Source of the DNA: Variovorax paradoxus
Lineage (GTDB): Bacteria > Pseudomonadota > Gammaproteobacteria > Burkholderiales > Burkholderiaceae_C
NCBI RefSeq assembly: GCF_029919115.1
Contig: NZ_CP123990.1
Coordinates: forward strand, 5,358,501 to 5,422,500
DNA length: 64,000 bases
Direction of reading: 5' to 3'
Position 1 is the first letter of the stretch. Each line of letters begins with the position of its first letter. Shown here piece by piece: positions 1 through 64,000 of the stretch. The notes beneath the pieces are model-generated. The model had not been told where the DNA came from. It saw nothing but the letters and a program-made list of their open reading frames with translations, and did not search any database. Made by a program: the position numbers and the translations under genes.

Positions 1-1
1 T

Positions 2-814
2 GCGTCCGATGTGGCAGACGGCTTTTTTGAAATCACCCACAACGGGTTTGCACTGGTTGGCCTGGCCATTGTGTTTGCGGCTCTCGCCCTGGTGGCGCGG
101 CCCGATCTCCGCCAGACCGGCGAGGAGCAGCTCATGGGCTGGCTCCAGTCGCGCAAGCCCGCGCCCGAGCCCACCGACCTGGAGCCGACCGCGATTGTGC
201 GCACCACGGCCGCAAGCCCCGGCGACCTGCCCAAGCAGCAGGCCGCCGTGGCTTACTGGCTGAGCAAGAAGTACCGCGTTGCGGCCGAACCGCTGAGCGT
301 GCTGGTTGCAGAGGCGTACAACCTGGGCAAGCGCACCAAGCTCGACCCGACGCTGATCCTCGCCATCATGGCCGTGGAATCGAGCTTCAACCCGTTCGCC
401 CAGAGCCATGTGGGCGCGCAGGGCCTGATGCAGGTCATGACCCGCGTTCACGGCGACAAATACGAAAGCGCCGGCGGCACGCTCACCGCTTTCGACCCCG
501 TGACCAACATGCGCGTCGGCGTGAAGGTGCTGCAGGAATGCATCGCCCGCGCCGGCTCGCTCGAAGGCGGCCTGCGCTACTACGTGGGTGCAGCCAATCT
601 CGATGACGACGGTGGCTATGCCGGCAAGGTCCTGGCCGAGCACGAGCGGCTGCTGCAGGTGGCCAACGGCCGCAATCCGCCGACGATGGCAGCGCCCTCG
701 GCGCCCATCGTCCGGGCCCAGCCGATTCCCACGGCCGTGCCTCCCAAGCGGGAGCAAACCGCCGAGCCGGCAGCCGACCCTCAAAAAGTCGCACTGCTTT
801 CCGAGGTTTCCTGA
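2..814 (+). CDS. Lytic transglycosylase, SLT domain (5' end possibly outside window)
   Basis: Predicted membrane-anchored murein lytic transglycosylase. It would cleave the MurNAc-GlcNAc bond of peptidoglycan with 1,6-anhydro ring formation. A hydrophobic segment near the N-terminus (ALVGLAIVFAALALVAR) is a likely anchor. It is followed by a linker and then the SLT fold with the signature 'AVESSFNPFA' carrying the catalytic Glu, and 'GAQGLMQV'. The C-terminal 60 residues are Pro/Ala rich and probably disordered. The frame is open to the first bases of the window. An in-frame GTG lies at 11, but no ribosome site can be judged, so the gene may begin upstream. A 7-bp-stem hairpin (823-842) follows the stop codon. 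Family call firm, start unsure. Confidence 0.85.
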   Translation, partial: ASDVADGFFEITHNGFALVGLAIVFAALALVARPDLRQTGEEQLMGWLQSRKPAPEPTDLEPTAIVRTTAASPGDLPKQQAAVAYWLSKKYRVAAEPLSVLVAEAYNLGKRTKLDPTLILAIMAVESSFNPFAQSHVGAQGLMQVMTRVHGDKYESAGGTLTAFDPVTNMRVGVKVLQECIARAGSLEGGLRYYVGAANLDDDGGYAGKVLAEHERLLQVANGRNPPTMAAPSAPIVRAQPIPTAVPPKREQTAEPAADPQKVALLSEVS

Positions 815-861
815 GCCCCTTCCCCATGGCCGAGACCATGGGGTGAGCTACACTCCGTTCC

Positions 862-1023
862 GTACGCGACTGGCGATAGGCGCAGCACCTCCAAAGGTGC
901 CACGCGCTGACGTGGAATACCACTGGGAAGCGTGCCGCCTGGCATCCATACAGGCGTTCAGCCGTTCGCCTGGGCAGCCCTTGTTTGGTTGAAGAACAAG
1001 GACCTCGTCTTCAAAGGACTGCC
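862..1023 (+). promoter_or_regulatory. ZTP (pfl motif) riboswitch upstream of glyA
   Basis: The leader carries the conserved blocks of the ZTP/ZMP riboswitch in the right order. 'GACTGGCGA' (868-876) is followed by the hairpin GTGG-AATA-CCAC (912-923), 'TGGGAAGCG' (924-932), a hairpin with stem 936-941/951-956, and 'CGCCTGGGCA' (967-976). P1 pairs 862-867 with 930-935, including one G-U pair. GGCG 872-875 can pair with CGCC 967-970, as in the known pseudoknot. Downstream there is a 7-bp hairpin (979-985/995-1001), and GGCAG 973-977 could pair with CTGCC 1019-1023, enclosing the ribosome site AAAGGA (1013-1018). There is no U-tract, so control is more likely at translation. ZTP reports 10-formyl-tetrahydrofolate shortage, which fits glyA. 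Confidence 0.88.
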
Positions 1024-2268
1024 ATGTATCAACGCAACATCCTGGTCGAACAGACCGATCCCGAAATCTGGGCTGCCATCCAGGCCGAAAACGCCCGCCA
1101 AGAGCACCACATCGAGCTCATCGCGAGCGAAAACTACGCTTCGCCGGCCGTCATGGCCGCGCAGGGCTCGCAACTCACCAACAAGTACGCCGAAGGCTAC
1201 CCGGGCAAGCGCTACTACGGCGGCTGCGAGCATGTCGACGTGGCCGAGCAGCTGGCCATCGACCGCATCAAGCAAATTTTTGGCGCCGACGCCGCCAACG
1301 TTCAGCCGCATTGCGGCGCATCGGCCAACGAGGCCGTGATGCTGGCCTTTCTGAAGCCCGGCGACACCATCATGGGCATGAGCCTGGCCGAAGGCGGCCA
1401 CCTCACGCATGGCATGCCCCTCAACATGAGCGGCAAGTGGTTCAACGTGGTGAGCTACGGCCTGGATGCCAACGAAGCCATCGACTACGACGCGATGGAA
1501 CGCAAGGCGCACGAGCACATGCCCAAGCTCATCATCGCCGGCGCCTCGGCCTATTCGCTGCGCATCGATTTCGAACGCTTCGCCAAGGTGGCCAAGGACG
1601 TGGGCGCGATCTTCATGGTCGACATTGCCCATTACGCAGGCCTGGTGGCTGCGGGTGTGTACCCCAACCCCGTGCCGCATGCCGACGTGGTGACCTCCAC
1701 CACGCACAAGAGCCTGCGTGGCCCGCGCGGCGGCATCATCCTGATGAAGGCGCAGCACGAGAAGGCCATCAACAGCGCCATCTTCCCGGGCCTGCAAGGC
1801 GGCCCGCTGATGCACGTGATTGCCGCCAAGGCCGTCGCGTTCAAGGAAGCCATGACGCCCGAGTTCAAGGCCTACCAGCAGCAGGTGGTCAAGAACGCCC
1901 AGATCGTTGCCGACACCCTCACCGAGCGCGGGCTGCGCATCGTGAGCGGGCGCACCGAAAGCCACGTGATGCTGGTCGACCTGCGCTCCAAGGGCATTAC
2001 CGGCAAGGAAGCCGAAGCCGTGCTGGGCGCCGCCCACATGACGATCAACAAGAACGCGATCCCCAACGACCCTGAAAAGCCGATGGTGACCAGCGGCGTG
2101 CGCATCGGCACCCCCGCCATGACCACGCGCGGCTTCAAGGACGAAGAGGCCCGCATCACGGCAAACCTGGTGGCCGACGTGCTCGAGAACCCGCGCGACG
2201 CCGCCAACATCGATGCTGTGCGCGCCAAGGTGCACGCGCTCACGAGCCGCTTCCCTGTCTACCGCTGA
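1024..2268 (+). CDS. glyA: Serine hydroxymethyltransferase
   Basis: PLP enzyme that converts serine and tetrahydrofolate to glycine and 5,10-methylene-tetrahydrofolate, the main source of one-carbon units. At 414 residues it has the usual bacterial length. The PLP lysine is K229 in '[14 protein letters not shown]', and the N-terminal '[11 protein letters not shown]' and '[14 protein letters not shown]' blocks are intact. The ATG at 1024 is chosen because AAAGGA lies 5 bases upstream and the product then begins MYQRN as in relatives; an in-frame TTG at 985 falls inside the riboswitch leader and is rejected. nrdR follows after 21 bases, so the two genes probably share a transcript. Expression is probably set by the ZTP riboswitch in the leader. 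Confidence 0.98.
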
Positions 2269-2289
2269 TCGTCCGCAAGACCTGGCCGC

Positions 2290-2733
2290 ATGAAATGCCC
2301 TTTTTGCGGTCATCTTGAAACGCAGGTCGTCGAGACCCGCGTTTCGGAAGACGCCGACTTCGTGCGCAGGCGCCGCCAATGCAGCGCCTGCGACAAGCGC
2401 TTTACGACCTATGAGCGGCCGGACGTCAACTTTCCGGTCGTCGTGAAGAAAGACGGCAGCCGCGCCGACTTCGACTCGACCAAGGTACGCGCCTCGATGA
2501 TGCTGGCGCTGCGCAAGCGGCCGGTGAGCATCGAGCAGATCGACAACGCCCTGCTGCGCATCGAGCAGAAGCTGCTGGCCAGCGGCCTGCGCGAAATCGA
2601 TTCGACCAAGGTCGGCGAGCTCGTCATGCGCGAGCTCAAGAAGCTGGACAAGGTCGCATACGTGCGCTTTGCCTCGGTGTACCGCAGCTTCGAGGACGTG
2701 GACGAGTTCAGGCAACTGCTGCGGGACATCTGA
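2290..2733 (+). CDS. nrdR: Transcriptional repressor NrdR
   Basis: Zinc-ribbon plus ATP-cone repressor of ribonucleotide reductase genes. It senses ATP/dATP and binds NrdR boxes. At 147 residues it is of normal length. The zinc ribbon is formed by CPFC near residue 3 and CSAC near residue 31, followed by 'KRFTTYERP', and the ATP-cone spans roughly residues 49-139. It lies 21 bases after glyA on the same strand, a pairing common in betaproteobacteria and consistent with a shared role in nucleotide and one-carbon supply. The gene after it is on the opposite strand and converges. Confidence 0.98.
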
Positions 2734-2767
2734 GCCTTGCTGCCGGGACAAGCCCCGGTCGCCCTGC

Positions 2768-3334
2768 TTACTTGCCGCCGCTGCCGCAAACGCCACTTCC
2801 GCAGTCGCCCCGCACGTCGGGGTTGCAGACCCTGGCACGGCCCGATGCCGACACCACGATTGAAGTTCTTCGGCCCGACTCGGCCTTCAGCGTGAGGCAC
2901 CCGGCGCCAAACCCGGAGCCGCCCGCCCGGCGCGAAAAGCCGTTGCTGTCATAGTCCAGCCCCCGCGCGAATCCGTCTCCCAGTTCCACGTCGATGCTCA
3001 CGCCGTTCGGAAGCTTTTCGAACTTGCGCAGTGTTGTCATTGCGCCTTCGGGCCCGGCCTGGACGGCCCAGCCGCTCGACCAGTTGCTTCCGTCCAGCGC
3101 ACCGACGTGGATTTTTTGCGAACGCTGGATGGCTTCGGTGCGGGCCAGGCTCAGCGCGGCGACAAAACCACTGGAAGCCGCGGCAAGCCGCTGGTTGAGC
3201 AGCAAGCTGCGAAAAGCAGGAACGCCCAGCGAACCGAGAATGGCCATGATGGCCACCACGGCAATCAACTCGACCAGCGTGAAGCCGCCCAGCAGCGCGG
3301 CCATGCCCGCCCCCAATCGGCGCCCGCGCCTCAT
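2768..3334 (-). CDS. fimT: GspH/FimT-family minor pseudopilin
   Basis: Type IV pilus minor pilin, probably part of the priming complex at the pilus tip. It has a class III prepilin signal: a short basic leader, then G^FTLVEL with Glu5, and a hydrophobic alpha-1 segment (AVVAIMAILGSLGVPAF). It is followed by a GspH-like domain of about 150 residues with several C-terminal cysteines (CLTL, CNPDVRGDCGSGVC) that may form disulfides. The ATG at 3334 overlaps the pilE stop (ATGA). The longer frame would need a CTG start. It is the last gene of the pilV-W-X-Y1-E-fimT operon. Processing by PilD, encoded elsewhere, is expected. Confidence 0.85.
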   Translation of the reverse strand: MRRGRRLGAGMAALLGGFTLVELIAVVAIMAILGSLGVPAFRSLLLNQRLAAASSGFVAALSLARTEAIQRSQKIHVGALDGSNWSSGWAVQAGPEGAMTTLRKFEKLPNGVSIDVELGDGFARGLDYDSNGFSRRAGGSGFGAGCLTLKAESGRRTSIVVSASGRARVCNPDVRGDCGSGVCGSGGK

Positions 3335-3765
3335 TGCCAGCACCCCGCCCCTGCCGTGCCGTTGCAGCCCCGGTCTCCCATGCTGTCGATCCAGATCGCC
3401 CCGACCTCGGCATCGGAGTAGCCCGGCTTGGGCGTTGCCGTCAGCCTGATGCAGCGGTCGATGGTGCCCTGCCCCTCGCAGTTGCTGCTTTCGACAAGAT
3501 ACTTGCCGGCCGCACCTCCCTCGCCGGATCCGCCTTCATAGCGCCTGTATTGCCCTGTCAGGGTGTACTGCCGCTCCTGCTGCTGCATCTGCTGCATCAG
3601 GGCCGAGCGGGCCTCGGCGCGCCAGCCCTTGCGCACAAAACCCAGGTATGACGGATAAGACGTTGCAGCCAGGATGGCGAGGATTGCGACCACCATCATG
3701 ACTTCGATCAGGGTGAAGCCGCGAATGCGAGTGGACCAGCCGCCCGCGAACCTGGCGGCCTTCAT
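3331..3765 (-). CDS. pilE: PilE-like minor type IV pilin
   Basis: Minor pilin of 144 residues. The prepilin cleavage motif is RG^FTLIEVMMVVAILAILAATSYPSY, split here by the cleavage after Gly and with Glu5 present. The C-terminal half carries cysteines in 'SSNCEGQGTIDRCIRL' and 'DRGCNGTAGAGCWQ' that can give the D-loop disulfides. The ATG at 3765 overlaps the pilY1 stop by four bases and has an AGGGAG site upstream. The name follows the PilE found after pilY1 in pilV-W-X-Y1-E operons. It is unlikely to be the major pilin, given its operon position and partners. Confidence 0.82.
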   Translation of the reverse strand: MKAARFAGGWSTRIRGFTLIEVMMVVAILAILAATSYPSYLGFVRKGWRAEARSALMQQMQQQERQYTLTGQYRRYEGGSGEGGAAGKYLVESSNCEGQGTIDRCIRLTATPKPGYSDAEVGAIWIDSMGDRGCNGTAGAGCWQ

Positions 3766-6700
3766 GGCTTCGCTCCCTGGAAGTCCATGACCTGGCGCCA
3801 ATTCAGGCGCCCGGCCACTTGCGAAACGTTGCCGCCCTCCACCGGCTGCACGGTGGAGATGCCGGTTCCAGGCGAACCGCCGCGCAAACCGACGTTGACC
3901 ACCGAGAGCTTCTTTGTTGCAGACCGGCGTCCGAACGCATCGGGTGAGGCATAGGCTGCTTCGCCGAGCTCAGCCAGCAATGGCGACGACAACGGACCCA
4001 CCGTCGAAGGTACGCAGGTCCCGCCCTTCGAAAGCCCTGTCATCGCGTTGACCGCGCAGCTGCGGCCGCCTGCGCTGGCGCCGCATGCATCGCCACCAGG
4101 GATCAATGTGTTGAAGAACAGATAACCATCGGCAAGCGTCAGCCGGGTTACTTGCCGCTCGCCCGATTCGAGCGATCCGGGAAGATCGAAATACCAGCCA
4201 CGGCGGCTTGCCGCACTGCCGTTGCCCGCGCCGTAGACGAAGGGCTCGCCCACAATGGCCGGCAACGCTCGTCCGGTAGCAGCGGCGGCGGTGCGCGGCT
4301 GAAGCTGGGTGCGAGTTTCGTGCGGCGGAATGGCGGTGCCGGAGTCGTACACGCCGTAGAGCGTTTGCACGGCACGGCTGGCGCTGCCGATGTCTTCTGC
4401 GCTTACGAATTTTCCGGTGCCGAACAGCACGATCGCGCCCCCGTTCGGCCCTGCTCCCACCTCGGGCGCCACGGTGATGGCTTGCCGCTTGGCATTCGCG
4501 CCGGGCGACATCGCGACCATGAGCGGCAACCCTTTCAAGCCGAGTGCGTTGTCCTCGTTCCACGGCGCGCGGCCGGTGAAGTCGAACTTCCAAAGGTTGC
4601 CTTGCGTGTCGCCGGCGTACAGCCAGCGCACCCATCCGTCCGCAGCCGCGTAGTCGCCCGGCGTGCCGAGGGCGTTCACCATGGTCTTGTCTGCCGGAAC
4701 CGGCAGCACGATCTTGTAATAGTTGACACCGCGCCTCCAGGCAGCGCCAGCGGCCTTGTCGAGCGAGAGCAGGAACAGCGCCCCGCGCCTGTCCGGATCG
4801 GCGTTGTTGAAGCCCGATGGAACCACGGCGAACCAGGCGTAGGCGGCAGCCTCGGTACGTGTTGCCGGGGCAATGCGGAACTTCATGATGCGCGGAGCCT
4901 GGAGCACGTGGCCCATGTCCTCGTCGTCGAGCCCCGTGAACTCCCACAGCGCCTTGTCAGCCGAAAACGCAGCGGGGTCCGAGACATCGAGTGCAAATAC
5001 GCCGGTTGCGCCAGCACCCATTCCGGAAACCAGCACGGTCTTCCAGGTGCCGTCGGCCATCCGCGCCTCTGCTGCGGCAGGCGACCCGTCGGCATAGGCC
5101 TGGTGCACGTAGCCGGGCGAGGTGTAGGCCCCGAGCTTTGCGAACACCGCGCGTGGAACATAGGCGAAGAGTTCGCTTCCGGTGGCGGCCGAAAACGCAT
5201 GCAGCATGCCGTCGTTCGCGCCGACATAGACGGCGGCTGAACGCGCTTTGTGTGTTTCGACAAATCGGGAGTAATCGTCGCCTTGCGCCTGGGAGCTCGG
5301 CGCGCCGACGAACAGCGGATTCGAATTGGCAACGTCTCCCATGACCGAGTCGCGCACGCGGAACACTCCGCCGGGCGCCGACAATTCCTTGCGCCGGTCA
5401 CCGCGCAAATATGCGAGCCGGTCGACACCCAGTGCATCGGATGCCGCGGGCACCGCGTAGGGCGTGGAGTTCAGATGGCTTCGCAGGACACTGTCGAGTG
5501 CGTCCCAACGAAAGGGCGTGCCGCTGCCGGCCGACGAAAGAGTGACGATGTTCCGGTTGGAAGGATCGCGTGCCGCAACTGGCGGCTGAGCCGATGCGCT
5601 GCCGGTCAACAAGGCCCCTGCGTCCCAGGCCGGCTCGTCGGCCTGGTGCACACCGCCCGAGGCCGCGTTGTAGGCCAGCGGATACGACAGCAGCGTGCCG
5701 GACCACCGGCGTCCGCTGAACCGCGCCAAATAAAGACTGCTCCCGCCCTGCGCAATGCGGTCCGACGAAATGGCAGCGTCCGCCGTGCGCCCTCCTGGCG
5801 GTGCCGCTGCCGACTCGAAGATCCGGTGGATTGCATCGACCAATTGCCGCGGCTCACCCGCCAGGAAATAGTTGGACGGCCTGGGCTGGCCGTCGTCGTC
5901 GATGCCTTCGGCCCATTCGGAATTGTCCGCCACGTCGGACTGGCCAATGCCGACCGAGGCTCTGAATGGGTTGCCGTCTGCGTTGCTGTCGGCAAAGCCT
6001 CCGTACTTCGAGGCGAGATAAAGGGCGCTGCCGCGCTGGGCTTGCCGGGTGGCCCCCTGCCCACCCGCATCCAGGTCGATGCCGAAGGTCTGGACCCGCA
6101 CGTCGGGATAGTCTGGACGAATCTTCTGCGTATTCGCCCAATAGGCCAGCCCGGCCATGCCGAACGAACCCTTGTCGGCGCCTGTTTCCGCACTTGCGAT
6201 GGTGCTTGCCGTCAGTTGCGCCCCGCCCTTGTAGTTGAAGGCTGGAAGGCCGCGGTTTCCGGTCGTTGCAAGACCGGCTTTTCCCGAAGGGTGGGCATAG
6301 GACAGCGACTCGCGGTTTTCGAACGCGCCCACCAGGCGGGTCCAGTAGGAAGTGTCCGGCTCGAACGACGCGTTGCTGAAGCTGCGGCCGCCGCCCGGCA
6401 GCCCGGGCAAGGAACGATCGCCGTGCGTTTCGAGATCTCCGATTGCCAGGATGTAGTTCTGGCGGCAGCTCGCACCCACGGGATCCCAAGCCTTGTGTCC
6501 GTCGGTGCGCCATTGCGCGGTGTCGTTGTAGACCGGCAGCCCGTCCTTTCTCGGGTCGTCGACGGCGCCTACACCCGCTATTGCGTCCCGCGTGGGCACT
6601 TTTCCTTGCAGGTAGCGAAGCGACTCGTAGTAGAGCTCGCCGGCAGGGTCAAACTTCTTGTAGGCGCCGGCGTGCCCGAACCGGTTCAGGTAGTTGACGA

Positions 6701-7727
6701 CGCCGCTGAACCGGCCGCCCTGCGCGCCGGAAACCGCATCGCGGAGGAAGATACCCGTCCTGGCCTCCCATTCGGTTTGCGGGTTGTCGGCCCTGTCGAG
6801 ACCGGTGTCCAGCTTTTTGGGTCCGGCGTATTTCATTGGCGCGCGCAACACGCCTCCATAGCGGGCAGGGTCGTTGTCGAGCAGATAGCCGAACACGGCA
6901 AAACGAAGCCGGTCCGCATAGCGCTGTATCTCGCCGACGGGCTTGAAATTGCCGCCTGGGTACTTGAGGCAAAGGCCGCCGCGCACCGCGGCTTCGGCCG
7001 CAGTGCAGACCTCGACCCGCGCGAAGTAGGGAGCGCTTGCCGCGCCGGGGCCGTATAGCTGGTCATTGCCGGGGCTGGCGCAGTTGCCGCTTGCGCTCGG
7101 TCCGACGAACATGCGGTCAGCGCAGTGGTTGAAGTGAAGCGTGCCCGCCGCGCGCAAGCCATTGCTGCTACCCGCCACCAGCGGCGTGAGCTTGTCCAGG
7201 TTGCCGGTCACGGCCTTGTCGGGGAAGTAGCTGCTGCGGTAGAAATCCTGCTGCAGCACCGTGCGTTGCAGCACGGTCCGGTCGGCTTCGTCCACCGCCC
7301 GGTCGCCGCCCGTCAATGCAAGCCTCAGCACGTCGATGGTGGACATGGCGGCCCAGTTCAACAGGTTGCCGCTCCATTGCTGTGCGCAAGCAATTTCGCC
7401 GGCTGCAAGTCGGGTTGCCGGGGCCATGCGCTTGAAGTAGCCATCGGCGGGGGCGTAGCCATAGCAGGCCATCGGATCCCAATAGCCCAGGTAGACCTTC
7501 TTCCAGTCGAAGCTGCCGCGATAGGCCGCACCGGTATTCGAGAACTCCAGGGCAAGGTCGATCACCAGGTTCGGGTCGACGCGCGAGGCCATGGAGGACA
7601 ACGGCTCGCTCGGGAGTTCTACGGCCGGCACCGCGCCACTCTCCGCTGCAAATACCGAGGTACCGATGCAGAGCACCCATGCGGCAACAGCTGACGCCCA
7701 CAGCACGCGGCTTTCAGTAAAACGCAT
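3762..7727 (-). CDS. pilY1: Type IV pilus tip adhesin/biogenesis protein PilY1
   Basis: Large secreted protein (1321 residues) with an N-terminal signal peptide ending near 'SVFAAES'. PilY1 primes pilus assembly with the minor pilins, sits at the tip and acts in adhesion and surface sensing. The N-terminal half is a variable region with von Willebrand-like features. The C-terminal half is the conserved PilY1 beta-propeller ('AVYVGANDGMLHAF', 'GMGAGATGVFALDVSDP', 'LYAGDTQGNLWKFDF'). An RGD tripeptide lies at residues 775-777. A D-x-N-x-D-G-N loop at residues 580-586 resembles a calcium-binding loop, though whether it binds calcium is not known. It lies between pilX and pilE, all in one orientation. 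Confidence 0.93.
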   Translation of the reverse strand: MRFTESRVLWASAVAAWVLCIGTSVFAAESGAVPAVELPSEPLSSMASRVDPNLVIDLALEFSNTGAAYRGSFDWKKVYLGYWDPMACYGYAPADGYFKRMAPATRLAAGEIACAQQWSGNLLNWAAMSTIDVLRLALTGGDRAVDEADRTVLQRTVLQQDFYRSSYFPDKAVTGNLDKLTPLVAGSSNGLRAAGTLHFNHCADRMFVGPSASGNCASPGNDQLYGPGAASAPYFARVEVCTAAEAAVRGGLCLKYPGGNFKPVGEIQRYADRLRFAVFGYLLDNDPARYGGVLRAPMKYAGPKKLDTGLDRADNPQTEWEARTGIFLRDAVSGAQGGRFSGVVNYLNRFGHAGAYKKFDPAGELYYESLRYLQGKVPTRDAIAGVGAVDDPRKDGLPVYNDTAQWRTDGHKAWDPVGASCRQNYILAIGDLETHGDRSLPGLPGGGRSFSNASFEPDTSYWTRLVGAFENRESLSYAHPSGKAGLATTGNRGLPAFNYKGGAQLTASTIASAETGADKGSFGMAGLAYWANTQKIRPDYPDVRVQTFGIDLDAGGQGATRQAQRGSALYLASKYGGFADSNADGNPFRASVGIGQSDVADNSEWAEGIDDDGQPRPSNYFLAGEPRQLVDAIHRIFESAAAPPGGRTADAAISSDRIAQGGSSLYLARFSGRRWSGTLLSYPLAYNAASGGVHQADEPAWDAGALLTGSASAQPPVAARDPSNRNIVTLSSAGSGTPFRWDALDSVLRSHLNSTPYAVPAASDALGVDRLAYLRGDRRKELSAPGGVFRVRDSVMGDVANSNPLFVGAPSSQAQGDDYSRFVETHKARSAAVYVGANDGMLHAFSAATGSELFAYVPRAVFAKLGAYTSPGYVHQAYADGSPAAAEARMADGTWKTVLVSGMGAGATGVFALDVSDPAAFSADKALWEFTGLDDEDMGHVLQAPRIMKFRIAPATRTEAAAYAWFAVVPSGFNNADPDRRGALFLLSLDKAAGAAWRRGVNYYKIVLPVPADKTMVNALGTPGDYAAADGWVRWLYAGDTQGNLWKFDFTGRAPWNEDNALGLKGLPLMVAMSPGANAKRQAITVAPEVGAGPNGGAIVLFGTGKFVSAEDIGSASRAVQTLYGVYDSGTAIPPHETRTQLQPRTAAAATGRALPAIVGEPFVYGAGNGSAASRRGWYFDLPGSLESGERQVTRLTLADGYLFFNTLIPGGDACGASAGGRSCAVNAMTGLSKGGTCVPSTVGPLSSPLLAELGEAAYASPDAFGRRSATKKLSVVNVGLRGGSPGTGISTVQPVEGGNVSQVAGRLNWRQVMDFQGAKP

Positions 7728-7758
7728 TCGGATTCCGTTTCAACAAGAAGAAGAAAAA

Positions 7759-8406
7759 TCAGGACGGGCAACCCGGGCTGGCGGCCGGCTTGTACAAGCT
7801 GGTTTGCAGCACGACCTGCGTTTCATCCCGCACGCCATAGCCGATGGCCGTGACGCGAAAGAGATGCGAAGCGTTTCGCGCGCCCGCGCTTTGCAACTGG
7901 CTGGACTGCCACCCGCCAAGGTTGCGAACCGCCTCCACGATGTAGCGCGGTGCACGCGCAGAGAGCGCGCCACCGCGAGCGCCTGCATTGGCCGTGGCGT
8001 AGGTATGGTTGGTGAAGGTGCCGTAGGCGACCGACGTGCGGCTTTCGGCCGCGAAATCGGCAGTGATCCAGACCGGTTTGGCGCCGTCCTCGGCCTGGGT
8101 GCACAGCCCTTGGTGAATGCCCGCGCCGCCGCATCCCGCAACGAAGGCAGAGACATCCCTGCTGTTGAAAAGGCACAGGCGCTGCGCGGCGGCCTGGTTC
8201 GGGCCGAGCACGTCGCGCTCGGCGTCGACGAGCGCGGCTTCGGCGGCCTGGAACGCGACTTCGGCGTCGCGGTCGTTGCGAGCGCTTCGCTCGCCCACCA
8301 GCGAAACCTGCGCCGCGCCGATACCCAGCACCATCGCAATGAGCAGCATCAGCAACACCACGATCAGCGAGAAGCCCCGTTGCGGTGAAGGGCGGGCCCG
8401 GTTCAT
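7759..8406 (-). CDS. pilX: Type IV pilus minor pilin PilX
   Basis: Minor pilin of 215 residues. The leader QRG^FSLIVVLLMLL has Val where other pilins have Glu5, which is the usual feature of PilX and the GspK group. The PilX N-domain 'GAAQVSLVGERSARNDRDAEVAFQAAEAAL' is recognisable in two parts (GERSARN and AFQAAEAAL). The ATG at 8406 overlaps the pilW stop (ATGA); longer readings upstream lie inside pilW and are rejected. It is expected to sit near the pilus tip and to work with PilV, PilW and PilY1 in starting pilus assembly. Confidence 0.88.
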   Translation of the reverse strand: MNRARPSPQRGFSLIVVLLMLLIAMVLGIGAAQVSLVGERSARNDRDAEVAFQAAEAALVDAERDVLGPNQAAAQRLCLFNSRDVSAFVAGCGGAGIHQGLCTQAEDGAKPVWITADFAAESRTSVAYGTFTNHTYATANAGARGGALSARAPRYIVEAVRNLGGWQSSQLQSAGARNASHLFRVTAIGYGVRDETQVVLQTSLYKPAASPGCPS

Positions 8407-9395
8407 GGCCCCGTTTCCTTCAGGACGTTGCGCAGCATGACCGTGAAGGTGGCGGTGCGCCTCAACCTCCCGTCCGCGGGCGGCATGAAGCTCACGCCAG
8501 GAAAGTCGGTGCCCAGGGGGTAGAGAAGTTCGCCCTGCGTTCGGGCCTCGCCAATGCCAGGACCACTGCGCGCAACCATGCCGATGCGAAGACCGACCAC
8601 CTTGCGCCATTCACCGTTGATGGCAGCGGTGGAGCCGGCCTGCGACTCCAGCTGCGCGGCATCGATCCAGCGTTCGGGCACGCCGTCGCCGTTTCCGTCG
8701 TAGGCGTAGGCGACCTTGAACACCTCGATGCCGCGCGCGAGCGGCTCGGACTTGAACGTGCCCTGCCCGTCGCTGCGGTACTTGCAGTAGAGCTCGGGTT
8801 CCCTGTCGGCGGCTTCCGCCACAAAGAAGAAGCTCCATGCTCGATCGGCGAGCGAAGGCTCGCCGTCCGCCGGGCCGGCTTGCGCGATGCCCATGCAATC
8901 GATCATGGTGCCGTCGGGTTCGGCCTCGCCGCCTCCCGCGCGGCTGCGCCCGAAAAACCGCACCCGCAGCGAGTCGCTCCCGTTCACGCCCCTGCTGTTG
9001 TGGCTGCCGTGGCTTTCGCCTGTGAGGCCGACCCGCGCATTGGTCGCACCGACGATGTCGAGGGCGAAAAGATCATCCGGCGCGGCCGTGAGGTTTGCGC
9101 TGCTGCCGATGGCCACGGTGCCGTCGGCGCCGGCATGGTCGGGCGCGTAGTCGGAATAGCCGGCTTGCCGCACCGCCACCCTCACGACGGACGCCGCGAA
9201 CCTCAGTGAATCTTCTACCGCCTGCGCTTGCGCATTGGCGGCAAAGAGCTGCCTGCTGCCAAGGAACGTGGCCGTGGCGGCAAGCACCACGACGAGCCCG
9301 ATGGCCGCCGCAATCATCAGCTCGACCAAGGTCATGCCGCGCTGGCGCGAATGCTGGTGCAAGGCCGGAAACCTTGGGAGGCCGGGTGCGTGCAT
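8403..9395 (-). CDS. pilW: Type IV pilus minor pilin PilW
   Basis: Minor pilin of 330 residues, the normal PilW length. The prepilin site is QRG^MTLVELMIAAAIGLVVV with Met1 and Glu5, followed by a long C-terminal domain with few cysteines (IDCMG, LYCKY). It lies second in the operon, 13 bases after pilV and overlapping pilX by four bases, so it is probably translationally coupled. Role: part of the minor pilin complex that initiates pilus assembly with PilV, PilX and PilY1. Confidence 0.88.
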   Translation of the reverse strand: MHAPGLPRFPALHQHSRQRGMTLVELMIAAAIGLVVVLAATATFLGSRQLFAANAQAQAVEDSLRFAASVVRVAVRQAGYSDYAPDHAGADGTVAIGSSANLTAAPDDLFALDIVGATNARVGLTGESHGSHNSRGVNGSDSLRVRFFGRSRAGGGEAEPDGTMIDCMGIAQAGPADGEPSLADRAWSFFFVAEAADREPELYCKYRSDGQGTFKSEPLARGIEVFKVAYAYDGNGDGVPERWIDAAQLESQAGSTAAINGEWRKVVGLRIGMVARSGPGIGEARTQGELLYPLGTDFPGVSFMPPADGRLRRTATFTVMLRNVLKETGP

Positions 9396-9408
9396 GTCCG
9401 CCGCTCGC

Positions 9409-9981
9409 CTAGCCAGAAACCAACTGCATCACCAGGCGAGGCGGACGCTCCCTCTGCGGCTCGCCGTTGTGCTTTGCATTCGCAGCGTCGGCGTGCGGAA
9501 CCCAGCCGAGCTTGACGACCACGCTGGAGCCGGACTGGCTGCATGCCCACTCGTACTCGCCGACGGAGGCGTTCCAGGGCTTGTCGTCGAAGCACACGCT
9601 GAGGCGGGCGCCGGGCAGCGCCTTGGCCACGCGGCGCTTCCACTCGTTCATGTCCCACGCAGCCAGGCTTTGTGGATTGCAAGCTGCCGCTGTGCATTCG
9701 CCGCCGGCATCAGCGGAAGCATCGCCATCCGCGGTCCAACTGGCCACGAGATAGGTATTGGCCGCATCGGTCCTGGCCGCCACGCCCGGATTCATGCGAA
9801 CCTTTTCGGAGAGGTCGCGGGCAAGGTTGACTGCGGCTGCGAACGTCGCGGCCTCCTTGCCCGTACGAACGGCCGTGAGCAGCATGCCGATGGAGCCGAG
9901 CAAGCCGACGCTCAGCACCGCGATGGAAACAAGTACCTCCACGAGCGAAAAGCCCGCGTCGGCCCGTCCTGATGTAGCCAT
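9409..9981 (-). CDS. pilV: Type IV pilus minor pilin PilV
   Basis: First gene of the minor pilin operon; 190 residues. The prepilin motif is AG^FSLVEVLVSIAVLSVGLLG with Glu5, and it is followed by the conserved 'NLARDLSEKVRMNP' segment typical of PilV. Three cysteines occur in the C-terminal part (ECTAAAC, SVCFDD). The gene diverges from ribD with 164 bases between, which must hold both promoters. No fimU-like gene precedes pilV; a FimT/GspH protein closes the operon instead. Confidence 0.87.
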   Translation of the reverse strand: MATSGRADAGFSLVEVLVSIAVLSVGLLGSIGMLLTAVRTGKEAATFAAAVNLARDLSEKVRMNPGVAARTDAANTYLVASWTADGDASADAGGECTAAACNPQSLAAWDMNEWKRRVAKALPGARLSVCFDDKPWNASVGEYEWACSQSGSSVVVKLGWVPHADAANAKHNGEPQRERPPRLVMQLVSG

Positions 9982-10145
9982 GTTTCGATGTCCTCCCCGT
10001 CCTGCAACTTCGGTTGCTTCTTTATTCCTGCATCGAAACTTGAGCGTAGGCTCGACTCCCAGCGGCGCGTTTGCCGTTCATCCGCTATTGACTGCCGCTC
10101 GTATGATCCAGCGGCTCCGGTGTTAAATAATTCTTCTCGCAGCCC

Positions 10146-11273
10146 ATGCCCTCCCCCGAACAAGACGCGCAGCACATGGCCACCGCATTGCGCCTGGCTT
10201 CCGATGCGCTGTTGCTGACCGACCCCAACCCGCGCGTCGGCTGTGTACTGAGCGACGCAGAGGGCCGTGTGCTGGGCCAGGGCCACACGCAGCAGGCCGG
10301 CGGACCGCATGCCGAAGTGATGGCGCTGCGCGACGCTGCGGCCAAGGGCCATTCGGTTGCGGGCGCCACCGCCTATGTCACGCTCGAGCCCTGTTCGCAT
10401 CACGGGCGCACCGGCCCCTGTTGCGATGCACTCATTGCGGCCGGCATCGGCAGGGTCGTGGCATCGCTCGCCGACCCGAACCCGCTGGTCGCCGGGCAGG
10501 GCTTTGCCCGCCTGCGCGCAGCGGGTGTCGAAGTGGAAACCGGCCCCGGCGCGGCCGAGTCGCGCGAACTCAACATCGGTTTCTTCAGCCGCATGGTGCG
10601 CAAGCTGCCCTGGGTGCGCCTCAAGGTGGCGGCTTCGCTCGACGGCAAGACCGGCCTTTCCAACGGCGTGAGCCAATGGATCACGTCCGAGACCGCCAGG
10701 GCCGACGGCCACGCGTGGCGGGCCCGTGCCAGCGCAGTGCTGACCGGCGTGGGCACCGTTCTCGAAGACAACCCGCGGCTCGACGTGCGCATGGTCGAGA
10801 CGCCGCGCCAGCCGCATCTGGTGATCGTCGACAGCCATCTGCAGACGCCGCCCGACGCTCATGTTTTCATAGCAGGCCGTCCGGTGTGGATCTACGCGGC
10901 AACGCGAGACGAAAACCGCGCCGCTGCCCTGGAGGCGCGCGGCGCCACGGTCACCTGCCTGCCCAATGCGAGCGGCAAGGTCGACCTGGCCGCGATGCTC
11001 CAGGACCTGGCTCAGCGCGGCGTCAACGAGCTCCACGCCGAAGCCGGCCACAAGCTCAACGGCTCGCTCATCCGCGAAGGCTGCGTGGACGAGCTGCTGC
11101 TGTACCTGGCGCCAAAGCTGATCGGCAGCGGGCTGGATATGGCGAGCCACCTGCACGCCGAGGGGCCGCTCACCTCGCTGGAGGGCGCGCTGGCGCTCGA
11201 ATTCAAGTCCGTGCAGATGCTCGGGCCGGACCTTCGAGTCGTGTCGCGCGTACGTGGGCGCGAGAGCTTCTAG
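10146..11273 (+). CDS. ribD: Riboflavin biosynthesis deaminase/reductase RibD
   Basis: Bifunctional enzyme for the second and third steps of riboflavin synthesis. The N-terminal deaminase has the zinc motif 'HAEVMAL' and 'PCSHHGRTGPCCDAL'. The C-terminal NADPH reductase contains 'KVAASLDGKTGLSNG' and 'DNPRLDVR'. It is 375 residues long, as usual. It starts the rib-nusB-tol chain; ribE follows after an 87-base gap. I looked for an FMN riboswitch in the leader (9982-10145) and did not find one. Confidence 0.97.
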   Translation: MPSPEQDAQHMATALRLASDALLLTDPNPRVGCVLSDAEGRVLGQGHTQQAGGPHAEVMALRDAAAKGHSVAGATAYVTLEPCSHHGRTGPCCDALIAAGIGRVVASLADPNPLVAGQGFARLRAAGVEVETGPGAAESRELNIGFFSRMVRKLPWVRLKVAASLDGKTGLSNGVSQWITSETARADGHAWRARASAVLTGVGTVLEDNPRLDVRMVETPRQPHLVIVDSHLQTPPDAHVFIAGRPVWIYAATRDENRAAALEARGATVTCLPNASGKVDLAAMLQDLAQRGVNELHAEAGHKLNGSLIREGCVDELLLYLAPKLIGSGLDMASHLHAEGPLTSLEGALALEFKSVQMLGPDLRVVSRVRGRESF

Positions 11274-11360
11274 CGGCCAGCCTCAGGCAACCGGAGGCGG
11301 ATTGCACGGCCAAAGCGCCGCGGAAAGGCCGAGGGCCCTCGCATCTGCGAAAATGTGCGA

Positions 11361-12026
11361 ATGTTCACCGGAATCATTACCGGCGTGGGGCGCATCGCCG
11401 CCATCCACGACCTCGGCACCTCCTCCTCCTACGGCAAAAGACTCGGCATTTCGGTGCCCGACGGATATCTTGACGATGTAGGCCTTGGCGACAGCATTGC
11501 GCTCAACGGCGCGTGCATGACCGTGACCACCCTCGATCCGGCGCAGCAGCTGTTCACCATCGACATTTCGGCCGAATCGCTCGACAAGACCGCCGGCCTC
11601 ACCGAAGAGGGCGCCCGTATCAACCTCGAGAAGGCGCTGCGCGCGAGCGACCGGCTGGGCGGCCACATCGTTTCCGGCCATGTGGACGGCATCGGCACCG
11701 TGAGCCACTTTGCGCCCGTGGGCGAAAGCTGGGAACTGCGCGTGGTCGCGCCGCCCGCACTGGCTCGCTTTCTGGCCTACAAGGGCTCCATCACCATCAA
11801 CGGCGTGAGCCTCACCGTCAACAGCGTGAGCGACATCGAAGACGGCGCGGAAATCAGCATCAACCTGATTCCGCACACCGTCGAAAACACCTCCCTGGGC
11901 AGCCTCACGGCCGGCTCCAAGGTCAATCTCGAAATAGACACCGTGGCGCGCTACGTGGAGCGCATGCTCCAGGCCGGCGTCCTGGTGCCAACCCCTTCCA
12001 CGTATTCCAAGGACACCGCCGAATGA
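11361..12026 (+). CDS. ribE: Riboflavin synthase alpha subunit
   Basis: Catalyses dismutation of two 6,7-dimethyl-8-ribityllumazine molecules to riboflavin. It is 221 residues in two repeated lumazine-binding beta-barrels: the N-terminal barrel starts MFTGIITGVG and the second begins around 'GGHIVSGHVDGIG'. The ATG at 11361 is preferred because MFTGI is the conserved N-terminus; an in-frame GTG six bases earlier would add two residues. Its stop overlaps the ribBA start (ATGA). Some nomenclature calls this gene ribC. Confidence 0.97.
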   Translation: MFTGIITGVGRIAAIHDLGTSSSYGKRLGISVPDGYLDDVGLGDSIALNGACMTVTTLDPAQQLFTIDISAESLDKTAGLTEEGARINLEKALRASDRLGGHIVSGHVDGIGTVSHFAPVGESWELRVVAPPALARFLAYKGSITINGVSLTVNSVSDIEDGAEISINLIPHTVENTSLGSLTAGSKVNLEIDTVARYVERMLQAGVLVPTPSTYSKDTAE

Positions 12027-13177
12027 ACGCCTCCGTCACCCCCATCGGCGCGCCCCGCGGTTCGCGGGCACCCGCGCCGATTTCTCCGGTCGAGGAGATC
12101 GTGGCCGACCTTGCCGCCGGCCGCATGGTCATTTTGGTGGACGAGGAAGACCGCGAGAACGAAGGCGACATCGTCATTGCCGCGGACCACATCACGCCCG
12201 AGGCCATCAACTTCATGGCCCGCCATGCACGCGGGCTGATCTGCCTCACGCTCTCGCGCGAAATGTGCGAGCGGCTGCAGTTGCCGCCCATGGTGTCGCG
12301 CAACGGCGCCAAGCACTCGACCGCCTTTACCGTTTCGATCGAAGCGGCCGAAGGCGTGACCACCGGCATTTCGGCCGCCGACCGCGCCCGCACCGTGCAG
12401 GCCGCCGTGGCGCGCAACGCCGTGGCCAGCGACCTGGTGCAACCCGGCCACATCTTTCCGCTGCAGGCGGTGGACGGCGGCGTGCTGATGCGCGCCGGCC
12501 ATACCGAAGCCGGCTGCGACCTCGCGGCCATGGCCGGCTGCTCGCCCGCCTCGGTGATCTGCGAGGTGATGAACGAAGACGGCACCATGGCGCGGCTGCC
12601 CGACCTGCAGGTTTTTGCGGCCGAGCACGGGCTCAAGATCGGCACCATCGCCGCGCTCATCGAGCACCGCAGCCGAACCGAATCGCTGGTCGAAAAAGTC
12701 GGCTGCCGCGAAATCCAGACCGCATGGGGCACCTTCACCGCCCATGCCTTTACCGACAAGCCCAGCCGCGGCGTGCACCTTGCGCTGGTGCGCGGCAAGT
12801 GGACGCCGGAAGACGTGGTGTCGGTGCGCGTGCACGAGCCGCTCTCGGTGCTCGACGCGCTCGAAATCAACCGCTCGCTGCACTCCTGGAGCCTTGACGC
12901 CAGCCTGGCCCACATTGCCAATGAAGGCAAGGGCGTGGCCGTGCTGCTGAATTGCGGCGAAACGGCCGGCGAGCTGCTGGCCCAGTTCGACGGCACCGCG
13001 CGCCCCGCGCAAGCCCCCGAGCGCGGCCGCATGGACCTGCGCAGCTACGGCATCGGCGCGCAAATCCTGCGCGAATGCGGCGTGCACAAGATGAACCTGC
13101 TCGGCACGCCTCGCCGCATGCCGAGCATGGCCGCAGGCTACGGCCTCGAAATTGCCGGCTACCTCACGAAAGACTGA
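12023..13177 (+). CDS. ribBA: DHBP synthase with degenerate GTP cyclohydrolase II domain (RibBA-type)
   Basis: The N-terminal domain (about residues 20-225) is 3,4-dihydroxy-2-butanone 4-phosphate synthase, with 'DEEDRENEGDIV' and 'RAGHTEAGCDL' intact. The C-terminal domain (about 230-375) has the GTP cyclohydrolase II fold, but the zinc site is gone. Where active enzymes have a Cys after RVHxE and a CDC pair, this protein reads 'RVHEPLSVLDALEIN' and 'HSWSLDASL'. It therefore probably makes only DHBP, with GTP cyclohydrolase II supplied by another gene. Loss of the second activity is common in betaproteobacterial RibBA. The start ATG overlaps ribE and the gene is followed six bases later by ribH. 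Confidence 0.93.
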   Translation: MNASVTPIGAPRGSRAPAPISPVEEIVADLAAGRMVILVDEEDRENEGDIVIAADHITPEAINFMARHARGLICLTLSREMCERLQLPPMVSRNGAKHSTAFTVSIEAAEGVTTGISAADRARTVQAAVARNAVASDLVQPGHIFPLQAVDGGVLMRAGHTEAGCDLAAMAGCSPASVICEVMNEDGTMARLPDLQVFAAEHGLKIGTIAALIEHRSRTESLVEKVGCREIQTAWGTFTAHAFTDKPSRGVHLALVRGKWTPEDVVSVRVHEPLSVLDALEINRSLHSWSLDASLAHIANEGKGVAVLLNCGETAGELLAQFDGTARPAQAPERGRMDLRSYGIGAQILRECGVHKMNLLGTPRRMPSMAAGYGLEIAGYLTKD

Positions 13178-13183
13178 CACGAC

Positions 13184-13651
13184 ATGCAAGGTGCAAACAA
13201 GGGAGCGGACGCAAAGCCGCTCGACGGAAAAGGGCTGCGCATCGGCATCGTCCAGGCACGCTTCAATGCCGACATCACCGACGCGCTGGCCGCGGCCTGC
13301 CTTGCCGAGTTCGAAAGGCTCGGCGTGACGGCGGACGACATCCACCATGTGCAGGTTCCCGGCGCGCTTGAAGTGCCCGTGGCCCTGCAGGCCATGGCCG
13401 TGCGCGGCGGCTACCACGCGCTTGTGGCGCTGGGCTGCATCATCCGCGGCGAAACCTACCACTTCGAACTGGTGGCCAACGAATCCGGCGCGAGCGTAAG
13501 CCGCATCGCGCTCGACCATCGCATTCCTATCGCCAACGCGATCCTCACGACTGAAAACATGGAGCAAGCCATTGCCCGCCAGACCGACAAGGGCCGCGAT
13601 GCGGCCCAGGTGGCTGTCGAGATGGCGCAATTGCTGGCCTCCCTCAAATGA
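13184..13651 (+). CDS. ribH: 6,7-dimethyl-8-ribityllumazine synthase
   Basis: Condenses the RibD-derived pyrimidine with DHBP to make lumazine, the penultimate step of riboflavin synthesis. It is 155 residues. Family blocks 'IGIVQARFN', '[10 protein letters not shown]', '[14 protein letters not shown]' and the C-terminal '[11 protein letters not shown]' are present, with the catalytic His in the HFELV region. It lies between ribBA and nusB; its stop overlaps the nusB ATG by four bases. Confidence 0.97.
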
Positions 13652-14184
13652 CCGAAGACAACAACAAGACAGCAGGCGCCAAGCCGCGCCAGGCGCGCAC
13701 CGGCCTCACCAGCACCGGCGCACGCAAGGCCTCGGCCAAGTCCAACCGCAGCCGCGCGCGCGAATTTGCGCTGCAGGCGCTCTACCAGCACCTGGTGGGC
13801 CGCAACGACGCCGCCGCCATCGACCAGTTCACGCGCGACCTCGCAGGCTTCCACAAGGCCGACGCGGCGCATTACGACGCGCTGCTGCACGGCGCCATCG
13901 AAGGTGCGGAGCAGCTCGACGCGCTGATCCGCCCGCTGCTGGACCGCAAGTTCGAAGAGATATCGCCCATCGAGCACGCCGTGATGTGGATCGGCGTGTA
14001 CGAGTTTCAGCACTGCCTGGACGTGCCATGGCGCGTGGTGCTCAACGAGTGCATCGAGCTTGCCAAGGAATTCGGCGGCACCGACGGCCACAAGTACGTG
14101 AACGCGGTGCTCAACGGCCTGGCGCCGCAACTGCGCGCGGCCGAGGTGGAGGCCGACCGCACTTCCGGCAAGGCAAGAACGTGA
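13648..14184 (+). CDS. nusB: Transcription antitermination factor NusB
   Basis: RNA-binding antitermination factor. With NusE it loads on boxA of rRNA operons. It is 178 residues, longer than the 139 of E. coli because of a basic, low-complexity N-terminal extension of about 35 residues. The NusB fold then shows '[14 protein letters not shown]', '[16 protein letters not shown]' and '[15 protein letters not shown]'. The ribH-nusB order is widely conserved. The stop overlaps the GTG of the next gene. Confidence 0.95.
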
Positions 14185-15377
14185 GAATCTCGGCGCGCGC
14201 ACAGCGCATCGAACCGTTCTATGTGATGGAGGTTGCCAAGGCCGCCGGCGTGCTGGCGCGCGAAGTGGCCCATACCGACCGGCCGATGATCTTCCTGAAC
14301 ATCGGCGAGCCCGACTTCACCGCGCCGCCGCTGGTGCAGGAAGCCGCCGCACGCGCGGTGCGTGCCGGCGCCACGCAGTACACGCAGGCCACGGGGCTCG
14401 ATCATTTGCGCGAGCGCATCAGCGGCTGGTATGCACAGCGCTTTGGCGTCGACGTGCCTGCGCGCCGCATCGTGGTGACGGCCGGTGCATCGGCCGCACT
14501 GCAATTGGCCTGCCTGGCGCTCATCGAATCCGGTGACGAAATCCTGCTGCCCGACCCGAGCTATCCCTGCAACCGCCACTTCGTGAGCGCAGCGGACGGC
14601 ACCGCCGTATTGATCCCCACGACGGCTGAAGAGCGCTTTCAGCTCACCGCCGCCAAGGTCGAAGCCGCGTGGACCGGCAAGACGCGCGGCGTGCTGCTCG
14701 CCTCGCCTTCCAACCCCACGGGCACCTCGATTGCGCCCGACGAGCTGCGCCGCATCCACAACGTGGTGTCGCAGCGTGGCGGCATCACGCTGATCGACGA
14801 GATCTACCTCGGCCTCTCGTACGACGATGCCTTCGGCCAGACGGCGCTCGCCATCGACGACAACGTCATCAGCATCAACAGCTTCAGCAAGTACTTCAAC
14901 ATGACCGGCTGGCGCCTCGGCTGGCTCGTGGTGCCCGAAGCACTGGTGCCCGCGGTCGAGCGGCTTGCGCAAAACCTCTTCATCTGCCCCAGCACCGTGT
15001 CGCAATATGCGGCGCTGGCCTGCTTCGAAGAGCCGAGCATTGCCGAATACGAACGCCGCCGCGCCGAGTTCAAGGCGCGCCGCGACTGGTTCATTCCGCA
15101 GCTCGACGCGCTTGGCCTCAACGTGCCGGTGGTGCCCGATGGCGCCTTCTACGCCTGGGCCGACTGCACCAGCGTCGCCGAGAAGCTCGGCATTTCGGGC
15201 AGTTGGGATTTCGCCTTCGAAACCATGAAGCGCGCCCATGTGGCCGTGACCCCCGGCCGCGATTTCGGCACAGCCGAAACCAGCAAGTTCGTGCGCTTTT
15301 CCACCGCCAGTTCGATGGCGCATCTTGAGGAATCCATCGAACGCCTGCGGGCGATGATCGCGAACCCGGCCCGATGA
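14181..15377 (+). CDS. Class I/II pyridoxal-phosphate aminotransferase
   Basis: PLP-dependent aminotransferase of the aspartate/aromatic group, 398 residues. The PLP lysine is K237 in '[15 protein letters not shown]'; 'ASPSNPTGT' and 'DEIYLGLSY' are the other cofactor blocks. It begins with GTG at 14181, chosen because GTGA overlaps the nusB stop and the product then starts [13 protein letters not shown]. Substrate cannot be set from sequence; relatives in this neighbourhood are annotated as AspC or AlaA-like. It sits in the coupled chain from rib genes to tol genes, and its stop overlaps ybgC. Confidence 0.9.
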
Positions 15378-15832
15378 GCTACGCGTTTCCAATTCGCGTC
15401 TACTGGGAAGACACCGATGCCGGCGGCATCGTGTTCTATGCCAACTACCTCAAGTTCATGGAGCGCGGCCGAACCGAATGGCTGCGCTCGCTGGGCGTGG
15501 AGCAGCGAAAGCTGCGCGAGGAAACCGGCGGACAGTTCGTGGTGAGCGAAACGCAGCTCAAATACCATCGCCCCTCCCGCCTCGACGACGAACTGCTGGT
15601 TACAGCCGATCTCCGACAAATGGGTACGGCGTCGTTGATAATCGGTCAACAGGTGCTATCAAAAACAGAGCAAGAGCGAACGGGGGCTGCGGCGCCCGTC
15701 CTGCTGTGCGAAGGCACCATCCGCATCGGCTGGGTGGACGCCACCACATTGCGCCCCGCGCGCATACCGGCCCAAGTTTCGGGAACCCTCGAGCGCTCCG
15801 GCGGCTCCATGACTCAACCTTTCAAGCCATGA
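15374..15832 (+). CDS. ybgC: Tol-Pal-associated acyl-CoA thioesterase YbgC
   Basis: Hot-dog fold thioesterase of 152 residues, the first gene of the tol-pal cluster in many Gram-negative bacteria. The motif 'WEDTDAGGIVFYANYLKFMER' is split here by its catalytic D15, followed by the GIVFY helix. YbgC associates with the inner membrane and phospholipid-synthesis enzymes; its link to Tol-Pal is mainly genomic. Both ends overlap neighbours by four bases (aminotransferase and tolQ). Confidence 0.94.
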   Translation: MSYAFPIRVYWEDTDAGGIVFYANYLKFMERGRTEWLRSLGVEQRKLREETGGQFVVSETQLKYHRPSRLDDELLVTADLRQMGTASLIIGQQVLSKTEQERTGAAAPVLLCEGTIRIGWVDATTLRPARIPAQVSGTLERSGGSMTQPFKP

Positions 15833-16551
15833 ACCAAGACCTCTCGATCATCAATCTCCTCCTCCACGCGAGCTTCGTGGTCCAACTGGTCGTGCTGCTG
15901 CTGGTAATCGTCTCGATTGCCAGCTGGGCCGCGATCATCCGCAAATACTTTGCACTGCGCCGCATGCGCGCGCTGAACGACGACTTCGAGCGCGAGTTCT
16001 GGTCGGGCACCAGCCTGAACGAGCTGTTTGCCTCGGCCGCCCAAAATGCCAAGTTCGCCGGCCCCATGGAGCGCATCTTCGCTTCGGGCATGCGCGAATA
16101 CCAGAAGCTGCGCGAGCGCCACGTGAGCGACGCCCCCACGCTGCTCGACGGCGCCCGCCGCGCCATGCGCGCGAGCTTCCAGCGCGAACTCGACGCGGCC
16201 GAGCAAAACCTGTCGTTCCTGGCCACCGTCGGTTCGGTATCGCCCTACGTCGGCCTCTTCGGCACGGTCTGGGGGATCATGCATGCCTTCACCGGCCTGG
16301 CCGCGCTGGCCCAAGTGACGCTGGCCACCGTTGCGCCCGGCATTGCCGAAGCACTGGTGGCCACCGCCATCGGCCTGTTCGCCGCCATTCCGGCGGTGGT
16401 GGGCTACAACCGCTTTGCGCGCGAAATCGACAAGATCGCCATTGCGCTCGAAACCTACATCGAGGAGTTCTCGAACATCCTGCAGCGCAACCTCTCGGCC
16501 CATCCGGCCGCGAGCGCGACGGCGGCTTCGGCGACTCCGGGCAACCGCTGA
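15829..16551 (+). CDS. tolQ: Tol-Pal system proton channel protein TolQ
   Basis: Inner-membrane MotA/TolQ/ExbB family protein of 240 residues with three membrane spans: about residues 14-36, 130-155 and 170-195. The conserved block 'VGSVSPYVGLFGTVWGIM' and 'TIGLFAAIPAVVGYN'-like segment (read ATAIGLFAAIPAVV) are present. With TolR it forms the proton-driven motor that energises TolA for outer-membrane constriction at division. It starts inside the ybgC stop and is followed after 15 bases by tolR. Confidence 0.96.
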   Translation: MNQDLSIINLLLHASFVVQLVVLLLVIVSIASWAAIIRKYFALRRMRALNDDFEREFWSGTSLNELFASAAQNAKFAGPMERIFASGMREYQKLRERHVSDAPTLLDGARRAMRASFQRELDAAEQNLSFLATVGSVSPYVGLFGTVWGIMHAFTGLAALAQVTLATVAPGIAEALVATAIGLFAAIPAVVGYNRFAREIDKIAIALETYIEEFSNILQRNLSAHPAASATAASATPGNR

Positions 16552-16566
16552 ACGGAGGCCAAGCGC

Positions 16567-17004
<438 letters not shown>

Positions 17005-17007
17005 GGC

Positions 17008-17967
17008 ATGTCGCTCGCCCTGGATCGCCCCGAGTTCGCACCACCGCCGCAACGCGGCACGCCACGTGCGGTGCTGCTGGCATTGGTCGCGCATGCGCTG
17101 CTCATCGCTGCGCTCACGTGGGGAGTGCGCTGGCGCAGCGACCCCGACGAGGGCGCAGTCGATGCCGAGCTGTGGTCTTCCACCGTGCAGCAGGCCGCAC
17201 CGCGCCTGTCCGCACCGCAAGCCCCTACGCCTGCTCCCGCGCCTCCGCCGCCTGCTCCCGCACCGCCGCCACCGCCGCCGCCGCCCCAGGTAAAGGCGCC
17301 CGAGCCCGCGCCGCCGCCGCGCGCCCCTGACATCGCACTCGAGCGCGAGAAGAAGCTCAAGGAAGAAAAAGAACAGAAAGAGCGAGAGCTCGAGCGCCAG
17401 CAACAGCAGCGCAAGAAAGAGCTCGAGGCCAAGCAGCGCGCCGAAGACGAAGCCGAGCGCAAGAAGGAACAGCAGAAGAAGCTGGCCGAGCAGAAAAAGC
17501 AGCAGCAGGAGGCAGAAGCCAAGCAGGCCGAAGCCAAGAAAGCCGAAGCCAAACAGGCGGAGGCGAAAAAAGCCGAGGCTGCCGCCAAACAGGCCGCCGC
17601 CGACCGCGCTGCAACGCTCAAGCGCATGCAAGGCCTTGCAGGCGCCAGCGGCAGCGACGACTCCAAGGGCACTGCCTTGCGTTCGTCAGGGCCTTCGAGC
17701 GGCTATGCGGGGCGCATTGCCGCCGCGGTTCGCCCGAACATCACCTTCCCCGATGCTGAAACGGTCAATGGCAATCCTGCCGCCGAGTTCGAAGTGAACC
17801 TCGCGCCGGACGGCACCATCGTCGGCGTCAAGCTGACCAAGTCGAGCGGATTGTCCAGCTGGGATGAAGCCGCCGAGCGGGGCCTACGCAAGACCGACAA
17901 GCTGCCGCGCGACAACGACGGACGCATCTTCCCGTCGCTGATCGTCTCGCTGCGGCCCAAGCGCTAG
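17008..17967 (+). CDS. tolA: Cell envelope integrity protein TolA
   Basis: Bridges the TolQR motor and outer-membrane Pal/TolB. Three parts are visible in its 319 residues: an N-terminal membrane anchor (about residues 24-42); a Pro-rich stretch and then a long Lys/Glu/Gln/Ala helical region with AEAK repeats (about residues 110-205); and a C-terminal TonB-like domain (about residues 230-319) with 'AAVRPNITFPD' and 'GTIVGVKLTKSSGLSSWDEA'. tolB and pal do not follow: the next gene, dnaE, is on the other strand, so the rest of the Tol-Pal set must lie elsewhere. Confidence 0.93.
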   Translation: MSLALDRPEFAPPPQRGTPRAVLLALVAHALLIAALTWGVRWRSDPDEGAVDAELWSSTVQQAAPRLSAPQAPTPAPAPPPPAPAPPPPPPPPQVKAPEPAPPPRAPDIALEREKKLKEEKEQKERELERQQQQRKKELEAKQRAEDEAERKKEQQKKLAEQKKQQQEAEAKQAEAKKAEAKQAEAKKAEAAAKQAAADRAATLKRMQGLAGASGSDDSKGTALRSSGPSSGYAGRIAAAVRPNITFPDAETVNGNPAAEFEVNLAPDGTIVGVKLTKSSGLSSWDEAAERGLRKTDKLPRDNDGRIFPSLIVSLRPKR

Positions 17968-17973
17968 GAACCC

Positions 17974-17998
17974 GGCCAGGCGTTACGCGCGCCTGGCC
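17974..17998. terminator. Hairpin between convergent tolA and dnaE
   Basis: Perfect 9-bp stem GGCCAGGCG/CGCCTGGCC with a 7-base loop, lying between the tolA stop and the dnaE stop. It has no T-tract on either side, so it may act as a weak or factor-assisted bidirectional terminator or simply protect 3' ends. Confidence 0.55.
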
Positions 17999-18025
17999 AC
18001 CTCGTCGTTCAGCCGTCTTGCTCGT

Positions 18026-21000
18026 TCAGTCGTAGACCACCGCGGCTTTTCCAGCTTCAGCCTGTGCCGTCCAGCTTGCCAGCGCGGCATCGGTCGGGAA
18101 GAACTTGGCGCGCTCGCCAAGCTGCAACTCGACTTGCGCGCCGCCGCGTGCCATTGAAAGGCGCACGGGCAGCCCCTGCACCAGGTCGCCGTGCTCGCTT
18201 TGCTCGGTCCGCGGCGGAAAATCCTTCACCAGGCGCGCGATGTCGGGCGCCTTGCCATTCACGGCCACCCGCAGGAACTTGCCGAAGCGGCAACGCGCCG
18301 TGGCCAGGTCCCACACCTGCTGCACCTGAAAGCGCGCCTCGAAACCGCCGCGGCCCGGCTGGAGCCGCCCGCTCACGATCACCAGTTCGTCGTCTTTCAG
18401 GGTGTTGCGGTTCGCATTGATCAGCGCCTCGTCGGCGGTCGCGTCGATGGAGTCCGACTTGTCGTCGAGCTTGAAGATCGCCAGCCGTCCGCGCTGGCCG
18501 TTGATCACGCGGAAGTCGCTCACGATGCCCGCAATCACCTGCTGGTCGCGCGTGTCCATCAGGTCGCCGATCTCGCGCTTGCAGAAGCGCCGCACCTCGT
18601 GCGCCACTTCGTCGAACAGGTGGCCCGAGAGATAGAAGCCCACGGCCGTCTTTTCGTAGGTGAGCCGCTCCTTCACGCCCCAGGGCGTGGCGTCGACCAG
18701 TTCGGGCTCCTGGGTGGCCGAGCCGTGCTCGCTGTCGCCGAAGATGTCGACCTGCGCCGCATTGGCCTCGGTAGCCACAGCAAACTCGAAGGCGCGGTCG
18801 ACCGAGGCAATGAGCGAGGCGCGGTTCTGCTGGATGGCGTCGAACGCGCCGGCCTTGATGAGCGCTTCGACCGTGCGCTTGTTGATGCGCTGGCGGTCGA
18901 TGCGCACGCAAAAATCGAACAGGCTCTTGAACGGCCCGCCCTCTTCGCGTGCCCGAACAATGGCTTCGACGGCGAGTTGTCCCGTGCCCTTGACGGCCCC
19001 CAGGCCGTAGCGAATCACCTTGTCGGTAACCGGCTCGAAGCGGTAGTTGCCGCGGTTCACGTCCGGCGGCTCGAAGGTAAGGCCGAAGTTTTTCTGCGCG
19101 TCTTCGAACAGCACCTTGAGCTTGTCGGTGTCGTCCATTTCCACGGTCATGTTGGCGCAGAAGAACTCGGCCGTGTAATGGACCTTGAGCCAGCCCGTGT
19201 GGTACGCCAGCAGCGAGTATGCGGCGGCGTGCGACTTGTTGAAGCCGTAGCCCGCGAACTTCTCCATCAAGTCGAAGATCTCGTCGGCCTTGTCCTGCGG
19301 AATGCCGTGCGTCTTGAGCGCGCCCGCGCGGAATTTCTCGCGGTGCTCGGCCATCTCCTCGAGCTTTTTCTTGCCCATGGCGCGGCGCAGCAGGTCGGCG
19401 CCGCCAAGCGAGTAGCCGCCCAGGATCTGCGCGGTCTGCATCACCTGCTCCTGGTAGACCATGATCCCGTAGGTCTCGGAGAGCATCTCGGCCACGGCCG
19501 GATGCGGATACTCCACCTCTTCGCGGCCGTGCTTGCGCGCCACGAAGCTCGGAATCAGGTCCATCGGGCCCGGCCGGTACAGCGCGTTGAGCGCAATCAG
19601 GTCTTCAAGGCGCGTGGGCCGTGCGTCCTTCAGCATGCCCTGCATGCCGCGGCTTTCAAACTGGAACACCGCTTCCGTCTTGCCCTCGGAAAACAGCTTG
19701 TAGGTTTCGCGGTCGTCCAGCCTGATGTTCTCGTACGCGAAGTTCTCCTGCCCCTTGTGGCGCTTGACGATGAACTCTTTGGCAATCTCGAGAATGGTGA
19801 GAGTGGCCAAGCCCAGAAAGTCGAACTTCACGAGGCCGATGGCCTCCACGTCGTCCTTGTCGTACTGGCTCACGGCCGAGTCGCTGCCGGGCTGCTGGTA
19901 CAGCGGGCAAAAATCGGTGAGCTTGCCGGGCGCAATCAGCACGCCGCCCGCGTGCATGCCGATGTTGCGGGTCATGCCTTCGAGCTTTTGCGCAAGCTCC
20001 ACCAGCATGCGCACTTCTTCTTCCTTCTCGATGCGGGCCGCAAGCTGCGGCTCCATCTCGATGGCGTAGTTGTTCTTGTCGCCGTCCACCTTCGGATCGG
20101 GCGGGTACTGGATGGTGACAGGCTGGCCGGGCTTGTTCGGAATGAGCTTGCTGATGCCGTCGCAGAACATGTAGCTCATGTCCAGCACACGGCCCACGTC
20201 TCGAATGGCGGCGCGCGCGGCCATCGTTCCGAAGGTGGCGATCTGGCTCACGGCCTCGCGGCCGTACTTGTCCTTCACGTAGTCGATCACGCGGTCGCGA
20301 TTGCCCTGGCAGAAGTCGATGTCGAAGTCGGGCATCGAAACGCGTTCGGGGTTCAGGAAGCGTTCGAACAGCAGCTTGTATTCGAGCGGGTCGAGGTCGG
20401 TGATCTTCAGCGCATAGGCCACCAGCGAGCCCGCGCCCGAGCCCCGGCCCGGGCCCACCGGACAGCCGTTGTTCTTGGCCCACTTGATGAAGTCGCCCAC
20501 GATCAGGAAGTAGCCCGGGAACCCCATGTTCAGGATGGTGTTGATCTCGAACTCCAGCCGCTCGACGTAGCGCGGCCGCTCGGCATCGCGCTTGGCGGGG
20601 TCTGGATACAGGTGCACCAGCCGCTCCTCGAGGCCCGCGAACGACTCCTGGCGGAAGAACTCGTCGATCGGCATGCGAACGCCTTCACTGATGAAGGGCG
20701 TCGGAAAATCAGGCAGTTGCGGCTTGCCGAGCACCAACGTCAGGTTGCAGCGCTTGGCAATCTCGACCGTGTTGGCCAACGCACTCGGCACGTCGGCAAA
20801 GAGCGCCTCCATCTCCGCGGTCGACTTGAAATACTGCTCTTCGGTGAACTTGCGAACCCGGCGCGGGTTGCCAAGAATTTCACCCTCCGAGATGCAGACA
20901 CGTGCCTCGTGCGCTTCGTAGTCCTGGCGTTCGGCAAACTGCACGGGGTGCGTGGCAACCACGGGCAGGCGCAGCCGCGCGGCGAGCTTCACGGCGGCAA

Positions 21001-21544
21001 TCACATGTGGCTCGTCCTCCGGACGTCCGGCGCGCTGCAGCTCGATGTAGAAGCGGTGCGGGAACATGCTCGCCAGCTGCAGCGCCAACTCTGCGGCGCG
21101 TTCTTCCTGTCCCTGCAAGAGCGGTGCACCCAACGGTCCGGCTTGCGCGCCCGAAAGCGCAATCAGCCCACCCTGCAACTCTTCGAGCCATTCGAGCTTG
21201 CAGGCCGCCTGCGACTGGCCCCGGCCCACGTTCTGCGTCCAGGCACGCGCCAGCAACTCGGAAAGGTGCAGGTAGCCCTCCATGTTCTGCACCAGCAGCA
21301 CGATCCGCGTGAGCACGCCGGGCTCCTTGCCCAGCCCCTCGACGAAGATTTCAGCGCCGATGACCGGCTTGACACCCTTGCTGCGCCCCTGCTTGTAGAA
21401 CTTGATCGCCCCGAACAGGTTGTTCAGGTCGGTGATGGCCAGTGCGGGCTGCTTGTCGGCAGCGGCGGCCTTGACGACTTCGTCGATTCGATTGGTGCCG
21501 TCGACGACGGAAAACTCGGTGTGCAGGCGCAGGTGAACAAACAT
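18026..21544 (-). CDS. dnaE: DNA polymerase III alpha subunit
   Basis: Replicative polymerase, 1172 residues, of the DnaE1 type. The N-terminal PHP domain starts 'VHLRLHTEFSVVDGT'. The polymerase core contains 'VGPGRGSGAGSLVAYAL' and the catalytic acidic motif 'PDFDIDFCQGNRD'. A helix-hairpin region ('NKRTVEALIKAGAFD') and a C-terminal OB domain follow. The ATG at 21544 is the conserved start (MFVHLRLHTEF). A TACAAT hexamer on the minus strand (21556-21551) ends only 6 bases before the ATG, which would give a near-leaderless transcript if it is the -10 box. Confidence 0.98.
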   Translation of the reverse strand: MFVHLRLHTEFSVVDGTNRIDEVVKAAAADKQPALAITDLNNLFGAIKFYKQGRSKGVKPVIGAEIFVEGLGKEPGVLTRIVLLVQNMEGYLHLSELLARAWTQNVGRGQSQAACKLEWLEELQGGLIALSGAQAGPLGAPLLQGQEERAAELALQLASMFPHRFYIELQRAGRPEDEPHVIAAVKLAARLRLPVVATHPVQFAERQDYEAHEARVCISEGEILGNPRRVRKFTEEQYFKSTAEMEALFADVPSALANTVEIAKRCNLTLVLGKPQLPDFPTPFISEGVRMPIDEFFRQESFAGLEERLVHLYPDPAKRDAERPRYVERLEFEINTILNMGFPGYFLIVGDFIKWAKNNGCPVGPGRGSGAGSLVAYALKITDLDPLEYKLLFERFLNPERVSMPDFDIDFCQGNRDRVIDYVKDKYGREAVSQIATFGTMAARAAIRDVGRVLDMSYMFCDGISKLIPNKPGQPVTIQYPPDPKVDGDKNNYAIEMEPQLAARIEKEEEVRMLVELAQKLEGMTRNIGMHAGGVLIAPGKLTDFCPLYQQPGSDSAVSQYDKDDVEAIGLVKFDFLGLATLTILEIAKEFIVKRHKGQENFAYENIRLDDRETYKLFSEGKTEAVFQFESRGMQGMLKDARPTRLEDLIALNALYRPGPMDLIPSFVARKHGREEVEYPHPAVAEMLSETYGIMVYQEQVMQTAQILGGYSLGGADLLRRAMGKKKLEEMAEHREKFRAGALKTHGIPQDKADEIFDLMEKFAGYGFNKSHAAAYSLLAYHTGWLKVHYTAEFFCANMTVEMDDTDKLKVLFEDAQKNFGLTFEPPDVNRGNYRFEPVTDKVIRYGLGAVKGTGQLAVEAIVRAREEGGPFKSLFDFCVRIDRQRINKRTVEALIKAGAFDAIQQNRASLIASVDRAFEFAVATEANAAQVDIFGDSEHGSATQEPELVDATPWGVKERLTYEKTAVGFYLSGHLFDEVAHEVRRFCKREIGDLMDTRDQQVIAGIVSDFRVINGQRGRLAIFKLDDKSDSIDATADEALINANRNTLKDDELVIVSGRLQPGRGGFEARFQVQQVWDLATARCRFGKFLRVAVNGKAPDIARLVKDFPPRTEQSEHGDLVQGLPVRLSMARGGAQVELQLGERAKFFPTDAALASWTAQAEAGKAAVVYD

Positions 21545-21605
21545 CCTCCCATTGTAGAAACCGGCACTCCACGATGTGGGTTGGCAATCCCTACAATTCC
21601 GCCCC

Positions 21606-22391
21606 GTGCAAGAGATTTTGAATATTGCGGCCTACAAGTTCGTAGCCATCGACGACAGCCCCGTGCTGCGTGAAGACCTGCGCGGGCGCGCCCAGGCGCT
21701 GGGCCTCATGGGCACCATCCTCCTGGCGCCCGAGGGCATCAACCTGTTTTTGGCTGGCGCTGCCGACGCCATTCGCAGCTTTGTGGCCAGCCTGCGCGCC
21801 GATCCGCGCTTTGCAGACCTGGAAACCAAGGAAAGCTGGTCGGCCACGCAGCCCTTCCGCCGCATGTTGGTGAAGCTCAAGCGCGAGATCATCCGCATGG
21901 ACCATCCGGCCATCCAGCCGGCGGCCGGCCGCGCACCCGGCGTGGACGCGCAAACGCTCAAGCGCTGGCTCGACCAGGGGCATGACGACGCAGGCCGCGA
22001 GATTGCGCTGCTGGATACGCGCAACGACTTCGAGGTCGACGAAGGCACCTTCGACGGCGCAATCGACTGGCGCATCACCAAGTTCACCGAGTTCCCCCCG
22101 GCGCTCAAGGCGCACCGCGCCGATTTCGCGGGCAAGACGGTGGTGAGCTTCTGCACGGGCGGCATCCGCTGCGAAAAGGCCGCCATCCTGATGCGCGAGG
22201 AAGGCGTGGAGAATGTGCTGCAGCTCGAAGGCGGCATCCTGAAATATTTTGAAGAAGTCGGCGGTGCGCACTACCACGGCGACTGTTTCGTGTTCGACGG
22301 CCGCCGCGCGCTGGCGCCAGACCTGAGCGCGCGCGCAGCCGATGCGAGTGCGCGCGCATCGGAAGACCCCGACCTGGAACGTAAAAGCTAG
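21606..22391 (+). CDS. trhO: tRNA uridine 5-hydroxylation rhodanese TrhO
   Basis: Rhodanese-domain protein of the YceA/TrhO family. TrhO makes 5-hydroxyuridine at tRNA position 34 using oxygen. It is 261 residues. The N-terminal acylphosphatase-like part is followed by a rhodanese domain with the active-site loop '[13 protein letters not shown]'. The GTG at 21606 ([12 protein letters not shown]) is chosen because the conserved part starts there; an in-frame ATG at 21576 is possible. A TACAAT hexamer (21592-21597) sits only 8 bases before the GTG, implying a very short or absent leader. The gene diverges from dnaE. Confidence 0.9.
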
Positions 22392-22415
22392 GCCCCGCAG
22401 CGCGAGGCCTTCTTT
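22390..22415. terminator. Terminator hairpin between convergent trhO and pirin genes
   Basis: AGGCCCCGC/GCGAGGCCT stem of 9 pairs with one mismatch, a 3-base loop, then TCTTT on the plus strand. It starts at the last base of the trhO stop codon and lies before the convergent pirin stop. Reasonable rho-independent terminator for trhO. Confidence 0.55.
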
Positions 22416-22427
22416 GCTGCGAACCCG

Positions 22428-23351
22428 TCAGACCGGCACGGTGCCGACGTCGGGCTCCCGCACGCCAAAGGGCTTGCCCGGCAGCGGAATGAATTCAGTC
22501 TCACCCGGTACATGGCCCATGCGCTGTGCGGCCCAGTCGGACCCTGCCTCCAGAATGCGCTCGCGCCGGCTGGAGACGAAGTTCCACGTGATGTAGCGCG
22601 GGCCATCGAGCGGCTCGCCGCCGATCACCATCAGGCGTACCGCCACATCGGTGCTCAGCACCGCGCCCTGGCCGTCCGGCAGCACAACCATTGTGTGCGC
22701 CTCAATGGCCTCGCCGTTGACGCGCGCATCGGCATCGACGGCATAGACGGCTAGTTCCGCTGCAAGCGCGGGCAGTTCGAAGCGGCCGCCCGCGGGCAAC
22801 GCAATATCGAGGTAGAGCGTCTGCGACCGCGTCTTGACCGGTGAGCGCTTTCCAAAAGCCTCGCCCACCAGCACGCGCACTTGCGCGCCCTGCTCCACAA
22901 GCTCGGGAATGGCGCTGGCCGGCGTGTGCTCGAAGCTCGGCTCGACCTCTTCATGCGCCTGCGGCAGCGCGGCCCAGAGCTGCAAGCCGTGATTCACGTA
23001 GGTATCTGCCTTGAGCCGCTCGGGCTTGCGCTCGGAGTGCACGATGCCGCGGCCCGCCGTCATCCAGTTGATGGCGCCGGGCAAGATTTCCTGCACGCTG
23101 CCGAGGCTGTCGCGATGCATCATCGCGCCCTCGAAAAGATAGGTGACCGTGGAAAGGCCGATGTGCGGATGCGGCCGCACGTCGTGCTCGGCGCCGGGCT
23201 GCTCGGTGGCCGGGCCAAAGTGGTCGAAAAAGACGAACGGGCCGACCGAGCGGCGCTTCGCGGCCGGCAGCAGGCGCCGTACCTTGAAGCCGCCGCCGAG
23301 GTCCTTGTCGGCGGGATGCAGCGATTGAAGGGAGTCCATACGCCGCATCAT
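22428..23351 (-). CDS. Pirin family protein
   Basis: Bicupin protein of 307 residues. The N-terminal cupin has the metal ligands in 'RPHPHIGLSTVTYLFEG' (two His) and 'RGIVHSE', as in pirins. Pirins bind Fe(II); some show quercetin 2,3-dioxygenase activity, and the physiological role is usually unknown. The gene lies 3 bases after the WrbA-like gene and is probably co-transcribed. Two adjacent ATGs (23351 and 23348) are possible starts. It is the second pirin of this cluster but of a longer subtype than the one at 24493. Confidence 0.9.
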   Translation of the reverse strand: MMRRMDSLQSLHPADKDLGGGFKVRRLLPAAKRRSVGPFVFFDHFGPATEQPGAEHDVRPHPHIGLSTVTYLFEGAMMHRDSLGSVQEILPGAINWMTAGRGIVHSERKPERLKADTYVNHGLQLWAALPQAHEEVEPSFEHTPASAIPELVEQGAQVRVLVGEAFGKRSPVKTRSQTLYLDIALPAGGRFELPALAAELAVYAVDADARVNGEAIEAHTMVVLPDGQGAVLSTDVAVRLMVIGGEPLDGPRYITWNFVSSRRERILEAGSDWAAQRMGHVPGETEFIPLPGKPFGVREPDVGTVPV

Positions 23352-23354
23352 GCC

Positions 23355-23918
23355 TCAGGCCTTGCCGGCCACCCAGCGGTCGGCGGCCTTGGCCACGCGC
23401 TCGCCGAACAGGCGGGCGGTGTCCAGGTCGCCCTGCGGCATTTCGGCGGGCGAAGAGTCCGAGGGCGACTGAGCCATGGCGCCGCTGAACGAAGCCACGT
23501 AGTTGATGTCGTTGCGCTGCGCGGCCTTGGTGTTGCTCGGCATGATTGCAGTGCCGACCCAGACGCCGCCTTGCTGCATTGCAAGCGTGAACAGGTAGTG
23601 CAGCGTGGAGAGCTTGTCGCCGTTCATCGATGCACTGTTGGTGAAGCCCGCAAACATCTTGTCTTTCCAGGCCTGCGTGAACCACGGCTTGGACGACGCG
23701 TCGGCAAACTTCTTGAACTGCCAGCTCACGCTGCCCATGTAGGTGGGCGAACCCATGATGATGGCGTCGGCTGCATTCAACGTTTCCCAGCCGCCGGCCG
23801 GCAGGTTGCCGTCGGCATCGATCTGGACCAGCTCGGCATTTGCGCCTTCTGCCACGGCTTGGGCCATGCGTTGCGTGTGGCCATAGCCCGAATGAAAAAC
23901 AACTGCGATCTTGGACAT
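23355..23918 (-). CDS. Flavodoxin/NADPH-dependent FMN reductase family (WrbA-like)
   Basis: Flavodoxin-fold protein of 187 residues. The FMN phosphate loop is 'HSGYGHTQRMA', followed by 'IIMGSPTYMGSVSWQFKKF', the block shared with WrbA quinone reductases. WrbA enzymes reduce quinones by two electrons and protect from oxidative stress. This protein lacks several WrbA-specific loops, so the subgroup is open. The ATG at 23918 gives MSKIAVVFHSG; the longer upstream reading has no conserved sequence. Operon with pirin downstream and DoxX and pirin upstream. Confidence 0.87.
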   Translation of the reverse strand: MSKIAVVFHSGYGHTQRMAQAVAEGANAELVQIDADGNLPAGGWETLNAADAIIMGSPTYMGSVSWQFKKFADASSKPWFTQAWKDKMFAGFTNSASMNGDKLSTLHYLFTLAMQQGGVWVGTAIMPSNTKAAQRNDINYVASFSGAMAQSPSDSSPAEMPQGDLDTARLFGERVAKAADRWVAGKA

Positions 23919-23973
23919 GAAATGACTTTGAGTTGAAGGTGAAGAAATCAGAGGCGGCAAGAAGACAAACCGA

Positions 23974-24411
23974 TCAGCGCTTGTCGATGCTGAAACGGCC
24001 GGCACCGAAGGCGACAAAGGCGAGCAAACCGCCGGAAATGGCGATGTTCTTGAAGAACATCAGCTGGTTCACGAAGGCCTTGTCGGCGGGCATGCTCCAG
24101 TAATTGTGGAACAGCACCGAAGCCGCCACAGTGAACACCGCCAGCACCACGGCCGCCAGGCGCGTCTTGAAGCCGACGAGCAGCATCAGGCCAAGACCCA
24201 GCTCCACGACGATTGCAATGACTGCCGCAACCTGCGGCAGCGGCGCACCGACGGACGAGATGTACCCCACCGTTCCCGCAAAGCCCATGAGCTTGCTGAA
24301 GCCCGCGGGCACGAAAAGCAGCGCCAGCAAAATGCGGCCCACCAGCGCCAGCGTGTCTTGCGCGGCGGTGGGATTGTTGATGGCGGTTGCGCTGATTGCA
24401 GTGGTTGTCAT
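23974..24411 (-). CDS. DoxX family membrane protein
   Basis: Small integral membrane protein of 145 residues with four predicted spans (about residues 22-42, 55-77, 83-102 and 114-133). The DoxX pattern 'LALVGRILLALLFVPAGFSKL' is visible in two halves. DoxX proteins are found with redox and sulfur-stress genes; some support superoxide detoxification or thiosulfate:quinone oxidoreductase. Here it lies between two pirins and a flavodoxin, which suggests a quinone or redox-stress role by association. Confidence 0.88.
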   Translation of the reverse strand: MTTTAISATAINNPTAAQDTLALVGRILLALLFVPAGFSKLMGFAGTVGYISSVGAPLPQVAAVIAIVVELGLGLMLLVGFKTRLAAVVLAVFTVAASVLFHNYWSMPADKAFVNQLMFFKNIAISGGLLAFVAFGAGRFSIDKR

Positions 24412-24492
24412 GATGAAACTCCTCGGTTGTTGAAAATTGAAATTTGAAAGAAGAGAGCAGGAGCAAAGAGTGCGCCTGCCCAGGCCGCCAGG

Positions 24493-25194
24493 TCAGGCTG
24501 CCAGGTCGAACACAAGCACTTCGGCATCCTTGCCGGCGCCGAGCGTCAATTGCGATTCGCCCTGGAGCATTGCGGCGTCTCCGCCCGACAGCTTCTGGCC
24601 GTTCACTTCGAGTTCGCCGCGCACCAGGTGCACGTAGCTCTTGCGCTCGGGATCGAGCGCCAGGCTGGCTTTTTCATCACCGTCGAGCAGGCCTGCGAAC
24701 AGGCGCGCATCGGCGTGCACCGTGACCGAGCCGTCGGCACCGTCGGGTGAAGCCACCAGGCGCAGCTTGCCGCGCTTTTCGTCATTGCCGAATTTCTTCT
24801 GCTCGTAGCCCGGCGCAATGCCGCGCACGTTCGGCTCGATCCAGATCTGCAGGAAGTGCGTGGTCTCGTCGGCCTTGTGGTTGAACTCGCTGTGCATCAC
24901 ACCGCGGCCCGCGCTCATGCGCTGCACGTCGCCCGGCGGGATGGACTCGATGTTCCCCATGCTGTCCTTGTGCGCCAGTTCGCCCGAAAGCACGTAGCTG
25001 ATGATTTCCATGTCCTTGTGACCATGGGTGCCAAAACCGGCACCCGCGGCCACGCGGTCTTCGTTGATCACCCGCAGGTTGCCAAAGCCCATGTGGGCCG
25101 GGTCGTAGTAGCCGGCAAAAGAAAAGCTGTGAAACGAGCGCAGCCAGCCATGGTCGGCATAACCGCGTTCCTGTGATTTACGGACTTGCAACAT
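24493..25194 (-). CDS. Pirin family protein (YhaK type)
   Basis: Short pirin of 233 residues beginning MLQVRKSQERGYADHGWLRS, close to YhaK and other one-and-a-half-cupin pirins. Metal-site residues are in 'THGHKDMEIISYVLSGEL' and 'RGVMHSEFN'. YhaK is thought to respond to nitrosative or oxidative stress; quercetinase activity is reported for related YhhW. The ATG at 25194 has an AGGAG site. It is the first gene of the minus-strand pirin-doxX-flavodoxin-pirin cluster and diverges from a LysR gene. Confidence 0.9.
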   Translation of the reverse strand: MLQVRKSQERGYADHGWLRSFHSFSFAGYYDPAHMGFGNLRVINEDRVAAGAGFGTHGHKDMEIISYVLSGELAHKDSMGNIESIPPGDVQRMSAGRGVMHSEFNHKADETTHFLQIWIEPNVRGIAPGYEQKKFGNDEKRGKLRLVASPDGADGSVTVHADARLFAGLLDGDEKASLALDPERKSYVHLVRGELEVNGQKLSGGDAAMLQGESQLTLGAGKDAEVLVFDLAA

Positions 25195-25370
25195 CGTCGA
25201 ACTCCTTCGGCCCTGCCCCGTGCGGATGCCCGGGCCTTCTTCGTATGCCGCGCCGGATGCGCAGCGGATGTGAAGAACTTTAGGTCCGCACCCCTCCTTC
25301 AAAAGCGCCGGGTTTTGATGGCATCATTCAAATTATTTGATCAATCGATCGAGCATCCGACGGAGCCGCC

Positions 25371-26324
25371 ATGCCCAGCGCCAGAGACGTACTGACCCCC
25401 GACGCACTCTCCATGCTCCAGACCGTGGCAAGCACGGGCAGCTTTGCCGGCGCCGCGCGCGCGCTCAACCTGGTGCCCAGCGCGCTCAGCTACCGCGTGC
25501 GCCAGATCGAAGACGCGCTCGACGTGCTGCTGTTCGATCGCAGCGCCCGCCAAGCCCGCATCACCGAGGCTGGCGCCGAACTGCTGCGCGAAGCGGCGCG
25601 ACTGCTGGGCGAAATCGATGCCGTGGCCAACCGCGTGAAGCGCGTTGCCACCGGCTGGGAGCCAATGCTCACCATTGCCGTGGACAGCGTGATCGCACGC
25701 GATCCGCTGCTCGACCTGGCCACCGCCTTCTTCGCGCTCGACCCGCCCACGCGGCTCAAGCTGCGCGATGAAACGCTGCTCGGCACCATCGAGGCGCTGA
25801 CCAGCGGCGAGGCCGACCTCGCCATCGGCGCTGTGCTCGACGCGGCAAGCCTGGCCTTCACCGCCACCGGCATCCGCAGCCGGCCCATCGGCGAGCTGTG
25901 CTTCGTCTATGCGGTGGCGCCGCACCATCCGCTCGCGCGCCTGCCCGAGCCGTTGACCGATGCGGTGCTGCGGCAGCACCGCGCGGTGGCCGCTGCCGAT
26001 TCTGTGCGCAGCGGCCCCAGCATGACGGTCAACCTGGTCGGCGGACAAGACGTGCTCACCGTGCCGAGCATGCATGCCAAGCTGAACGCGCAGCTGCACG
26101 GCCTCGGCGGCGGTTTTCTGCCCGAGCCCATGGCGCGTCCCTACATCGAAGCCGGCCACCTGGTCGAACGCAAGACCGAGCGCAAGCCGCCGCTCGCAAC
26201 CATGCATTGCGCCTGGCGCGTGCGCAGCGCGGGCGGGCCGGGGCGCGCGCTCGAATGGTGGCTTGCACAGTTCGACCACGAGGCCACGCGGCGGGCGCTG
26301 CTCGAGCGGCATCGGGGGCGCTGA
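25371..26324 (+). CDS. LysR-family transcriptional regulator
   Basis: 317 residues. The winged helix-turn-helix is at about residues 12-70 ('LQTVASTGSFAGAARALN' then 'PSALSYRVRQIE'), followed by a periplasmic-binding-like effector domain with 'IAVDSVIARDPLLDLATAF'. It diverges from the pirin/DoxX/flavodoxin cluster across 176 bases, the standard arrangement for a LysR protein that controls the divergent operon. The effector is unknown. Confidence 0.92.
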   Translation: MPSARDVLTPDALSMLQTVASTGSFAGAARALNLVPSALSYRVRQIEDALDVLLFDRSARQARITEAGAELLREAARLLGEIDAVANRVKRVATGWEPMLTIAVDSVIARDPLLDLATAFFALDPPTRLKLRDETLLGTIEALTSGEADLAIGAVLDAASLAFTATGIRSRPIGELCFVYAVAPHHPLARLPEPLTDAVLRQHRAVAAADSVRSGPSMTVNLVGGQDVLTVPSMHAKLNAQLHGLGGGFLPEPMARPYIEAGHLVERKTERKPPLATMHCAWRVRSAGGPGRALEWWLAQFDHEATRRALLERHRGR

Positions 26325-26412
26325 GCGCCTGCCTCCCGGGAGTGCCCTTCGCAGACCGATGTAGAGTGCGCACACATCCATCGTTTCCCCGTACACAAGA
26401 AAAGAGTCCCTC

Positions 26413-27504
26413 ATGACCACTCGCGCAACTGCCAAGACGGCAAAGGCCACCGACCGCCACCGAACCCCCGCCGCCCCGCGCCACTACGCCGTCGTGGGCG
26501 CCGGCATTGCCGGCGTGGCCTGCGCACGCACGCTGGTGCAGGCCGGCCACAAGGTCACCGTGTTCGAACGCGAGGCCGCGCCCGGCGGGCGCATGGCGAG
26601 CATCGACACCGCCTTCGGCCGCTTCGACAGCGGTGCGCAGTACTTCACCGTGCGCGACGCGCGCTTTGCGCTGGCGCTCGAAGCCACGCCGAGCCTTTGC
26701 CGCCCATGGAGCGCCAACCTCGTGCGCGTGCTCGACGCACACGGCCGCGTGGCCGAAGCGGCATTGCCGGGCCGCGAATCGCACTGGGTCGCCCAGCCCG
26801 GCATGGATGCGCTGGTGGCCCACTGGGCCGCGCCGCTCGGCGGCAACCTCGTGACCGGCACGCAGGTGACGCAGATCGAACCCGATGCGCTCGACCCGAA
26901 GCGCTGGCAGCTGCGCACCGCGGGTGCGGACGACTCGCAGCACGTGTACTCCGGCTTCGACGCCGTGCTGCTCGCCCTGCCGCCATCGCGCACACGGGCG
27001 CTCTTGGGCGACGGCAAGCTCTCGGCCAGCATCAGCCAGAAGATCGAGCCCGTGCGCATCGCGCCCTGCTGGACGCTGATGATCGCCTTTCCGCAGGCCA
27101 ACCAGGCCAACATGTCGCACCTCGGCCCGCAATGGAATGCGGCGCGCAGCACGCACCACCGCGTGGCATGGCTCGCGCGCGAATCGTCCAAGCCCGGGCG
27201 CGAACGCGTCGAGCGCTGGACGCTTCAGGCCAGCGCCGCATGGTCGCAAGAACACCTGCGCGACGACGCCGCACGCGTCGAAGCCAAGCTGCTGCGCGCC
27301 TTCTCCGAGATCACCGGCATCCATGCCGCGCCCACGCATGCCCAGGCACGCTGCTGGACCGAAGCCCAGACGCAAGTCCCCGTCGGCAAGAGCCACCTGT
27401 GGGACGCCAAGGCCCGCATCGGCGTGGCAGGCGACTGGTGCACCGGCCACCGGGTGGAAGACGCTTTCCTCTCGGGCCTCTCGCTGGCGCTTGCAGTGAT
27501 CTGA
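26413..27504 (+). CDS. FAD-dependent oxidoreductase, renalase-like
   Basis: 363 residues. A basic N-terminal extension of about 25 residues precedes the Rossmann dinucleotide motif '[17 protein letters not shown]', and '[12 protein letters not shown]' and the later '[14 protein letters not shown]' are hallmarks of the renalase-like NAD(P)/FAD amine oxidase-type group. The C-terminus has '[19 protein letters not shown]'. Substrate unknown. gluQ follows after only 7 bases, so it may share a transcript with gluQ and trmB, though no functional link is evident. Confidence 0.85.
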
Positions 27505-27511
27505 TCCGCGG

Positions 27512-28435
27512 ATGCGTGAGACCGGCCGTTTCGCGCCCTCGCCCACCGGCCCGCTGCATGCCGGCTCGCTGGTTGCCGCACTCGCAAGCTGGCTCGACGT
27601 GCGCGCCCGCGGCCCCAACGCGCGCTGGCTGGTTCGCATCGAAGACGCGGACACCGAGCGTTGCCTGCCCGGCATGGGCGAGCACATCCTCCGGCAACTG
27701 GCCGACTGCAGCCTGCTGCCGGACGAAGCGCCGGTCTGGCAGACGCAGCGCACCGCGCACTACGAAGCGGCGCTTGCGAAGCTGCAGGCCCTCGACCTCG
27801 CCTACCCCTGCGGCTGTTCGCGCAAGGACATCGACGAGGCGCTGGTCCGGCTCGGCCGGCCGCACACGCGACATGGAGAGCGGGTCTATCCCGGTACCTG
27901 CCGCAATGGTCTGCACGGCAAGCCCGCGCGCGCGTGGCGCTTTGCCACCGAGAAGTTCGAAGCCATGCAACCGCCGCTTTCGTCGGGCGAGCTCTGCTGG
28001 ACCGACCGCCGCCTCGGCCACCAGTGCCAGCACGTCAGCCGCGAGGTCGGCGACTTCGTGCTGCGCCGCGCCGACGGGCCCTGGGCCTATCAACTCGCGG
28101 TGGTGGTCGACGACGCGGAACAAGGCGTGACCGACGTGGTGCGCGGCGAAGACCTGGCGGACAACACCGCGCGCCAGATCCTGCTGCAACGCGCGCTCGG
28201 CATGCCCACGCCAGGTTACCTGCATACCCCCTTGGTGCGCGGCGCCGACGGCGACAAGCTCTCCAAGCAGAACGGCGCCACCCCCATCGATACCGCCACG
28301 CCCGAGGCCGCGCTGGCGTCGCTCGAGGCCGCCGCGCGCGTGCTCGGCCTTGGCACCGCGCGGGGCGGCTCGTGCGCCGCGGCACTAGCCGGCTGGGTGC
28401 CCGAATGGCGCGGTCTCTACAATTCGCGCCCGTAA
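27512..28435 (+). CDS. gluQ: Glutamyl-Q tRNA(Asp) synthetase
   Basis: Paralogue of the glutamyl-tRNA synthetase catalytic core without the anticodon-binding domain. It attaches glutamate to queuosine at position 34 of tRNA(Asp). It is 307 residues. The HIGH-type motif is '[14 protein letters not shown]', the zinc site is 'CGCS' near residue 98 with a later Cys, and the KMSKS-type motif is 'KLSKQNG'. The stop TAA overlaps the trmB ATG by one base (TAATG). Confidence 0.96.
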
Positions 28436-29172
28436 TGACCTTTCCCGACACCGTGCCCAACGATTCCCCGCCGAGCGACGACGCGGCCGACAAACCGCAT
28501 CCGCTGCACCGCCGCCTCAAGAGCTTTGTGAAGCGCGCCGGCCGCACCACCGAAGGCCAGGCACGCGCCTTTGCCGAGCTGGGCCCGCTGTTCCTCTTGC
28601 CCTACAAGCCCGAGCCGCTCGACCTGACCGCAGCCTTCGGCGGCCGTGCCGCGCCTACGGTGCTCGAAATCGGCTTCGGCATGGGCGAAGCCACCGCGCA
28701 CATCGCCACGGTAATGCCCGAGACCAACTTTCTGTGCTGCGAAGTGCACGAGCCGGGCGTAGGCGCGCTGCTCAAGCGCATCGGCGAGCAATCGATCGGC
28801 AACATACGCATTTGCGCGCACGATGCGGTCGACGTGCTCGACCACATGCTGCAGCCCGATTCACTGGCCGGCGTGCATGTTTTCTTTCCCGACCCGTGGC
28901 ACAAGAAGCGCCACAACAAGCGCCGGCTCATCCAGCCGGAGTTCGTGAAAAAGCTTGCCGAGCACCTGCGCCCGGGCGGCTACATCCACTGCGCCACCGA
29001 CTGGCAGCCCTATGCCGAGCAAATGCTCGAAGTGCTCTCCGCGGAACCGTTGCTGCGCAACACGGCCGAAGCCTATGCGCCCAAGCCGGAGTACCGGCCG
29101 CTGACCAAGTTCGAGAACCGCGGTCTCAAGCTGGGCCACGGGGTCTGGGACCTGGTCTTCCGGCGCGCCTGA
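28435..29172 (+). CDS. trmB: tRNA (guanine-N7)-methyltransferase TrmB
   Basis: SAM-dependent enzyme that makes m7G46 in tRNA, 245 residues. The SAM motif is '[16 protein letters not shown]' and the signature is '[17 protein letters not shown]'. An N-terminal extension of about 30 residues is variable. The ATG at 28435 overlaps the gluQ stop. A TACAAT hexamer at 28418-28423 lies 11 bases before the start codon and resembles the one in front of trhO, so trmB may also have its own promoter with a short leader. Confidence 0.96.
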
Positions 29173-29204
29173 GCGCCGGCTGCTGCCGAGGCGGCCTCCC
29201 TTCG

Positions 29205-30650
29205 TCAGTGCTTGCGGTCCAGCGCGTCTCGCAGCCGCGTTGCAAGCTGCTGCGCATGCGCAGCGGAGCCGACATTGGTAAAGCCGATCAGCAGCCCCTT
29301 GTCCTTGAACCTTGCGGTGCCCCGTGCTGAAAGCGGCTGGCAGTTCAGCCCTGCAAGCTGCGCACGGCGGGCCAGTTCTTCATCGCTTGCGCGACGCGTG
29401 TCGAAGCGCGCAATCAGGTGCATGCCGCCACTCTGCAAATCGATGCGCACAGCCTCGCCGAAGGCCTTTGCCAGCGCCGCCGCAAGCATCTCGCGGCGCC
29501 GGGCATAGAGCAGCCGCATCTTCTTCAGGTGGCGGGAGAAGTGGCCTTCACGCATGAAGTCGGCCACCACGGCCTGCGTGATCTGCGGGCAGCCGTTCGA
29601 CCATGCCTGCACTGCCCCGCCAAAACCTTCGCGCAATGACTCGGGCACCACCACATAGCCGAGCGCCAAACCCGGATACAGCACTTTCGAGAAGCTGCCT
29701 GCGTACAGCACGCGGTCCTGGCCGTCGAGGCTCTTGAGCGCGGGCAGGGGCGGACCCGCATAGCGGTATTCGCCGTCGTAGTCGTCTTCCACGATCCAGG
29801 CCTTTGCCTGCGAGGCCCAGGCCAGCAACTGCAACCGGCGCGCGAGCGACATCGACACACCCAGCGGCGCCTGGTGAGACGGCGTGACCACCGCCATCCT
29901 CGCCTTGGCGGCCTTTCGCATGCCCAACGCAACGGCCATGCCTTCATCGTCGACCGGCACTGGCACCGCACGGTGGCCGGCGCTGCGCAGCACCTCCAGC
30001 GTGGGTGGAAAGCCTGGGTCTTCGACCCACACGCAGTCGCCACTGGAAAGCAGCGTGCGCGAAATGAGCGCGAGCGATGCTCGGTACCCGCCGGTCACAA
30101 AGACTTGCGACGGATGGCACGAGATACCACGCGACACCTGCAGATATGCGGCAATGGCGGCGCGCAGCGGCGGATGGCCCGAGGGATTGCCATAGAACAT
30201 GTCGGCCGCGGTGGTTGCCCTCACGCGGCGCGAAGCCAGCCGCGCCCAGAGCTTGCGCGGAAAGGCGTCGAGGGCTGGAATACCCAACTGCAACGGAGGC
30301 GGGGGTACGGGCTCCGCAAGCATCGGTTCGACGGCTTTCACCTCCGTTGGCCCGGGCCCGCGCCGCGCCGGCGGCCGCAACGGAAGCGACGGCGAAACCA
30401 CCGTCCCCGCCTGACCTCGCGCAGAAAAATAGCCTTCGCCCGCGAGCAGGTTGTAGGCCGTCTCGACCGTGCCTCGCGCCACCCCCAGTTCACTGGCCAG
30501 GTTGCGCGCTGACGCCACCCGATCGCCCGGGCCAAGCACGCCCTGCTCTATGGCTGTTCTGAAGCGCTCGTAGATCTGCCGGTGCAAAGGCACGGCCGTT
30601 GTACGGTCGATCTCGAGGAGCGCATCGGAGGGTTCTTTCCTTTTAATCAT
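29205..30650 (-). CDS. MocR/PdxR-family regulator (GntR HTH fused to aminotransferase fold)
   Basis: 481 residues. The N-terminal GntR-type winged helix (about residues 15-85, 'QIYERFRTAIEQGVLGPGDRV') is joined by a linker to a fold-type I aminotransferase domain. PLP-binding positions are 'EDDYDGEYRYAG' and the lysine in 'YAGSFSKVLYPGL'. PdxR members control pyridoxal phosphate synthesis; other MocR proteins control GABA, taurine or transport genes. It diverges from an epimerase gene with 89 bases between, which is the likely target. Target and effector cannot be named from sequence alone. Confidence 0.9.
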   Translation of the reverse strand: MIKRKEPSDALLEIDRTTAVPLHRQIYERFRTAIEQGVLGPGDRVASARNLASELGVARGTVETAYNLLAGEGYFSARGQAGTVVSPSLPLRPPARRGPGPTEVKAVEPMLAEPVPPPPLQLGIPALDAFPRKLWARLASRRVRATTAADMFYGNPSGHPPLRAAIAAYLQVSRGISCHPSQVFVTGGYRASLALISRTLLSSGDCVWVEDPGFPPTLEVLRSAGHRAVPVPVDDEGMAVALGMRKAAKARMAVVTPSHQAPLGVSMSLARRLQLLAWASQAKAWIVEDDYDGEYRYAGPPLPALKSLDGQDRVLYAGSFSKVLYPGLALGYVVVPESLREGFGGAVQAWSNGCPQITQAVVADFMREGHFSRHLKKMRLLYARRREMLAAALAKAFGEAVRIDLQSGGMHLIARFDTRRASDEELARRAQLAGLNCQPLSARGTARFKDKGLLIGFTNVGSAAHAQQLATRLRDALDRKH

Positions 30651-30739
30651 GGCCTATTGATTTTGACGGATCTTGGCTCTTTGGCATGGGGCATCGAAAA
30701 CCTAAGCTCGACCATCGATCAGCCAGACAAGGACATGCA

Positions 30740-31489
30740 ATGAGCGAAAACATATTTGTGGCAGGCGCGGCCGGTGCGATTGGCAGTGCGCTTGTTCCGC
30801 TGTTGATCGAGGCGGGCTACACGGTGCACGGCACCACGCGGCGCCCAGAGCGCGCGCGTGCGCTTGAAGCGCGCGGCGTGGTTCCGGTCGTTGTCGACGT
30901 GTTCGACGCAGAGGCGCTGCAGGCGGCCATGGTTGGCATCAAGCCGGCGATCGTGATCCACCAGCTCACCGACCTGCCGCCTGATCTCGATCCCAGGAAG
31001 ATGGCCGATGCCGCCTACCGCAACGCGCGCGTTCGCACCGAAGGCACGCGCAACCTGGTGGCTGCGGCACAAGCGGCCGGCAGCCGCCTGCTGGTAGCGC
31101 AGAGCATTGCCTGGGTCTATGCACCGGGGCCCTTGCCCCATGTAGAGGAACACCCGCTCGACCTTCAGGCCGAAGGCAGCCGCCGCGTCAGCGTGGAAGG
31201 CGTGGCGGCACTGGAGCGCAGCGTGTTGGGCGCCAAGGGCATCACGGGCACCGTGTTGCGCTACGGGCAGTTCTACGGCCCCGGCACCTCGAACGCCGAA
31301 CCCAAGGGCGCGTGCCCAGTGCATGTGGAGGCTGCGGCACGGGCAACAGTGCTCGCGCTGCGGAATGCGCGGTCCGGCATCTTCAACATTGCCGAAGACA
31401 ACCCTGAGGTCAGCAGCGAGAAGGCGAAGCGCGCACTCGGCTGGCATCCATCGATGCGGCTGCGCGAGCGGCAGGGAGTCGCATCGTGA
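30740..31489 (+). CDS. NAD-dependent epimerase/dehydratase family protein (extended SDR)
   Basis: 249 residues. The Rossmann motif is 'VAGAAGAIGSALVPLL', followed by 'GTTRRPERARAL', which suggests NADP preference. 'VAQSIAWVYAPG' corresponds to the active-site Ser/Thr strand. The usual YxxxK pair is not evident where expected ('VSVEGVAALERSV'), so the protein may be an atypical SDR. The ATG at 30740 gives MSENIFVAGAAG. Probably controlled by the divergent MocR regulator. Its stop overlaps the GTG of the cupin gene. Confidence 0.82.
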   Translation: MSENIFVAGAAGAIGSALVPLLIEAGYTVHGTTRRPERARALEARGVVPVVVDVFDAEALQAAMVGIKPAIVIHQLTDLPPDLDPRKMADAAYRNARVRTEGTRNLVAAAQAAGSRLLVAQSIAWVYAPGPLPHVEEHPLDLQAEGSRRVSVEGVAALERSVLGAKGITGTVLRYGQFYGPGTSNAEPKGACPVHVEAAARATVLALRNARSGIFNIAEDNPEVSSEKAKRALGWHPSMRLRERQGVAS

Positions 31490-32037
31490 AGGCGGACTGG
31501 CTTCATCGAGGCGCTCGCCTTCGGCTGGGCGCCGGTTCTGCGGCGCTTGCCATGGTGCTGGCGGCCGGCTGGGCGCTGGTGCCGCACAGCAACCGGCAGG
31601 ACGCCGCGCAATGGTTTGCCGATGTATGCAGCACCGTGGCAGCCGGGCCCATGTTTTCGTCAGCCCCGGCGCCCGCCGGCTCCGGCGCCGAAGCGAGGCC
31701 GGCTACCTCGGTCAAGATGCTCTCTTGCGAACCGCTGCCCAACGTGCCGGGCAAGTCGGTGACCACGGTTCTGGTCGACTTTCCGCCGCTGGCCTATTCC
31801 CCCGCCCACCGGCACCCGGGCTCGGTGACCGCCATCATTCTCGAAGGCACCGTCCGATCGCAGCTCGCGGGCGGCCCGGTAGGCACCTTCAAGAGCGGCG
31901 AGACCTTCTTCGAGCCGCCGCGCACGCTGCACCTCTTTGCGGAGAACCCCGATCCGGTGCACCCCGCAAAGCTGGTCGCGGTGTTTGTTGCCGACGAGAA
32001 CTGCGGACCGCTGCTGTTGCCGCCTGACGCCGACTGA
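31486..32037 (+). CDS. Membrane-anchored or secreted cupin domain protein
   Basis: 183 residues. The N-terminal 33 residues contain a hydrophobic segment (LGAGSAALAMVLAAGWAL), either a signal or an anchor. A single cupin domain follows, with metal-ligand pattern 'HRHPGSVTAIILEG' and 'GETFFEPPRTLHLF'. It begins with GTG in a GTGA overlap with the upstream epimerase, so the pair is translationally coupled. Related small cupins are annotated only as cupin; a detoxification or isomerase role is possible but unproven. Confidence 0.8.
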   Translation: MKADWLHRGARLRLGAGSAALAMVLAAGWALVPHSNRQDAAQWFADVCSTVAAGPMFSSAPAPAGSGAEARPATSVKMLSCEPLPNVPGKSVTTVLVDFPPLAYSPAHRHPGSVTAIILEGTVRSQLAGGPVGTFKSGETFFEPPRTLHLFAENPDPVHPAKLVAVFVADENCGPLLLPPDAD

Positions 32038-32140
32038 GGCCGCTGGGGAGCCCCCCTTTGGGCACCGTTACACCTCGGCAGCTTCCCCGCGGGCACCGAA
32101 ATTGCTACACTTTTTTACTAATTTAGACAAAGGGTGGCAA

Positions 32141-33298
32141 ATGGACAGCTCTCGCAGGCAAGTACTGAAAACGTCCGGCGCACTGCTGCTGGGCGGAGGC
32201 CTTTCTCTTCCGGCGCTCTCGCAAACCGCCAAGGCGGCAGCGGGCGCCCGCGTGGTGCTGCTGGGGCAATCGGTGCCCTTGACCGGTGCCGCCGGCGAGA
32301 TCGGGCTGGCCTTTGCGGCCGGCAGCCGGCTGGCCGTGGGCGACTTCAACGAACGCAATGCCGCCAGCGGCATCCAGCTCAAGCTGCTGCAGCTGGATGA
32401 CGGCTACGACGCCACCCGCGCCGCCGCCAACGCACGCACCCTGCTGGGTACGGACAAGGCCGACTTGCTGTTCGGTTTTGTCGGTACTGCAAGCAGCGAT
32501 GCCGGCGCGAGCGTTGCCGCGCAGCAGGGCAACCTGTTGTTCGCGCCCTTCGCCGCTTCGGATTCGCTGCGCGAGGCGAGCCACCCGAACGTGTTTCATG
32601 TGCGTCCCGGCATGATCGACGAGGCCCTGAAGATCGTGCGCCAGTGCGCGACCGTGGGGCAGACGCGCATTGCCCTGGTGGGCGACGACGATGCCATGGG
32701 CCGCGCCGGCCTGGCAGCCGTGCAGCAGGCCATTGCCGAACTCAAGCTCCCTGCCCTGGTGGCCACGGCAATGGTTCCTTCGGGCGGCGACAAGCTCGAT
32801 GCGGCCCTGAAGACGGTGCAGCAGCAAACGCCCCAGGCCATCGTGCTGGTTTCGCTCTCGGGCACCACGGCCAACGCGATCCGCAAGCTGCGCAAGAGCG
32901 GCTACACAGGCAGCTTCATGGCCTTTTCCATCGTGGGTATCGACCCGCTCTACGCCGAGCTCGGCAAGGACATCGGCGGGATCGTCATTTCGCAGGTGGT
33001 GCCCTCGCCGCGGCCTTCGGCCATTCCCATCGTGAAGGAATACCGCGCAGCGGTCGACAACTCCGACCAGACGCCTTCCTACGAAGGCCTGGAGGGTTTC
33101 ATTGCCGCCAAGGTGGTCGGCGAAGCGGTGCGGCGGGCAGGCCGCGGCTTCACCACCGCAAGCCTGCAGCGCGTGATGACAACGATGACGGATTACGACG
33201 TGGGCGGCTTCCGCATCAACCTGCGGCCCGGCCTGCGCGATCCGTCGCGCAACATCGACCTGATCAGCATCTCGGCGGACGGCCGCGTCTTGCGCTGA
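32141..33298 (+). CDS. ABC transporter substrate-binding protein, branched-chain amino acid (LivJ) type
   Basis: 385 residues. The N-terminus carries a twin-arginine signal (SRRQVLK then a hydrophobic stretch to 'SLPALSQTAKA'), so export may be by Tat. The periplasmic-binding fold type I follows, with 'VVLLGQSVPLTGAAGEIG', 'RTLLGTDKADLLFGFVG' and 'PSYEGLEGFIAAKVV'. No permease or ATPase gene is adjacent, so it is an orphan binding protein that may serve a transporter elsewhere or act in sensing. Start ATG at 32141 has AGGGTGG upstream. Confidence 0.88.
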   Translation: MDSSRRQVLKTSGALLLGGGLSLPALSQTAKAAAGARVVLLGQSVPLTGAAGEIGLAFAAGSRLAVGDFNERNAASGIQLKLLQLDDGYDATRAAANARTLLGTDKADLLFGFVGTASSDAGASVAAQQGNLLFAPFAASDSLREASHPNVFHVRPGMIDEALKIVRQCATVGQTRIALVGDDDAMGRAGLAAVQQAIAELKLPALVATAMVPSGGDKLDAALKTVQQQTPQAIVLVSLSGTTANAIRKLRKSGYTGSFMAFSIVGIDPLYAELGKDIGGIVISQVVPSPRPSAIPIVKEYRAAVDNSDQTPSYEGLEGFIAAKVVGEAVRRAGRGFTTASLQRVMTTMTDYDVGGFRINLRPGLRDPSRNIDLISISADGRVLR

Positions 33299-33328
33299 AT
33301 ACGCTGAACACGCGCCGAATGCGCCGGG

Positions 33329-34048
33329 CTACCCGCTGCGCACCAGCGCCTGCAGCGCGTCGACCGACAGAAGCTCGATGCGTCCATAGCTCAGTGAAAT
33401 CAGCCCGTCGCGCGCCAGCGCGTTGAGTTCCTTCGAGAGCGTCTGGCGCGTAACGCCAAGCATCATGGCCAGCGCCTCCTGAGGCAGCATCAGCGTGCGG
33501 CGCAGCTGCACCGATTGCGTGGCGTCGCCGCGCGCCAGCACCAGCAGGCGGTGCGCCACGCGCGCACGCAGGCTGCGCAGCGTGGCATCTTCTGTCAGCC
33601 CGTAGAGCATGCGCACCCTTGCAGCCAGCATGAGTGCAATGGCGTTGGCAAACACCACGTCGCGCATCTGCTGTGCAAAAGCTTCAGGGGGCACCACCAG
33701 CAGATCGAGCGCCTCCAGGGCGGTGGCGTCGTGCGTGCGCGGCGAGCCGTCGAGCAGCGTGATCTCACCGAACCAGTTGCCGGGCTCCAGCACCGCGAGA
33801 ATAGCTTCGCGCCCGTCCTGCCGCAGCGACGAGATCTTGATGGTGCCGGCCACCAGCCCATAGAAGCCGCCGCCCGCCGCGTGCACGGGGTCGCCTTGGC
33901 GAAACACCATGGCACCGCGCCGCAGATGAAGCAGTTCGGCCGCACCCAGCAAGGCATCGCGCTGCGCCCGCGGCATGCTCGTGAACCACGGGTTGCGCTC
34001 CATCGCAGCCAGGTGCGAGGCGGAAAGGCGCGGCTTGGTGGCGGACAT
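33329..34048 (-). CDS. Crp/Fnr-family transcriptional regulator
   Basis: 239 residues. The cyclic-nucleotide-binding-like domain covers about residues 18-130 ('GDPVHAAGGGFYGLVAGTIKISS', 'GNWFGEITLLDG'), and the C-terminal Crp-type HTH is 'LPQEALAMMLGVTRQTLSKELNAL' (in two parts). It lacks the N-terminal Cys cluster of FNR. It diverges from the HD-domain/aldolase genes, and a 16-bp palindrome of Crp/Fnr style lies between the two starts, so it probably controls both directions. Effector unknown. Confidence 0.9.
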   Translation of the reverse strand: MSATKPRLSASHLAAMERNPWFTSMPRAQRDALLGAAELLHLRRGAMVFRQGDPVHAAGGGFYGLVAGTIKISSLRQDGREAILAVLEPGNWFGEITLLDGSPRTHDATALEALDLLVVPPEAFAQQMRDVVFANAIALMLAARVRMLYGLTEDATLRSLRARVAHRLLVLARGDATQSVQLRRTLMLPQEALAMMLGVTRQTLSKELNALARDGLISLSYGRIELLSVDALQALVRSG

Positions 34049-34073
34049 GCGGGGGTTTTCCAGACCCCTGCAT

Positions 34074-34089
34074 TGTCAAATTCTTGACA
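34074..34089. promoter_or_regulatory. Palindromic Crp/Fnr-type operator in divergent promoter
   Basis: TGTCAA-attc-TTGACA is a perfect 6+6 palindrome with a 4-base centre, the geometry of Crp/Fnr family sites. It lies 25 bases upstream of the crp/fnr-like gene and 58 upstream of the HD gene. On the minus strand, TTGACG (34100-34095) and GACAAT (18-base spacing) can be read as -35 and -10 boxes with the palindrome covering the -10, which would fit autorepression. Confidence 0.6.
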
Positions 34090-34147
34090 GTTGCACGTCA
34101 AGCGGGCGTCTACAGTGGCCCAGACCCCACATGAAGGAGACCACAAG

Positions 34148-34738
34148 ATGAGCGAACGGGCGAGTTTCACCAGCATGCAGCAGAGCACGCGCGAAGACTG
34201 GCAACTGATCGGCGGCGAATTCAGGCAATTTGCAGGCGGCCTTCCCGCCCGCGTGATCAGGCACCTGCAGATCCTCGAAGGCGACTACGGCGGCTTTCCG
34301 GTCGACCGCTACACCCATTCGCTGCAAACCGCGACCCGCGCACTGCGCGACGGCCGCGACGAGGAATACGTGGTGTGCGCGCTGCTGCACGACATCGGCG
34401 ACACGCTCGGCAGCTTCAATCACCCTGATATCGCGGCCGCAATCCTGAAGCCCTTCGTCAGCGAGGCCAACCACTGGATGGTGCAGCACCACGGCATCTT
34501 CCAGGGCCACTACTTCTTTCACCACATCGGGCTGGACCGCGACATGCGCGACAACTTCAAGAACCACCCGCACTACGAGCGCACGGCCGAGTTCTGCGCG
34601 CTGTACGACAACCCGGCGTTCGACCCCAAGGCCGAGACGCTGCCCATCGGCGAATTCGAACCCATGCTGCAACGCCTGATGGCGCAGCCCAAGCAGAGCA
34701 TCTACAAGGCCGCGATGCAAGAGCCGGCCGCCGCCTGA
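34148..34738 (+). CDS. HD-domain protein (possible MIOX/PhnZ-like oxygenase or phosphohydrolase)
   Basis: 196 residues with an HD-type metal pattern: H57, H81-D82 in 'LLHDIGD', H92, H114 and a later Asp. HD proteins are mostly phosphohydrolases, but the MIOX/PhnZ branch are mixed-valent diiron oxygenases of similar size and with similar spacing between metal ligands. The third helix reads HDIGD where many phosphohydrolases have HDIGH. The gene is 22 bases upstream of a class II aldolase, so the two probably act on the same compound. Reaction not known. Confidence 0.78.
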   Translation: MSERASFTSMQQSTREDWQLIGGEFRQFAGGLPARVIRHLQILEGDYGGFPVDRYTHSLQTATRALRDGRDEEYVVCALLHDIGDTLGSFNHPDIAAAILKPFVSEANHWMVQHHGIFQGHYFFHHIGLDRDMRDNFKNHPHYERTAEFCALYDNPAFDPKAETLPIGEFEPMLQRLMAQPKQSIYKAAMQEPAAA

Positions 34739-34760
34739 CATCCCACATAGGAACACCCCC

Positions 34761-35528
34761 ATGAACGCAAACTCCCAATCCGAAATCCAGAAGCTCGTGT
34801 CCGCCGAAGAGTGGCAGCTGCGCGTCGACCTTGCCGCGTGCTACCGCCTGGTGGCGCTCTACGGCTGGAGCGACCTGGTGTTCACGCACATCAGCGCGCG
34901 CATTCCGGGGCCCGAGCACCACTTCCTCATCAACCCCTACGGCCTGATGTTCGACGAGATCACCGCGTCCAGCCTGGTCAAGGTCGACCAGCAGTGCAAC
35001 AAGATCATCGAGTCGCCCTACCCCGTCAACCCGGCCGGCTTCGTGATCCACAGCGCCGTGCATGCCGCGCGCGAAGACATCCAGTGCGTGCTGCACACCC
35101 ACACCAAGGCCGGCATTGCCGTGAGCGCGCAGAAGAACGGCGTGCTGCCCATCAGCCAGCAATCGACCTTCGTGCTGGCCTCGCTGGCCTATCACGACTA
35201 CGAAGGCGTGGCCTTCCGCGATGACGAAAAGCCGCGCCTGCAGGCCGACATGGGCAACGCCAATTTCCTGATGCTGCGCAACCACGGCCTGCTCACTTGC
35301 GGCAAGACCATTGCAGACGCGTTCCTTTCGATGTACACCTTCGAGAACACCTGCCAGATCCAGATTGCAGCGCAGTCGGGCGGCGGCGAACTGACGCAGG
35401 TGAACCCGAAGATCGTCGAAGGCGTGGGCCAGGCGATGAAGGTGCAGACGGGCGGCCTGGGCGGGCAATTCGTCTGGCCGTCGCTCATTCGCAAGCTCGA
35501 CCGCATCGACGACAGCTACAAGCAATAA
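34761..35528 (+). CDS. Class II aldolase/adducin family protein
   Basis: 255 residues of the fuculose-phosphate aldolase/adducin head fold. The zinc ligands are in 'CVLHTHTKAGIAV' (two His) and 'LRNHGLLTCGKT' (one His), with the catalytic acid likely in the first half. Relatives include L-fuculose-phosphate aldolase, ribulose-phosphate epimerase and decarboxylating forms; the substrate cannot be inferred. Same operon as the HD gene upstream. A strong terminator hairpin follows 23 bases after the stop. Confidence 0.88.
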   Translation: MNANSQSEIQKLVSAEEWQLRVDLAACYRLVALYGWSDLVFTHISARIPGPEHHFLINPYGLMFDEITASSLVKVDQQCNKIIESPYPVNPAGFVIHSAVHAAREDIQCVLHTHTKAGIAVSAQKNGVLPISQQSTFVLASLAYHDYEGVAFRDDEKPRLQADMGNANFLMLRNHGLLTCGKTIADAFLSMYTFENTCQIQIAAQSGGGELTQVNPKIVEGVGQAMKVQTGGLGGQFVWPSLIRKLDRIDDSYKQ

Positions 35529-35551
35529 GACGCGCCGATTCCGGTTTGCAC

Positions 35552-35594
35552 GGCTGCCAGTGCCTGCGCGACAGGTGCCGGCAGCCATTTTTTT
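35552..35594 (+). terminator. Strong rho-independent terminator between aldolase and BASS gene
   Basis: Stem GGCTGCC (35552-35558) with GGCAGCC (35580-35586), an inner CCTG/CAGG helix, and seven T from 35588. It separates the HD-aldolase pair from the BASS-LysR-tcuAB set, yet the BASS start codon is only 30 bases further on, which leaves no room for an independent promoter. It may act as an attenuator. Confidence 0.8.
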
Positions 35595-35624
35595 AGAAGA
35601 ACCAGAAAGAGGAGACAACAAGGC

Positions 35625-36503
35625 ATGGACGCTACGCTCATCGTGACCCGGTTTCTGTTCGGCGCACTGGCGCTGGTGATGTTCGGGCTCGGGCTTTCGC
35701 TCTCGCTGGAAGACTTTCGGCGGCTTTTCAAGCACCCCAAGGCGGTGACCATTGCGCTCGCGCTGCAGGTTGTCGGCCTGCCGCTGGCCTGCTACGCCAT
35801 CATCGTCGGCTTCGGCCTGTCGCCGGTGTTCGCCATCGGGCTCATGCTGCTCGCGGCTTCGCCGGGCGGCATTTCGGCCAACCTGTTCTCGCACCTGTTC
35901 GGTGGCAACGTGGCCATGAACATCTCGCTCACGGCCGTGAACACGCTGCTGTCGATCGTCACGCTGCCGCTCATCGCCAACTGGGCCATCAATCATTTCG
36001 CGCAGGGCGGCCAGGTGGTGCCGCTGCAAACGCGCAAGCTGGTGGAGGTGATCGCCATCGTGCTGGTGCCGGTGGCCATCGGCATGTTCGTGGCCTCGCG
36101 CAAGCCCGGCTTCGCGGCGCGAATGGAAAAGCCCACCAAGATCTTCAGCGCGGTGGTGCTTGCGGTGGTCACGGTGCTGGCCATCGCCAACGAATGGAAG
36201 ACCATCACCGCAACCTTCGCGGAAATCGGCCTGCCGGTGCTGCTGTTCAATCTGCTGAGCCTGCTCGCGGGCTACTACCTGAGCCGCGCCGCGGGCCTGG
36301 ACAAGCCGCTGGCCACGGCCATCAGCTACGAGATCGGCATCCACAACTCCACTTTGGCCATCTTCATCGCGGTGAGCGTGCTGGGCAGCTTTCAGCTCGC
36401 GCTGCCGGCCGCGATCTATTCGGTGGTGATGTACATCACCGCCCCGCTGTTCGGCTGGTTGTTGCTGCGCAAGCCGCAACCGGAGGCCGTGCCTGCGCGA
36501 TGA
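35625..36503 (+). CDS. Bile acid:sodium symporter (BASS) family transporter
   Basis: 292 residues, about nine or ten membrane spans. Family blocks 'MFGLGLSLSLEDFRRL', 'LLAASPGGISANLFSHL' and 'YEIGIHNSTLAIFIAV' carry the sodium- and substrate-site residues of the ASBT fold. Bacterial BASS proteins move organic anions such as pantoate, pyruvate, taurocholate or 2-oxo acids. Here it precedes LysR-tcuA-tcuB, so it probably takes up the tricarballylate-like substrate in place of the TcuC permease of enterics. A GAGGAG-type site precedes the ATG. Confidence 0.9.
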   Translation: MDATLIVTRFLFGALALVMFGLGLSLSLEDFRRLFKHPKAVTIALALQVVGLPLACYAIIVGFGLSPVFAIGLMLLAASPGGISANLFSHLFGGNVAMNISLTAVNTLLSIVTLPLIANWAINHFAQGGQVVPLQTRKLVEVIAIVLVPVAIGMFVASRKPGFAARMEKPTKIFSAVVLAVVTVLAIANEWKTITATFAEIGLPVLLFNLLSLLAGYYLSRAAGLDKPLATAISYEIGIHNSTLAIFIAVSVLGSFQLALPAAIYSVVMYITAPLFGWLLLRKPQPEAVPAR

Positions 36504-36510
36504 TGCGGGC

Positions 36511-37437
36511 ATGGAACTGAGGCAACTGCGTTACTTCGTCAAGGTCTGCGAACTCCACAGCATGGGCCGCGCGGCCGTCGAGCTGGGCGTGGTCACGTCG
36601 GCGCTCAGCCAGCAGATCAGCCGGCTCGAGAGCGAGCTTTCGACGCGGCTGCTGCAGCGCAGCTCGACCGGCGCGGTGCCCACCGATGCCGGCCTGGCCT
36701 TCTTGCACCAGGCGCAGCTCACGCTGCGGCATGCCGACGACGCCGTGCGCGCGGCGCAGCAGGCGCGCCTGTCAGGCCACGTGAGCGTGGGCCTCGCGCC
36801 CACCACGGCCACCGTGCTCGGCGTGCCGCTGATGCGCGCCATGCAGGAGCGCTACCCCGAGGTGCGGCTGCACATGGTCGAGGCGCTCTCGGGCCACCTC
36901 ACCACCATGCTGCATGCGCGCCAGCTCGACCTGGCGGTGCTGTTCCAGACCGACACGCCGCGGCGCTGGAGCGTGCTGCCGCTGCTGGCGGAAAAGCTGT
37001 TCGTGATCGCATCGCCGACGCTGGACGGGCGCCCCACGGGCACCAAGGTGCGCCTGTCGCAACTGGCCGACGTGCCACTCATCCTGCCCAGCGGCAGCCA
37101 TGGTCTCCGCGCAACGCTGATGGCCGCCTTCGCGCGAGCGCGGATTCAGCCGCGCATCGTGGCCGAGGTGGACGGCCTCGCGCTGCTGATGGACGCCGTG
37201 CGCGCAGGCCACGGCGCGACCATCCAACCCGGTGCCGCCACCGCCCGGCACGACCGCGACGACTTGCAACTCACGCAGATCAGCGATGCGCATGTGGGCC
37301 GCCGCAACCTGCTCGTCAGCCTCTCTGACGACGAGCTTTCTCCCGCCGCGCTCGCCGCACGCGTGGTGCTTGCCGACACCGCCCGCGCCCTGGTGCGCGA
37401 AGGCCGCTGGACTGGCGCCAGTCTTCTCGAAAACTGA
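36511..37437 (+). CDS. LysR-family regulator (TcuR-like by context)
   Basis: 308 residues. The HTH is near residues 1-60 ('MELRQLRYFVKVCELHSMGRAA' in part, then 'VVTSALSQQISRLE'). The effector domain has 'VSVGLAPTTATVLGVPLM'. It is 7 bases downstream of the BASS gene and in the same direction as tcuA, so it is probably in the operon it controls, as TcuR is linked to tcuABC. The likely inducer is a citrate- or tricarballylate-like acid. Confidence 0.88.
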   Translation: MELRQLRYFVKVCELHSMGRAAVELGVVTSALSQQISRLESELSTRLLQRSSTGAVPTDAGLAFLHQAQLTLRHADDAVRAAQQARLSGHVSVGLAPTTATVLGVPLMRAMQERYPEVRLHMVEALSGHLTTMLHARQLDLAVLFQTDTPRRWSVLPLLAEKLFVIASPTLDGRPTGTKVRLSQLADVPLILPSGSHGLRATLMAAFARARIQPRIVAEVDGLALLMDAVRAGHGATIQPGAATARHDRDDLQLTQISDAHVGRRNLLVSLSDDELSPAALAARVVLADTARALVREGRWTGASLLEN

Positions 37438-37486
37438 ACACCCGTTGCCTCTTTCGGCCTTTCGCGTGAAGGCCGCGCCGCCTAAA

Positions 37487-37508
37487 GTCTCCTGTATTCC
37501 AAGGAGAC
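37487..37508 (+). promoter_or_regulatory. Inverted repeat covering tcuA ribosome site
   Basis: GTCTCCT and AGGAGAC form perfect 7-base arms with an 8-base spacer, ending six bases before the tcuA GTG. The right arm contains the AGGAG ribosome site. It could be an RNA hairpin that masks translation or a DNA operator, for instance for the LysR protein just upstream. Function not shown. Confidence 0.5.
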
Positions 37509-37514
37509 CCACGA

Positions 37515-38942
37515 GTGACAGATGTTCTGGTTGTCGGCGGCGGCAATGCCGCGCTGTGCGCCGCGCTGATGGCGCGCGAGGCCGGCGCTTCGGTGCTGCT
37601 GCTCGAAGCCTCGCCCAAGGAATGGCGCGGCGGCAATTCGCAGCACACCCGCAACCTGCGCTGCATGCACGACGCACCGCAGGACGTGCTGATCGACGCC
37701 TACCCTGAAGAGGAATACTGGCAAGACCTGCTGAAGGTGACCGGCGGCCTCACCGACGAGCACTTGGCGCGCCTGGTGATTCGCGCCTCATCCAGTTGCC
37801 GCGACTGGATGCGCAGCCACGGCGTGCACTTTCAGCCGCCGCTTTCGGGTGCGCTGCACGTGGCGCGTACCAATGCATTCTTCATGGGCGGCGGCAAGGC
37901 GTTGGTGAACGCCTATTTCCGCAGCGCCGAACGGCTGGGCGTGCAGATCCGCTACGACACGCCCGTGGCCTCGGTGGAGCTTGACGGCGACCGCTTCGTG
38001 GCCGTGCGCACCGAAGCCGGGGAGCGCATTCAAGGCAAGAGCTGCGTGCTGGCCTCAGGCGGCTTCGAGTCGAACCGCGAATGGCTGCGCGAAGCCTGGG
38101 GCCAGAACGAGCGCGGCGAATGGCCGGCCGACAACTTCCTGATTCGCGGCACGCGCTTCAACCAGGGCGTGCTGCTCAAGCACATGATCGAAGCCGGTGC
38201 CGACAGCATCGGCGACCCGTCGCAAGGCCACATGGTGGCCATCGATGCGCGCGCGCCGCTGTACGACGGCGGCATCTGCACGCGCATCGACTGCGTGTCG
38301 CTCGGTGTGGTGGTCAACCGCGAGGCGCAGCGCTTCTACGACGAGGGCGAAGACTTCTGGCCCAAGCGCTATGCCATCTGGGGCCGGCTCGTGGCGCAGC
38401 AGCCGGGGCAGATCGCGTGGTCGGTCATCGACCAGAAGGCTGTCGGGCGCTTCATGCCGCCGGTGTTCACCGGCACGCAGGCGAACACGCTCGGCGAGCT
38501 GGCGCAGAAGATCGGTCTCGACGAAACCGCGTTCGTTCGCACCGTGCAGGACTACAACGCCGCCTGCCGCGTCGGGCGCTTCGACCACACGGCCTTGGAC
38601 GACTGCCACACCGAAGGCGTTGCACCGGCCAAGACGCACTGGGCGCGCCCTATCGACACGGCGCCCTTTTACGCGTACCCGGTGCGGCCCGGCATCACCT
38701 TCACCTACCTGGGCCTGAAGGTGGACGAAACGGCCGCGGTGCGCTTCGGCGGCCGGCCCAGCCCCAATCTCTTTGTGGCCGGAGAAATGATGGCCGGCAA
38801 TGTGCTGGGCAAGGGCTACACCGCCGGCGTGGGCATGAGCATCGGCACGGCCTTCGGGCGCATTGCCGGCACGCAGGCTGCGCACGCGGCAAAGAACCTT
38901 TCGAAGAATTCCCCGGAGGCCGCCCTTGCAGCAGCTCACTGA
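37515..38942 (+). CDS. tcuA: FAD-dependent tricarballylate dehydrogenase (TcuA-like)
   Basis: 475 residues of the succinate dehydrogenase/fumarate reductase flavoprotein family. The N-terminal FAD motif is '[17 protein letters not shown]', followed by '[14 protein letters not shown]', and the C-terminal FAD block is '[19 protein letters not shown]'. In Salmonella TcuA oxidises tricarballylate to cis-aconitate and passes electrons to TcuB. It begins with GTG, with AGGAG 8 bases upstream. tcuB starts inside its 3' end. No tcuC permease is present; the BASS gene is the candidate transporter. Confidence 0.9.
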
Positions 38943-40152
38943 CCTCGTCGCGCGTGCCCGTGCGGATGCAGACGGCATAGGCAGCGCCTCGCCGCGGGTG
39001 AATCCGATCCGCCCCGCCCTGCCCCTGACTGCGAGCGAGGGCGAGGTGGCGCGCATCCTGCAGATCTGCAACGCCTGCCGCTATTGCGAAGGCTTCTGCG
39101 CCGTATTTCCCGCAATGACGCGGCGGCTCGAGTTCGGCAAGGCCGACACGCACTACCTGGCCAACCTGTGCCACAACTGCGGCTCCTGCCTGCATGCCTG
39201 CCAATATGCGCCGCCGCACGAGTTTGCGGTGAACGTGCCGCAGGCCATGGCTCAGGTGCGCATGCAGACGTACCACGACTACGCGTGGCCGCCCGCGATG
39301 GGCGCGCTCTACAAGAAGGCCGGCCTCACCGTGGCGCTCGCACTGGCCGCCGGCCTCGCGCTGTTTCTGGTGCTGGCCGTGGCGATGACGGGATCGCTGT
39401 TCCATGAGCCGCTCGCGGGCAATTTCTACGCGATCTTTCCGCACAACTTCCTGGCGCTGGTGTTCGGCGCGGTGTTCGGCCTGGTGGTGTTCGCGCTGGG
39501 CATGGGCACGCGCCGGTTCTGGCGCGAGGTGTCACCGGCACAGGAAAGCGCGCCCGCCGAAGTGGCCGACGTGCGCACCGCAGCCAGCGCCGAAGCCGCG
39601 CACGACGTGCTGCGGCTCAAGTACCTGGACGGCGGCCACGGCCAGGGCTGCAACAACGAGGACGACCGCTTCACTCTCTGGCGCAGGCGCTTTCACCACT
39701 TCACCTTCTACGGCTTCATGCTGTGCTTTGCCTCCACCTGCGTGGCAACGCTCTACCATTACCTGCTCGGCCTGCAAGCGCCCTATGCGTTGACCAGCCT
39801 GCCGGTGCTGCTGGGCACTGCCGGCGGCATCGGCCTGGTCATAGGCCCGGTCGGGTTGCTGTGGACGAACCTGCGGCGCAATGCCGCGCACGGCGACATT
39901 GCGCAGCGGCCGATGGACCGCGGCTTCATCGCGCTGCTGCTGCTCACCAGCCTGACGGGCCTTGCGCTGCTCGCCTGGCGCGACACCGCCTTCATGGCGC
40001 TGCTGCTCGCGGTGCACCTGGGCGTGGTCATGGCGCTCTTCCTGACGCTGCCCTACGGAAAGTTCGCGCACGGCATCTTCCGCTCGGCGGCGCTGCTGAA
40101 ATTCGCGATTGAAAAACGCCTGCCCAGCCGCTTGCAACTGGGCGGCGACTGA
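38926..40152 (+). CDS. tcuB: Tricarballylate utilisation protein TcuB (Fe-S/heme membrane protein)
   Basis: 408 residues. The N-terminal part has two 4Fe-4S-type cysteine groups, '[15 protein letters not shown]' and '[19 protein letters not shown]' (each CxxCxxC plus C). The C-terminal part has about six membrane spans with His residues for heme b. TcuB re-oxidises FADH2 of TcuA and sends electrons to the quinone pool. No ATG fits: the TTG at 38926 is chosen because GGAGG lies six bases upstream and it overlaps the tcuA end by 17 bases. The upstream frame extension is inside tcuA and not conserved. Confidence 0.9.
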
Positions 40153-40169
40153 CCGCCGGGCCGACTAGC

Positions 40170-40213
40170 AACGGTCGGCAAACCACGTGTAACAGCTCCA
40201 AAGACCGACCGTT
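40170..40213. repeat. Spaced inverted repeat upstream of GH3 gene
   Basis: AACGGTCGG (40170-40178) and CCGACCGTT (40205-40213) are perfect 9-base arms separated by 26 bases, about three helical turns centre to centre. It lies between the tcuB stop and the beta-glucosidase start and could be a looped operator or a terminator stem; there is no T-tract. The right arm (ACCGACCGT) resembles half-sites used by TetR-type repressors, but no such gene is nearby. Confidence 0.4.
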
Positions 40214-40249
40214 CCGTGCGGTCAGGCTTTGGCACGAGAATGGCAGGCC

Positions 40250-42544
40250 ATGCACGCTCGTACCCCCGCCATGGCGGCCCTGCTGGGCCTGGCCTGTTTT
40301 CTCTCCCCCGTTTCCGCCGTCACTCCCGTCTCCCAGAGAGCCCTTGCAATCCCTCCCGCAGGGTCACAAGGCGCCGACGCGCGGATCGATTCGCTGGTTG
40401 CCCGCATGACGGTCGAAGAGAAAGTAGGCCAGCTCAGCCTCTACGGCCCCGCCGACACCAACATTCCCGGCAACCCCCAGGCCGCGCAACGCAATGCGCA
40501 GCAAGAGATAGACGACGTGCGCGCCGGCCGGCTCACGGGCCTGTTCAACAACCAGGGGCTGGAGCGCAAGCGCGTGCTGCAAGAGGTGGCCGTGCGCGAA
40601 TCGCGCCTGGGCATTCCGCTGCTCTACGGCGCCGACGTGATCCACGGCTTTCGTACCATCTTCCCCATGCCCCTGGCAGAAGCCGCAAGCTGGGAGCCCG
40701 AGCTTGCCGAGCGCACCGCCCGCGCAGCCGCGGTGGAAGCCAGCGCCGACGGCTTTCGCTGGACCTTTGCACCCATGGTCGACATTGCACGCGATGCGCG
40801 CTGGGGCCGCGGCATCGAAGGCGCGGGCGAAGACGTGTACCTGGCCAACCTGTTCGCGGCGGCGCGCGTGCGCGGCTTCCAGGGCAACGACCTTTCGCGC
40901 GGCGACGCATTGCTGGCCACGCCCAAGCACTTTGCGGCCTATGGTGCGGCCGAGGGCGGACTCGACTACGCAGCCACCGACATTTCCGAACGCACGCTGC
41001 GCCAGGTGTACCTGCCGCCATTCCGCGCCGCGCTCGACGCGGGCGCGCTCTCGGTGATGAGTGCGTTCAATGAGATCTCGGGCATTCCGTCGATTGCCAA
41101 CCCCGCGCTGCTGACCGGCGTGCTGCGCGACGAGTGGAAGTTCAAGGGCTTCGTGGTTTCGGACTACACCGCCGACGAGGAGCTGATTGCCCACGGCTAC
41201 GCCGCGAATGGCCGCGAAGCCGCCAAGCAGTCGTTCCTGGCCGGCACCGATGTCAGCATGCAGAGCGGCCTCTACATGCGCTACCTTCCCGAGCTCGTGG
41301 CCTCGGGCGAAGTGCCGATGGCGCGGCTGGACGACGCGGTGCGCCGCGTGCTGTGGGTCAAGCAGAAGCTCGGCTTGTTCGACCATCCGTTTCGCGGGCT
41401 CGATGGCCCGCCGCCGCAAGCCCGCGCCGAAAACCCCGAACACATTGCGCTGGCACGCGAGGATGCACGCCGTTCCATCGTGATGCTGAAGAATCAGCGC
41501 TCAGTTCTACCGCTGCCCAAGTCCGGCAAGAAGATTGCGCTGATCGGGCCCTTCGGCTCGGGCACGCAAGACCTGCTCGGCGCCTGGAGCCTGTTCCCCG
41601 GCCAGTCGGCGCCGGTGGGCATCGAAGACGGCCTGCGTGCCGCGCTGCGCGACCCCGGCGCGCTGACGGTGGTGCGCGGCTCGGGCATCGATACGCCGCT
41701 GGCGGGCGGCATCGAGGCCGCGGTGGCCGCCGCGCGCGATGCCGATGTGGTGGTGCTCGCCGTCGGCGAGGGCCAGCTCATGTCGGGCGAGGCCCGTTCG
41801 CGCACCGACATCGGCATTCCGCAGGCGCAGCAAGACTTGGCTGAGGCGGTGGCCGCCGCAGGCAAGCCCGTGGTGGTGCTGCTGAGCAACGGCCGCGCGA
41901 TGGCGCTGCGGGGCGCGGTGCGCAACGCCGACGCGATTCTTGTCACCTGGTTTCTGGGCGTGCAGACGGGCTCCGCCATTGCGGACGTGATGTTCGGCGA
42001 CTTCAATCCGTCGGGCCGATTGCCGGTGAGCTTTCCGCAAACCTCGGGGCAGGTGCCCTTCTACTATGGGCAGAAGCGCACCGGCCGGCCGTTGCCCGAC
42101 AACGACCAGGCCATGGCTTTCAAGACCCGGTATGTGGATACCACGAACCAAGCGCTCTACCCCTTCGGATACGGCATCGGCTATGCGCCGGTGCGCTACG
42201 ACAGCGTCGAACTCAGCCGCGACAGGCTGCCGCTTGGCAGCAGCTTGCGCGTGCGCGCCACCATAACCAATACCGGCCAGCGCGAGGCCGAGGAAGTCGT
42301 GCAGCTGTATACCGCCGAACGCGCCGCGAGCGTGACGCGGCCGGTGCGCGAACTCAAGAACTTCCAAAAGGTGCGCATCGAGCCCGGCGCATCGAAAGTG
42401 GTCGAGTTCACGCTCGGTGCGGAAGACCTGCAGTTCATCGGCCGCGACATGAAGCCGACCGTCGAACCCGGCGAGTTCGACCTCTGGGTCGCGCCTTCGG
42501 CCACCGGTGGCATACGAAAGACCTTTGCGCTGACGCGGGAGTGA
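40250..42544 (+). CDS. bglX: Glycoside hydrolase family 3 beta-glucosidase (BglX-like), secreted
   Basis: 764 residues with an N-terminal signal peptide ending near 'SPVSA'. The order is GH3 N-terminal barrel, GH3 C-terminal domain, fibronectin III-like domain, as in periplasmic BglX. The nucleophile Asp is in 'GFVVSDYTADEE', with 'GIPLLYGADVIHG' and 'FAPMVDIARDARWGRG' upstream. Expected to hydrolyse beta-linked gluco-oligosaccharides in the periplasm. The ATG at 40250 is chosen because the hydrophobic signal follows it directly. It stands alone, with no sugar transporter beside it. Confidence 0.94.
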   Translation: MHARTPAMAALLGLACFLSPVSAVTPVSQRALAIPPAGSQGADARIDSLVARMTVEEKVGQLSLYGPADTNIPGNPQAAQRNAQQEIDDVRAGRLTGLFNNQGLERKRVLQEVAVRESRLGIPLLYGADVIHGFRTIFPMPLAEAASWEPELAERTARAAAVEASADGFRWTFAPMVDIARDARWGRGIEGAGEDVYLANLFAAARVRGFQGNDLSRGDALLATPKHFAAYGAAEGGLDYAATDISERTLRQVYLPPFRAALDAGALSVMSAFNEISGIPSIANPALLTGVLRDEWKFKGFVVSDYTADEELIAHGYAANGREAAKQSFLAGTDVSMQSGLYMRYLPELVASGEVPMARLDDAVRRVLWVKQKLGLFDHPFRGLDGPPPQARAENPEHIALAREDARRSIVMLKNQRSVLPLPKSGKKIALIGPFGSGTQDLLGAWSLFPGQSAPVGIEDGLRAALRDPGALTVVRGSGIDTPLAGGIEAAVAAARDADVVVLAVGEGQLMSGEARSRTDIGIPQAQQDLAEAVAAAGKPVVVLLSNGRAMALRGAVRNADAILVTWFLGVQTGSAIADVMFGDFNPSGRLPVSFPQTSGQVPFYYGQKRTGRPLPDNDQAMAFKTRYVDTTNQALYPFGYGIGYAPVRYDSVELSRDRLPLGSSLRVRATITNTGQREAEEVVQLYTAERAASVTRPVRELKNFQKVRIEPGASKVVEFTLGAEDLQFIGRDMKPTVEPGEFDLWVAPSATGGIRKTFALTRE

Positions 42545-42588
42545 TGCATACCGCGCAGCGGCTCCGCCGGCTTTTTGCAGCAACGGAA

Positions 42589-42611
42589 AACGGGCCCATC
42601 GAGGGCCCGTT
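42589..42611. terminator. Bidirectional terminator between bglX and small secreted protein gene
   Basis: Perfect 9-bp stem AACGGGCCC/GGGCCCGTT with a 5-base loop. The minus-strand reading is followed by TTTTCC and the plus-strand reading by CTTC, so it works best for the minus-strand gene but may end both convergent transcripts. Confidence 0.75.
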
Positions 42612-42641
42612 CTTCATTGCGCTGATCGGCGAGGGATCGGC

Positions 42642-42992
42642 TTACAGGCCAGCTTGGCGCGTGAACGACACGCTGGGCTTCTTGTAGGCTTGCGGCACTT
42701 CGTCACGGTAGAAAGCGCGGCGGTCGAGGCTTGCCAGCGGGTCATGCGCCTTGGCAACAGCTTCGGCCTGGATCACCGAGCGGTCGGCGGTCGAGGTGAA
42801 GGCTTGTGCGCCGGCGCTGGCGCCTTCGCTGTATTCGTTGCCGGCGCGAGCGGCGGCAACGGCTTGCGGAGCAACTTCGGAGCGCGACACGCCCGAGTTC
42901 ACGGTCAGCACGCCTTCATAGGTTTCTGCGTGCGCACCGGCGGCAGCCAGGAGCGAGAGAGCAGCGGCAGCGAGGATCTTCGAGGCATTCAT
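42642..42992 (-). CDS. Small secreted protein of unknown function
   Basis: 116 residues with a clear Sec signal peptide (MNASKILAAAALSLLAAAGAHA, cleavage before ETYEG) and an AGGAG site before the ATG. The mature part is alanine-rich and polar, with 'VNSGVSRSEV', 'SEGASAGAQAF' and a C-terminal 'SLDRRAFYRDEVPQAYKKPS'. I recognise this type as a family of small exported proteins common in Comamonadaceae (sometimes grouped with DUF4148) but know no function. It is monocistronic, ending at a good terminator. Confidence 0.8.
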   Translation of the reverse strand: MNASKILAAAALSLLAAAGAHAETYEGVLTVNSGVSRSEVAPQAVAAARAGNEYSEGASAGAQAFTSTADRSVIQAEAVAKAHDPLASLDRRAFYRDEVPQAYKKPSVSFTRQAGL

Positions 42993-43046
42993 TTCAATCT
43001 CCTAATGGGTTGGTTGGTGAGATGAAGTTTGATCCCGAACACCCAT

Positions 43047-43077
43047 AAAAAAACGCCGCAAAATGAATCACGGCGTT
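43047..43077 (-). terminator. Rho-independent terminator after fmdB
   Basis: On the minus strand AACGCCG and CGGCGTT form a 7-bp stem with a 12-base loop, followed by a run of T (seven A at 43047-43053 on the plus strand, two of which belong to the stem). It lies 98 bases downstream of the fmdB stop and should end the urt-fmd transcript. The 120 bases around it also hold a few short GGCGTTAG-like copies with no clear role. Confidence 0.8.
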
Positions 43078-43174
43078 CACGGGATTGAAACAATCGCCCC
43101 GGCTGCCAAGGCGCCGCGCAGGCTGCAGAGTTAGCTCGGCGTTAGGCCGGCGCTAGCTCGACCCTGGTTTGGCG

Positions 43175-43519
43175 TTAGTGCGAAATCATCCACGGCCGCT
43201 TCGAAGGCGCCGACTTGGCGCCGTTGGGCGCCGTCATTGTCGCGCTGCGCTTCGATGAGGCCGAGCAGCATCCGCAGCCCGCCGGGTGCTTGAAGCGCGC
43301 GTAGTCGCGCGAGCTGCCCGGCTCATGCCGCGCACGCTCGTTGGTCTCCATGGCGCGGCGCGTACCCGATGCCATCAGCGCGAGCCGCGGGGCGGCCGAA
43401 AGCACGCGCCGCGATGCGCATCCGCAGTCCGGGCACCCGGCAGGCTCGTCGCGTTGGCCCGAAGGCCGCAGCGCCTCGAATCCGCCGCACTGGCCGCAGG
43501 CATAGTCGTAGGTAGGCAT
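43175..43519 (-). CDS. fmdB: FmdB-type zinc ribbon protein
   Basis: 114 residues. The N-terminal zinc ribbon starts MPTYDYACGQCGG and continues 'CPDCG' (two CxxC pairs), the FmdB/regulatory-ribbon family. The C-terminal half is basic and has a 'CGCC' motif. FmdB proteins accompany formamidase operons in Methylophilus and relatives, where a regulatory role was proposed but not proven. It starts 8 bases after the fmdA stop and ends the operon. Confidence 0.88.
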   Translation of the reverse strand: MPTYDYACGQCGGFEALRPSGQRDEPAGCPDCGCASRRVLSAAPRLALMASGTRRAMETNERARHEPGSSRDYARFKHPAGCGCCSASSKRSATMTAPNGAKSAPSKRPWMISH

Positions 43520-43527
43520 GGGGCGCG

Positions 43528-44760
43528 TCAGACCAGGTCGTGCGAGAGCGGCATGTCGATGCTGCCGTCGATCATCTTCACCGGACCCGCCGCATTCGGG
43601 TTGATGTCGAAGTCGAAGATCTGCGTAGGCAGCCACAGCGTGGCGCAAGAGTTGGGCACGTCGACCACGCCGCTGATGTGTCCCTGCACGGGCGCGGTGC
43701 CCAGGATCGAATACGCCTGCGCCCCCGAGTAGCCGAACTTCTTCAGGTACTCGATGGCGTTCAGGCAAGCCTGCCGGTAGGCCACGTTCACGTCCAGGTA
43801 GTACTGCTTGCCGGCCTCGTCGACGGAGATGCCCTCGAAGATGAGATAGTCGTTGTACTGCGGCGTGATCACGCTCGGCTTGAAGATCGGGTTCTTGATG
43901 CCGTACTTGGCCATGCCGCCCTTGATGAGCGTGACCTTCATGTGCACCCAGCCAGCCATTTCGATGGCGCCGCAAAACGTGATCTCGCCGTCGCCCTGGC
44001 TGAAGTGCAGGTCGCCCACACTGAGGCCCGCACCGTCCACATACACGGGGAAGAAGACCTTGGAGCCACGCGACAAATCCTTGATGTCGCAGTTGCCGCC
44101 GTGCTCGCGCGGTGGCACAGTGCGCGCGCCTTCGGCCGCGGCCTTGGCACGGGCATCGCCTGTCATCTTGCCCATGTGCGCGGTGCCTGCGAACGGCGGG
44201 TTGGCAAGGCCGGGCACGCGGTCAGGGTCGGTGGCAATGAGCTTGCCTTCGCGCTCGTTCCACATGTCGAGCATGGGCTTGTCGGGCAGGCAGCCGATCA
44301 GGCCGGGATGGATGAGGCCCGCAAAGTTGACGCCGGGCACATGGCGTGAGCTGGTGAACATGCCCTTGAAGTCCCAGATGGATTTCTGCGCTTCGGGAAA
44401 ATGATCGGTCAGAAAGCCGCCACCGTTCTTCTTCGAGAAAAATCCGTTGAAGCCCCAGAGGCTGTCCTGCTTGGCACCAATGTCGAGCAGGTCGACCACC
44501 AGCAGGTCGCCGGGCTCGGCGCCCTTCACGCCCACGGGGCCCGAAAGGTAGTGCACGGTGCTCAGGTCGATGTCGCGCACGTCGTCGGCGCTGTCGTTGT
44601 TCTTGATGAAGCCGCCGGTCCAGTCGAAGGTCTCAAGAATGAAATCGTCACCCGGGTTGACCCAGCAGGCCATCGGAATGTCCGGGTGCCAGCGGTTGTG
44701 GATCATCTCGTTCTCGGTGGGCGGCTTGGTCAGGTCGACCTTGATCAGCGTGTCCGTCAT
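43528..44760 (-). CDS. fmdA: Formamidase
   Basis: 410 residues of the FmdA/AmdA acetamidase-formamidase family. It hydrolyses formamide, and more slowly other short amides, to ammonia and the acid. Family blocks: 'MIHNRWHPDIPMACWVNPG' near the N-terminus, 'HYLSGPVGVKGAEPGDLLVVDLLDIG', 'PPREHGGNCDIKDLSRGS' and 'GDGEITFCGAIEMAG' (all split across the chain). The size matches FmdA of Methylophilus. It lies 23 bases after urtE, so uptake and hydrolysis are in one operon. Confidence 0.95.
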   Translation of the reverse strand: MTDTLIKVDLTKPPTENEMIHNRWHPDIPMACWVNPGDDFILETFDWTGGFIKNNDSADDVRDIDLSTVHYLSGPVGVKGAEPGDLLVVDLLDIGAKQDSLWGFNGFFSKKNGGGFLTDHFPEAQKSIWDFKGMFTSSRHVPGVNFAGLIHPGLIGCLPDKPMLDMWNEREGKLIATDPDRVPGLANPPFAGTAHMGKMTGDARAKAAAEGARTVPPREHGGNCDIKDLSRGSKVFFPVYVDGAGLSVGDLHFSQGDGEITFCGAIEMAGWVHMKVTLIKGGMAKYGIKNPIFKPSVITPQYNDYLIFEGISVDEAGKQYYLDVNVAYRQACLNAIEYLKKFGYSGAQAYSILGTAPVQGHISGVVDVPNSCATLWLPTQIFDFDINPNAAGPVKMIDGSIDMPLSHDLV

Positions 44761-44783
44761 TTGCGGTGGCTCCTGGGTTGTGG

Positions 44784-45485
44784 TTAAACAGAGAGATATG
44801 CCTTGATGTGGTCCACATCGGTCTTGTCGCGCGCGGTCTCATGCACAAGCCGCCCGCCCTCGATCACGAAGAGCCGGTCGGCCACGTCCATCGCAAAGCT
44901 CAGCACCTGTTCGGACACCACAATGGTGATTCCGCGCAGCTTGCGAATTTCGTTGAGGGCCTTGGCAATGTCCTTGATGATCGAAGGCTGGATACCCTCT
45001 GTGGGCTCGTCGAGCAGCAAGACCTTGGGGTCGGTAACGAGGGCGCGCGCAATGGCAAGCTGCTGTTGCTGGCCGCCGGAGAGGTTGCCGCCCTTGCGGC
45101 GCTTCATGTCCCACAGCACGGGGAACAGCGCGTAGATTTCTTCTGGGATGCGCTTTGTCTTCGAGTTCTCGAGACCGGTCTGGATGTTCTCTTCCACCGT
45201 GAGGGTCGGAAAGATCATGCGACCCTGCGGCACGTAGGCAATGCCCTTGGCCACGCGCTTGAAGCTTTCGTCGCGCGACACGTCCTGCCCCGCCACTTCG
45301 ATGCGCCCACTCTTCAGTGGCAGCACACCCATGAGGCTCTTGAACAGCGTGGTCTTGCCCATGCCGTTGCGGCCCATGATGGCTATTGTTTCGTTGGCAT
45401 GGCCTTCGAAGGAGATGCCGTGCAGGGCTTCGCTCTGGCCGTAGGCTGCGTGCAGGTCATCGACCTTCAGCATGATGTTGCTCAT
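44784..45485 (-). CDS. urtE: Urea/amide ABC transporter ATP-binding protein UrtE
   Basis: LivF-type ATPase of 233 residues. Walker A is 'GRNGMGKTT', the signature is 'NLSGGQQQQ', and Walker B is 'VLLLDEPTEG'; 'AAYGQSEALHGISF' is the family N-terminus. It pairs with UrtD as the second nucleotide-binding subunit. Between it and urtD is a 232-base gap filled with repeats, unlike the close spacing elsewhere in the operon. Confidence 0.95.
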   Translation of the reverse strand: MSNIMLKVDDLHAAYGQSEALHGISFEGHANETIAIMGRNGMGKTTLFKSLMGVLPLKSGRIEVAGQDVSRDESFKRVAKGIAYVPQGRMIFPTLTVEENIQTGLENSKTKRIPEEIYALFPVLWDMKRRKGGNLSGGQQQQLAIARALVTDPKVLLLDEPTEGIQPSIIKDIAKALNEIRKLRGITIVVSEQVLSFAMDVADRLFVIEGGRLVHETARDKTDVDHIKAYLSV

Positions 45486-45503
45486 GTCACTTCCTGGGGT
45501 GTT

Positions 45504-45537
45504 TGTTGTTGGCGCTGTTGTTGTTGGCGCTGTTGTT
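45504..45537. repeat. Short tandem repeat, 15-base unit
   Basis: About 2.3 copies of TGTTGTTGGCGCTGT in direct tandem just upstream of the urtE start codon region (on the minus strand this is the leader of urtE). The unit is a multiple of three, but there is no credible coding frame here. It could alter the distance between upstream signals and the urtE ribosome site by slippage. Confidence 0.6.
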
Positions 45538-45557
45538 CAGGGCTTGTGCAAAGGCCA

Positions 45558-45638
45558 CCGGGTACTCCCCTCCGCGAATGTCCCCCGGTAAAGGAGGAGG
45601 CCGCAGGCCGGGGGACATTCGCGGAGAAAGGTACCCCG
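45558..45638. repeat. REP-like inverted repeat inside the urt operon
   Basis: Perfect 18-base arms TCCGCGAATGTCCCCCGG (45571-45588) and its reverse complement (45608-45625) with a 19-base GC-rich spacer. Outside them lie imperfect arms with GGGTAC and GTACCCC. It sits in the intergenic gap of urtD and urtE. Such intergenic GC-rich palindromes in Comamonadaceae behave like REP elements. At RNA level it would form a long stable stem that could lower distal expression or protect the upstream message. Confidence 0.8.
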
Positions 45639-45717
45639 TCGGCGGGTGCGCACCCTGAACCGCATCGCCCCGAACAAAGCACCAAACGCACAACGCGGCG
45701 AACAGAACAGCAAGCCA

Positions 45718-46461
45718 TCAGTGCCCCAGATAAACGTCGATGACCTTCGGATCCGCCTGCACCTTCTCCATCGGCCCCTCGGCCAGGATCTTTCCCTGGT
45801 GCATCACCGTCACCTTGTGCGCAATCTGCTTCACGAACGCCATGTCGTGCTCGATGACGATCACCGCGCGGTTCTGGCAAATTCGCTTGAGCAGGTCGGC
45901 CGTGAGTTCGCGCTCTCTCGCGCTCATGCCTGCAATGGGCTCGTCGAGCATCAGCAACTCGGGCTCCTGCATCAGCAGCATGCCGATCTCCAGCCACTGC
46001 TTCTGCCCGTGACTGAGCAGGCCCGCTTCCGTGCGAAGCTTGTCGGCCAGGCCGATATCCTCGGCCACCGCTTGTACCTTGGCCTTGACCTCGTCGTCGC
46101 ATTTGAAGGCCAGCGCACCGAGCACGGAACGCCCCTTCGGAAAAGACACTTCCAGGTTCTGGAAGACGCTCAGGTTCTCGTAGATCGATGGTGTCTGGAA
46201 CTTGCGCCCGATGCCCAGCCGCACGCGCTTGTGCTCCGCCATTTTTGTGAGCTCGGTATTCTTGAACTTGATGCTGCCGCCGCTTGCCCGCGTTTTGCCG
46301 CAGATCAGGTCGAGCAGCGTCGTCTTGCCGGCGCCATTGGGGCCGATGATCACGCGCAGTTCGTTCTTGTCGATGTAGAGCGTCAGGTCGTCGATGGCCT
46401 TGAAGCCGTCGAAGGAGACGGTGAGGTCTTCCACGGCGAGCGCGAAGTCGGTGTTGCTCAT
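45718..46461 (-). CDS. urtD: Urea/amide ABC transporter ATP-binding protein UrtD
   Basis: LivG-type ATPase of 247 residues. Walker A is 'IGPNGAGKTTLLDLI', the signature is recognisable in 'LSHGQKQWLEIGM' (LSHGQ, typical of this subfamily), and Walker B is 'ELLMLDEPIAGM'. The C-terminal part has the BCA-type extension ending 'VIDVYLGH'. It follows urtC by 16 bases. Confidence 0.95.
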   Translation of the reverse strand: MSNTDFALAVEDLTVSFDGFKAIDDLTLYIDKNELRVIIGPNGAGKTTLLDLICGKTRASGGSIKFKNTELTKMAEHKRVRLGIGRKFQTPSIYENLSVFQNLEVSFPKGRSVLGALAFKCDDEVKAKVQAVAEDIGLADKLRTEAGLLSHGQKQWLEIGMLLMQEPELLMLDEPIAGMSARERELTADLLKRICQNRAVIVIEHDMAFVKQIAHKVTVMHQGKILAEGPMEKVQADPKVIDVYLGH

Positions 46462-46477
46462 GCGATGGGCTCCAGGT

Positions 46478-47671
46478 TCAGGCGCGTTGGCTGCCGATGC
46501 CGTCCGGCAATGCGGGTTCGGTCTGTGGTGCGGGAGATTGCGCAGCTACGGTTGCGGCTGGCGGCTTTACTGCGGCCTCGCGCAGTGCCTGGCGGCGGCC
46601 CTTCCACCAGGGCCTGATCTTTTCGTCCCACAGGCCCGCCAGGCCCATCGGGAACGCCATCGTCACGCCGATGAAGAGCCCGGCCATCAGGAACAGCCAC
46701 AGGTCCGGAAAGCTCTCGGAGAACAGCGTCTTGCCCGCATTCACCAGCAATGCGCCGTACACCGCGCCCACCAGGCTCATGCGGCCGCCGACTGCGCAGA
46801 AGATCACCATCTCGATGGAAGGCACGATGCCCACGAAGCTCGGCGACATGAAGCCCACCTGCAACGCGAACATTGCACCGCCAATGCCCGAGAGGCCGGC
46901 CGCAAGGCAGAAGATGAAGACCTTGAAGTTCGACACGTCGTAGCCCGAGAAGCGCACGCGGTCTTCCTTGTCGCGCATGGCGAGCAGCAGCGTGCCGAGC
47001 TTGCTGGTCTGGATCCAGCGGCACAGCACGATGCTCGCGACCAGAAGGCCGACGCACACGTAGTAGAGGATGTACTTGGCGCCGTCGGTGCGCGTGTCCC
47101 AGCCCAGCATCGTCTTCAGGTCGGTCATGCCGTTGACGCCGCCCGTGTAGCCCTGCTGGCCGATGATGAGCACGGTGCAGATCAGCGCCACCGCCTGGGT
47201 GATGATGGCAAAGTACACGCCGCCCACGCGGCGCTTGAACATCGCAAAGCTCACGAGCCACGCCAGCGCCATCGGCGCCAGCACCACCAGCGCCAGGCTC
47301 AGCGGCAAGCTCTTGAACGGCAGCCACAGCACGGGCAGTTCGGTGATCTGGTTCCAATCCATGAAGTCCGGAATACCCGGCGTCGACTGGATCTTGGTCG
47401 TGATGGGGTCAGAGGCTTCAAGCTTCAGAAACATCGCCATCGCATAGCCGCCGATGCCGAAGAACACGCCCTGCCCCAGGCTGAGCACGCCGCCGTAGCC
47501 CCACACCATCACAAGGCCAACGGCGACGAAGGCGTAGGTGAGGTACTTGCCCACCAGGTTCAGGCGAAAGATGTCGAGCGACAGCGGCAGCACCACCGCC
47601 AGCAGCAACACCAGCAGCAAGAGGCTGCCCAGCTGGTAGCGCAGGATCGAGGCCTTGATGAAATTCATCAT
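46478..47671 (-). CDS. urtC: Urea/amide ABC transporter permease UrtC
   Basis: LivM-type permease of 397 residues with about ten membrane spans. The sequence 'LSLGQGVFFGIGGYAMAMFL' and 'GLSGIGGAMFALQVGFMSP' are conserved in UrtC. The C-terminal 35 residues after the last helix are rich in Ala and Pro and variable. It lies 31 bases after urtB and 16 before urtD. Confidence 0.95.
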   Translation of the reverse strand: MMNFIKASILRYQLGSLLLLVLLLAVVLPLSLDIFRLNLVGKYLTYAFVAVGLVMVWGYGGVLSLGQGVFFGIGGYAMAMFLKLEASDPITTKIQSTPGIPDFMDWNQITELPVLWLPFKSLPLSLALVVLAPMALAWLVSFAMFKRRVGGVYFAIITQAVALICTVLIIGQQGYTGGVNGMTDLKTMLGWDTRTDGAKYILYYVCVGLLVASIVLCRWIQTSKLGTLLLAMRDKEDRVRFSGYDVSNFKVFIFCLAAGLSGIGGAMFALQVGFMSPSFVGIVPSIEMVIFCAVGGRMSLVGAVYGALLVNAGKTLFSESFPDLWLFLMAGLFIGVTMAFPMGLAGLWDEKIRPWWKGRRQALREAAVKPPAATVAAQSPAPQTEPALPDGIGSQRA

Positions 47672-47702
47672 CGGAACGTTCTCCAGGAAGGGTTCGGGTT
47701 CA

Positions 47703-48617
47703 TCAACGACGCACCTTCACGGCAAAGAGCCCTTGAGGACGCATCATCAGAATCAGCACGATCAGCGACAGCGTCAGCACCTTGGCCATCGAGCCGGTCA
47801 TGAAAAATTCCGAGATCGATTGCGTCTGCGCAATGCCGAAGGCGGAAACCACCGTGCCCAACAGGCTGGCGGCGCCGCCGAAAGTGACGACCAGGAAGGC
47901 ATCGACGATGTAGAGCGAGCCCGAGGTCGGCCCCGTCGAGCCGATGGTGGTGAAGGCCGCACCGGCCATGCCCGCAATGCCGCAGCCGATGGCGAAGGTC
48001 AGGCGGTCGGTCTTCGTGGTGTCGATGCCGGTCGCATTGGCCATGGTGCGGTTGGCCACGGTGGCGCGCACGCGCAGGCCCCAGCGGCTCTTGTGCAGCG
48101 CGACGAGCACACCGCCCGTGACCAGCGCGGTGAGCGCCAGCACGAAGAGGCCGTTGATCGGAATGTCGAGGCCTTCATGCGGCGTCCACGAACCCATGAG
48201 CCATTCAGGGAGCGTGGGGCTCACTTCCTTCGGGCCAATGAAGGTGCGAAAGAGCTGCTGCAGCCCCAGGCTCACGCCCCAGGTGGCCAGGAGCGTGTCG
48301 AGCGGCCGCTTGTACAGGTGCCGAATCAGCACCCATTCCACGATCCATCCGACGATGAAGGCGAACACGAAGGCCAGGCCGATGGCGATCGGAAAGTAGT
48401 ACGGCATGAAAGCCGGCGCCAGGCTTTCGGTGACGCGTGCGGCCAGGTAGATCGAATAGGCGCCGATGGTCATGAACTCGCCATGCGCCATGTTGATGAC
48501 GCCCATCTGGCCGAAGATGATCGCGAGCCCCAGGCCCATGAGCAGGAGCACCGCAAAGAGGCTCAGCCCCGCGAAGCCCTGCATGAGGCCGATGTTCATC
48601 ATGTCCGACAGAGTCAT
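47703..48617 (-). CDS. urtB: Urea/amide ABC transporter permease UrtB
   Basis: LivH-type permease of 304 residues with about eight spans. Typical blocks are 'LGLAIIFGQMGVINMAHGEF' and 'RATVANRTMANATGIDT'. This is the short form: it lacks the signal and long periplasmic N-terminal domain that other UrtB proteins carry. The ATG at 48617 (MTLSDMMNIG) is chosen. The longer reading runs into the inverted repeats of the urtA-urtB gap. Confidence 0.94.
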   Translation of the reverse strand: MTLSDMMNIGLMQGFAGLSLFAVLLLMGLGLAIIFGQMGVINMAHGEFMTIGAYSIYLAARVTESLAPAFMPYYFPIAIGLAFVFAFIVGWIVEWVLIRHLYKRPLDTLLATWGVSLGLQQLFRTFIGPKEVSPTLPEWLMGSWTPHEGLDIPINGLFVLALTALVTGGVLVALHKSRWGLRVRATVANRTMANATGIDTTKTDRLTFAIGCGIAGMAGAAFTTIGSTGPTSGSLYIVDAFLVVTFGGAASLLGTVVSAFGIAQTQSISEFFMTGSMAKVLTLSLIVLILMMRPQGLFAVKVRR

Positions 48618-48645
48618 GGAAGATTCCTGTGTTGGCTGCTGGCTC

Positions 48646-48743
48646 CTTCCCCTCCCGGGGGAAGGTCGGGATGGGGGCAGGCAGGGCGTGCCCATTGGCA
48701 GCGCCGCTTGCCCCCACCCCTGCCCTCCCCCAGCGGGGGAGGG
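48646..48743. repeat. Pair of GC-rich palindromes between urtA and urtB
   Basis: Two hairpins lie close together: one around CCTTCCCCTCCCGGGGGAAGG (in two halves, 48646-48665), the other CCCTCCCCC-AGC-GGGGGAGGG (48724-48743). A 'GGATGGGGGCA' stretch beside the first can pair with 'TGCCCCCACCCC' before the second, so the whole 98 bases form one larger inverted structure. It resembles intergenic REP-type sequences of this bacterial family. It may cut the amount of permease message relative to the binding-protein message. Confidence 0.7.
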
Positions 48744-48760
48744 AGAAAGTCATCAGGGGT

Positions 48761-50026
48761 TTACTGATAGCCCTTCGGAAACGGATCCGGCTTGATCAGC
48801 TCGCTCGACTCCGCCACCACCTTGAACGTCCCATCCAGCTGCCCCTGACCGATGCGCGCCTTGCTCCACAGGTGGTGGTTCGCATCCAGCTTCACGTAGC
48901 CTTCGGGTGCGGTCTTCAGCTCGATGCCGGGCGAGCCCGCAACCACCTTGTCCACGTCGAAGCTGCCGGCCTTCTCGACTGCCGCCTTCCAGAGCCACGG
49001 GCCCAGGTAGCCAGCCTGCGTGACGTCGCCGATCACCGCGTCCTTGCCGTACTTGCCCTTGAAGGCCTCCACGAACTTCTTGTTGTTCGGGTTGTCGAGC
49101 GACTGGAAGTACTTCATCGACGAATAGAAGCCCGCGAAGTTTTCGCCGCCCACGCCGGTCATCTCGTCTTCGGTCACGGCCAGCGTCAGCAGAAACTGCT
49201 TGTCGCCCGTGATGCCAGCGGCCTTGAGCTGCTTGTAGAAGGCCACGTTCGAGCCGCCCACCACGGCGGCAAAAATGCAGTCGGGCTTGGCCACCTTGAT
49301 CTTGTTGATCAGCGAGTTGAAGTTGGTGTGGCCCAGCGGGTAGTACTCCTCGCCCTTGACCGAACCCTTCTGGAAGTTCTCGATGTGCTTGCGCGCGATC
49401 TTCATCGAGGTGCGCGGCCAGATGTAGTCGGAGCCGACGAGGAAGAAGGTCTTGGCCTTCTTCTCCTTCGCGCCCCAGTCCAGGCCCCAGATGATCTGCT
49501 GCGTGGCTTCCTGGCCCGTGTAGATCACGTTCTTGCTCTGCTCCAGACCTTCGTAGAAGGTCGGGTAGTACAAGAGGCCGTTCTCTTTTTCGAACACCGG
49601 CAGCACGGCCTTGCGCGAGGCGCTGGTCCAGCAGCCGAACACCGCGGCGCAATGGTCGTTGACCAACAGCTTCTTCGACTTCTCGGCAAAGGTCGGCCAG
49701 TCGGAGGCGCCGTCTTCCTTGATTACCTTGATCTTGCGGCCCAGGATGCCGCCCATCGCGTTGATCTGGTCGATGGCCAGCTGCTCGGCCTGGATCGAGC
49801 CGGTTTCCGAAATGGCCATGGTGCCCGACGACGAGTGCAGTTGCCCCACCGTCACTTCGGTGTCGGTCACCGCGAGCTTGGTGGTGTTGACCTTGGCCGT
49901 GGGGAACTGCGACTGGCCGAAGCTCAGGCCGCTCAGGCCCATCACGGGCAGCGCGGCGGCGCCCTGCAGCAAACGGCGGCGACGCAATGCCAGGGCATCG
50001 AGAGAAAGATCGGAATCACGCGACAT
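48761..50026 (-). CDS. urtA: Urea/short-amide ABC transporter substrate-binding protein
   Basis: 421 residues. A twin-arginine-like signal (RRRRLLQGAAALPVMGL) precedes the binding fold. Conserved features of UrtA/FmdD are 'TEVTVGQLHSSSGTMAISE', 'VFGCWTSASRKAVLPVFE' and 'LLYYPTFYEGLEQSKN' (the last two in separate places). The start at 50026 is preferred because GGAG lies upstream and the longer reading adds no conserved sequence. It is the first gene of the operon, whose promoter should lie in the 251-base gap shared with the divergent sensor gene. Urea or formamide is the likely ligand. Confidence 0.93.
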   Translation of the reverse strand: MSRDSDLSLDALALRRRRLLQGAAALPVMGLSGLSFGQSQFPTAKVNTTKLAVTDTEVTVGQLHSSSGTMAISETGSIQAEQLAIDQINAMGGILGRKIKVIKEDGASDWPTFAEKSKKLLVNDHCAAVFGCWTSASRKAVLPVFEKENGLLYYPTFYEGLEQSKNVIYTGQEATQQIIWGLDWGAKEKKAKTFFLVGSDYIWPRTSMKIARKHIENFQKGSVKGEEYYPLGHTNFNSLINKIKVAKPDCIFAAVVGGSNVAFYKQLKAAGITGDKQFLLTLAVTEDEMTGVGGENFAGFYSSMKYFQSLDNPNNKKFVEAFKGKYGKDAVIGDVTQAGYLGPWLWKAAVEKAGSFDVDKVVAGSPGIELKTAPEGYVKLDANHHLWSKARIGQGQLDGTFKVVAESSELIKPDPFPKGYQ

Positions 50027-50277
50027 CAGGAACTCCAGGCGGGTTGAAAGAAAGAGTTGACCGCGCACCATCGCAGTGCATCGGACGGTGCCCCGAGCAC
50101 CATGGCTGGTACTTTAGAAATCACTTGCGCCGCCGCGAATACGTCATTCAACGTAGCGCCTGCAACCGCCCTGGCCCGCAGACTCGCAAGCCGTGCACAG
50201 GGCCGAAAAGCACGCAGGGAGCGCTTCTTGCTCTGCTGCCATCCATGCCGCCTACGCCCTTGCCGCAAGACCCCACC
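50027..50277. other. Divergent intergenic region, urt operon versus sensor kinase
   Basis: 251 bases between the urtA and sensor start codons; it must hold promoters for both. I could not identify a clear sigma-70 or sigma-54 promoter, riboswitch or palindrome. A GGGAG run (50218) lies too far from the kinase ATG to be its ribosome site. One in-frame ATG at 50245 is an alternative kinase start. Confidence 0.5.
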
Positions 50278-53200
50278 ATGCAACCCGTCACCGGCCAGAA
50301 GATCTTTCGCATCCGCCGCGACTACAACGCGTGGGTCGCGAACGAAACGCTGGAGGACTACGCGCTGCGCTACACGCCGCGCAGCTTTCGCAAGTGGTCG
50401 GAGTTCCGCGTGGCCAACGCGGCGTTCGGTGCCACCTCGTTCCTGGCGCTGGAAGCCATTGGCGGCGCCATTGCGCTGAACTACGGCTTCTCGAACGCGC
50501 TGTGGGCCATCCTGGTGGTGGGGCTCATCACCTTCCTCACCGGCCTGCCGATTTCCTACTACGCGGCCAAGCACGGCGTAGACATGGACCTGCTCACGCG
50601 CGGCGCGGGCTTCGGCTACCTGGGCTCCACCCTCACCTCGCTCATCTACGCGAGCTTCACCTTCATCTTCTTCGCGCTCGAAGCGGCCATCCTCGCGCTG
50701 GCGCTGCAGCTGTACATCGATTGGCCGCTGCCGCTGCTCTACCTGCTCTCGTCGATCGTGATCGTGCCGCTGGTGATGCGCGGCATCACCCTCATTTCGG
50801 GCCTGCAGTTGTGGACGCAGCCGATCTGGATCGTGCTGTTCATCTGCCCCTTTGTTGCGGTGCTGGTGAAAAAGCCCGAGCTGTATGCCGACTTCACCGG
50901 CCTGGTGGGCCGCACCTCCGACAGCAGCGGCTTCGACCCGCTGATGTTCGGCGCCGCCGCCACCGTGGCGTTCTCGCTGGTGGTGCAGATCGGCGAGCAG
51001 GTCGACTACCTGCGCTTCTTGCCCGAGAAAACCGCCGCCAACCGGGGCCGCTGGTGGGCCGCGGTGCTGGTTTCGGGGCCGGGCTGGATCGTGCCGGGCA
51101 TGCTCAAGATGATGGGCGGCGCCTTCCTGGCCTTTCTGGCGCTGCAGCACGAGATTCCGGGCAAGCACGCGATCGAGCCCACGTTGATGTACCTCACGGG
51201 CTTTTCCTACGTGCTGCGCGACCCGGCCTGGGTGCTGGCGATCACCACGCTCTTCGTGGTGGTGTCGCAGATGAAGATCAACCTCACCAATGCCTATGCG
51301 GGCTCGCTGGCGTGGTCCAACTTCTTTGCGCGGCTCACGCACAGCCACCCGGGCCGCGTGGTGTGGCTGGTTTTCAACGTGGTCATCGCCATCTTGCTGA
51401 TGACGCTGGGGGTGTTCGCGGCGCTCGAGCACGTGCTGGGCTTCTACAGCAACATCGCCATCGCCTGGGTCGGCGCGCTGGTGGCCGACCTTGTCATCAA
51501 CAAGCCGCTGGGCTGGAGCCCGCGCACCATCGAGTTCAAGCGCGCGCACCTGTACGACATCAACCCCGTCGGGCTGTGCGCAATGCTGGTGGCGGCTGCG
51601 CTTGCCATGCTGGCCTACTCCGGCGTGCTGGGGCAGTGGGCGCGGGCGTTCTCGCCGTTCATCGCGCTCGTCACGGCGTTGGCCGTTTCACCGCTGCTCG
51701 CGTGGCGCACGCGCGGGCGCTATTACCTGGCGCGCACCGACATCCAGCGCTGGACGCCGGGGCAGATGGTGAAGTGCTCGGTGTGCGACAACAGCTTCGA
51801 ATCGGAAGACATGGCGCACTGCCCGGCCTACAGTGCGCCGATCTGCTCGCTGTGCTGCACGCTCGAATCGCGCTGCCACGATCGCTGCAAGACCGACTCG
51901 CGCGCTGCCGAGCAGATGAGCGGCTGGCTCAAGGCGCTGCTGCCGCCGGCTCTTTCGGCCCGGCTCAATTTTCGGGTGGCGCACTACCTGATGGTGGCAA
52001 CCTCGCTGGTGGCGCTGCTGGCCACGGTGATGGGCGTGGTGTATGCGCAAGAAACCATTACGGGCTCCGATGCCATGGACCCTGCCTTGCGCAGCGCCTT
52101 TCTCAAGGTGTTCGCGCTGCTCTCGCTGGTGGCTGCGGTGGCCGCGTGGTGGATTGTGCTGGGCAGCGAGAGCCGGCAAATGGCGCAGGAAGAATCGAAC
52201 CGCCACAACCACCTGCTCACCGTCGAGATCGAGGCGCACCGGCGCACCGATGCCGCCCTTCAAACCGCCAAGGAAGCCGCCGAGGCCGCCAACCAGGCCA
52301 AGACCCGCTACGTGGCCGGCATGACGCACGAGCTGCGAACGCCGCTGAACAGCATCCTCGGCTACTCGCAAATCCTGCTCAAGGGCGAGGCCGTGGCGCC
52401 GCCGCGCGAAGCAGTGCAGACCATTCAGCGCAGCGGCGAGCACATGCTCGGCCTGATCGACGGGCTGCTCGACCTGGCACGCATCGAGGCCGGCCGCCTG
52501 CAGCTCGAGCCCGCGCCGCTTGCGCTGCCCGCCTTCCTGGACGAGGTGGTGCACATGGTGCGGCCTCAGGCCGAGAACAAGGGCCTTGCCTTCGTGTACA
52601 CCCACAGCGGCCGGCTGCCGCCCTGGGTGCATGCCGATGCCAAGCGGCTGCGGCAGATTCTCATCAACCTGCTGGCCAACGCGGTGCGCTTTACCGACAG
52701 CGGCACCGTCACGCTGCATGTGGATGCACGGCGCGAAGTGCTGCGCTTCGACGTGGTCGACACCGGCATCGGCGTGGCGCCGCAGGACCACCAGCGCATT
52801 TTCCTGCCGTTCGAACGCGGGGCCGCGGGACGCCGGCGCGGCGAGCCGGGCACGGGCCTTGGCCTCACCATCACCGGCCTTCTCACCTCGCTGATGGGTG
52901 GCGAGCTCGCCCTGGCTGCCACCTCGCCCGCGGGCAGCACCTTCAGCGTACGGGTGTACCTGCGCGAGGTGGCCGACCCCGGCCCGCAGGCGAAGGCCGG
53001 CGCATTGCGGCGGCTGGTGTCGGGCTACATCGGCGAGCGCCGCACGCTGCTGGTGGTCGACGACCAGCCGGTGCAGCGCCAGATGCTGGCCGGCATGCTG
53101 GTGCCGCTCGGCTTCGAGGTGCGCGAGGCCGCGAGCGGCACCGAATGCCTCGACAGCCTGCGCGAAAACCTGCCCAGCGCGATTCTCCTGGACCTCACCA

Positions 53201-53670
53201 TGGACGACATGGACGGCTGGCAGACCGCGACACTGGTGCGCGCCTCGGGCTTCGACCGCATTCCGATCATCATCGTCTCGGCCAACATGTTCGAGAACCA
53301 GAGCGAGCTGCTGCGCGCTGCAGGCTGCCAGGCGTTCGTGGGCAAGCCGGTCATCGAATCGGAGCTGATTGCCACGCTGGAGCGCCACCTCGGACTCGAA
53401 TGGCTGGCGCTCAACGATGCCATCCCACCCACCGTCGACGTCTCGGTGCGGCCCGATCAGCTGGCGCTTTCCGAAGACGACCGCGCCGAGCTGATGCGGC
53501 TGGTGCAGATGGGCCACGTGCGCGGCCTGCACCAGGTGCTCGACCGGCTTGCCGCGGCATCTCCGCCGGCCGCCGTGACCTGCACGTGGCTGCGCGGCAT
53601 GGTCACGCGTTTCGATCTCGACAATCTCCGCAAGGCACTCGCAGAAGATGCAGACACTCTCGCCCCCTGA
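50278..53670 (+). CDS. NCS1 permease-histidine kinase-receiver fusion (transporter-type sensor)
   Basis: 1130 residues. Residues about 15-480 form a whole NCS1 nucleobase/allantoin-type permease with some 12 spans, beginning 'IRRDYNAWVANETLEDYALRY' (split around the W). Then comes an eight-cysteine cluster (C500, C503, C515, C523, C526, C527, C533, C537), likely zinc-binding. Two further spans (about 560-580 and 600-625) and a coiled coil follow. The kinase has H684 in 'MTHELRTPLNS', an N-box 'INLLANAVRF' and a G-box 'GTGLGLTI'. The C-terminal receiver has D928/D929 and phospho-acceptor D972. The last 23 bases overlap the response regulator. Diverges from urt-fmd, its probable target. Start could be ATG 50245. 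Confidence 0.93.
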   Translation: MQPVTGQKIFRIRRDYNAWVANETLEDYALRYTPRSFRKWSEFRVANAAFGATSFLALEAIGGAIALNYGFSNALWAILVVGLITFLTGLPISYYAAKHGVDMDLLTRGAGFGYLGSTLTSLIYASFTFIFFALEAAILALALQLYIDWPLPLLYLLSSIVIVPLVMRGITLISGLQLWTQPIWIVLFICPFVAVLVKKPELYADFTGLVGRTSDSSGFDPLMFGAAATVAFSLVVQIGEQVDYLRFLPEKTAANRGRWWAAVLVSGPGWIVPGMLKMMGGAFLAFLALQHEIPGKHAIEPTLMYLTGFSYVLRDPAWVLAITTLFVVVSQMKINLTNAYAGSLAWSNFFARLTHSHPGRVVWLVFNVVIAILLMTLGVFAALEHVLGFYSNIAIAWVGALVADLVINKPLGWSPRTIEFKRAHLYDINPVGLCAMLVAAALAMLAYSGVLGQWARAFSPFIALVTALAVSPLLAWRTRGRYYLARTDIQRWTPGQMVKCSVCDNSFESEDMAHCPAYSAPICSLCCTLESRCHDRCKTDSRAAEQMSGWLKALLPPALSARLNFRVAHYLMVATSLVALLATVMGVVYAQETITGSDAMDPALRSAFLKVFALLSLVAAVAAWWIVLGSESRQMAQEESNRHNHLLTVEIEAHRRTDAALQTAKEAAEAANQAKTRYVAGMTHELRTPLNSILGYSQILLKGEAVAPPREAVQTIQRSGEHMLGLIDGLLDLARIEAGRLQLEPAPLALPAFLDEVVHMVRPQAENKGLAFVYTHSGRLPPWVHADAKRLRQILINLLANAVRFTDSGTVTLHVDARREVLRFDVVDTGIGVAPQDHQRIFLPFERGAAGRRRGEPGTGLGLTITGLLTSLMGGELALAATSPAGSTFSVRVYLREVADPGPQAKAGALRRLVSGYIGERRTLLVVDDQPVQRQMLAGMLVPLGFEVREAASGTECLDSLRENLPSAILLDLTMDDMDGWQTATLVRASGFDRIPIIIVSANMFENQSELLRAAGCQAFVGKPVIESELIATLERHLGLEWLALNDAIPPTVDVSVRPDQLALSEDDRAELMRLVQMGHVRGLHQVLDRLAAASPPAAVTCTWLRGMVTRFDLDNLRKALAEDADTLAP

Positions 53671-54553
53671 GACCGAACGCCCCGTGGTGCTGGTGGTGGA
53701 CGACGCACCCAGCAGCCTCGGCATGCTGTGCGACACGCTCGAATCGAGCGGCTACACCGTGCTGGTTGCCGCCGACGGCGAGGCCGCGCTGCAGCGCCTT
53801 GAACTGGTGGTGCCCGACGCGATCCTCCTCGACGGGCTGATGCCCGGCCTCTCGGGCTTCGAGACCTGCCGGCGCATCAAGGCCAATGCGGCGCTCGCGC
53901 ACATTCCCGTGCTGTTCATGACGGGGCTTTCGGAAACGGCACACGTGGTCGAAGGCTTCGAGTGCGGCGGCGTCGACTACGTGGTGAAACCCATTCGCGC
54001 ACAGGAAGTGCTCGCGCGGCTGCACACGCACACGCGCAACGCACGCATCACGCGCATGGCACGCGACGCTGTGGACGTGGCCGGCATGGGCGTGGTTTTT
54101 GTGGATGCGCATGGGCGCATCGCATGGCGTTCTCCGCAAGCCGCGCTGTGGCTGCACGCCATGGATGCGGCGCCCTCGGCCGGCCTGCTGCCCGCGTCAT
54201 TGGAGCCTGTGCTCGCGCGAGGCGCCGCCATGGCCCTGACGACAGCTGCAGGCACGCGGCTCTCGGTGCGCAACCTCGGCGCTGCTGCGCTCGGCGAAAC
54301 CATGCTGCTTTTTGCGGTGCAGCGCGAAAGTGCGGCCGGCATTTCTTCGGCACGGCTCGCCGAAGCGGCGCTGACGCCGCGAGAGACGGAGGTGCTGTCT
54401 TGGCTTGCCAAAGGCAAGACCAACCGCGACATCGGCGAAATCCTCGGCACCAGCCCACGCACGGTCAACAAGCACCTGGAGCACATCTTCGAGAAGCTCG
54501 GCGTGGAGACGCGCGCAGCCGCGGCAGCGTTGGCGAGCGGGCAGCTCGCTTGA
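53648..54553 (+). CDS. LuxR-family response regulator with central PAS-like domain
   Basis: 301 residues. The receiver domain (about 10-130) has D18/D19, the phospho-acceptor D62 in 'ILLDGLMPG', and the Lys in 'VVKPI'. A middle segment (about 145-225) has the feel of a PAS domain ('GMGVVFVDAHGRIAWRSPQA' in part). The C-terminal LuxR HTH is 'LTPRETEVLSWLAKGKTNRDIG' (shown in part) through 'TVNKHLEHIFEKLGV'. It starts 23 bases inside the kinase gene, so the pair is coupled and it is the expected phosphate receiver. Confidence 0.92.
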   Translation: MQTLSPPETERPVVLVVDDAPSSLGMLCDTLESSGYTVLVAADGEAALQRLELVVPDAILLDGLMPGLSGFETCRRIKANAALAHIPVLFMTGLSETAHVVEGFECGGVDYVVKPIRAQEVLARLHTHTRNARITRMARDAVDVAGMGVVFVDAHGRIAWRSPQAALWLHAMDAAPSAGLLPASLEPVLARGAAMALTTAAGTRLSVRNLGAAALGETMLLFAVQRESAAGISSARLAEAALTPRETEVLSWLAKGKTNRDIGEILGTSPRTVNKHLEHIFEKLGVETRAAAAALASGQLA

Positions 54554-54556
54554 AAA

Positions 54557-54584
54557 GGCCGGCAGCGCCATCGCATTGCCGGCC
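54557..54584. terminator. Bidirectional terminator between response regulator and Gly-rich protein gene
   Basis: Perfect 8-bp stem GGCCGGCA/TGCCGGCC with a 12-base loop. Plus-strand reading continues CTGGTTTT; minus-strand reading continues TTTTCAAG. It can end both convergent transcripts. Confidence 0.75.
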
Positions 54585-54600
54585 CTGGTTTTGCCGCTGG

Positions 54601-55050
54601 CTACCTCTTGGGCGCCGGCGTTGCGGGCACCGCAGGCGTCGTGGTGGTGCTACCCGACTTGGACGCCGGCACGGCAGGCGTTGCGGGCGTAGCCGATGTC
54701 GTCGATGACGTAGACGAAGAGGACTGCGGCGACGGCGTGGCCGGTGTCGCAGGCGTGGCCGGCGTGGTGGGTGTCGTGCCGGTGCCCGGAGTAGCCGGTG
54801 TTGCGGGTGTCGCCGGCGTTGCGGCATTGCCCGAAGCGTTGGAACCGCTGGTCGCGCCCGCGCCGTTGCCGTTCGCACCTGCGGCTGCGCCTACGCCGGC
54901 ACCGCCGCCGCTGCCGCTACCGCCGCCACCACCCGAACCTCCGCCGCCACCGCCTCCCCCGCCGCCGCCAGCGGCCAGGGCCAGGGGTGCAACGCAGGCG
55001 CCCATCAGAACGGCCACCAAGGCCGGTGCAACACGTTGTTTCAGCTTCAT
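54601..55050 (-). CDS. Small secreted Gly-rich/Thr-Pro-Ala repeat protein, unknown function
   Basis: 149 residues. A good Sec signal (MKLKQRVAPALVAVLMGA then PLALA) is followed by a run of about 40 residues made of Gly with Ser and Ala. After that come many ATP/PATP tripeptide repeats (PATPATPATP) separated by Ser/Thr stretches. No folded domain is visible. An AGGAG site precedes the ATG. Low-complexity sequence like this suggests a flexible envelope or extracellular protein; function unknown. The codon repeats make the gene prone to length change. Confidence 0.72.
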   Translation of the reverse strand: MKLKQRVAPALVAVLMGACVAPLALAAGGGGGGGGGGGSGGGGGSGSGGGAGVGAAAGANGNGAGATSGSNASGNAATPATPATPATPGTGTTPTTPATPATPATPSPQSSSSTSSTTSATPATPAVPASKSGSTTTTPAVPATPAPKR

Positions 55051-55254
55051 CGAACTCTCCTTGTTGATGTTTCGACAAGGCCAAGCTAGATGAGGCTGAA
55101 AACCAGGCTTGTAGTCCAAAGTCTTCATGGCGGGCCGGTCCAGTCGGTCGAAGTCTTTGCAAGCTCGCCCCGCCTCGGTACTTACCCCGAAGACGCTGAG
55201 GGCTGAATGACAGCCTTGCTGCCTACGATGGGCATGAACCACCCAGGAGACACC

Positions 55255-56073
55255 ATGAAGACACAGCCTTTCCCGTTGCATCGCCTTACGCGCCGAGCGG
55301 CGCTGCTGGCTACCGCGGCCGCACTTGCCGGATGCGGAAGCTTCGGCAAGCAGGCACCCGCCGGCGGCGACATCCACGTGATGACCTCCGGCGGCTTCAC
55401 TGCCGCATACAACGATTTGCGCCCCGGCTTCGAGCGCAGCAGCGGCTACACGGTCAAGACCGCCTATGGCGCCTCGATGGGCAACGCCGAAGATTCGATT
55501 CCTAGCCGCCTGTCGCGCAACGAACCGGCCGACGTGGTGATCCTTGCACGGCCGGCGCTCGACGCGCTGGTGGCGCAAGGCAAGGTGGTGCCGGGGAGCC
55601 AGGTCGACCTGGTGCGGTCGGCCATCGGCTTTGCGGTGCGCAAGGGCGCGCCCAAGCCCGACATCTCTACCGTCGACGCGCTCAAGCGCACGCTGGTGGC
55701 AGCGCCTTCCATCGCCTATTCGGCCAGCGCAAGCGGCACCTACTACGAGACCGAGTTGCTCAAGACCCTCGGCATCGAAGACCAGGTGAAGCCCAAGAGC
55801 AAGCGCATCTTGAGCGAGCGCGTGGGCACGGTGGTGGCGCGCGGCGACGCGGCGCTGGGGTTGCAGCAGGTAAGCGAGCTGCTGCCGATCGAAGGGATCG
55901 ACTACATCGGCCCCCTGCCCGCCGAAGTGCAGCGCAACACGGTGTTCTCCGCCGGCGTGGCGGCCGGATCGAAGCAGCCGGAAGGCGCGCGGCAGTTGAT
56001 CCGCTATCTCAACTCGCCGGCTGCGGCGCCTGCCATCGCGAAGACCGGGCTGGAGCCGCTCACGGCTCGCTGA
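55255..56073 (+). CDS. Extracellular substrate-binding lipoprotein, ModA/molybdate-like fold
   Basis: 272 residues. The N-terminus has twin arginines and a lipobox (TRRAALLATAAALAGC), so it is probably a Tat-exported lipoprotein. The periplasmic-binding fold type II contains 'IHVMTSGGFTAAYNDLRPGFE', split, and 'PADVVILARPALDALV', the pattern of the ModA-like family. No transporter genes are adjacent. Such orphan ModA-like proteins often bind organic acids rather than molybdate. AGGAGA precedes the ATG at 55255. Confidence 0.85.
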   Translation: MKTQPFPLHRLTRRAALLATAAALAGCGSFGKQAPAGGDIHVMTSGGFTAAYNDLRPGFERSSGYTVKTAYGASMGNAEDSIPSRLSRNEPADVVILARPALDALVAQGKVVPGSQVDLVRSAIGFAVRKGAPKPDISTVDALKRTLVAAPSIAYSASASGTYYETELLKTLGIEDQVKPKSKRILSERVGTVVARGDAALGLQQVSELLPIEGIDYIGPLPAEVQRNTVFSAGVAAGSKQPEGARQLIRYLNSPAAAPAIAKTGLEPLTAR

Positions 56074-56095
56074 CGAGCCCCGCTGCCACCGAGAC

Positions 56096-58354
56096 CTAGC
56101 GCGATTCGATCAGCTCCTTCACGCGCCGCGCGAGCACGTCCATCTCGAAGGGCTTGGTCATCACGTGCATGCCGGGGTCCAGGTGGCCGTGGCTCAAGAC
56201 CGCATTCTCGGCATAGCCGGTGATGAACAGCACCTTGAGCCCCGGCCGCGCGGTGCGCGCCGCGTCGGCCACCTGCCGGCCGTTCATGCCGCCGGGCAAG
56301 CCCACGTCGCTCACCAGCAGGTCGATGCGCTGGCGCGGCGACTGCAATATGCGCAGCGCACCCGCGCCGTCGCCGGCCTCCAGCGTGGCGTAGCCCAGCC
56401 CGCGCATCACCTCGACAATGATCATTCGCAGTGCGGGCTCGTCGTCGACCACCAGCACCGTGTCTCCCTGGTGGGCGCGCGGCGCAAGCGGCGCCTCCAC
56501 CGGTTCGCTCGCCGCCTCTTCCTGCGCGTCGTGGCGCGGCAGGTAGATGCTCACCGAGGTGCCCGTGCCCGGCTCCGAATAAATGCGCACTTGCCCGCCC
56601 GACTGCTTGGCAAAGCCGTAGATCATCGAAAGCCCCAGGCCCGTGCCCATGCCGATGGGCTTGGTCGTGAAGAACGGGTCGAAGGCGCGCGCCACCACCT
56701 CGGACGTCATGCCCACGCCGTTGTCGCTCACGGTCAGCGACACGTATTGCCCCATGGGCATATCGCGCTCCTTGGCGGTACGCGCATCGACCCAGCGGTT
56801 GCCGGTTTCAATCACCAGCTTGCCGCCTTCGGGCATGGCGTCGCGCGCGTTGATGCACAGGTTGAGCAGCGCATTCTCCAGCTGGCTCGGATCGGCATGC
56901 ACATTCCACAGCCCCACTGCGGCCACGCGCTCCAGTTCGATTTCGGGGCCGAGCGTGCGTCGCAGCAGCTCTTCCATGTCCGACACCAGCCGATTGGCGT
57001 TGAGCGGCTTGGGCTCCAGCGTCTGGCGCCGCGAGAAGGCGAGCAACCGGTGCGTGAGCGCGGCCGCGCGCTTGACCGCGCCCTGGGCCACGCCGATGTA
57101 GCGCTCCAACTCGGCCGGCTGCCCGTCAATGGCACGCCGGCGCATCAACTCGAGGCTGCCGCTGATGGCCGCGAGCAGGTTGTTGAAGTCGTGTGCAAGC
57201 CCGCCCGTGAGCTGGCCCACGGCCTCGAGTTTCTGGCTTTGGCGCAACTGCTCGCGCGCGGACTCCAGCTCGGCCGCCCGCTCTTCGACCTGCCGCTCCA
57301 GCGATTCGGCAAAGGCCTGCAGTTCGATCTGTGCCTCGCGCCGCGCAATGGCCGAGCGCACCCGGTCGCCCGTCTCGCGCACAAAGTCGAGCTCGTCCTG
57401 CGTCCATTCGCGCACCTGCCCATGGTTGAGGTAGAGCAGCCCGACCAGCCCGCCGCGCTCGGTGAGTGGCATGTTGACCACTGCGCGGGCGGTAAGGGCC
57501 ACAAGCGCGTCGGCGTTGTCGCGGGTGCGCGGGTCGAGCCGTGCATCGGCAAAGGCCACGGTCGCGCCGCGCAGCAGGTCTTCGATGTAGGAACCGTAGT
57601 CGCGAAAACGCAGCAGGCCCGCGAGGCTGGCGACACCGGGCGCAGTCCAGTCGCGGTCGATCGATATTGTCTCGGCCGCCTTGTCCACCAGGCCGTAGCC
57701 CGCACGGTCCACGCCCAGGCGCTCGCCCAGCATCGCCGACGCAACGTAGGCGATCTCGGCGGGGGCATCGATGTCGCGGATGCGGTCGCCCAGCTCCATC
57801 AGCGCAAGCCGGCGGGACTCGGCCTCGCGGTAGGCTTCGTTCGCTGCCTGCAGCTGGGACTCGGCCACGCGCTTGGCGCGGCGGTCGGCGGCCTCCTTGA
57901 GCGCGCGGTCCAGCACCACCGGCAGTCGCGCAAGCCGCCCCTTGCTCACATAGTCGGTCGCGCCGCGCTTGAGAAGCTCGACGGCATTGTCCTCGCCGAT
58001 CACGCCCGAGACGAAGATGAAAGGCGTCTCGGGCGCCATGCGCCGAGCAATCTCCAGCGCCTCGGCACCCGAGAAGCCCGGCAGCTCGTAGTCGGACAGG
58101 ATGAGCGAAGGACTGCGCTCGGCAAGTGCCGCAACAAAGTCGCGTTCATCGCGCACCGCCCGCGTTTGGGCGTGGGGCAGCGCCGCCGAGAGGGCCTCGC
58201 CCAAAAGCTCCGCGTCGAAGCGCGAATCCTCGAGAATCAGCACGTCGATGACACCCGCCGACCCGGCAGCGGCGGCGCCCGTGGAATACACGGCACCCGC
58301 CATGTCGGCCATGACGTCCTCGTTAGGCCTGCTCGCGACGCTGCGGCTATTCAT
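56096..58354 (-). CDS. Hybrid sensor histidine kinase: receiver-GAF-kinase-receiver
   Basis: 752 residues. The N-terminal receiver (about 36-155) has its acceptor at D88 ('ILSDYELPG'). A GAF-like domain (about 190-340) and a coiled coil follow. The kinase dimerisation motif is 'GLAHDFNNLLAAI' with H388, and the ATP lid has 'GTGLGLSMIYG'. The C-terminal receiver has D683. It has no membrane span, so it is cytoplasmic. Its start overlaps the stop of the upstream response regulator by 8 bases; it is the last gene of the bphO-bphP operon. A phosphorelay partner of the phytochrome is likely. Confidence 0.9.
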   Translation of the reverse strand: MNSRSVASRPNEDVMADMAGAVYSTGAAAAGSAGVIDVLILEDSRFDAELLGEALSAALPHAQTRAVRDERDFVAALAERSPSLILSDYELPGFSGAEALEIARRMAPETPFIFVSGVIGEDNAVELLKRGATDYVSKGRLARLPVVLDRALKEAADRRAKRVAESQLQAANEAYREAESRRLALMELGDRIRDIDAPAEIAYVASAMLGERLGVDRAGYGLVDKAAETISIDRDWTAPGVASLAGLLRFRDYGSYIEDLLRGATVAFADARLDPRTRDNADALVALTARAVVNMPLTERGGLVGLLYLNHGQVREWTQDELDFVRETGDRVRSAIARREAQIELQAFAESLERQVEERAAELESAREQLRQSQKLEAVGQLTGGLAHDFNNLLAAISGSLELMRRRAIDGQPAELERYIGVAQGAVKRAAALTHRLLAFSRRQTLEPKPLNANRLVSDMEELLRRTLGPEIELERVAAVGLWNVHADPSQLENALLNLCINARDAMPEGGKLVIETGNRWVDARTAKERDMPMGQYVSLTVSDNGVGMTSEVVARAFDPFFTTKPIGMGTGLGLSMIYGFAKQSGGQVRIYSEPGTGTSVSIYLPRHDAQEEAASEPVEAPLAPRAHQGDTVLVVDDEPALRMIIVEVMRGLGYATLEAGDGAGALRILQSPRQRIDLLVSDVGLPGGMNGRQVADAARTARPGLKVLFITGYAENAVLSHGHLDPGMHVMTKPFEMDVLARRVKELIESR

Positions 58355-58805
58355 TTCGGCGCGTCGCCTTCAGCGAACCTGGCGGCGGCTCATTGAGCAC
58401 CGCCCAGAAAATACCCAACTCGGCAATGGCCGAGACGAACTGGTCGAACGCCACGGGCTTCACCACATAGGCGTTCACGCCGAACTCGTAGCTGCGCAGC
58501 ACGTCCGATTCTTCTTGCGACGACGTGAGCATGACCACCGGAATGCTGCGCAGCCCCGCATCGGCGCGCACAGCCTGAAGCACTTCGAGGCCGGTGACCT
58601 TGGGCAATTTCAGGTCCAGCAGGATCACGGCCGGATTGCCTTCGGCGCGCTCGGCGTATTCGCCCTCCCGCCGCAGGTAGTCGAGCGCCATGGCGCCGTC
58701 GCGCAGCACGATGACATCGTTGGCAAGCTGGCTGCGCTCCAGCGCAATAAGGGTGAGCTCCAGGTCTCGCTTGTCGTCCTCGACGAGCAGGATCGGCTTA
58801 AGCAT
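58347..58805 (-). CDS. Single-domain response regulator, Rcp1/CheY-like
   Basis: 152 residues: one receiver domain with acidic pocket D10/D11, acceptor D64 in 'ILLDLKLPK', and Lys in 'VVKPV'. Its overall form 'ILLVEDDKRDLELTLIAL' is that of phytochrome-associated regulators (Rcp1 type). The ATG at 58805 overlaps the bphP stop by 8 bases and its own stop overlaps the hybrid kinase start, so three signalling proteins are made in fixed order. It carries no output domain. Confidence 0.92.
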   Translation of the reverse strand: MLKPILLVEDDKRDLELTLIALERSQLANDVIVLRDGAMALDYLRREGEYAERAEGNPAVILLDLKLPKVTGLEVLQAVRADAGLRSIPVVMLTSSQEESDVLRSYEFGVNAYVVKPVAFDQFVSAIAELGIFWAVLNEPPPGSLKATRRNE

Positions 58806-61062
58806 GTTGTTCTCCGTTGTCTCGCGGCGTGCCCACCGCATGGTCATTGCCCGGTTCCCGGTGAGGCAGGACAAAGCCGAAGGTCGCGCCTTCGTCCATC
58901 ACCCCCTTTGCCCAGACCGTTCCGCCGTGGCGCTCGACGATCCGCTTCACGTTGGCCAGGCCGATGCCCGTGCCCTCGAATTCCTCTGCCCGATGCAGCC
59001 GCTGAAACACGCCGAACAGCTTGTCGACGTATTTCATCTGGAAGCCCACGCCGTTGTCCTGAACCTCCAGTCCGTTGCCAAGCTCGCCGCGAATCGCGCG
59101 CACCGTGATGCGCTGCGGATTGCGCGTGCGCGAATACTTGACCGCATTGGCCAACAGGTTGCGAACGGCAACCTGCAGCAGCAGCGGATCGGCGTAGAGC
59201 GCGGGCAGTGCGGCGTCGACCTGCCATTCGATGCGGCGCGAGGGCTCCAGCCGCGCAAGCTCGCGCACCAGCCCGTCGACGAGCGGCTTGGTGTCGACCA
59301 GGCGCTGCTTCAGCGCGGCACGGCCCATGCGAGAAAAATCGAGCAGCGCATCGACCATCTGCCCCGCGAACGCGGCCGCGTCCTTGACGTGTCCGAGGTA
59401 CCGGTGGGCGCGTTCGCTGAGCTGGCGGCCCTCGGTCTGGGCGACCAGGTCGACATAGCCCGCGATGTGCCGCATGGGCGCGCGCAAGTCGTGCGAGACG
59501 GTGTACGAGAAGGCTTCCAACTCCTTGTTGACGCGGCCAAGCTCGGTGGCCACGGCCGCCAGTTCTTCGGCGCGGCGCAGCACCACGCCGATGAGCGCCT
59601 GGCGCAATTCGACTGCGGCGCCCACCTCGGCCGAGGTCCACGCCGCCGAGCGGCCGCGCACCTCTTCGGCCCAGCTCGAGAAGCTCAACCGCGGATGAAT
59701 GCGGCCGCTTGCGGCTGCCTTGGGCTTTTGCGGATTGCCGGCCCACTGGATCGTCTGCACGATCTCGGGCCGAAACCACAGGATGAGGTGCCTGTGTACC
59801 TGCGAGATGGAGATTGCGAGCACGCCTGCCGCCACGTCCCGAAACTCGGCCGCGGGTGCAAAGTGCGCGGGCAGTTCGCTGCTTTCGTAGACGTCGGTGC
59901 CGATGCCGGCGATCCAGCTGGCAAGCTCCAGCACCTGCGCGCGCACCGGCACGTCGCCCACGCTCCAGACCTCGTCGTCGCGCACCACGGCCGCGCCGGT
60001 AGCGCGCGCAAGGCGCAGCATCAGCGACGGCTCCGCCACCAGCCGCTGCAGCGTGGCATCGCTGTCCGACAGGTGCGAGACGATCTGCAGCGTGAGCTGG
60101 CGCAACTCCAGCCGCTCGGCCACGGCAACATTGCTTTCTTTCGAATGGATCTGCAGCGAAAGCAGTTGGCCCAGGTGCTCGCAGGCGAGCCGGGTGCCGG
60201 TGTCCAGAAAGCGCGGCCGGTGGTCGTGGCAAGAAATAAGGCCCCACAGCTTGCCGTCGATCACGATCGAAACCGACATGGACGCGAGCGTGCCCATGTT
60301 GCGCATGTACTCGAGGTGTATCGGCGAAACGCTGCGCAGTTGCGACTGCGAAAGGTCGAGGTCGGCCGCGGTGAGCGCTGGGTCGGCGGCGCGCAAAGGC
60401 ACCGGCGTGTAGCCGGCGTCGGCGATGAGCCGGAACTGGTTGACCAGGTAGAGCGCGCGCGCCTGCTGCGGAATGTCCGAAGCCGGGAAGCGGTGGCCGG
60501 TGTAGCTGTCGTAGCCTGGGTCTGCTTCTTCGGCCAGTACTTCGCCGTGTCCCGCCGCATCGAAGCGGTAGATCAGGCAGCGGCCGAAGCCGGTCAGGCG
60601 CTTCATCTCGGCGGCGGCCAGTTGCGTGAGCTGCTCGAGCGTGCCGGCCTCTTGCAGCTTTGGCAGGAAGACGCGGCCGAGCGAATAGATCGGCGCCTCG
60701 TTGCCGGCGGTGGGCAGCGCTGCTTCGAACTCGGCGAACAGGTGGCGGTCGCTGCGGTGTGCGGCCACGTCGAAGGTTTCTTCGGCCACGCGCAGCGCCC
60801 CCAGCGAGACGGGCCTGGCACCCGGCTGGAGTGCCGGGAGCGCCGTGCCGCGAAGGGCCTGCTGCGCGGCCTGTAGCTGCCCGATGGGCCAGTTGTCGCT
60901 CCAGGCGACGAGCTCCAGCGAGCCGGGCTCCAGCACCAGCATGCGGCCGTGCGGCTGGATCGAGCCGGGCACGCGGATCGGCTCGAGATCGCAAGACGAC
61001 AGGTCGACCTCAGGCGGCTGCAAGGTGTGGGAAGCGGGATGGGGCGCGTGGGGCTGGGGCAT
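58798..61062 (-). CDS. bphP: Bacteriophytochrome histidine kinase
   Basis: 754 residues: PAS-GAF-PHY photosensory core and histidine kinase. The biliverdin-attaching cysteine is C24 (SSCDLEPIRVPG), followed by the 'SIQPHG' loop. The GAF domain has 'PASDIP' with D196, and 'HLEYMRNMG' and 'SCHDH'. The PHY tongue has 'WAGNPQKP' and 'PRLSFSSW'. The kinase H524 is in 'TVSHDLRAPMRH', and the lid has 'GTGIGLANVKRIV'. It should sense red/far-red light with biliverdin made by the upstream BphO. Soluble, with no membrane span. Confidence 0.96.
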   Translation of the reverse strand: MPQPHAPHPASHTLQPPEVDLSSCDLEPIRVPGSIQPHGRMLVLEPGSLELVAWSDNWPIGQLQAAQQALRGTALPALQPGARPVSLGALRVAEETFDVAAHRSDRHLFAEFEAALPTAGNEAPIYSLGRVFLPKLQEAGTLEQLTQLAAAEMKRLTGFGRCLIYRFDAAGHGEVLAEEADPGYDSYTGHRFPASDIPQQARALYLVNQFRLIADAGYTPVPLRAADPALTAADLDLSQSQLRSVSPIHLEYMRNMGTLASMSVSIVIDGKLWGLISCHDHRPRFLDTGTRLACEHLGQLLSLQIHSKESNVAVAERLELRQLTLQIVSHLSDSDATLQRLVAEPSLMLRLARATGAAVVRDDEVWSVGDVPVRAQVLELASWIAGIGTDVYESSELPAHFAPAAEFRDVAAGVLAISISQVHRHLILWFRPEIVQTIQWAGNPQKPKAAASGRIHPRLSFSSWAEEVRGRSAAWTSAEVGAAVELRQALIGVVLRRAEELAAVATELGRVNKELEAFSYTVSHDLRAPMRHIAGYVDLVAQTEGRQLSERAHRYLGHVKDAAAFAGQMVDALLDFSRMGRAALKQRLVDTKPLVDGLVRELARLEPSRRIEWQVDAALPALYADPLLLQVAVRNLLANAVKYSRTRNPQRITVRAIRGELGNGLEVQDNGVGFQMKYVDKLFGVFQRLHRAEEFEGTGIGLANVKRIVERHGGTVWAKGVMDEGATFGFVLPHREPGNDHAVGTPRDNGEQHA

Positions 61063-61145
61063 TCAATCGACGCGGCCGGCGGCGCGCAAGAAACAAGTGG
61101 CGGGGATCATGCCTGTGGGTACTGCGGGGTGTCGTCAGCGCTTTC

Positions 61146-61766
61146 CTACAAGCCCTGCAGTCCGAAGCGGGGCATGAGGCTGCGAAAGCCCGCAACAGCG
61201 CCGCGGCGGGCTGCGTCGACGGCGGCCGGATCGGCCAGCGCAGCCCCGAGCTGCGCAACGAAATCTTTCCATTGCGCCGCAAGCCCGCAGGCCGCATCGA
61301 CTGGCTGGAAGTAGCGCATCGGATGCGGCGCCAGGCGCGGAGCGAGCCGCTTGTGCATGGCCATGCCTCCAAGCTGCGAGCCCTCCAGAACATAGGCGAG
61401 ACCCCAGGCAAAGGCAGGTTCGCGTGCGGCTTCTTCGGCCAGCCGTGGACCCAGGCCATCGGAAGTGTTGTCTCGCTCACTGCAGGCTGTCGGTGCGCCG
61501 AGATCGTCAAGATCGAGGGCGAGTGCTGCCAGCCGGCGGTCGGTGCGGCGGGCGCTGCGTTCGAGGCCCGGCACGCCGGAGGCGACGAGCGCGTCTCGCA
61601 CGGCCTGCAGCCACGGACGCAGCGCGCGCAGGTGGTCCGCATACTCGGCCAGCGATGCGTCATCGCGGGCAATGGGCAGCCGGCTGTCCAGCGTTTCGTG
61701 CAGCGTATGCGTGGCGGCGCGCAAGGGACGTAGAACGTGGGCAATGTCGGGCGGGTTGCTCGTCAT
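61146..61766 (-). CDS. bphO: Heme oxygenase (biliverdin-producing)
   Basis: 206 residues of the bacterial heme oxygenase family. The proximal heme ligand is most likely H23 in 'LRAATHTLHETLD', and the distal helix has 'YVLEGSQLGG' with the flexible Gly pair. It opens heme to biliverdin, the chromophore of BphP. It lies 83 bases upstream of bphP and is the first gene of the four-gene operon. A bphO-bphP pair is common; here two further signalling genes follow. Confidence 0.94.
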   Translation of the reverse strand: MTSNPPDIAHVLRPLRAATHTLHETLDSRLPIARDDASLAEYADHLRALRPWLQAVRDALVASGVPGLERSARRTDRRLAALALDLDDLGAPTACSERDNTSDGLGPRLAEEAAREPAFAWGLAYVLEGSQLGGMAMHKRLAPRLAPHPMRYFQPVDAACGLAAQWKDFVAQLGAALADPAAVDAARRGAVAGFRSLMPRFGLQGL

Positions 61767-61935
61767 GAAACAGGAGAATCTGCAAGTCGAAGGGAACGGG
61801 ACAAGAGCCCGATCCGGGGTATGCCGAGCCTACCCAAACGCCGCGCGCCGCCGGTGGGCGGGCTTCCCTTTTGCCAGTAGGAAATCCGGCCGGCCCGCCC
61901 GTAAACTGGCGGCCCATCGTCGACGAAACCACGCC

Positions 61936-62679
61936 ATGACGCAGCCGAAGCCCTCCCCCGCCCTCGTTTCCGCCTTTGCGCCCAGCGGCACGCTGCGCGC
62001 TTCCATCAATCTCGGCAATCCGATCCTCGCCAACAAGGACGCCGCCACGGGCGAGCCGGTTGGCGTGTCGACCGATCTCGCGCGCGAGTTTGCACGGCGG
62101 CTTGGCGTGGGCATCGAGCTGGTGGTGTTCGAAAAGGCGGCCGCGTCGGTCGATGCGGTCAAGAGCGAGAAGGCCGACATCGGCTTCTTTGCCATCGACC
62201 CGGCGCGCAGCGAAGGGCTGCTCTTTACAGCGCCCTATGTGCTCATCGAAGGCAGCTACCTGGTCCGCGGCGCATCGGAGCTCACCGACAACGCGCAAGT
62301 CGATCGTGCAGGCGTGCGGATCTCGGTCGGTGCGGGCAGTGCCTACGACCTGTTCCTGACGCGTGAGATCAAGCACGCAGAAATCGTGCGGCTCCAAGGT
62401 GCGCCGGCGGCGCTCGCCGCATTGCGCTCCGGTCAGGTCGAGGTGGCCGCCGGCATCAAGCAACTGCTCGAGGCAGAGGCGCAGCGCGAGCCTGGCGTGC
62501 GCGTGCTGCCCGGGCGCTTCATGGTGATCCAGCAGGCGATGGGCACGCCCGCCAGCCGCGGCGCCGAGGCGCAGGGGCTGCTGGCGGCGTTTGTCGAAGA
62601 GATGAAGGCCGGCGGTTTCGTGGCCGATGCGCTGGCGCGCCACCGCATCGAGGGCGCCGCCGTCGCGCCAGCGGCGTAG
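61936..62679 (+). CDS. Amino-acid-type ABC transporter substrate-binding protein (family 3)
   Basis: 247 residues. The fold is that of bacterial solute-binding family 3: 'GTLRASINLGNPILANKD', 'PVGVSTDLAREFARRLGV', 'SEKADIGFFAIDPARSEGLLFTAPYV' (the last in two parts). No signal peptide or lipobox is seen at the N-terminus, which starts MTQPKPSPAL, so it may stay in the cytoplasm or the true start may be further upstream. No transporter genes lie next to it. It diverges from bphO across 169 bases. Confidence 0.86.
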   Translation: MTQPKPSPALVSAFAPSGTLRASINLGNPILANKDAATGEPVGVSTDLAREFARRLGVGIELVVFEKAAASVDAVKSEKADIGFFAIDPARSEGLLFTAPYVLIEGSYLVRGASELTDNAQVDRAGVRISVGAGSAYDLFLTREIKHAEIVRLQGAPAALAALRSGQVEVAAGIKQLLEAEAQREPGVRVLPGRFMVIQQAMGTPASRGAEAQGLLAAFVEEMKAGGFVADALARHRIEGAAVAPAA

Positions 62680-62703
62680 CCGGCCGGCCTTAGCCTGCGC
62701 AGC

Positions 62704-63114
62704 TCACAACTTGTGGGCTTCGACCGGTCCTCGCGAATAGAACAGGAAGTACCCGGTTGCGGTGCTGAAGTCGTTCTTCTTCCAGCCCGGCGGCACCTTG
62801 AACACCCCGAGCTGTTCGCTGGCAACACCCACAAAGGCCGTGTTGCCGGTGTCGGTGGTGATCCTGCGCCAAGCCTCGCGCGTCACCGGCTGCATCTGCA
62901 TCTTGGGTTCGCTCCACTCGGGCGTTCGAACCTTGTCGCGCATGATGTAGCGGCCGCCCTGGCGTTCGATCTTCACCAGCTCTTTCAGAACGCCGTTGCT
63001 CTTGACGGCATACACGCCGACCAGTTCCGCCTCGGGCCCGCCGCCCGGGCTGCAGCCGGACAGCAGCAGCAATGCGAACGTGCCGGCCGCAAGATAGCTC
63101 AGTGCCTTTTTCAT
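62704..63114 (-). CDS. Small lipoprotein of unknown function
   Basis: 136 residues with a lipobox (LLLLSGC, cleavage before Cys20), so it is probably an envelope lipoprotein. The mature part has 'LVGVYAVKSNGVLKELVKIE', split, and 'WRRITTDTGNTAFVGVAS'. No family is recognised. It starts 11 bases after the stop of the M1 peptidase gene and is likely in the same transcript. Confidence 0.78.
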   Translation of the reverse strand: MKKALSYLAAGTFALLLLSGCSPGGGPEAELVGVYAVKSNGVLKELVKIERQGGRYIMRDKVRTPEWSEPKMQMQPVTREAWRRITTDTGNTAFVGVASEQLGVFKVPPGWKKNDFSTATGYFLFYSRGPVEAHKL

Positions 63115-63125
63115 GGCGGTGCTCC

Positions 63126-64000
63126 TCAGCGCTTGTCGTTCTCGCGCAGCTTCAGGCTGCCCTGGTAGCGCAGTGCGTGCGGGTAGTCTTCCTTGCCGCC
63201 GGCTTCCTGAACCATCATCTTCTGCTGGCTGGCCTCTGTCTTGGCGAGCAGGGTCGACGGCAGGTTAAGGACACCCTTGATCTGGTCGTACTGCGCCTGG
63301 GTGATGCGGCCGATCGAAAGAAGACGGAATGCATCTCTCTCGATGTTGAGCAGCAGCGGCTTGTTGTCGGCAAAGTTCTGCGCTTTGGCCAGCAGATCGC
63401 TCCACGACTGCGTGCTGTAGTTGCTCACGTAGTAGTCCTGCCCGGTGGGCCCGGCAAGCACGGCGGTGCAACCCGGAAGCTCGAGTTGCGTGGTGGTCGT
63501 GGCCATGACAAAGGTCTTGCGCTCCTGCATTGCATCGCCGTAGGCCAGCGTGACGGGAATGGTCCACGACGAAGCCGGATAGGCGTTCTGGTTGGGGAAC
63601 GGCTCCTGGGCGATGGACACGAAGGTGCGGTCGCCCGCGCATTGCGCATCCACCGTGAGCAGCGGCACGCCGGTCTGGCGGATGAAGCTGTCGCCGATGT
63701 CGGCCACCTTCTTTCCGGCACTCGCCTTTTCAATCGAGTTCCACAGCCGCGACGGCGTGGCATTGCCGAACGCATAGTCTTTCAGGTACAGCTGCAGGCC
63801 CTTCTGCATCGCCTCTTCGCCAATGTAGTTCTGCACCATTTCCAGCACATGGCTGCCCTTGTTGTAGACAAAGATCGAAGGGCTGATGAAGCCGAAAGAG
63901 CCCGCATCGTTCAGGTTGCGCTGCACCGGCACCGCGGTGTCCTTCAGGTCGGCCACGATCACGCTGTGTTTGTCGAGCACGTAGTCCGAAAAGCTGTAGT
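63126..64000 (-). CDS. M1 family metallopeptidase, C-terminal part (gene runs off the window)
   Basis: The frame is open to the window edge, so only about 290 C-terminal residues are visible; the zinc HExxH site would be upstream and is not in the window. Visible blocks 'FVYNKGSHVLEMVQNYIGEEAMQKGL' (split), 'YLKDYAFGNATPSRLWNSIEKASGK'-like sequence (written here in part as YLKDYAFGNATPSRLW) and 'FIRQTGVPLLTVD' match the end of the catalytic domain and the following beta-domain of M1 aminopeptidases. Role: removal of N-terminal residues, probably periplasmic given relatives with signals. Confidence 0.85.
   Translation of the reverse strand, partial: YSFSDYVLDKHSVIVADLKDTAVPVQRNLNDAGSFGFISPSIFVYNKGSHVLEMVQNYIGEEAMQKGLQLYLKDYAFGNATPSRLWNSIEKASAGKKVADIGDSFIRQTGVPLLTVDAQCAGDRTFVSIAQEPFPNQNAYPASSWTIPVTLAYGDAMQERKTFVMATTTTQLELPGCTAVLAGPTGQDYYVSNYSTQSWSDLLAKAQNFADNKPLLLNIERDAFRLLSIGRITQAQYDQIKGVLNLPSTLLAKTEASQQKMMVQEAGGKEDYPHALRYQGSLKLRENDKR

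Follow-up and report, generated by a model that had tools for sequence, protein, structure and literature searches.

An NCS1-like permease fused to a histidine kinase beside urea and amide genes in Variovorax paradoxus and other Pseudomonadota: a candidate transceptor kinase

What does a permease-like domain detect when it is joined to a histidine kinase, and which genes does such a kinase control? The question is raised by a single gene of Variovorax paradoxus, located in a stretch of 64,000 nucleotides (the window; positions are counted from its first nucleotide).

Domain order of the fusion protein

The fusion gene, its domains and the gene that follows it are located as listed below.

50278..53670, plus strand: NCS1-like permease / histidine kinase / receiver fusion, an open ORF of 1130 aa
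50332..51723, plus strand: NCS1-like permease domain (residues 19–482)
51775..51888, plus strand: eight-Cys module, probably metal binding (residues 500–537; kept in 169/169 homologues)
51970..52191, plus strand: two long, probably membrane-spanning helices (residues 565–638; two structure models)
52297..52494, plus strand: HisKA (residues 674–739, Pfam)
52636..52962, plus strand: HATPase_c (residues 787–895, Pfam)
53050..53379, plus strand: receiver domain (residues 925–1034, Pfam)
53648..54553, plus strand: response regulator with receiver and GerE/LuxR-type DNA-binding domain, overlapping the kinase gene by 23 bases

An in-frame ATG at 49987 was rejected as the start, since the lengths and starts of homologues agree with 50278. 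The order given in a preliminary description of this DNA, with kinase and then receiver after the permease, is the one found by Pfam, and all features of a hybrid histidine kinase (HisKA, HATPase_c, receiver and H-box) are present. The H-box is THELRTP at residues 683–689, with the phospho-acceptor histidine at residue 684, and the strict H-box pattern is matched by 153 of 169 fused homologues. The neighbor that the description had named as response regulator shows both the overlap claimed for it and the NarL/FixJ-type (LuxR/GerE) architecture, as receiver and GerE domains are both detected by Pfam.

For the permease part, a complete NCS1 permease with 12 predicted spans had been proposed. The first 600 residues are empty in Pfam, with no match for the permease part even at E ≤ 10, PF02133 included. 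The NCBIfam cytosine-permease model NF008241 matches residues 26–445 with E 3.5e-7 and 29.3 bits, where the curated cut-off is 326, and a profile-profile comparison with a set of six NCS1 proteins gave 99.9% probability (E 1.3e-32). In the AlphaFold model (pLDDT 76.9, pTM 0.75) the helices agree with the 12-helix NCS1 fold, and the predicted permease domain has CodB and Mhp1 as its nearest structures; as SSS structures rank behind these two, NCS1 is the better fit. The NCS1 assignment therefore stands by fold and by profile, Pfam's own NCS1 model excepted, and we call the domain NCS1-like rather than a member of PF02133, because Pfam gave no match and the NF008241 score lies below its cut-off. 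Residues of the permease part are strongly conserved among homologues. As a hint only, the hydroxyls that we take to form the Na+ site of CodB pair with Gln/Met in an hhalign alignment.

The eight-Cys cluster of the preliminary description was located at residues 500–537. Its spacing, C-x2-C-x11-C-x6/7-C-x2-CC-x5-C-x3-C, is conserved in all 169 fused homologues that are 870 aa or longer, which makes the module the most constant part of the protein, and it would bind metal. A zinc-binding fold, as had been suggested for the linker, found some resemblance but no significant match: in a separate model of residues 480–650 (pLDDT 83.2, pTM 0.57), RING, C1, PHD and FYVE domains were among the Foldseek matches, the best with E 0.38. 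The linker region has no match in Pfam, a library that may or may not include a STAC model. Between this module and the kinase, AlphaFold places two helices with limits of about 565–595 and 598–638, absent from the earlier description; as this pair leads into the kinase, 14 membrane crossings are probable for the sensor part.

Gene neighborhood and distribution of the fusion

Divergently oriented to the fusion gene lie genes for urea uptake and formamide hydrolysis.

48761..50071, minus strand: urtA, urea ABC transporter binding protein (TIGR03407, 517.6 bits against a cut-off of 492.75)
47703..48695, minus strand: urtB (TIGR03409)
46478..47671, minus strand: urtC (TIGR03408)
45718..46461, minus strand: urtD (TIGR03411)
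44784..45485, minus strand: urtE (TIGR03410)
43528..44760, minus strand: fmdA, formamidase (NF045496, 767 bits against a cut-off of 500)
43178..43519, minus strand: FmdB-type zinc-ribbon protein (NF053663 and TIGR02605; the match covers residues 153–266 of the listed ORF)

UrtA, UrtB, UrtC, UrtD, UrtE and FmdA each exceed the NCBIfam cut-off, so that the name urt-fmd given earlier to the divergent operon can be kept. On the other side, a low-complexity ORF with Gly/Ser-rich stretches and Ala-Thr-Pro repeats (54601–55578, minus strand) lies immediately 3' of the regulator gene, and a solitary SBP_bac_11 (ModA-like) binding protein (55207–56073, plus strand) adjoins the system; a relative is also found close to the type A kinase at locus L080. 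A further hybrid kinase with the order receiver, GAF, kinase, receiver (56096–58354, minus strand) has no visible tie to the permease-kinase.

The fusion family occurs in Pseudomonadota. In a draw from the window's own family, 83 of 150 genomes matched the permease plus linker, with an open frame of 886 aa or more in all except G049, where the gene is interrupted (L065, 7989–12603: the permease part ends after 408 residues and homology restarts about 1.5 kb on). A phylum-wide draw gave matches in 61 of 398 genomes, 53 of them strong (E < 1e-14) and 8 weak, through stand-alone permeases; loci were fetched for 32 of the 45 strong matches that lay outside the window's family. In a scan of named genomes, the best 80 of 571 relatives included proteins from culturable bacteria related to Variovorax, Hydrogenophaga, Acidovorax, Methylophilus and Pseudomonas. 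The resulting 171 fused genes include near-duplicates (L042 equals L183 in the tree region); four fused genes are missing from automatic ORF lists (L070, L078, L156 and L215).

Homologues located always away from nitrogen-transport operons would have spoken against a role in nitrogen use, and the opposite was observed: urt, fmdA or ureC lies within 8.5 kb of 154 of the 171 fused genes, and of 136 of the 148 whose flanks reach at least 5 kb upstream and 3 kb downstream. Neither Urt nor FmdA nor UreC was detected near the other 17, including 12 with adequate flanks (L060, L067, L184, L185, L188, L191, L196, L198, L202, L223, L227 and L232). Many of these 12 belong to Zoogloea, Azonexus, Denitromonas or other genomes of Rhodocyclales type, and no nitrogen theme was seen among the neighbors in five unlinked loci inspected.

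FmdA is present in 35 of the 150 family genomes, all of which have a fusion match (p 1.6e-11; in one, G049, the kinase gene is the interrupted one), and it lies at most 6.4 kb from the fusion in 34; in the remaining genome the two are on separate contigs. UreC is present in 112 of the 150. An AmiS/UreI-type channel was found near the fusion at seven loci (L099, L068, L070, L078, L079, L150 and L152). L099 is the single type A locus (1/20) without urt. The six others have shorter fused kinases (879–931 aa where measured) with a formamidase adjoining and no match to a window-type regulator directly downstream; at L150 an OmpR-type regulator is located at 4933–5670. With urt, fmdA, ure and AmiS/UreI-type neighbors, several unrelated urea or small-amide modules thus adjoin these kinases. 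Nucleobases, hydantoin and allantoin, the substrates named in the preliminary description, are not what this gene context favors; it points to urea and short amides instead.

In a quick tree, from which most loci above L200 were left out, four stand-alone permeases fall apart from the 131 fused rows; the split has SH-aLRT 100 and comes with a long-branch warning. The fmdA-neighbor and urease-neighbor labels cluster on this tree: they need 11 and 10 changes, where shuffling gives means of 40.2 and 37.9. Downstream of a stand-alone permease relative of 497 aa (PF02133, E 3.6e-9) at L162 (7950–12329) lie a carbon-nitrogen hydrolase and a weak match of UrtA type; this permease may be an amide carrier close to the root of the fusion.

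An operator-like inverted repeat and its association with the kinase

Two short elements are located between urtA and the kinase gene.

50140..50155, no strand assigned: predicted operator of the regulator, TACGTCATTCAACGTA, a 7-2-7 inverted repeat (conserved-site comparison)
50217..50232, plus strand: weak sigma-54-like element before the kinase gene, GGGAGCGCTTCTTGCT (score 12.5 of 16.5)

Starting from k-mers common to 45 regions between urtA and kinase genes, the motif search gave TACGT-N6-ACGTA. The site at 50140–50155 is the sole exact occurrence in the genome of 5.81 Mb, with seven more at one mismatch; the pattern read in reverse has 104 sites. The divergent region contains the site at each of the 20 type A loci: the match is exact at 18 and has one mismatch at 2. 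Written as heptamers the window's site reads TACGTCA-N2-CAACGTA, and this 7-2-7 layout is that of NarL sites. Upstream of canonical urtA genes (less than 60% identity to the window's), the exact core TACG-N8-CGTA was found in 31 of 40 regions, against 0.125% of shuffles, and was absent from 9 of the 40 in this first set; where the kinase is urease-linked, the site is mostly TACGCCA-N2-NGGCGTA.

Across 173 loci (3.16 Mb, including those from which the motif was discovered) there are 105 TACG-N8-CGTA sites, of which 92 lie at the starts of urtA (74), kinase (9), fmdA (7) or ureC (2) genes. Control spacings of 6, 7, 9 and 10 gave 6–14 sites each, with 2 altogether so placed, and nine control palindromes gave 4–375 sites, with at most 9 at such gene starts. 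The regulator encoded at 53648–54553 would be the protein that binds TACG-N8-CGTA.

The presence of the site was compared with that of the kinase at orthologous urtA genes of the family draw (66–92% identity to the second UrtA of the window's genome). The site was found in 30 of 30 genomes with the fusion versus 2 of the 27 genomes that lack one (Fisher p 3.5e-14). Genomes with the fusion were a hand-picked 32 of the 83, of which G022, G023 and G052 had helped to find the motif, and G041 and G074 had a partial urtA without a locus; those without it were all 32 fusion-free genomes with ureC, 28 of them with a urtA match. The comparison took 57 of 60 loci, one being too short and two being paralogues with less than 60% identity. 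The two exceptions, with a site and no detected fusion, are a genome that is 65% complete and G062, a complete genome in which the operator-like site TACGCCATCCGGCGTA before urtA (L287) is unexplained.

Starred branches of the UrtA tree supply nine independent pairs in which one member has the kinase and the other lacks it; the site follows the kinase in 7–8 of them and shows the opposite in none (sign test p 0.008–0.016). This agreement across genomes and tree pairs argues that the site and the kinase/regulator were gained or lost together, and at the level of sequence a regulatory linkage of the fusion to urea/amide genes is well supported. The earlier claim that the permease-kinase switches on amide/urea use gains from a conserved operator-like site at urtA that tracks the kinase; as to direction, activation rather than repression is probable.

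A second fusion with its own regulator is present in the window's genome (L009, 6595–12243; about 2.698–2.704 Mb); its permease is 62% identical to the first, and its gene is divergent from the urease operon ureJ-ureC-ureE-ureG. The type B (urease-linked) pattern, which was derived from other genomes, matches this one exactly at a single position, 90 bp ahead of the second urtA. The urease-linked kinase lies about 216 kb from that position. The two regulators have different recognition helices (PRTVNKH in the window, PATAKKH in the paralogue), which would fit the change of half-site from TACGT to TACGC.

At urease-linked loci, high-score sigma-54-like sites face the ure genes in 40 of 66 cases and the kinase in 22 of 66 (shuffles about 0.5%), and a weaker element, GG-N10-GC with TTCTTGC, precedes the kinase in 16 of the 21 rows of type A. 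These sites suggest that the sensor is made under nitrogen limitation and that the ligand would then trigger the regulator.

Proposed mechanism, alternatives and related systems

Domain order, NCS1 fold, gene linkage and the operator-like site with its dependence on the kinase are established by comparison. In the reading that we prefer, to which we give a probability of roughly 0.78, the fusion is a urea/short-chain-amide transceptor kinase that activates the uptake of its own ligand. Nitrogen limitation would raise the level of the kinase. The NCS1-fold domain itself would bind urea or a small amide such as formamide or one of its relatives, as gene context suggests, either outside or in transit, and a conformational change would pass through the eight-Cys module and the pair of membrane helices and so reach the histidine kinase. 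The kinase would then pass phosphate to the built-in receiver and on to the LuxR/NarL-type regulator from the overlapping gene, and the phosphorylated regulator, on TACG-N8-CGTA at 50140–50155, would activate urtABCDE-fmdA. At type A loci the regulator would turn on import plus formamidase; the sister pair would act likewise on the second urea importer through TACGCCA-N2-NGGCGTA.

Urt genes close to many fusions, and a Cys module more constant than any other part, would also fit a kinase that regulates urt-fmd with its permease as a membrane adaptor only. The signal would then be liganded UrtA, a working Urt complex (flux) or a cytoplasmic cue through the Cys module, and sensing of transporter flux has been proposed for BceS-BceAB (PMC8534201). 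The kinase, fmdA and an AmiS-type channel stay together at L099 and in the short fusions, which have no Urt match, so Urt is not required, and residues of the permease part are highly conserved too; we consider the adaptor role unlikely. Still less probable is a different ligand, such as a nucleobase, hydantoin, allantoin or ammonium, with the urea/amide genes as part of general nitrogen scavenging. Known NCS1 carriers take nucleobases and related rings, and the sigma-54-like sites connect the genes to nitrogen limitation; against this, the genes nearby belong to several unrelated kinds and serve the uptake and hydrolysis of urea and amides. Least probable of all is a domain that is mainly a working urea/amide transporter whose turnover the kinase only reports, for which the complete NCS1-type fold and the transport and kinase activities both credited to CbrA (PMC7096432) would speak, and against which stand operator and co-occurrence data that make regulation a main task, with the Gln/Met opposite the CodB Na+-site hydroxyls as a hint.

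The preferred transceptor reading has partial precedents. The SLC5/STAC kinases CbrA, CrbS and RpuS likewise combine a transporter domain of LeuT-fold type, a linker and a histidine kinase, and the partner of CrbS is a LuxR-family regulator that requires an imperfect inverted repeat (PMC5715377). In contrast to these, the fusion described here has an NCS1 (CodB/Mhp1) fold, a linker of an eight-Cys module and two helices, and urea/amide genes as targets, rather than those for acetate, pyruvate or histidine. Ks-Amt5 also joins a nitrogen-compound transporter domain to a kinase, binds its substrate and signals (PMC8534201; PMC5764959), but its Amt domain is unrelated, its ligand is ammonium and the portions available describe no relation to urt, fmd or ure. 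CodB and Mhp1 are stand-alone carriers, whereas the fused domain lies outside Pfam PF02133. In Ectopseudomonas guguanensis G3, LuxR-family two-component genes lie beside a second urtABCDE (operon III), after which fmdA is next in locus-tag order (PMC13296017, 2026). These genes are probably the same system; the available part of that description mentions no permease domain, family, operator or sensing role.

The fusion proteins are public, several under the automatic name 'purine-cytosine permease-like', and an NCS1-kinase was not found in open-licence PMC literature, where the transporter-kinase fusions are SLC5/STAC and Ks-Amt5; the sequences are therefore known but, as far as found, the system is not. 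No kinase that acts as receptor for external urea or formamide is known to us from earlier descriptions, nor was one found in the same literature.

Bacterial urea use is a large share of nitrogen cycling, and the family supplies a candidate receptor, regulator, DNA site and target genes in culturable bacteria. We lean, if only somewhat, toward a history in which the NCS1 fold was recruited apparently once (on the basis of the single fused clade) as a kinase sensor for urea/short amides through an eight-Cys metal module, and in which duplication gave two insulated circuits (TACGTCA and TACGCCA), one per importer. As NCS1 would be the third transporter fold in kinase fusions after SLC5 and Amt, the step from transporter to receptor becomes comparable, and the duplicated pair with its diverged half-sites offers a natural test of the insulation of paralogous two-component systems.
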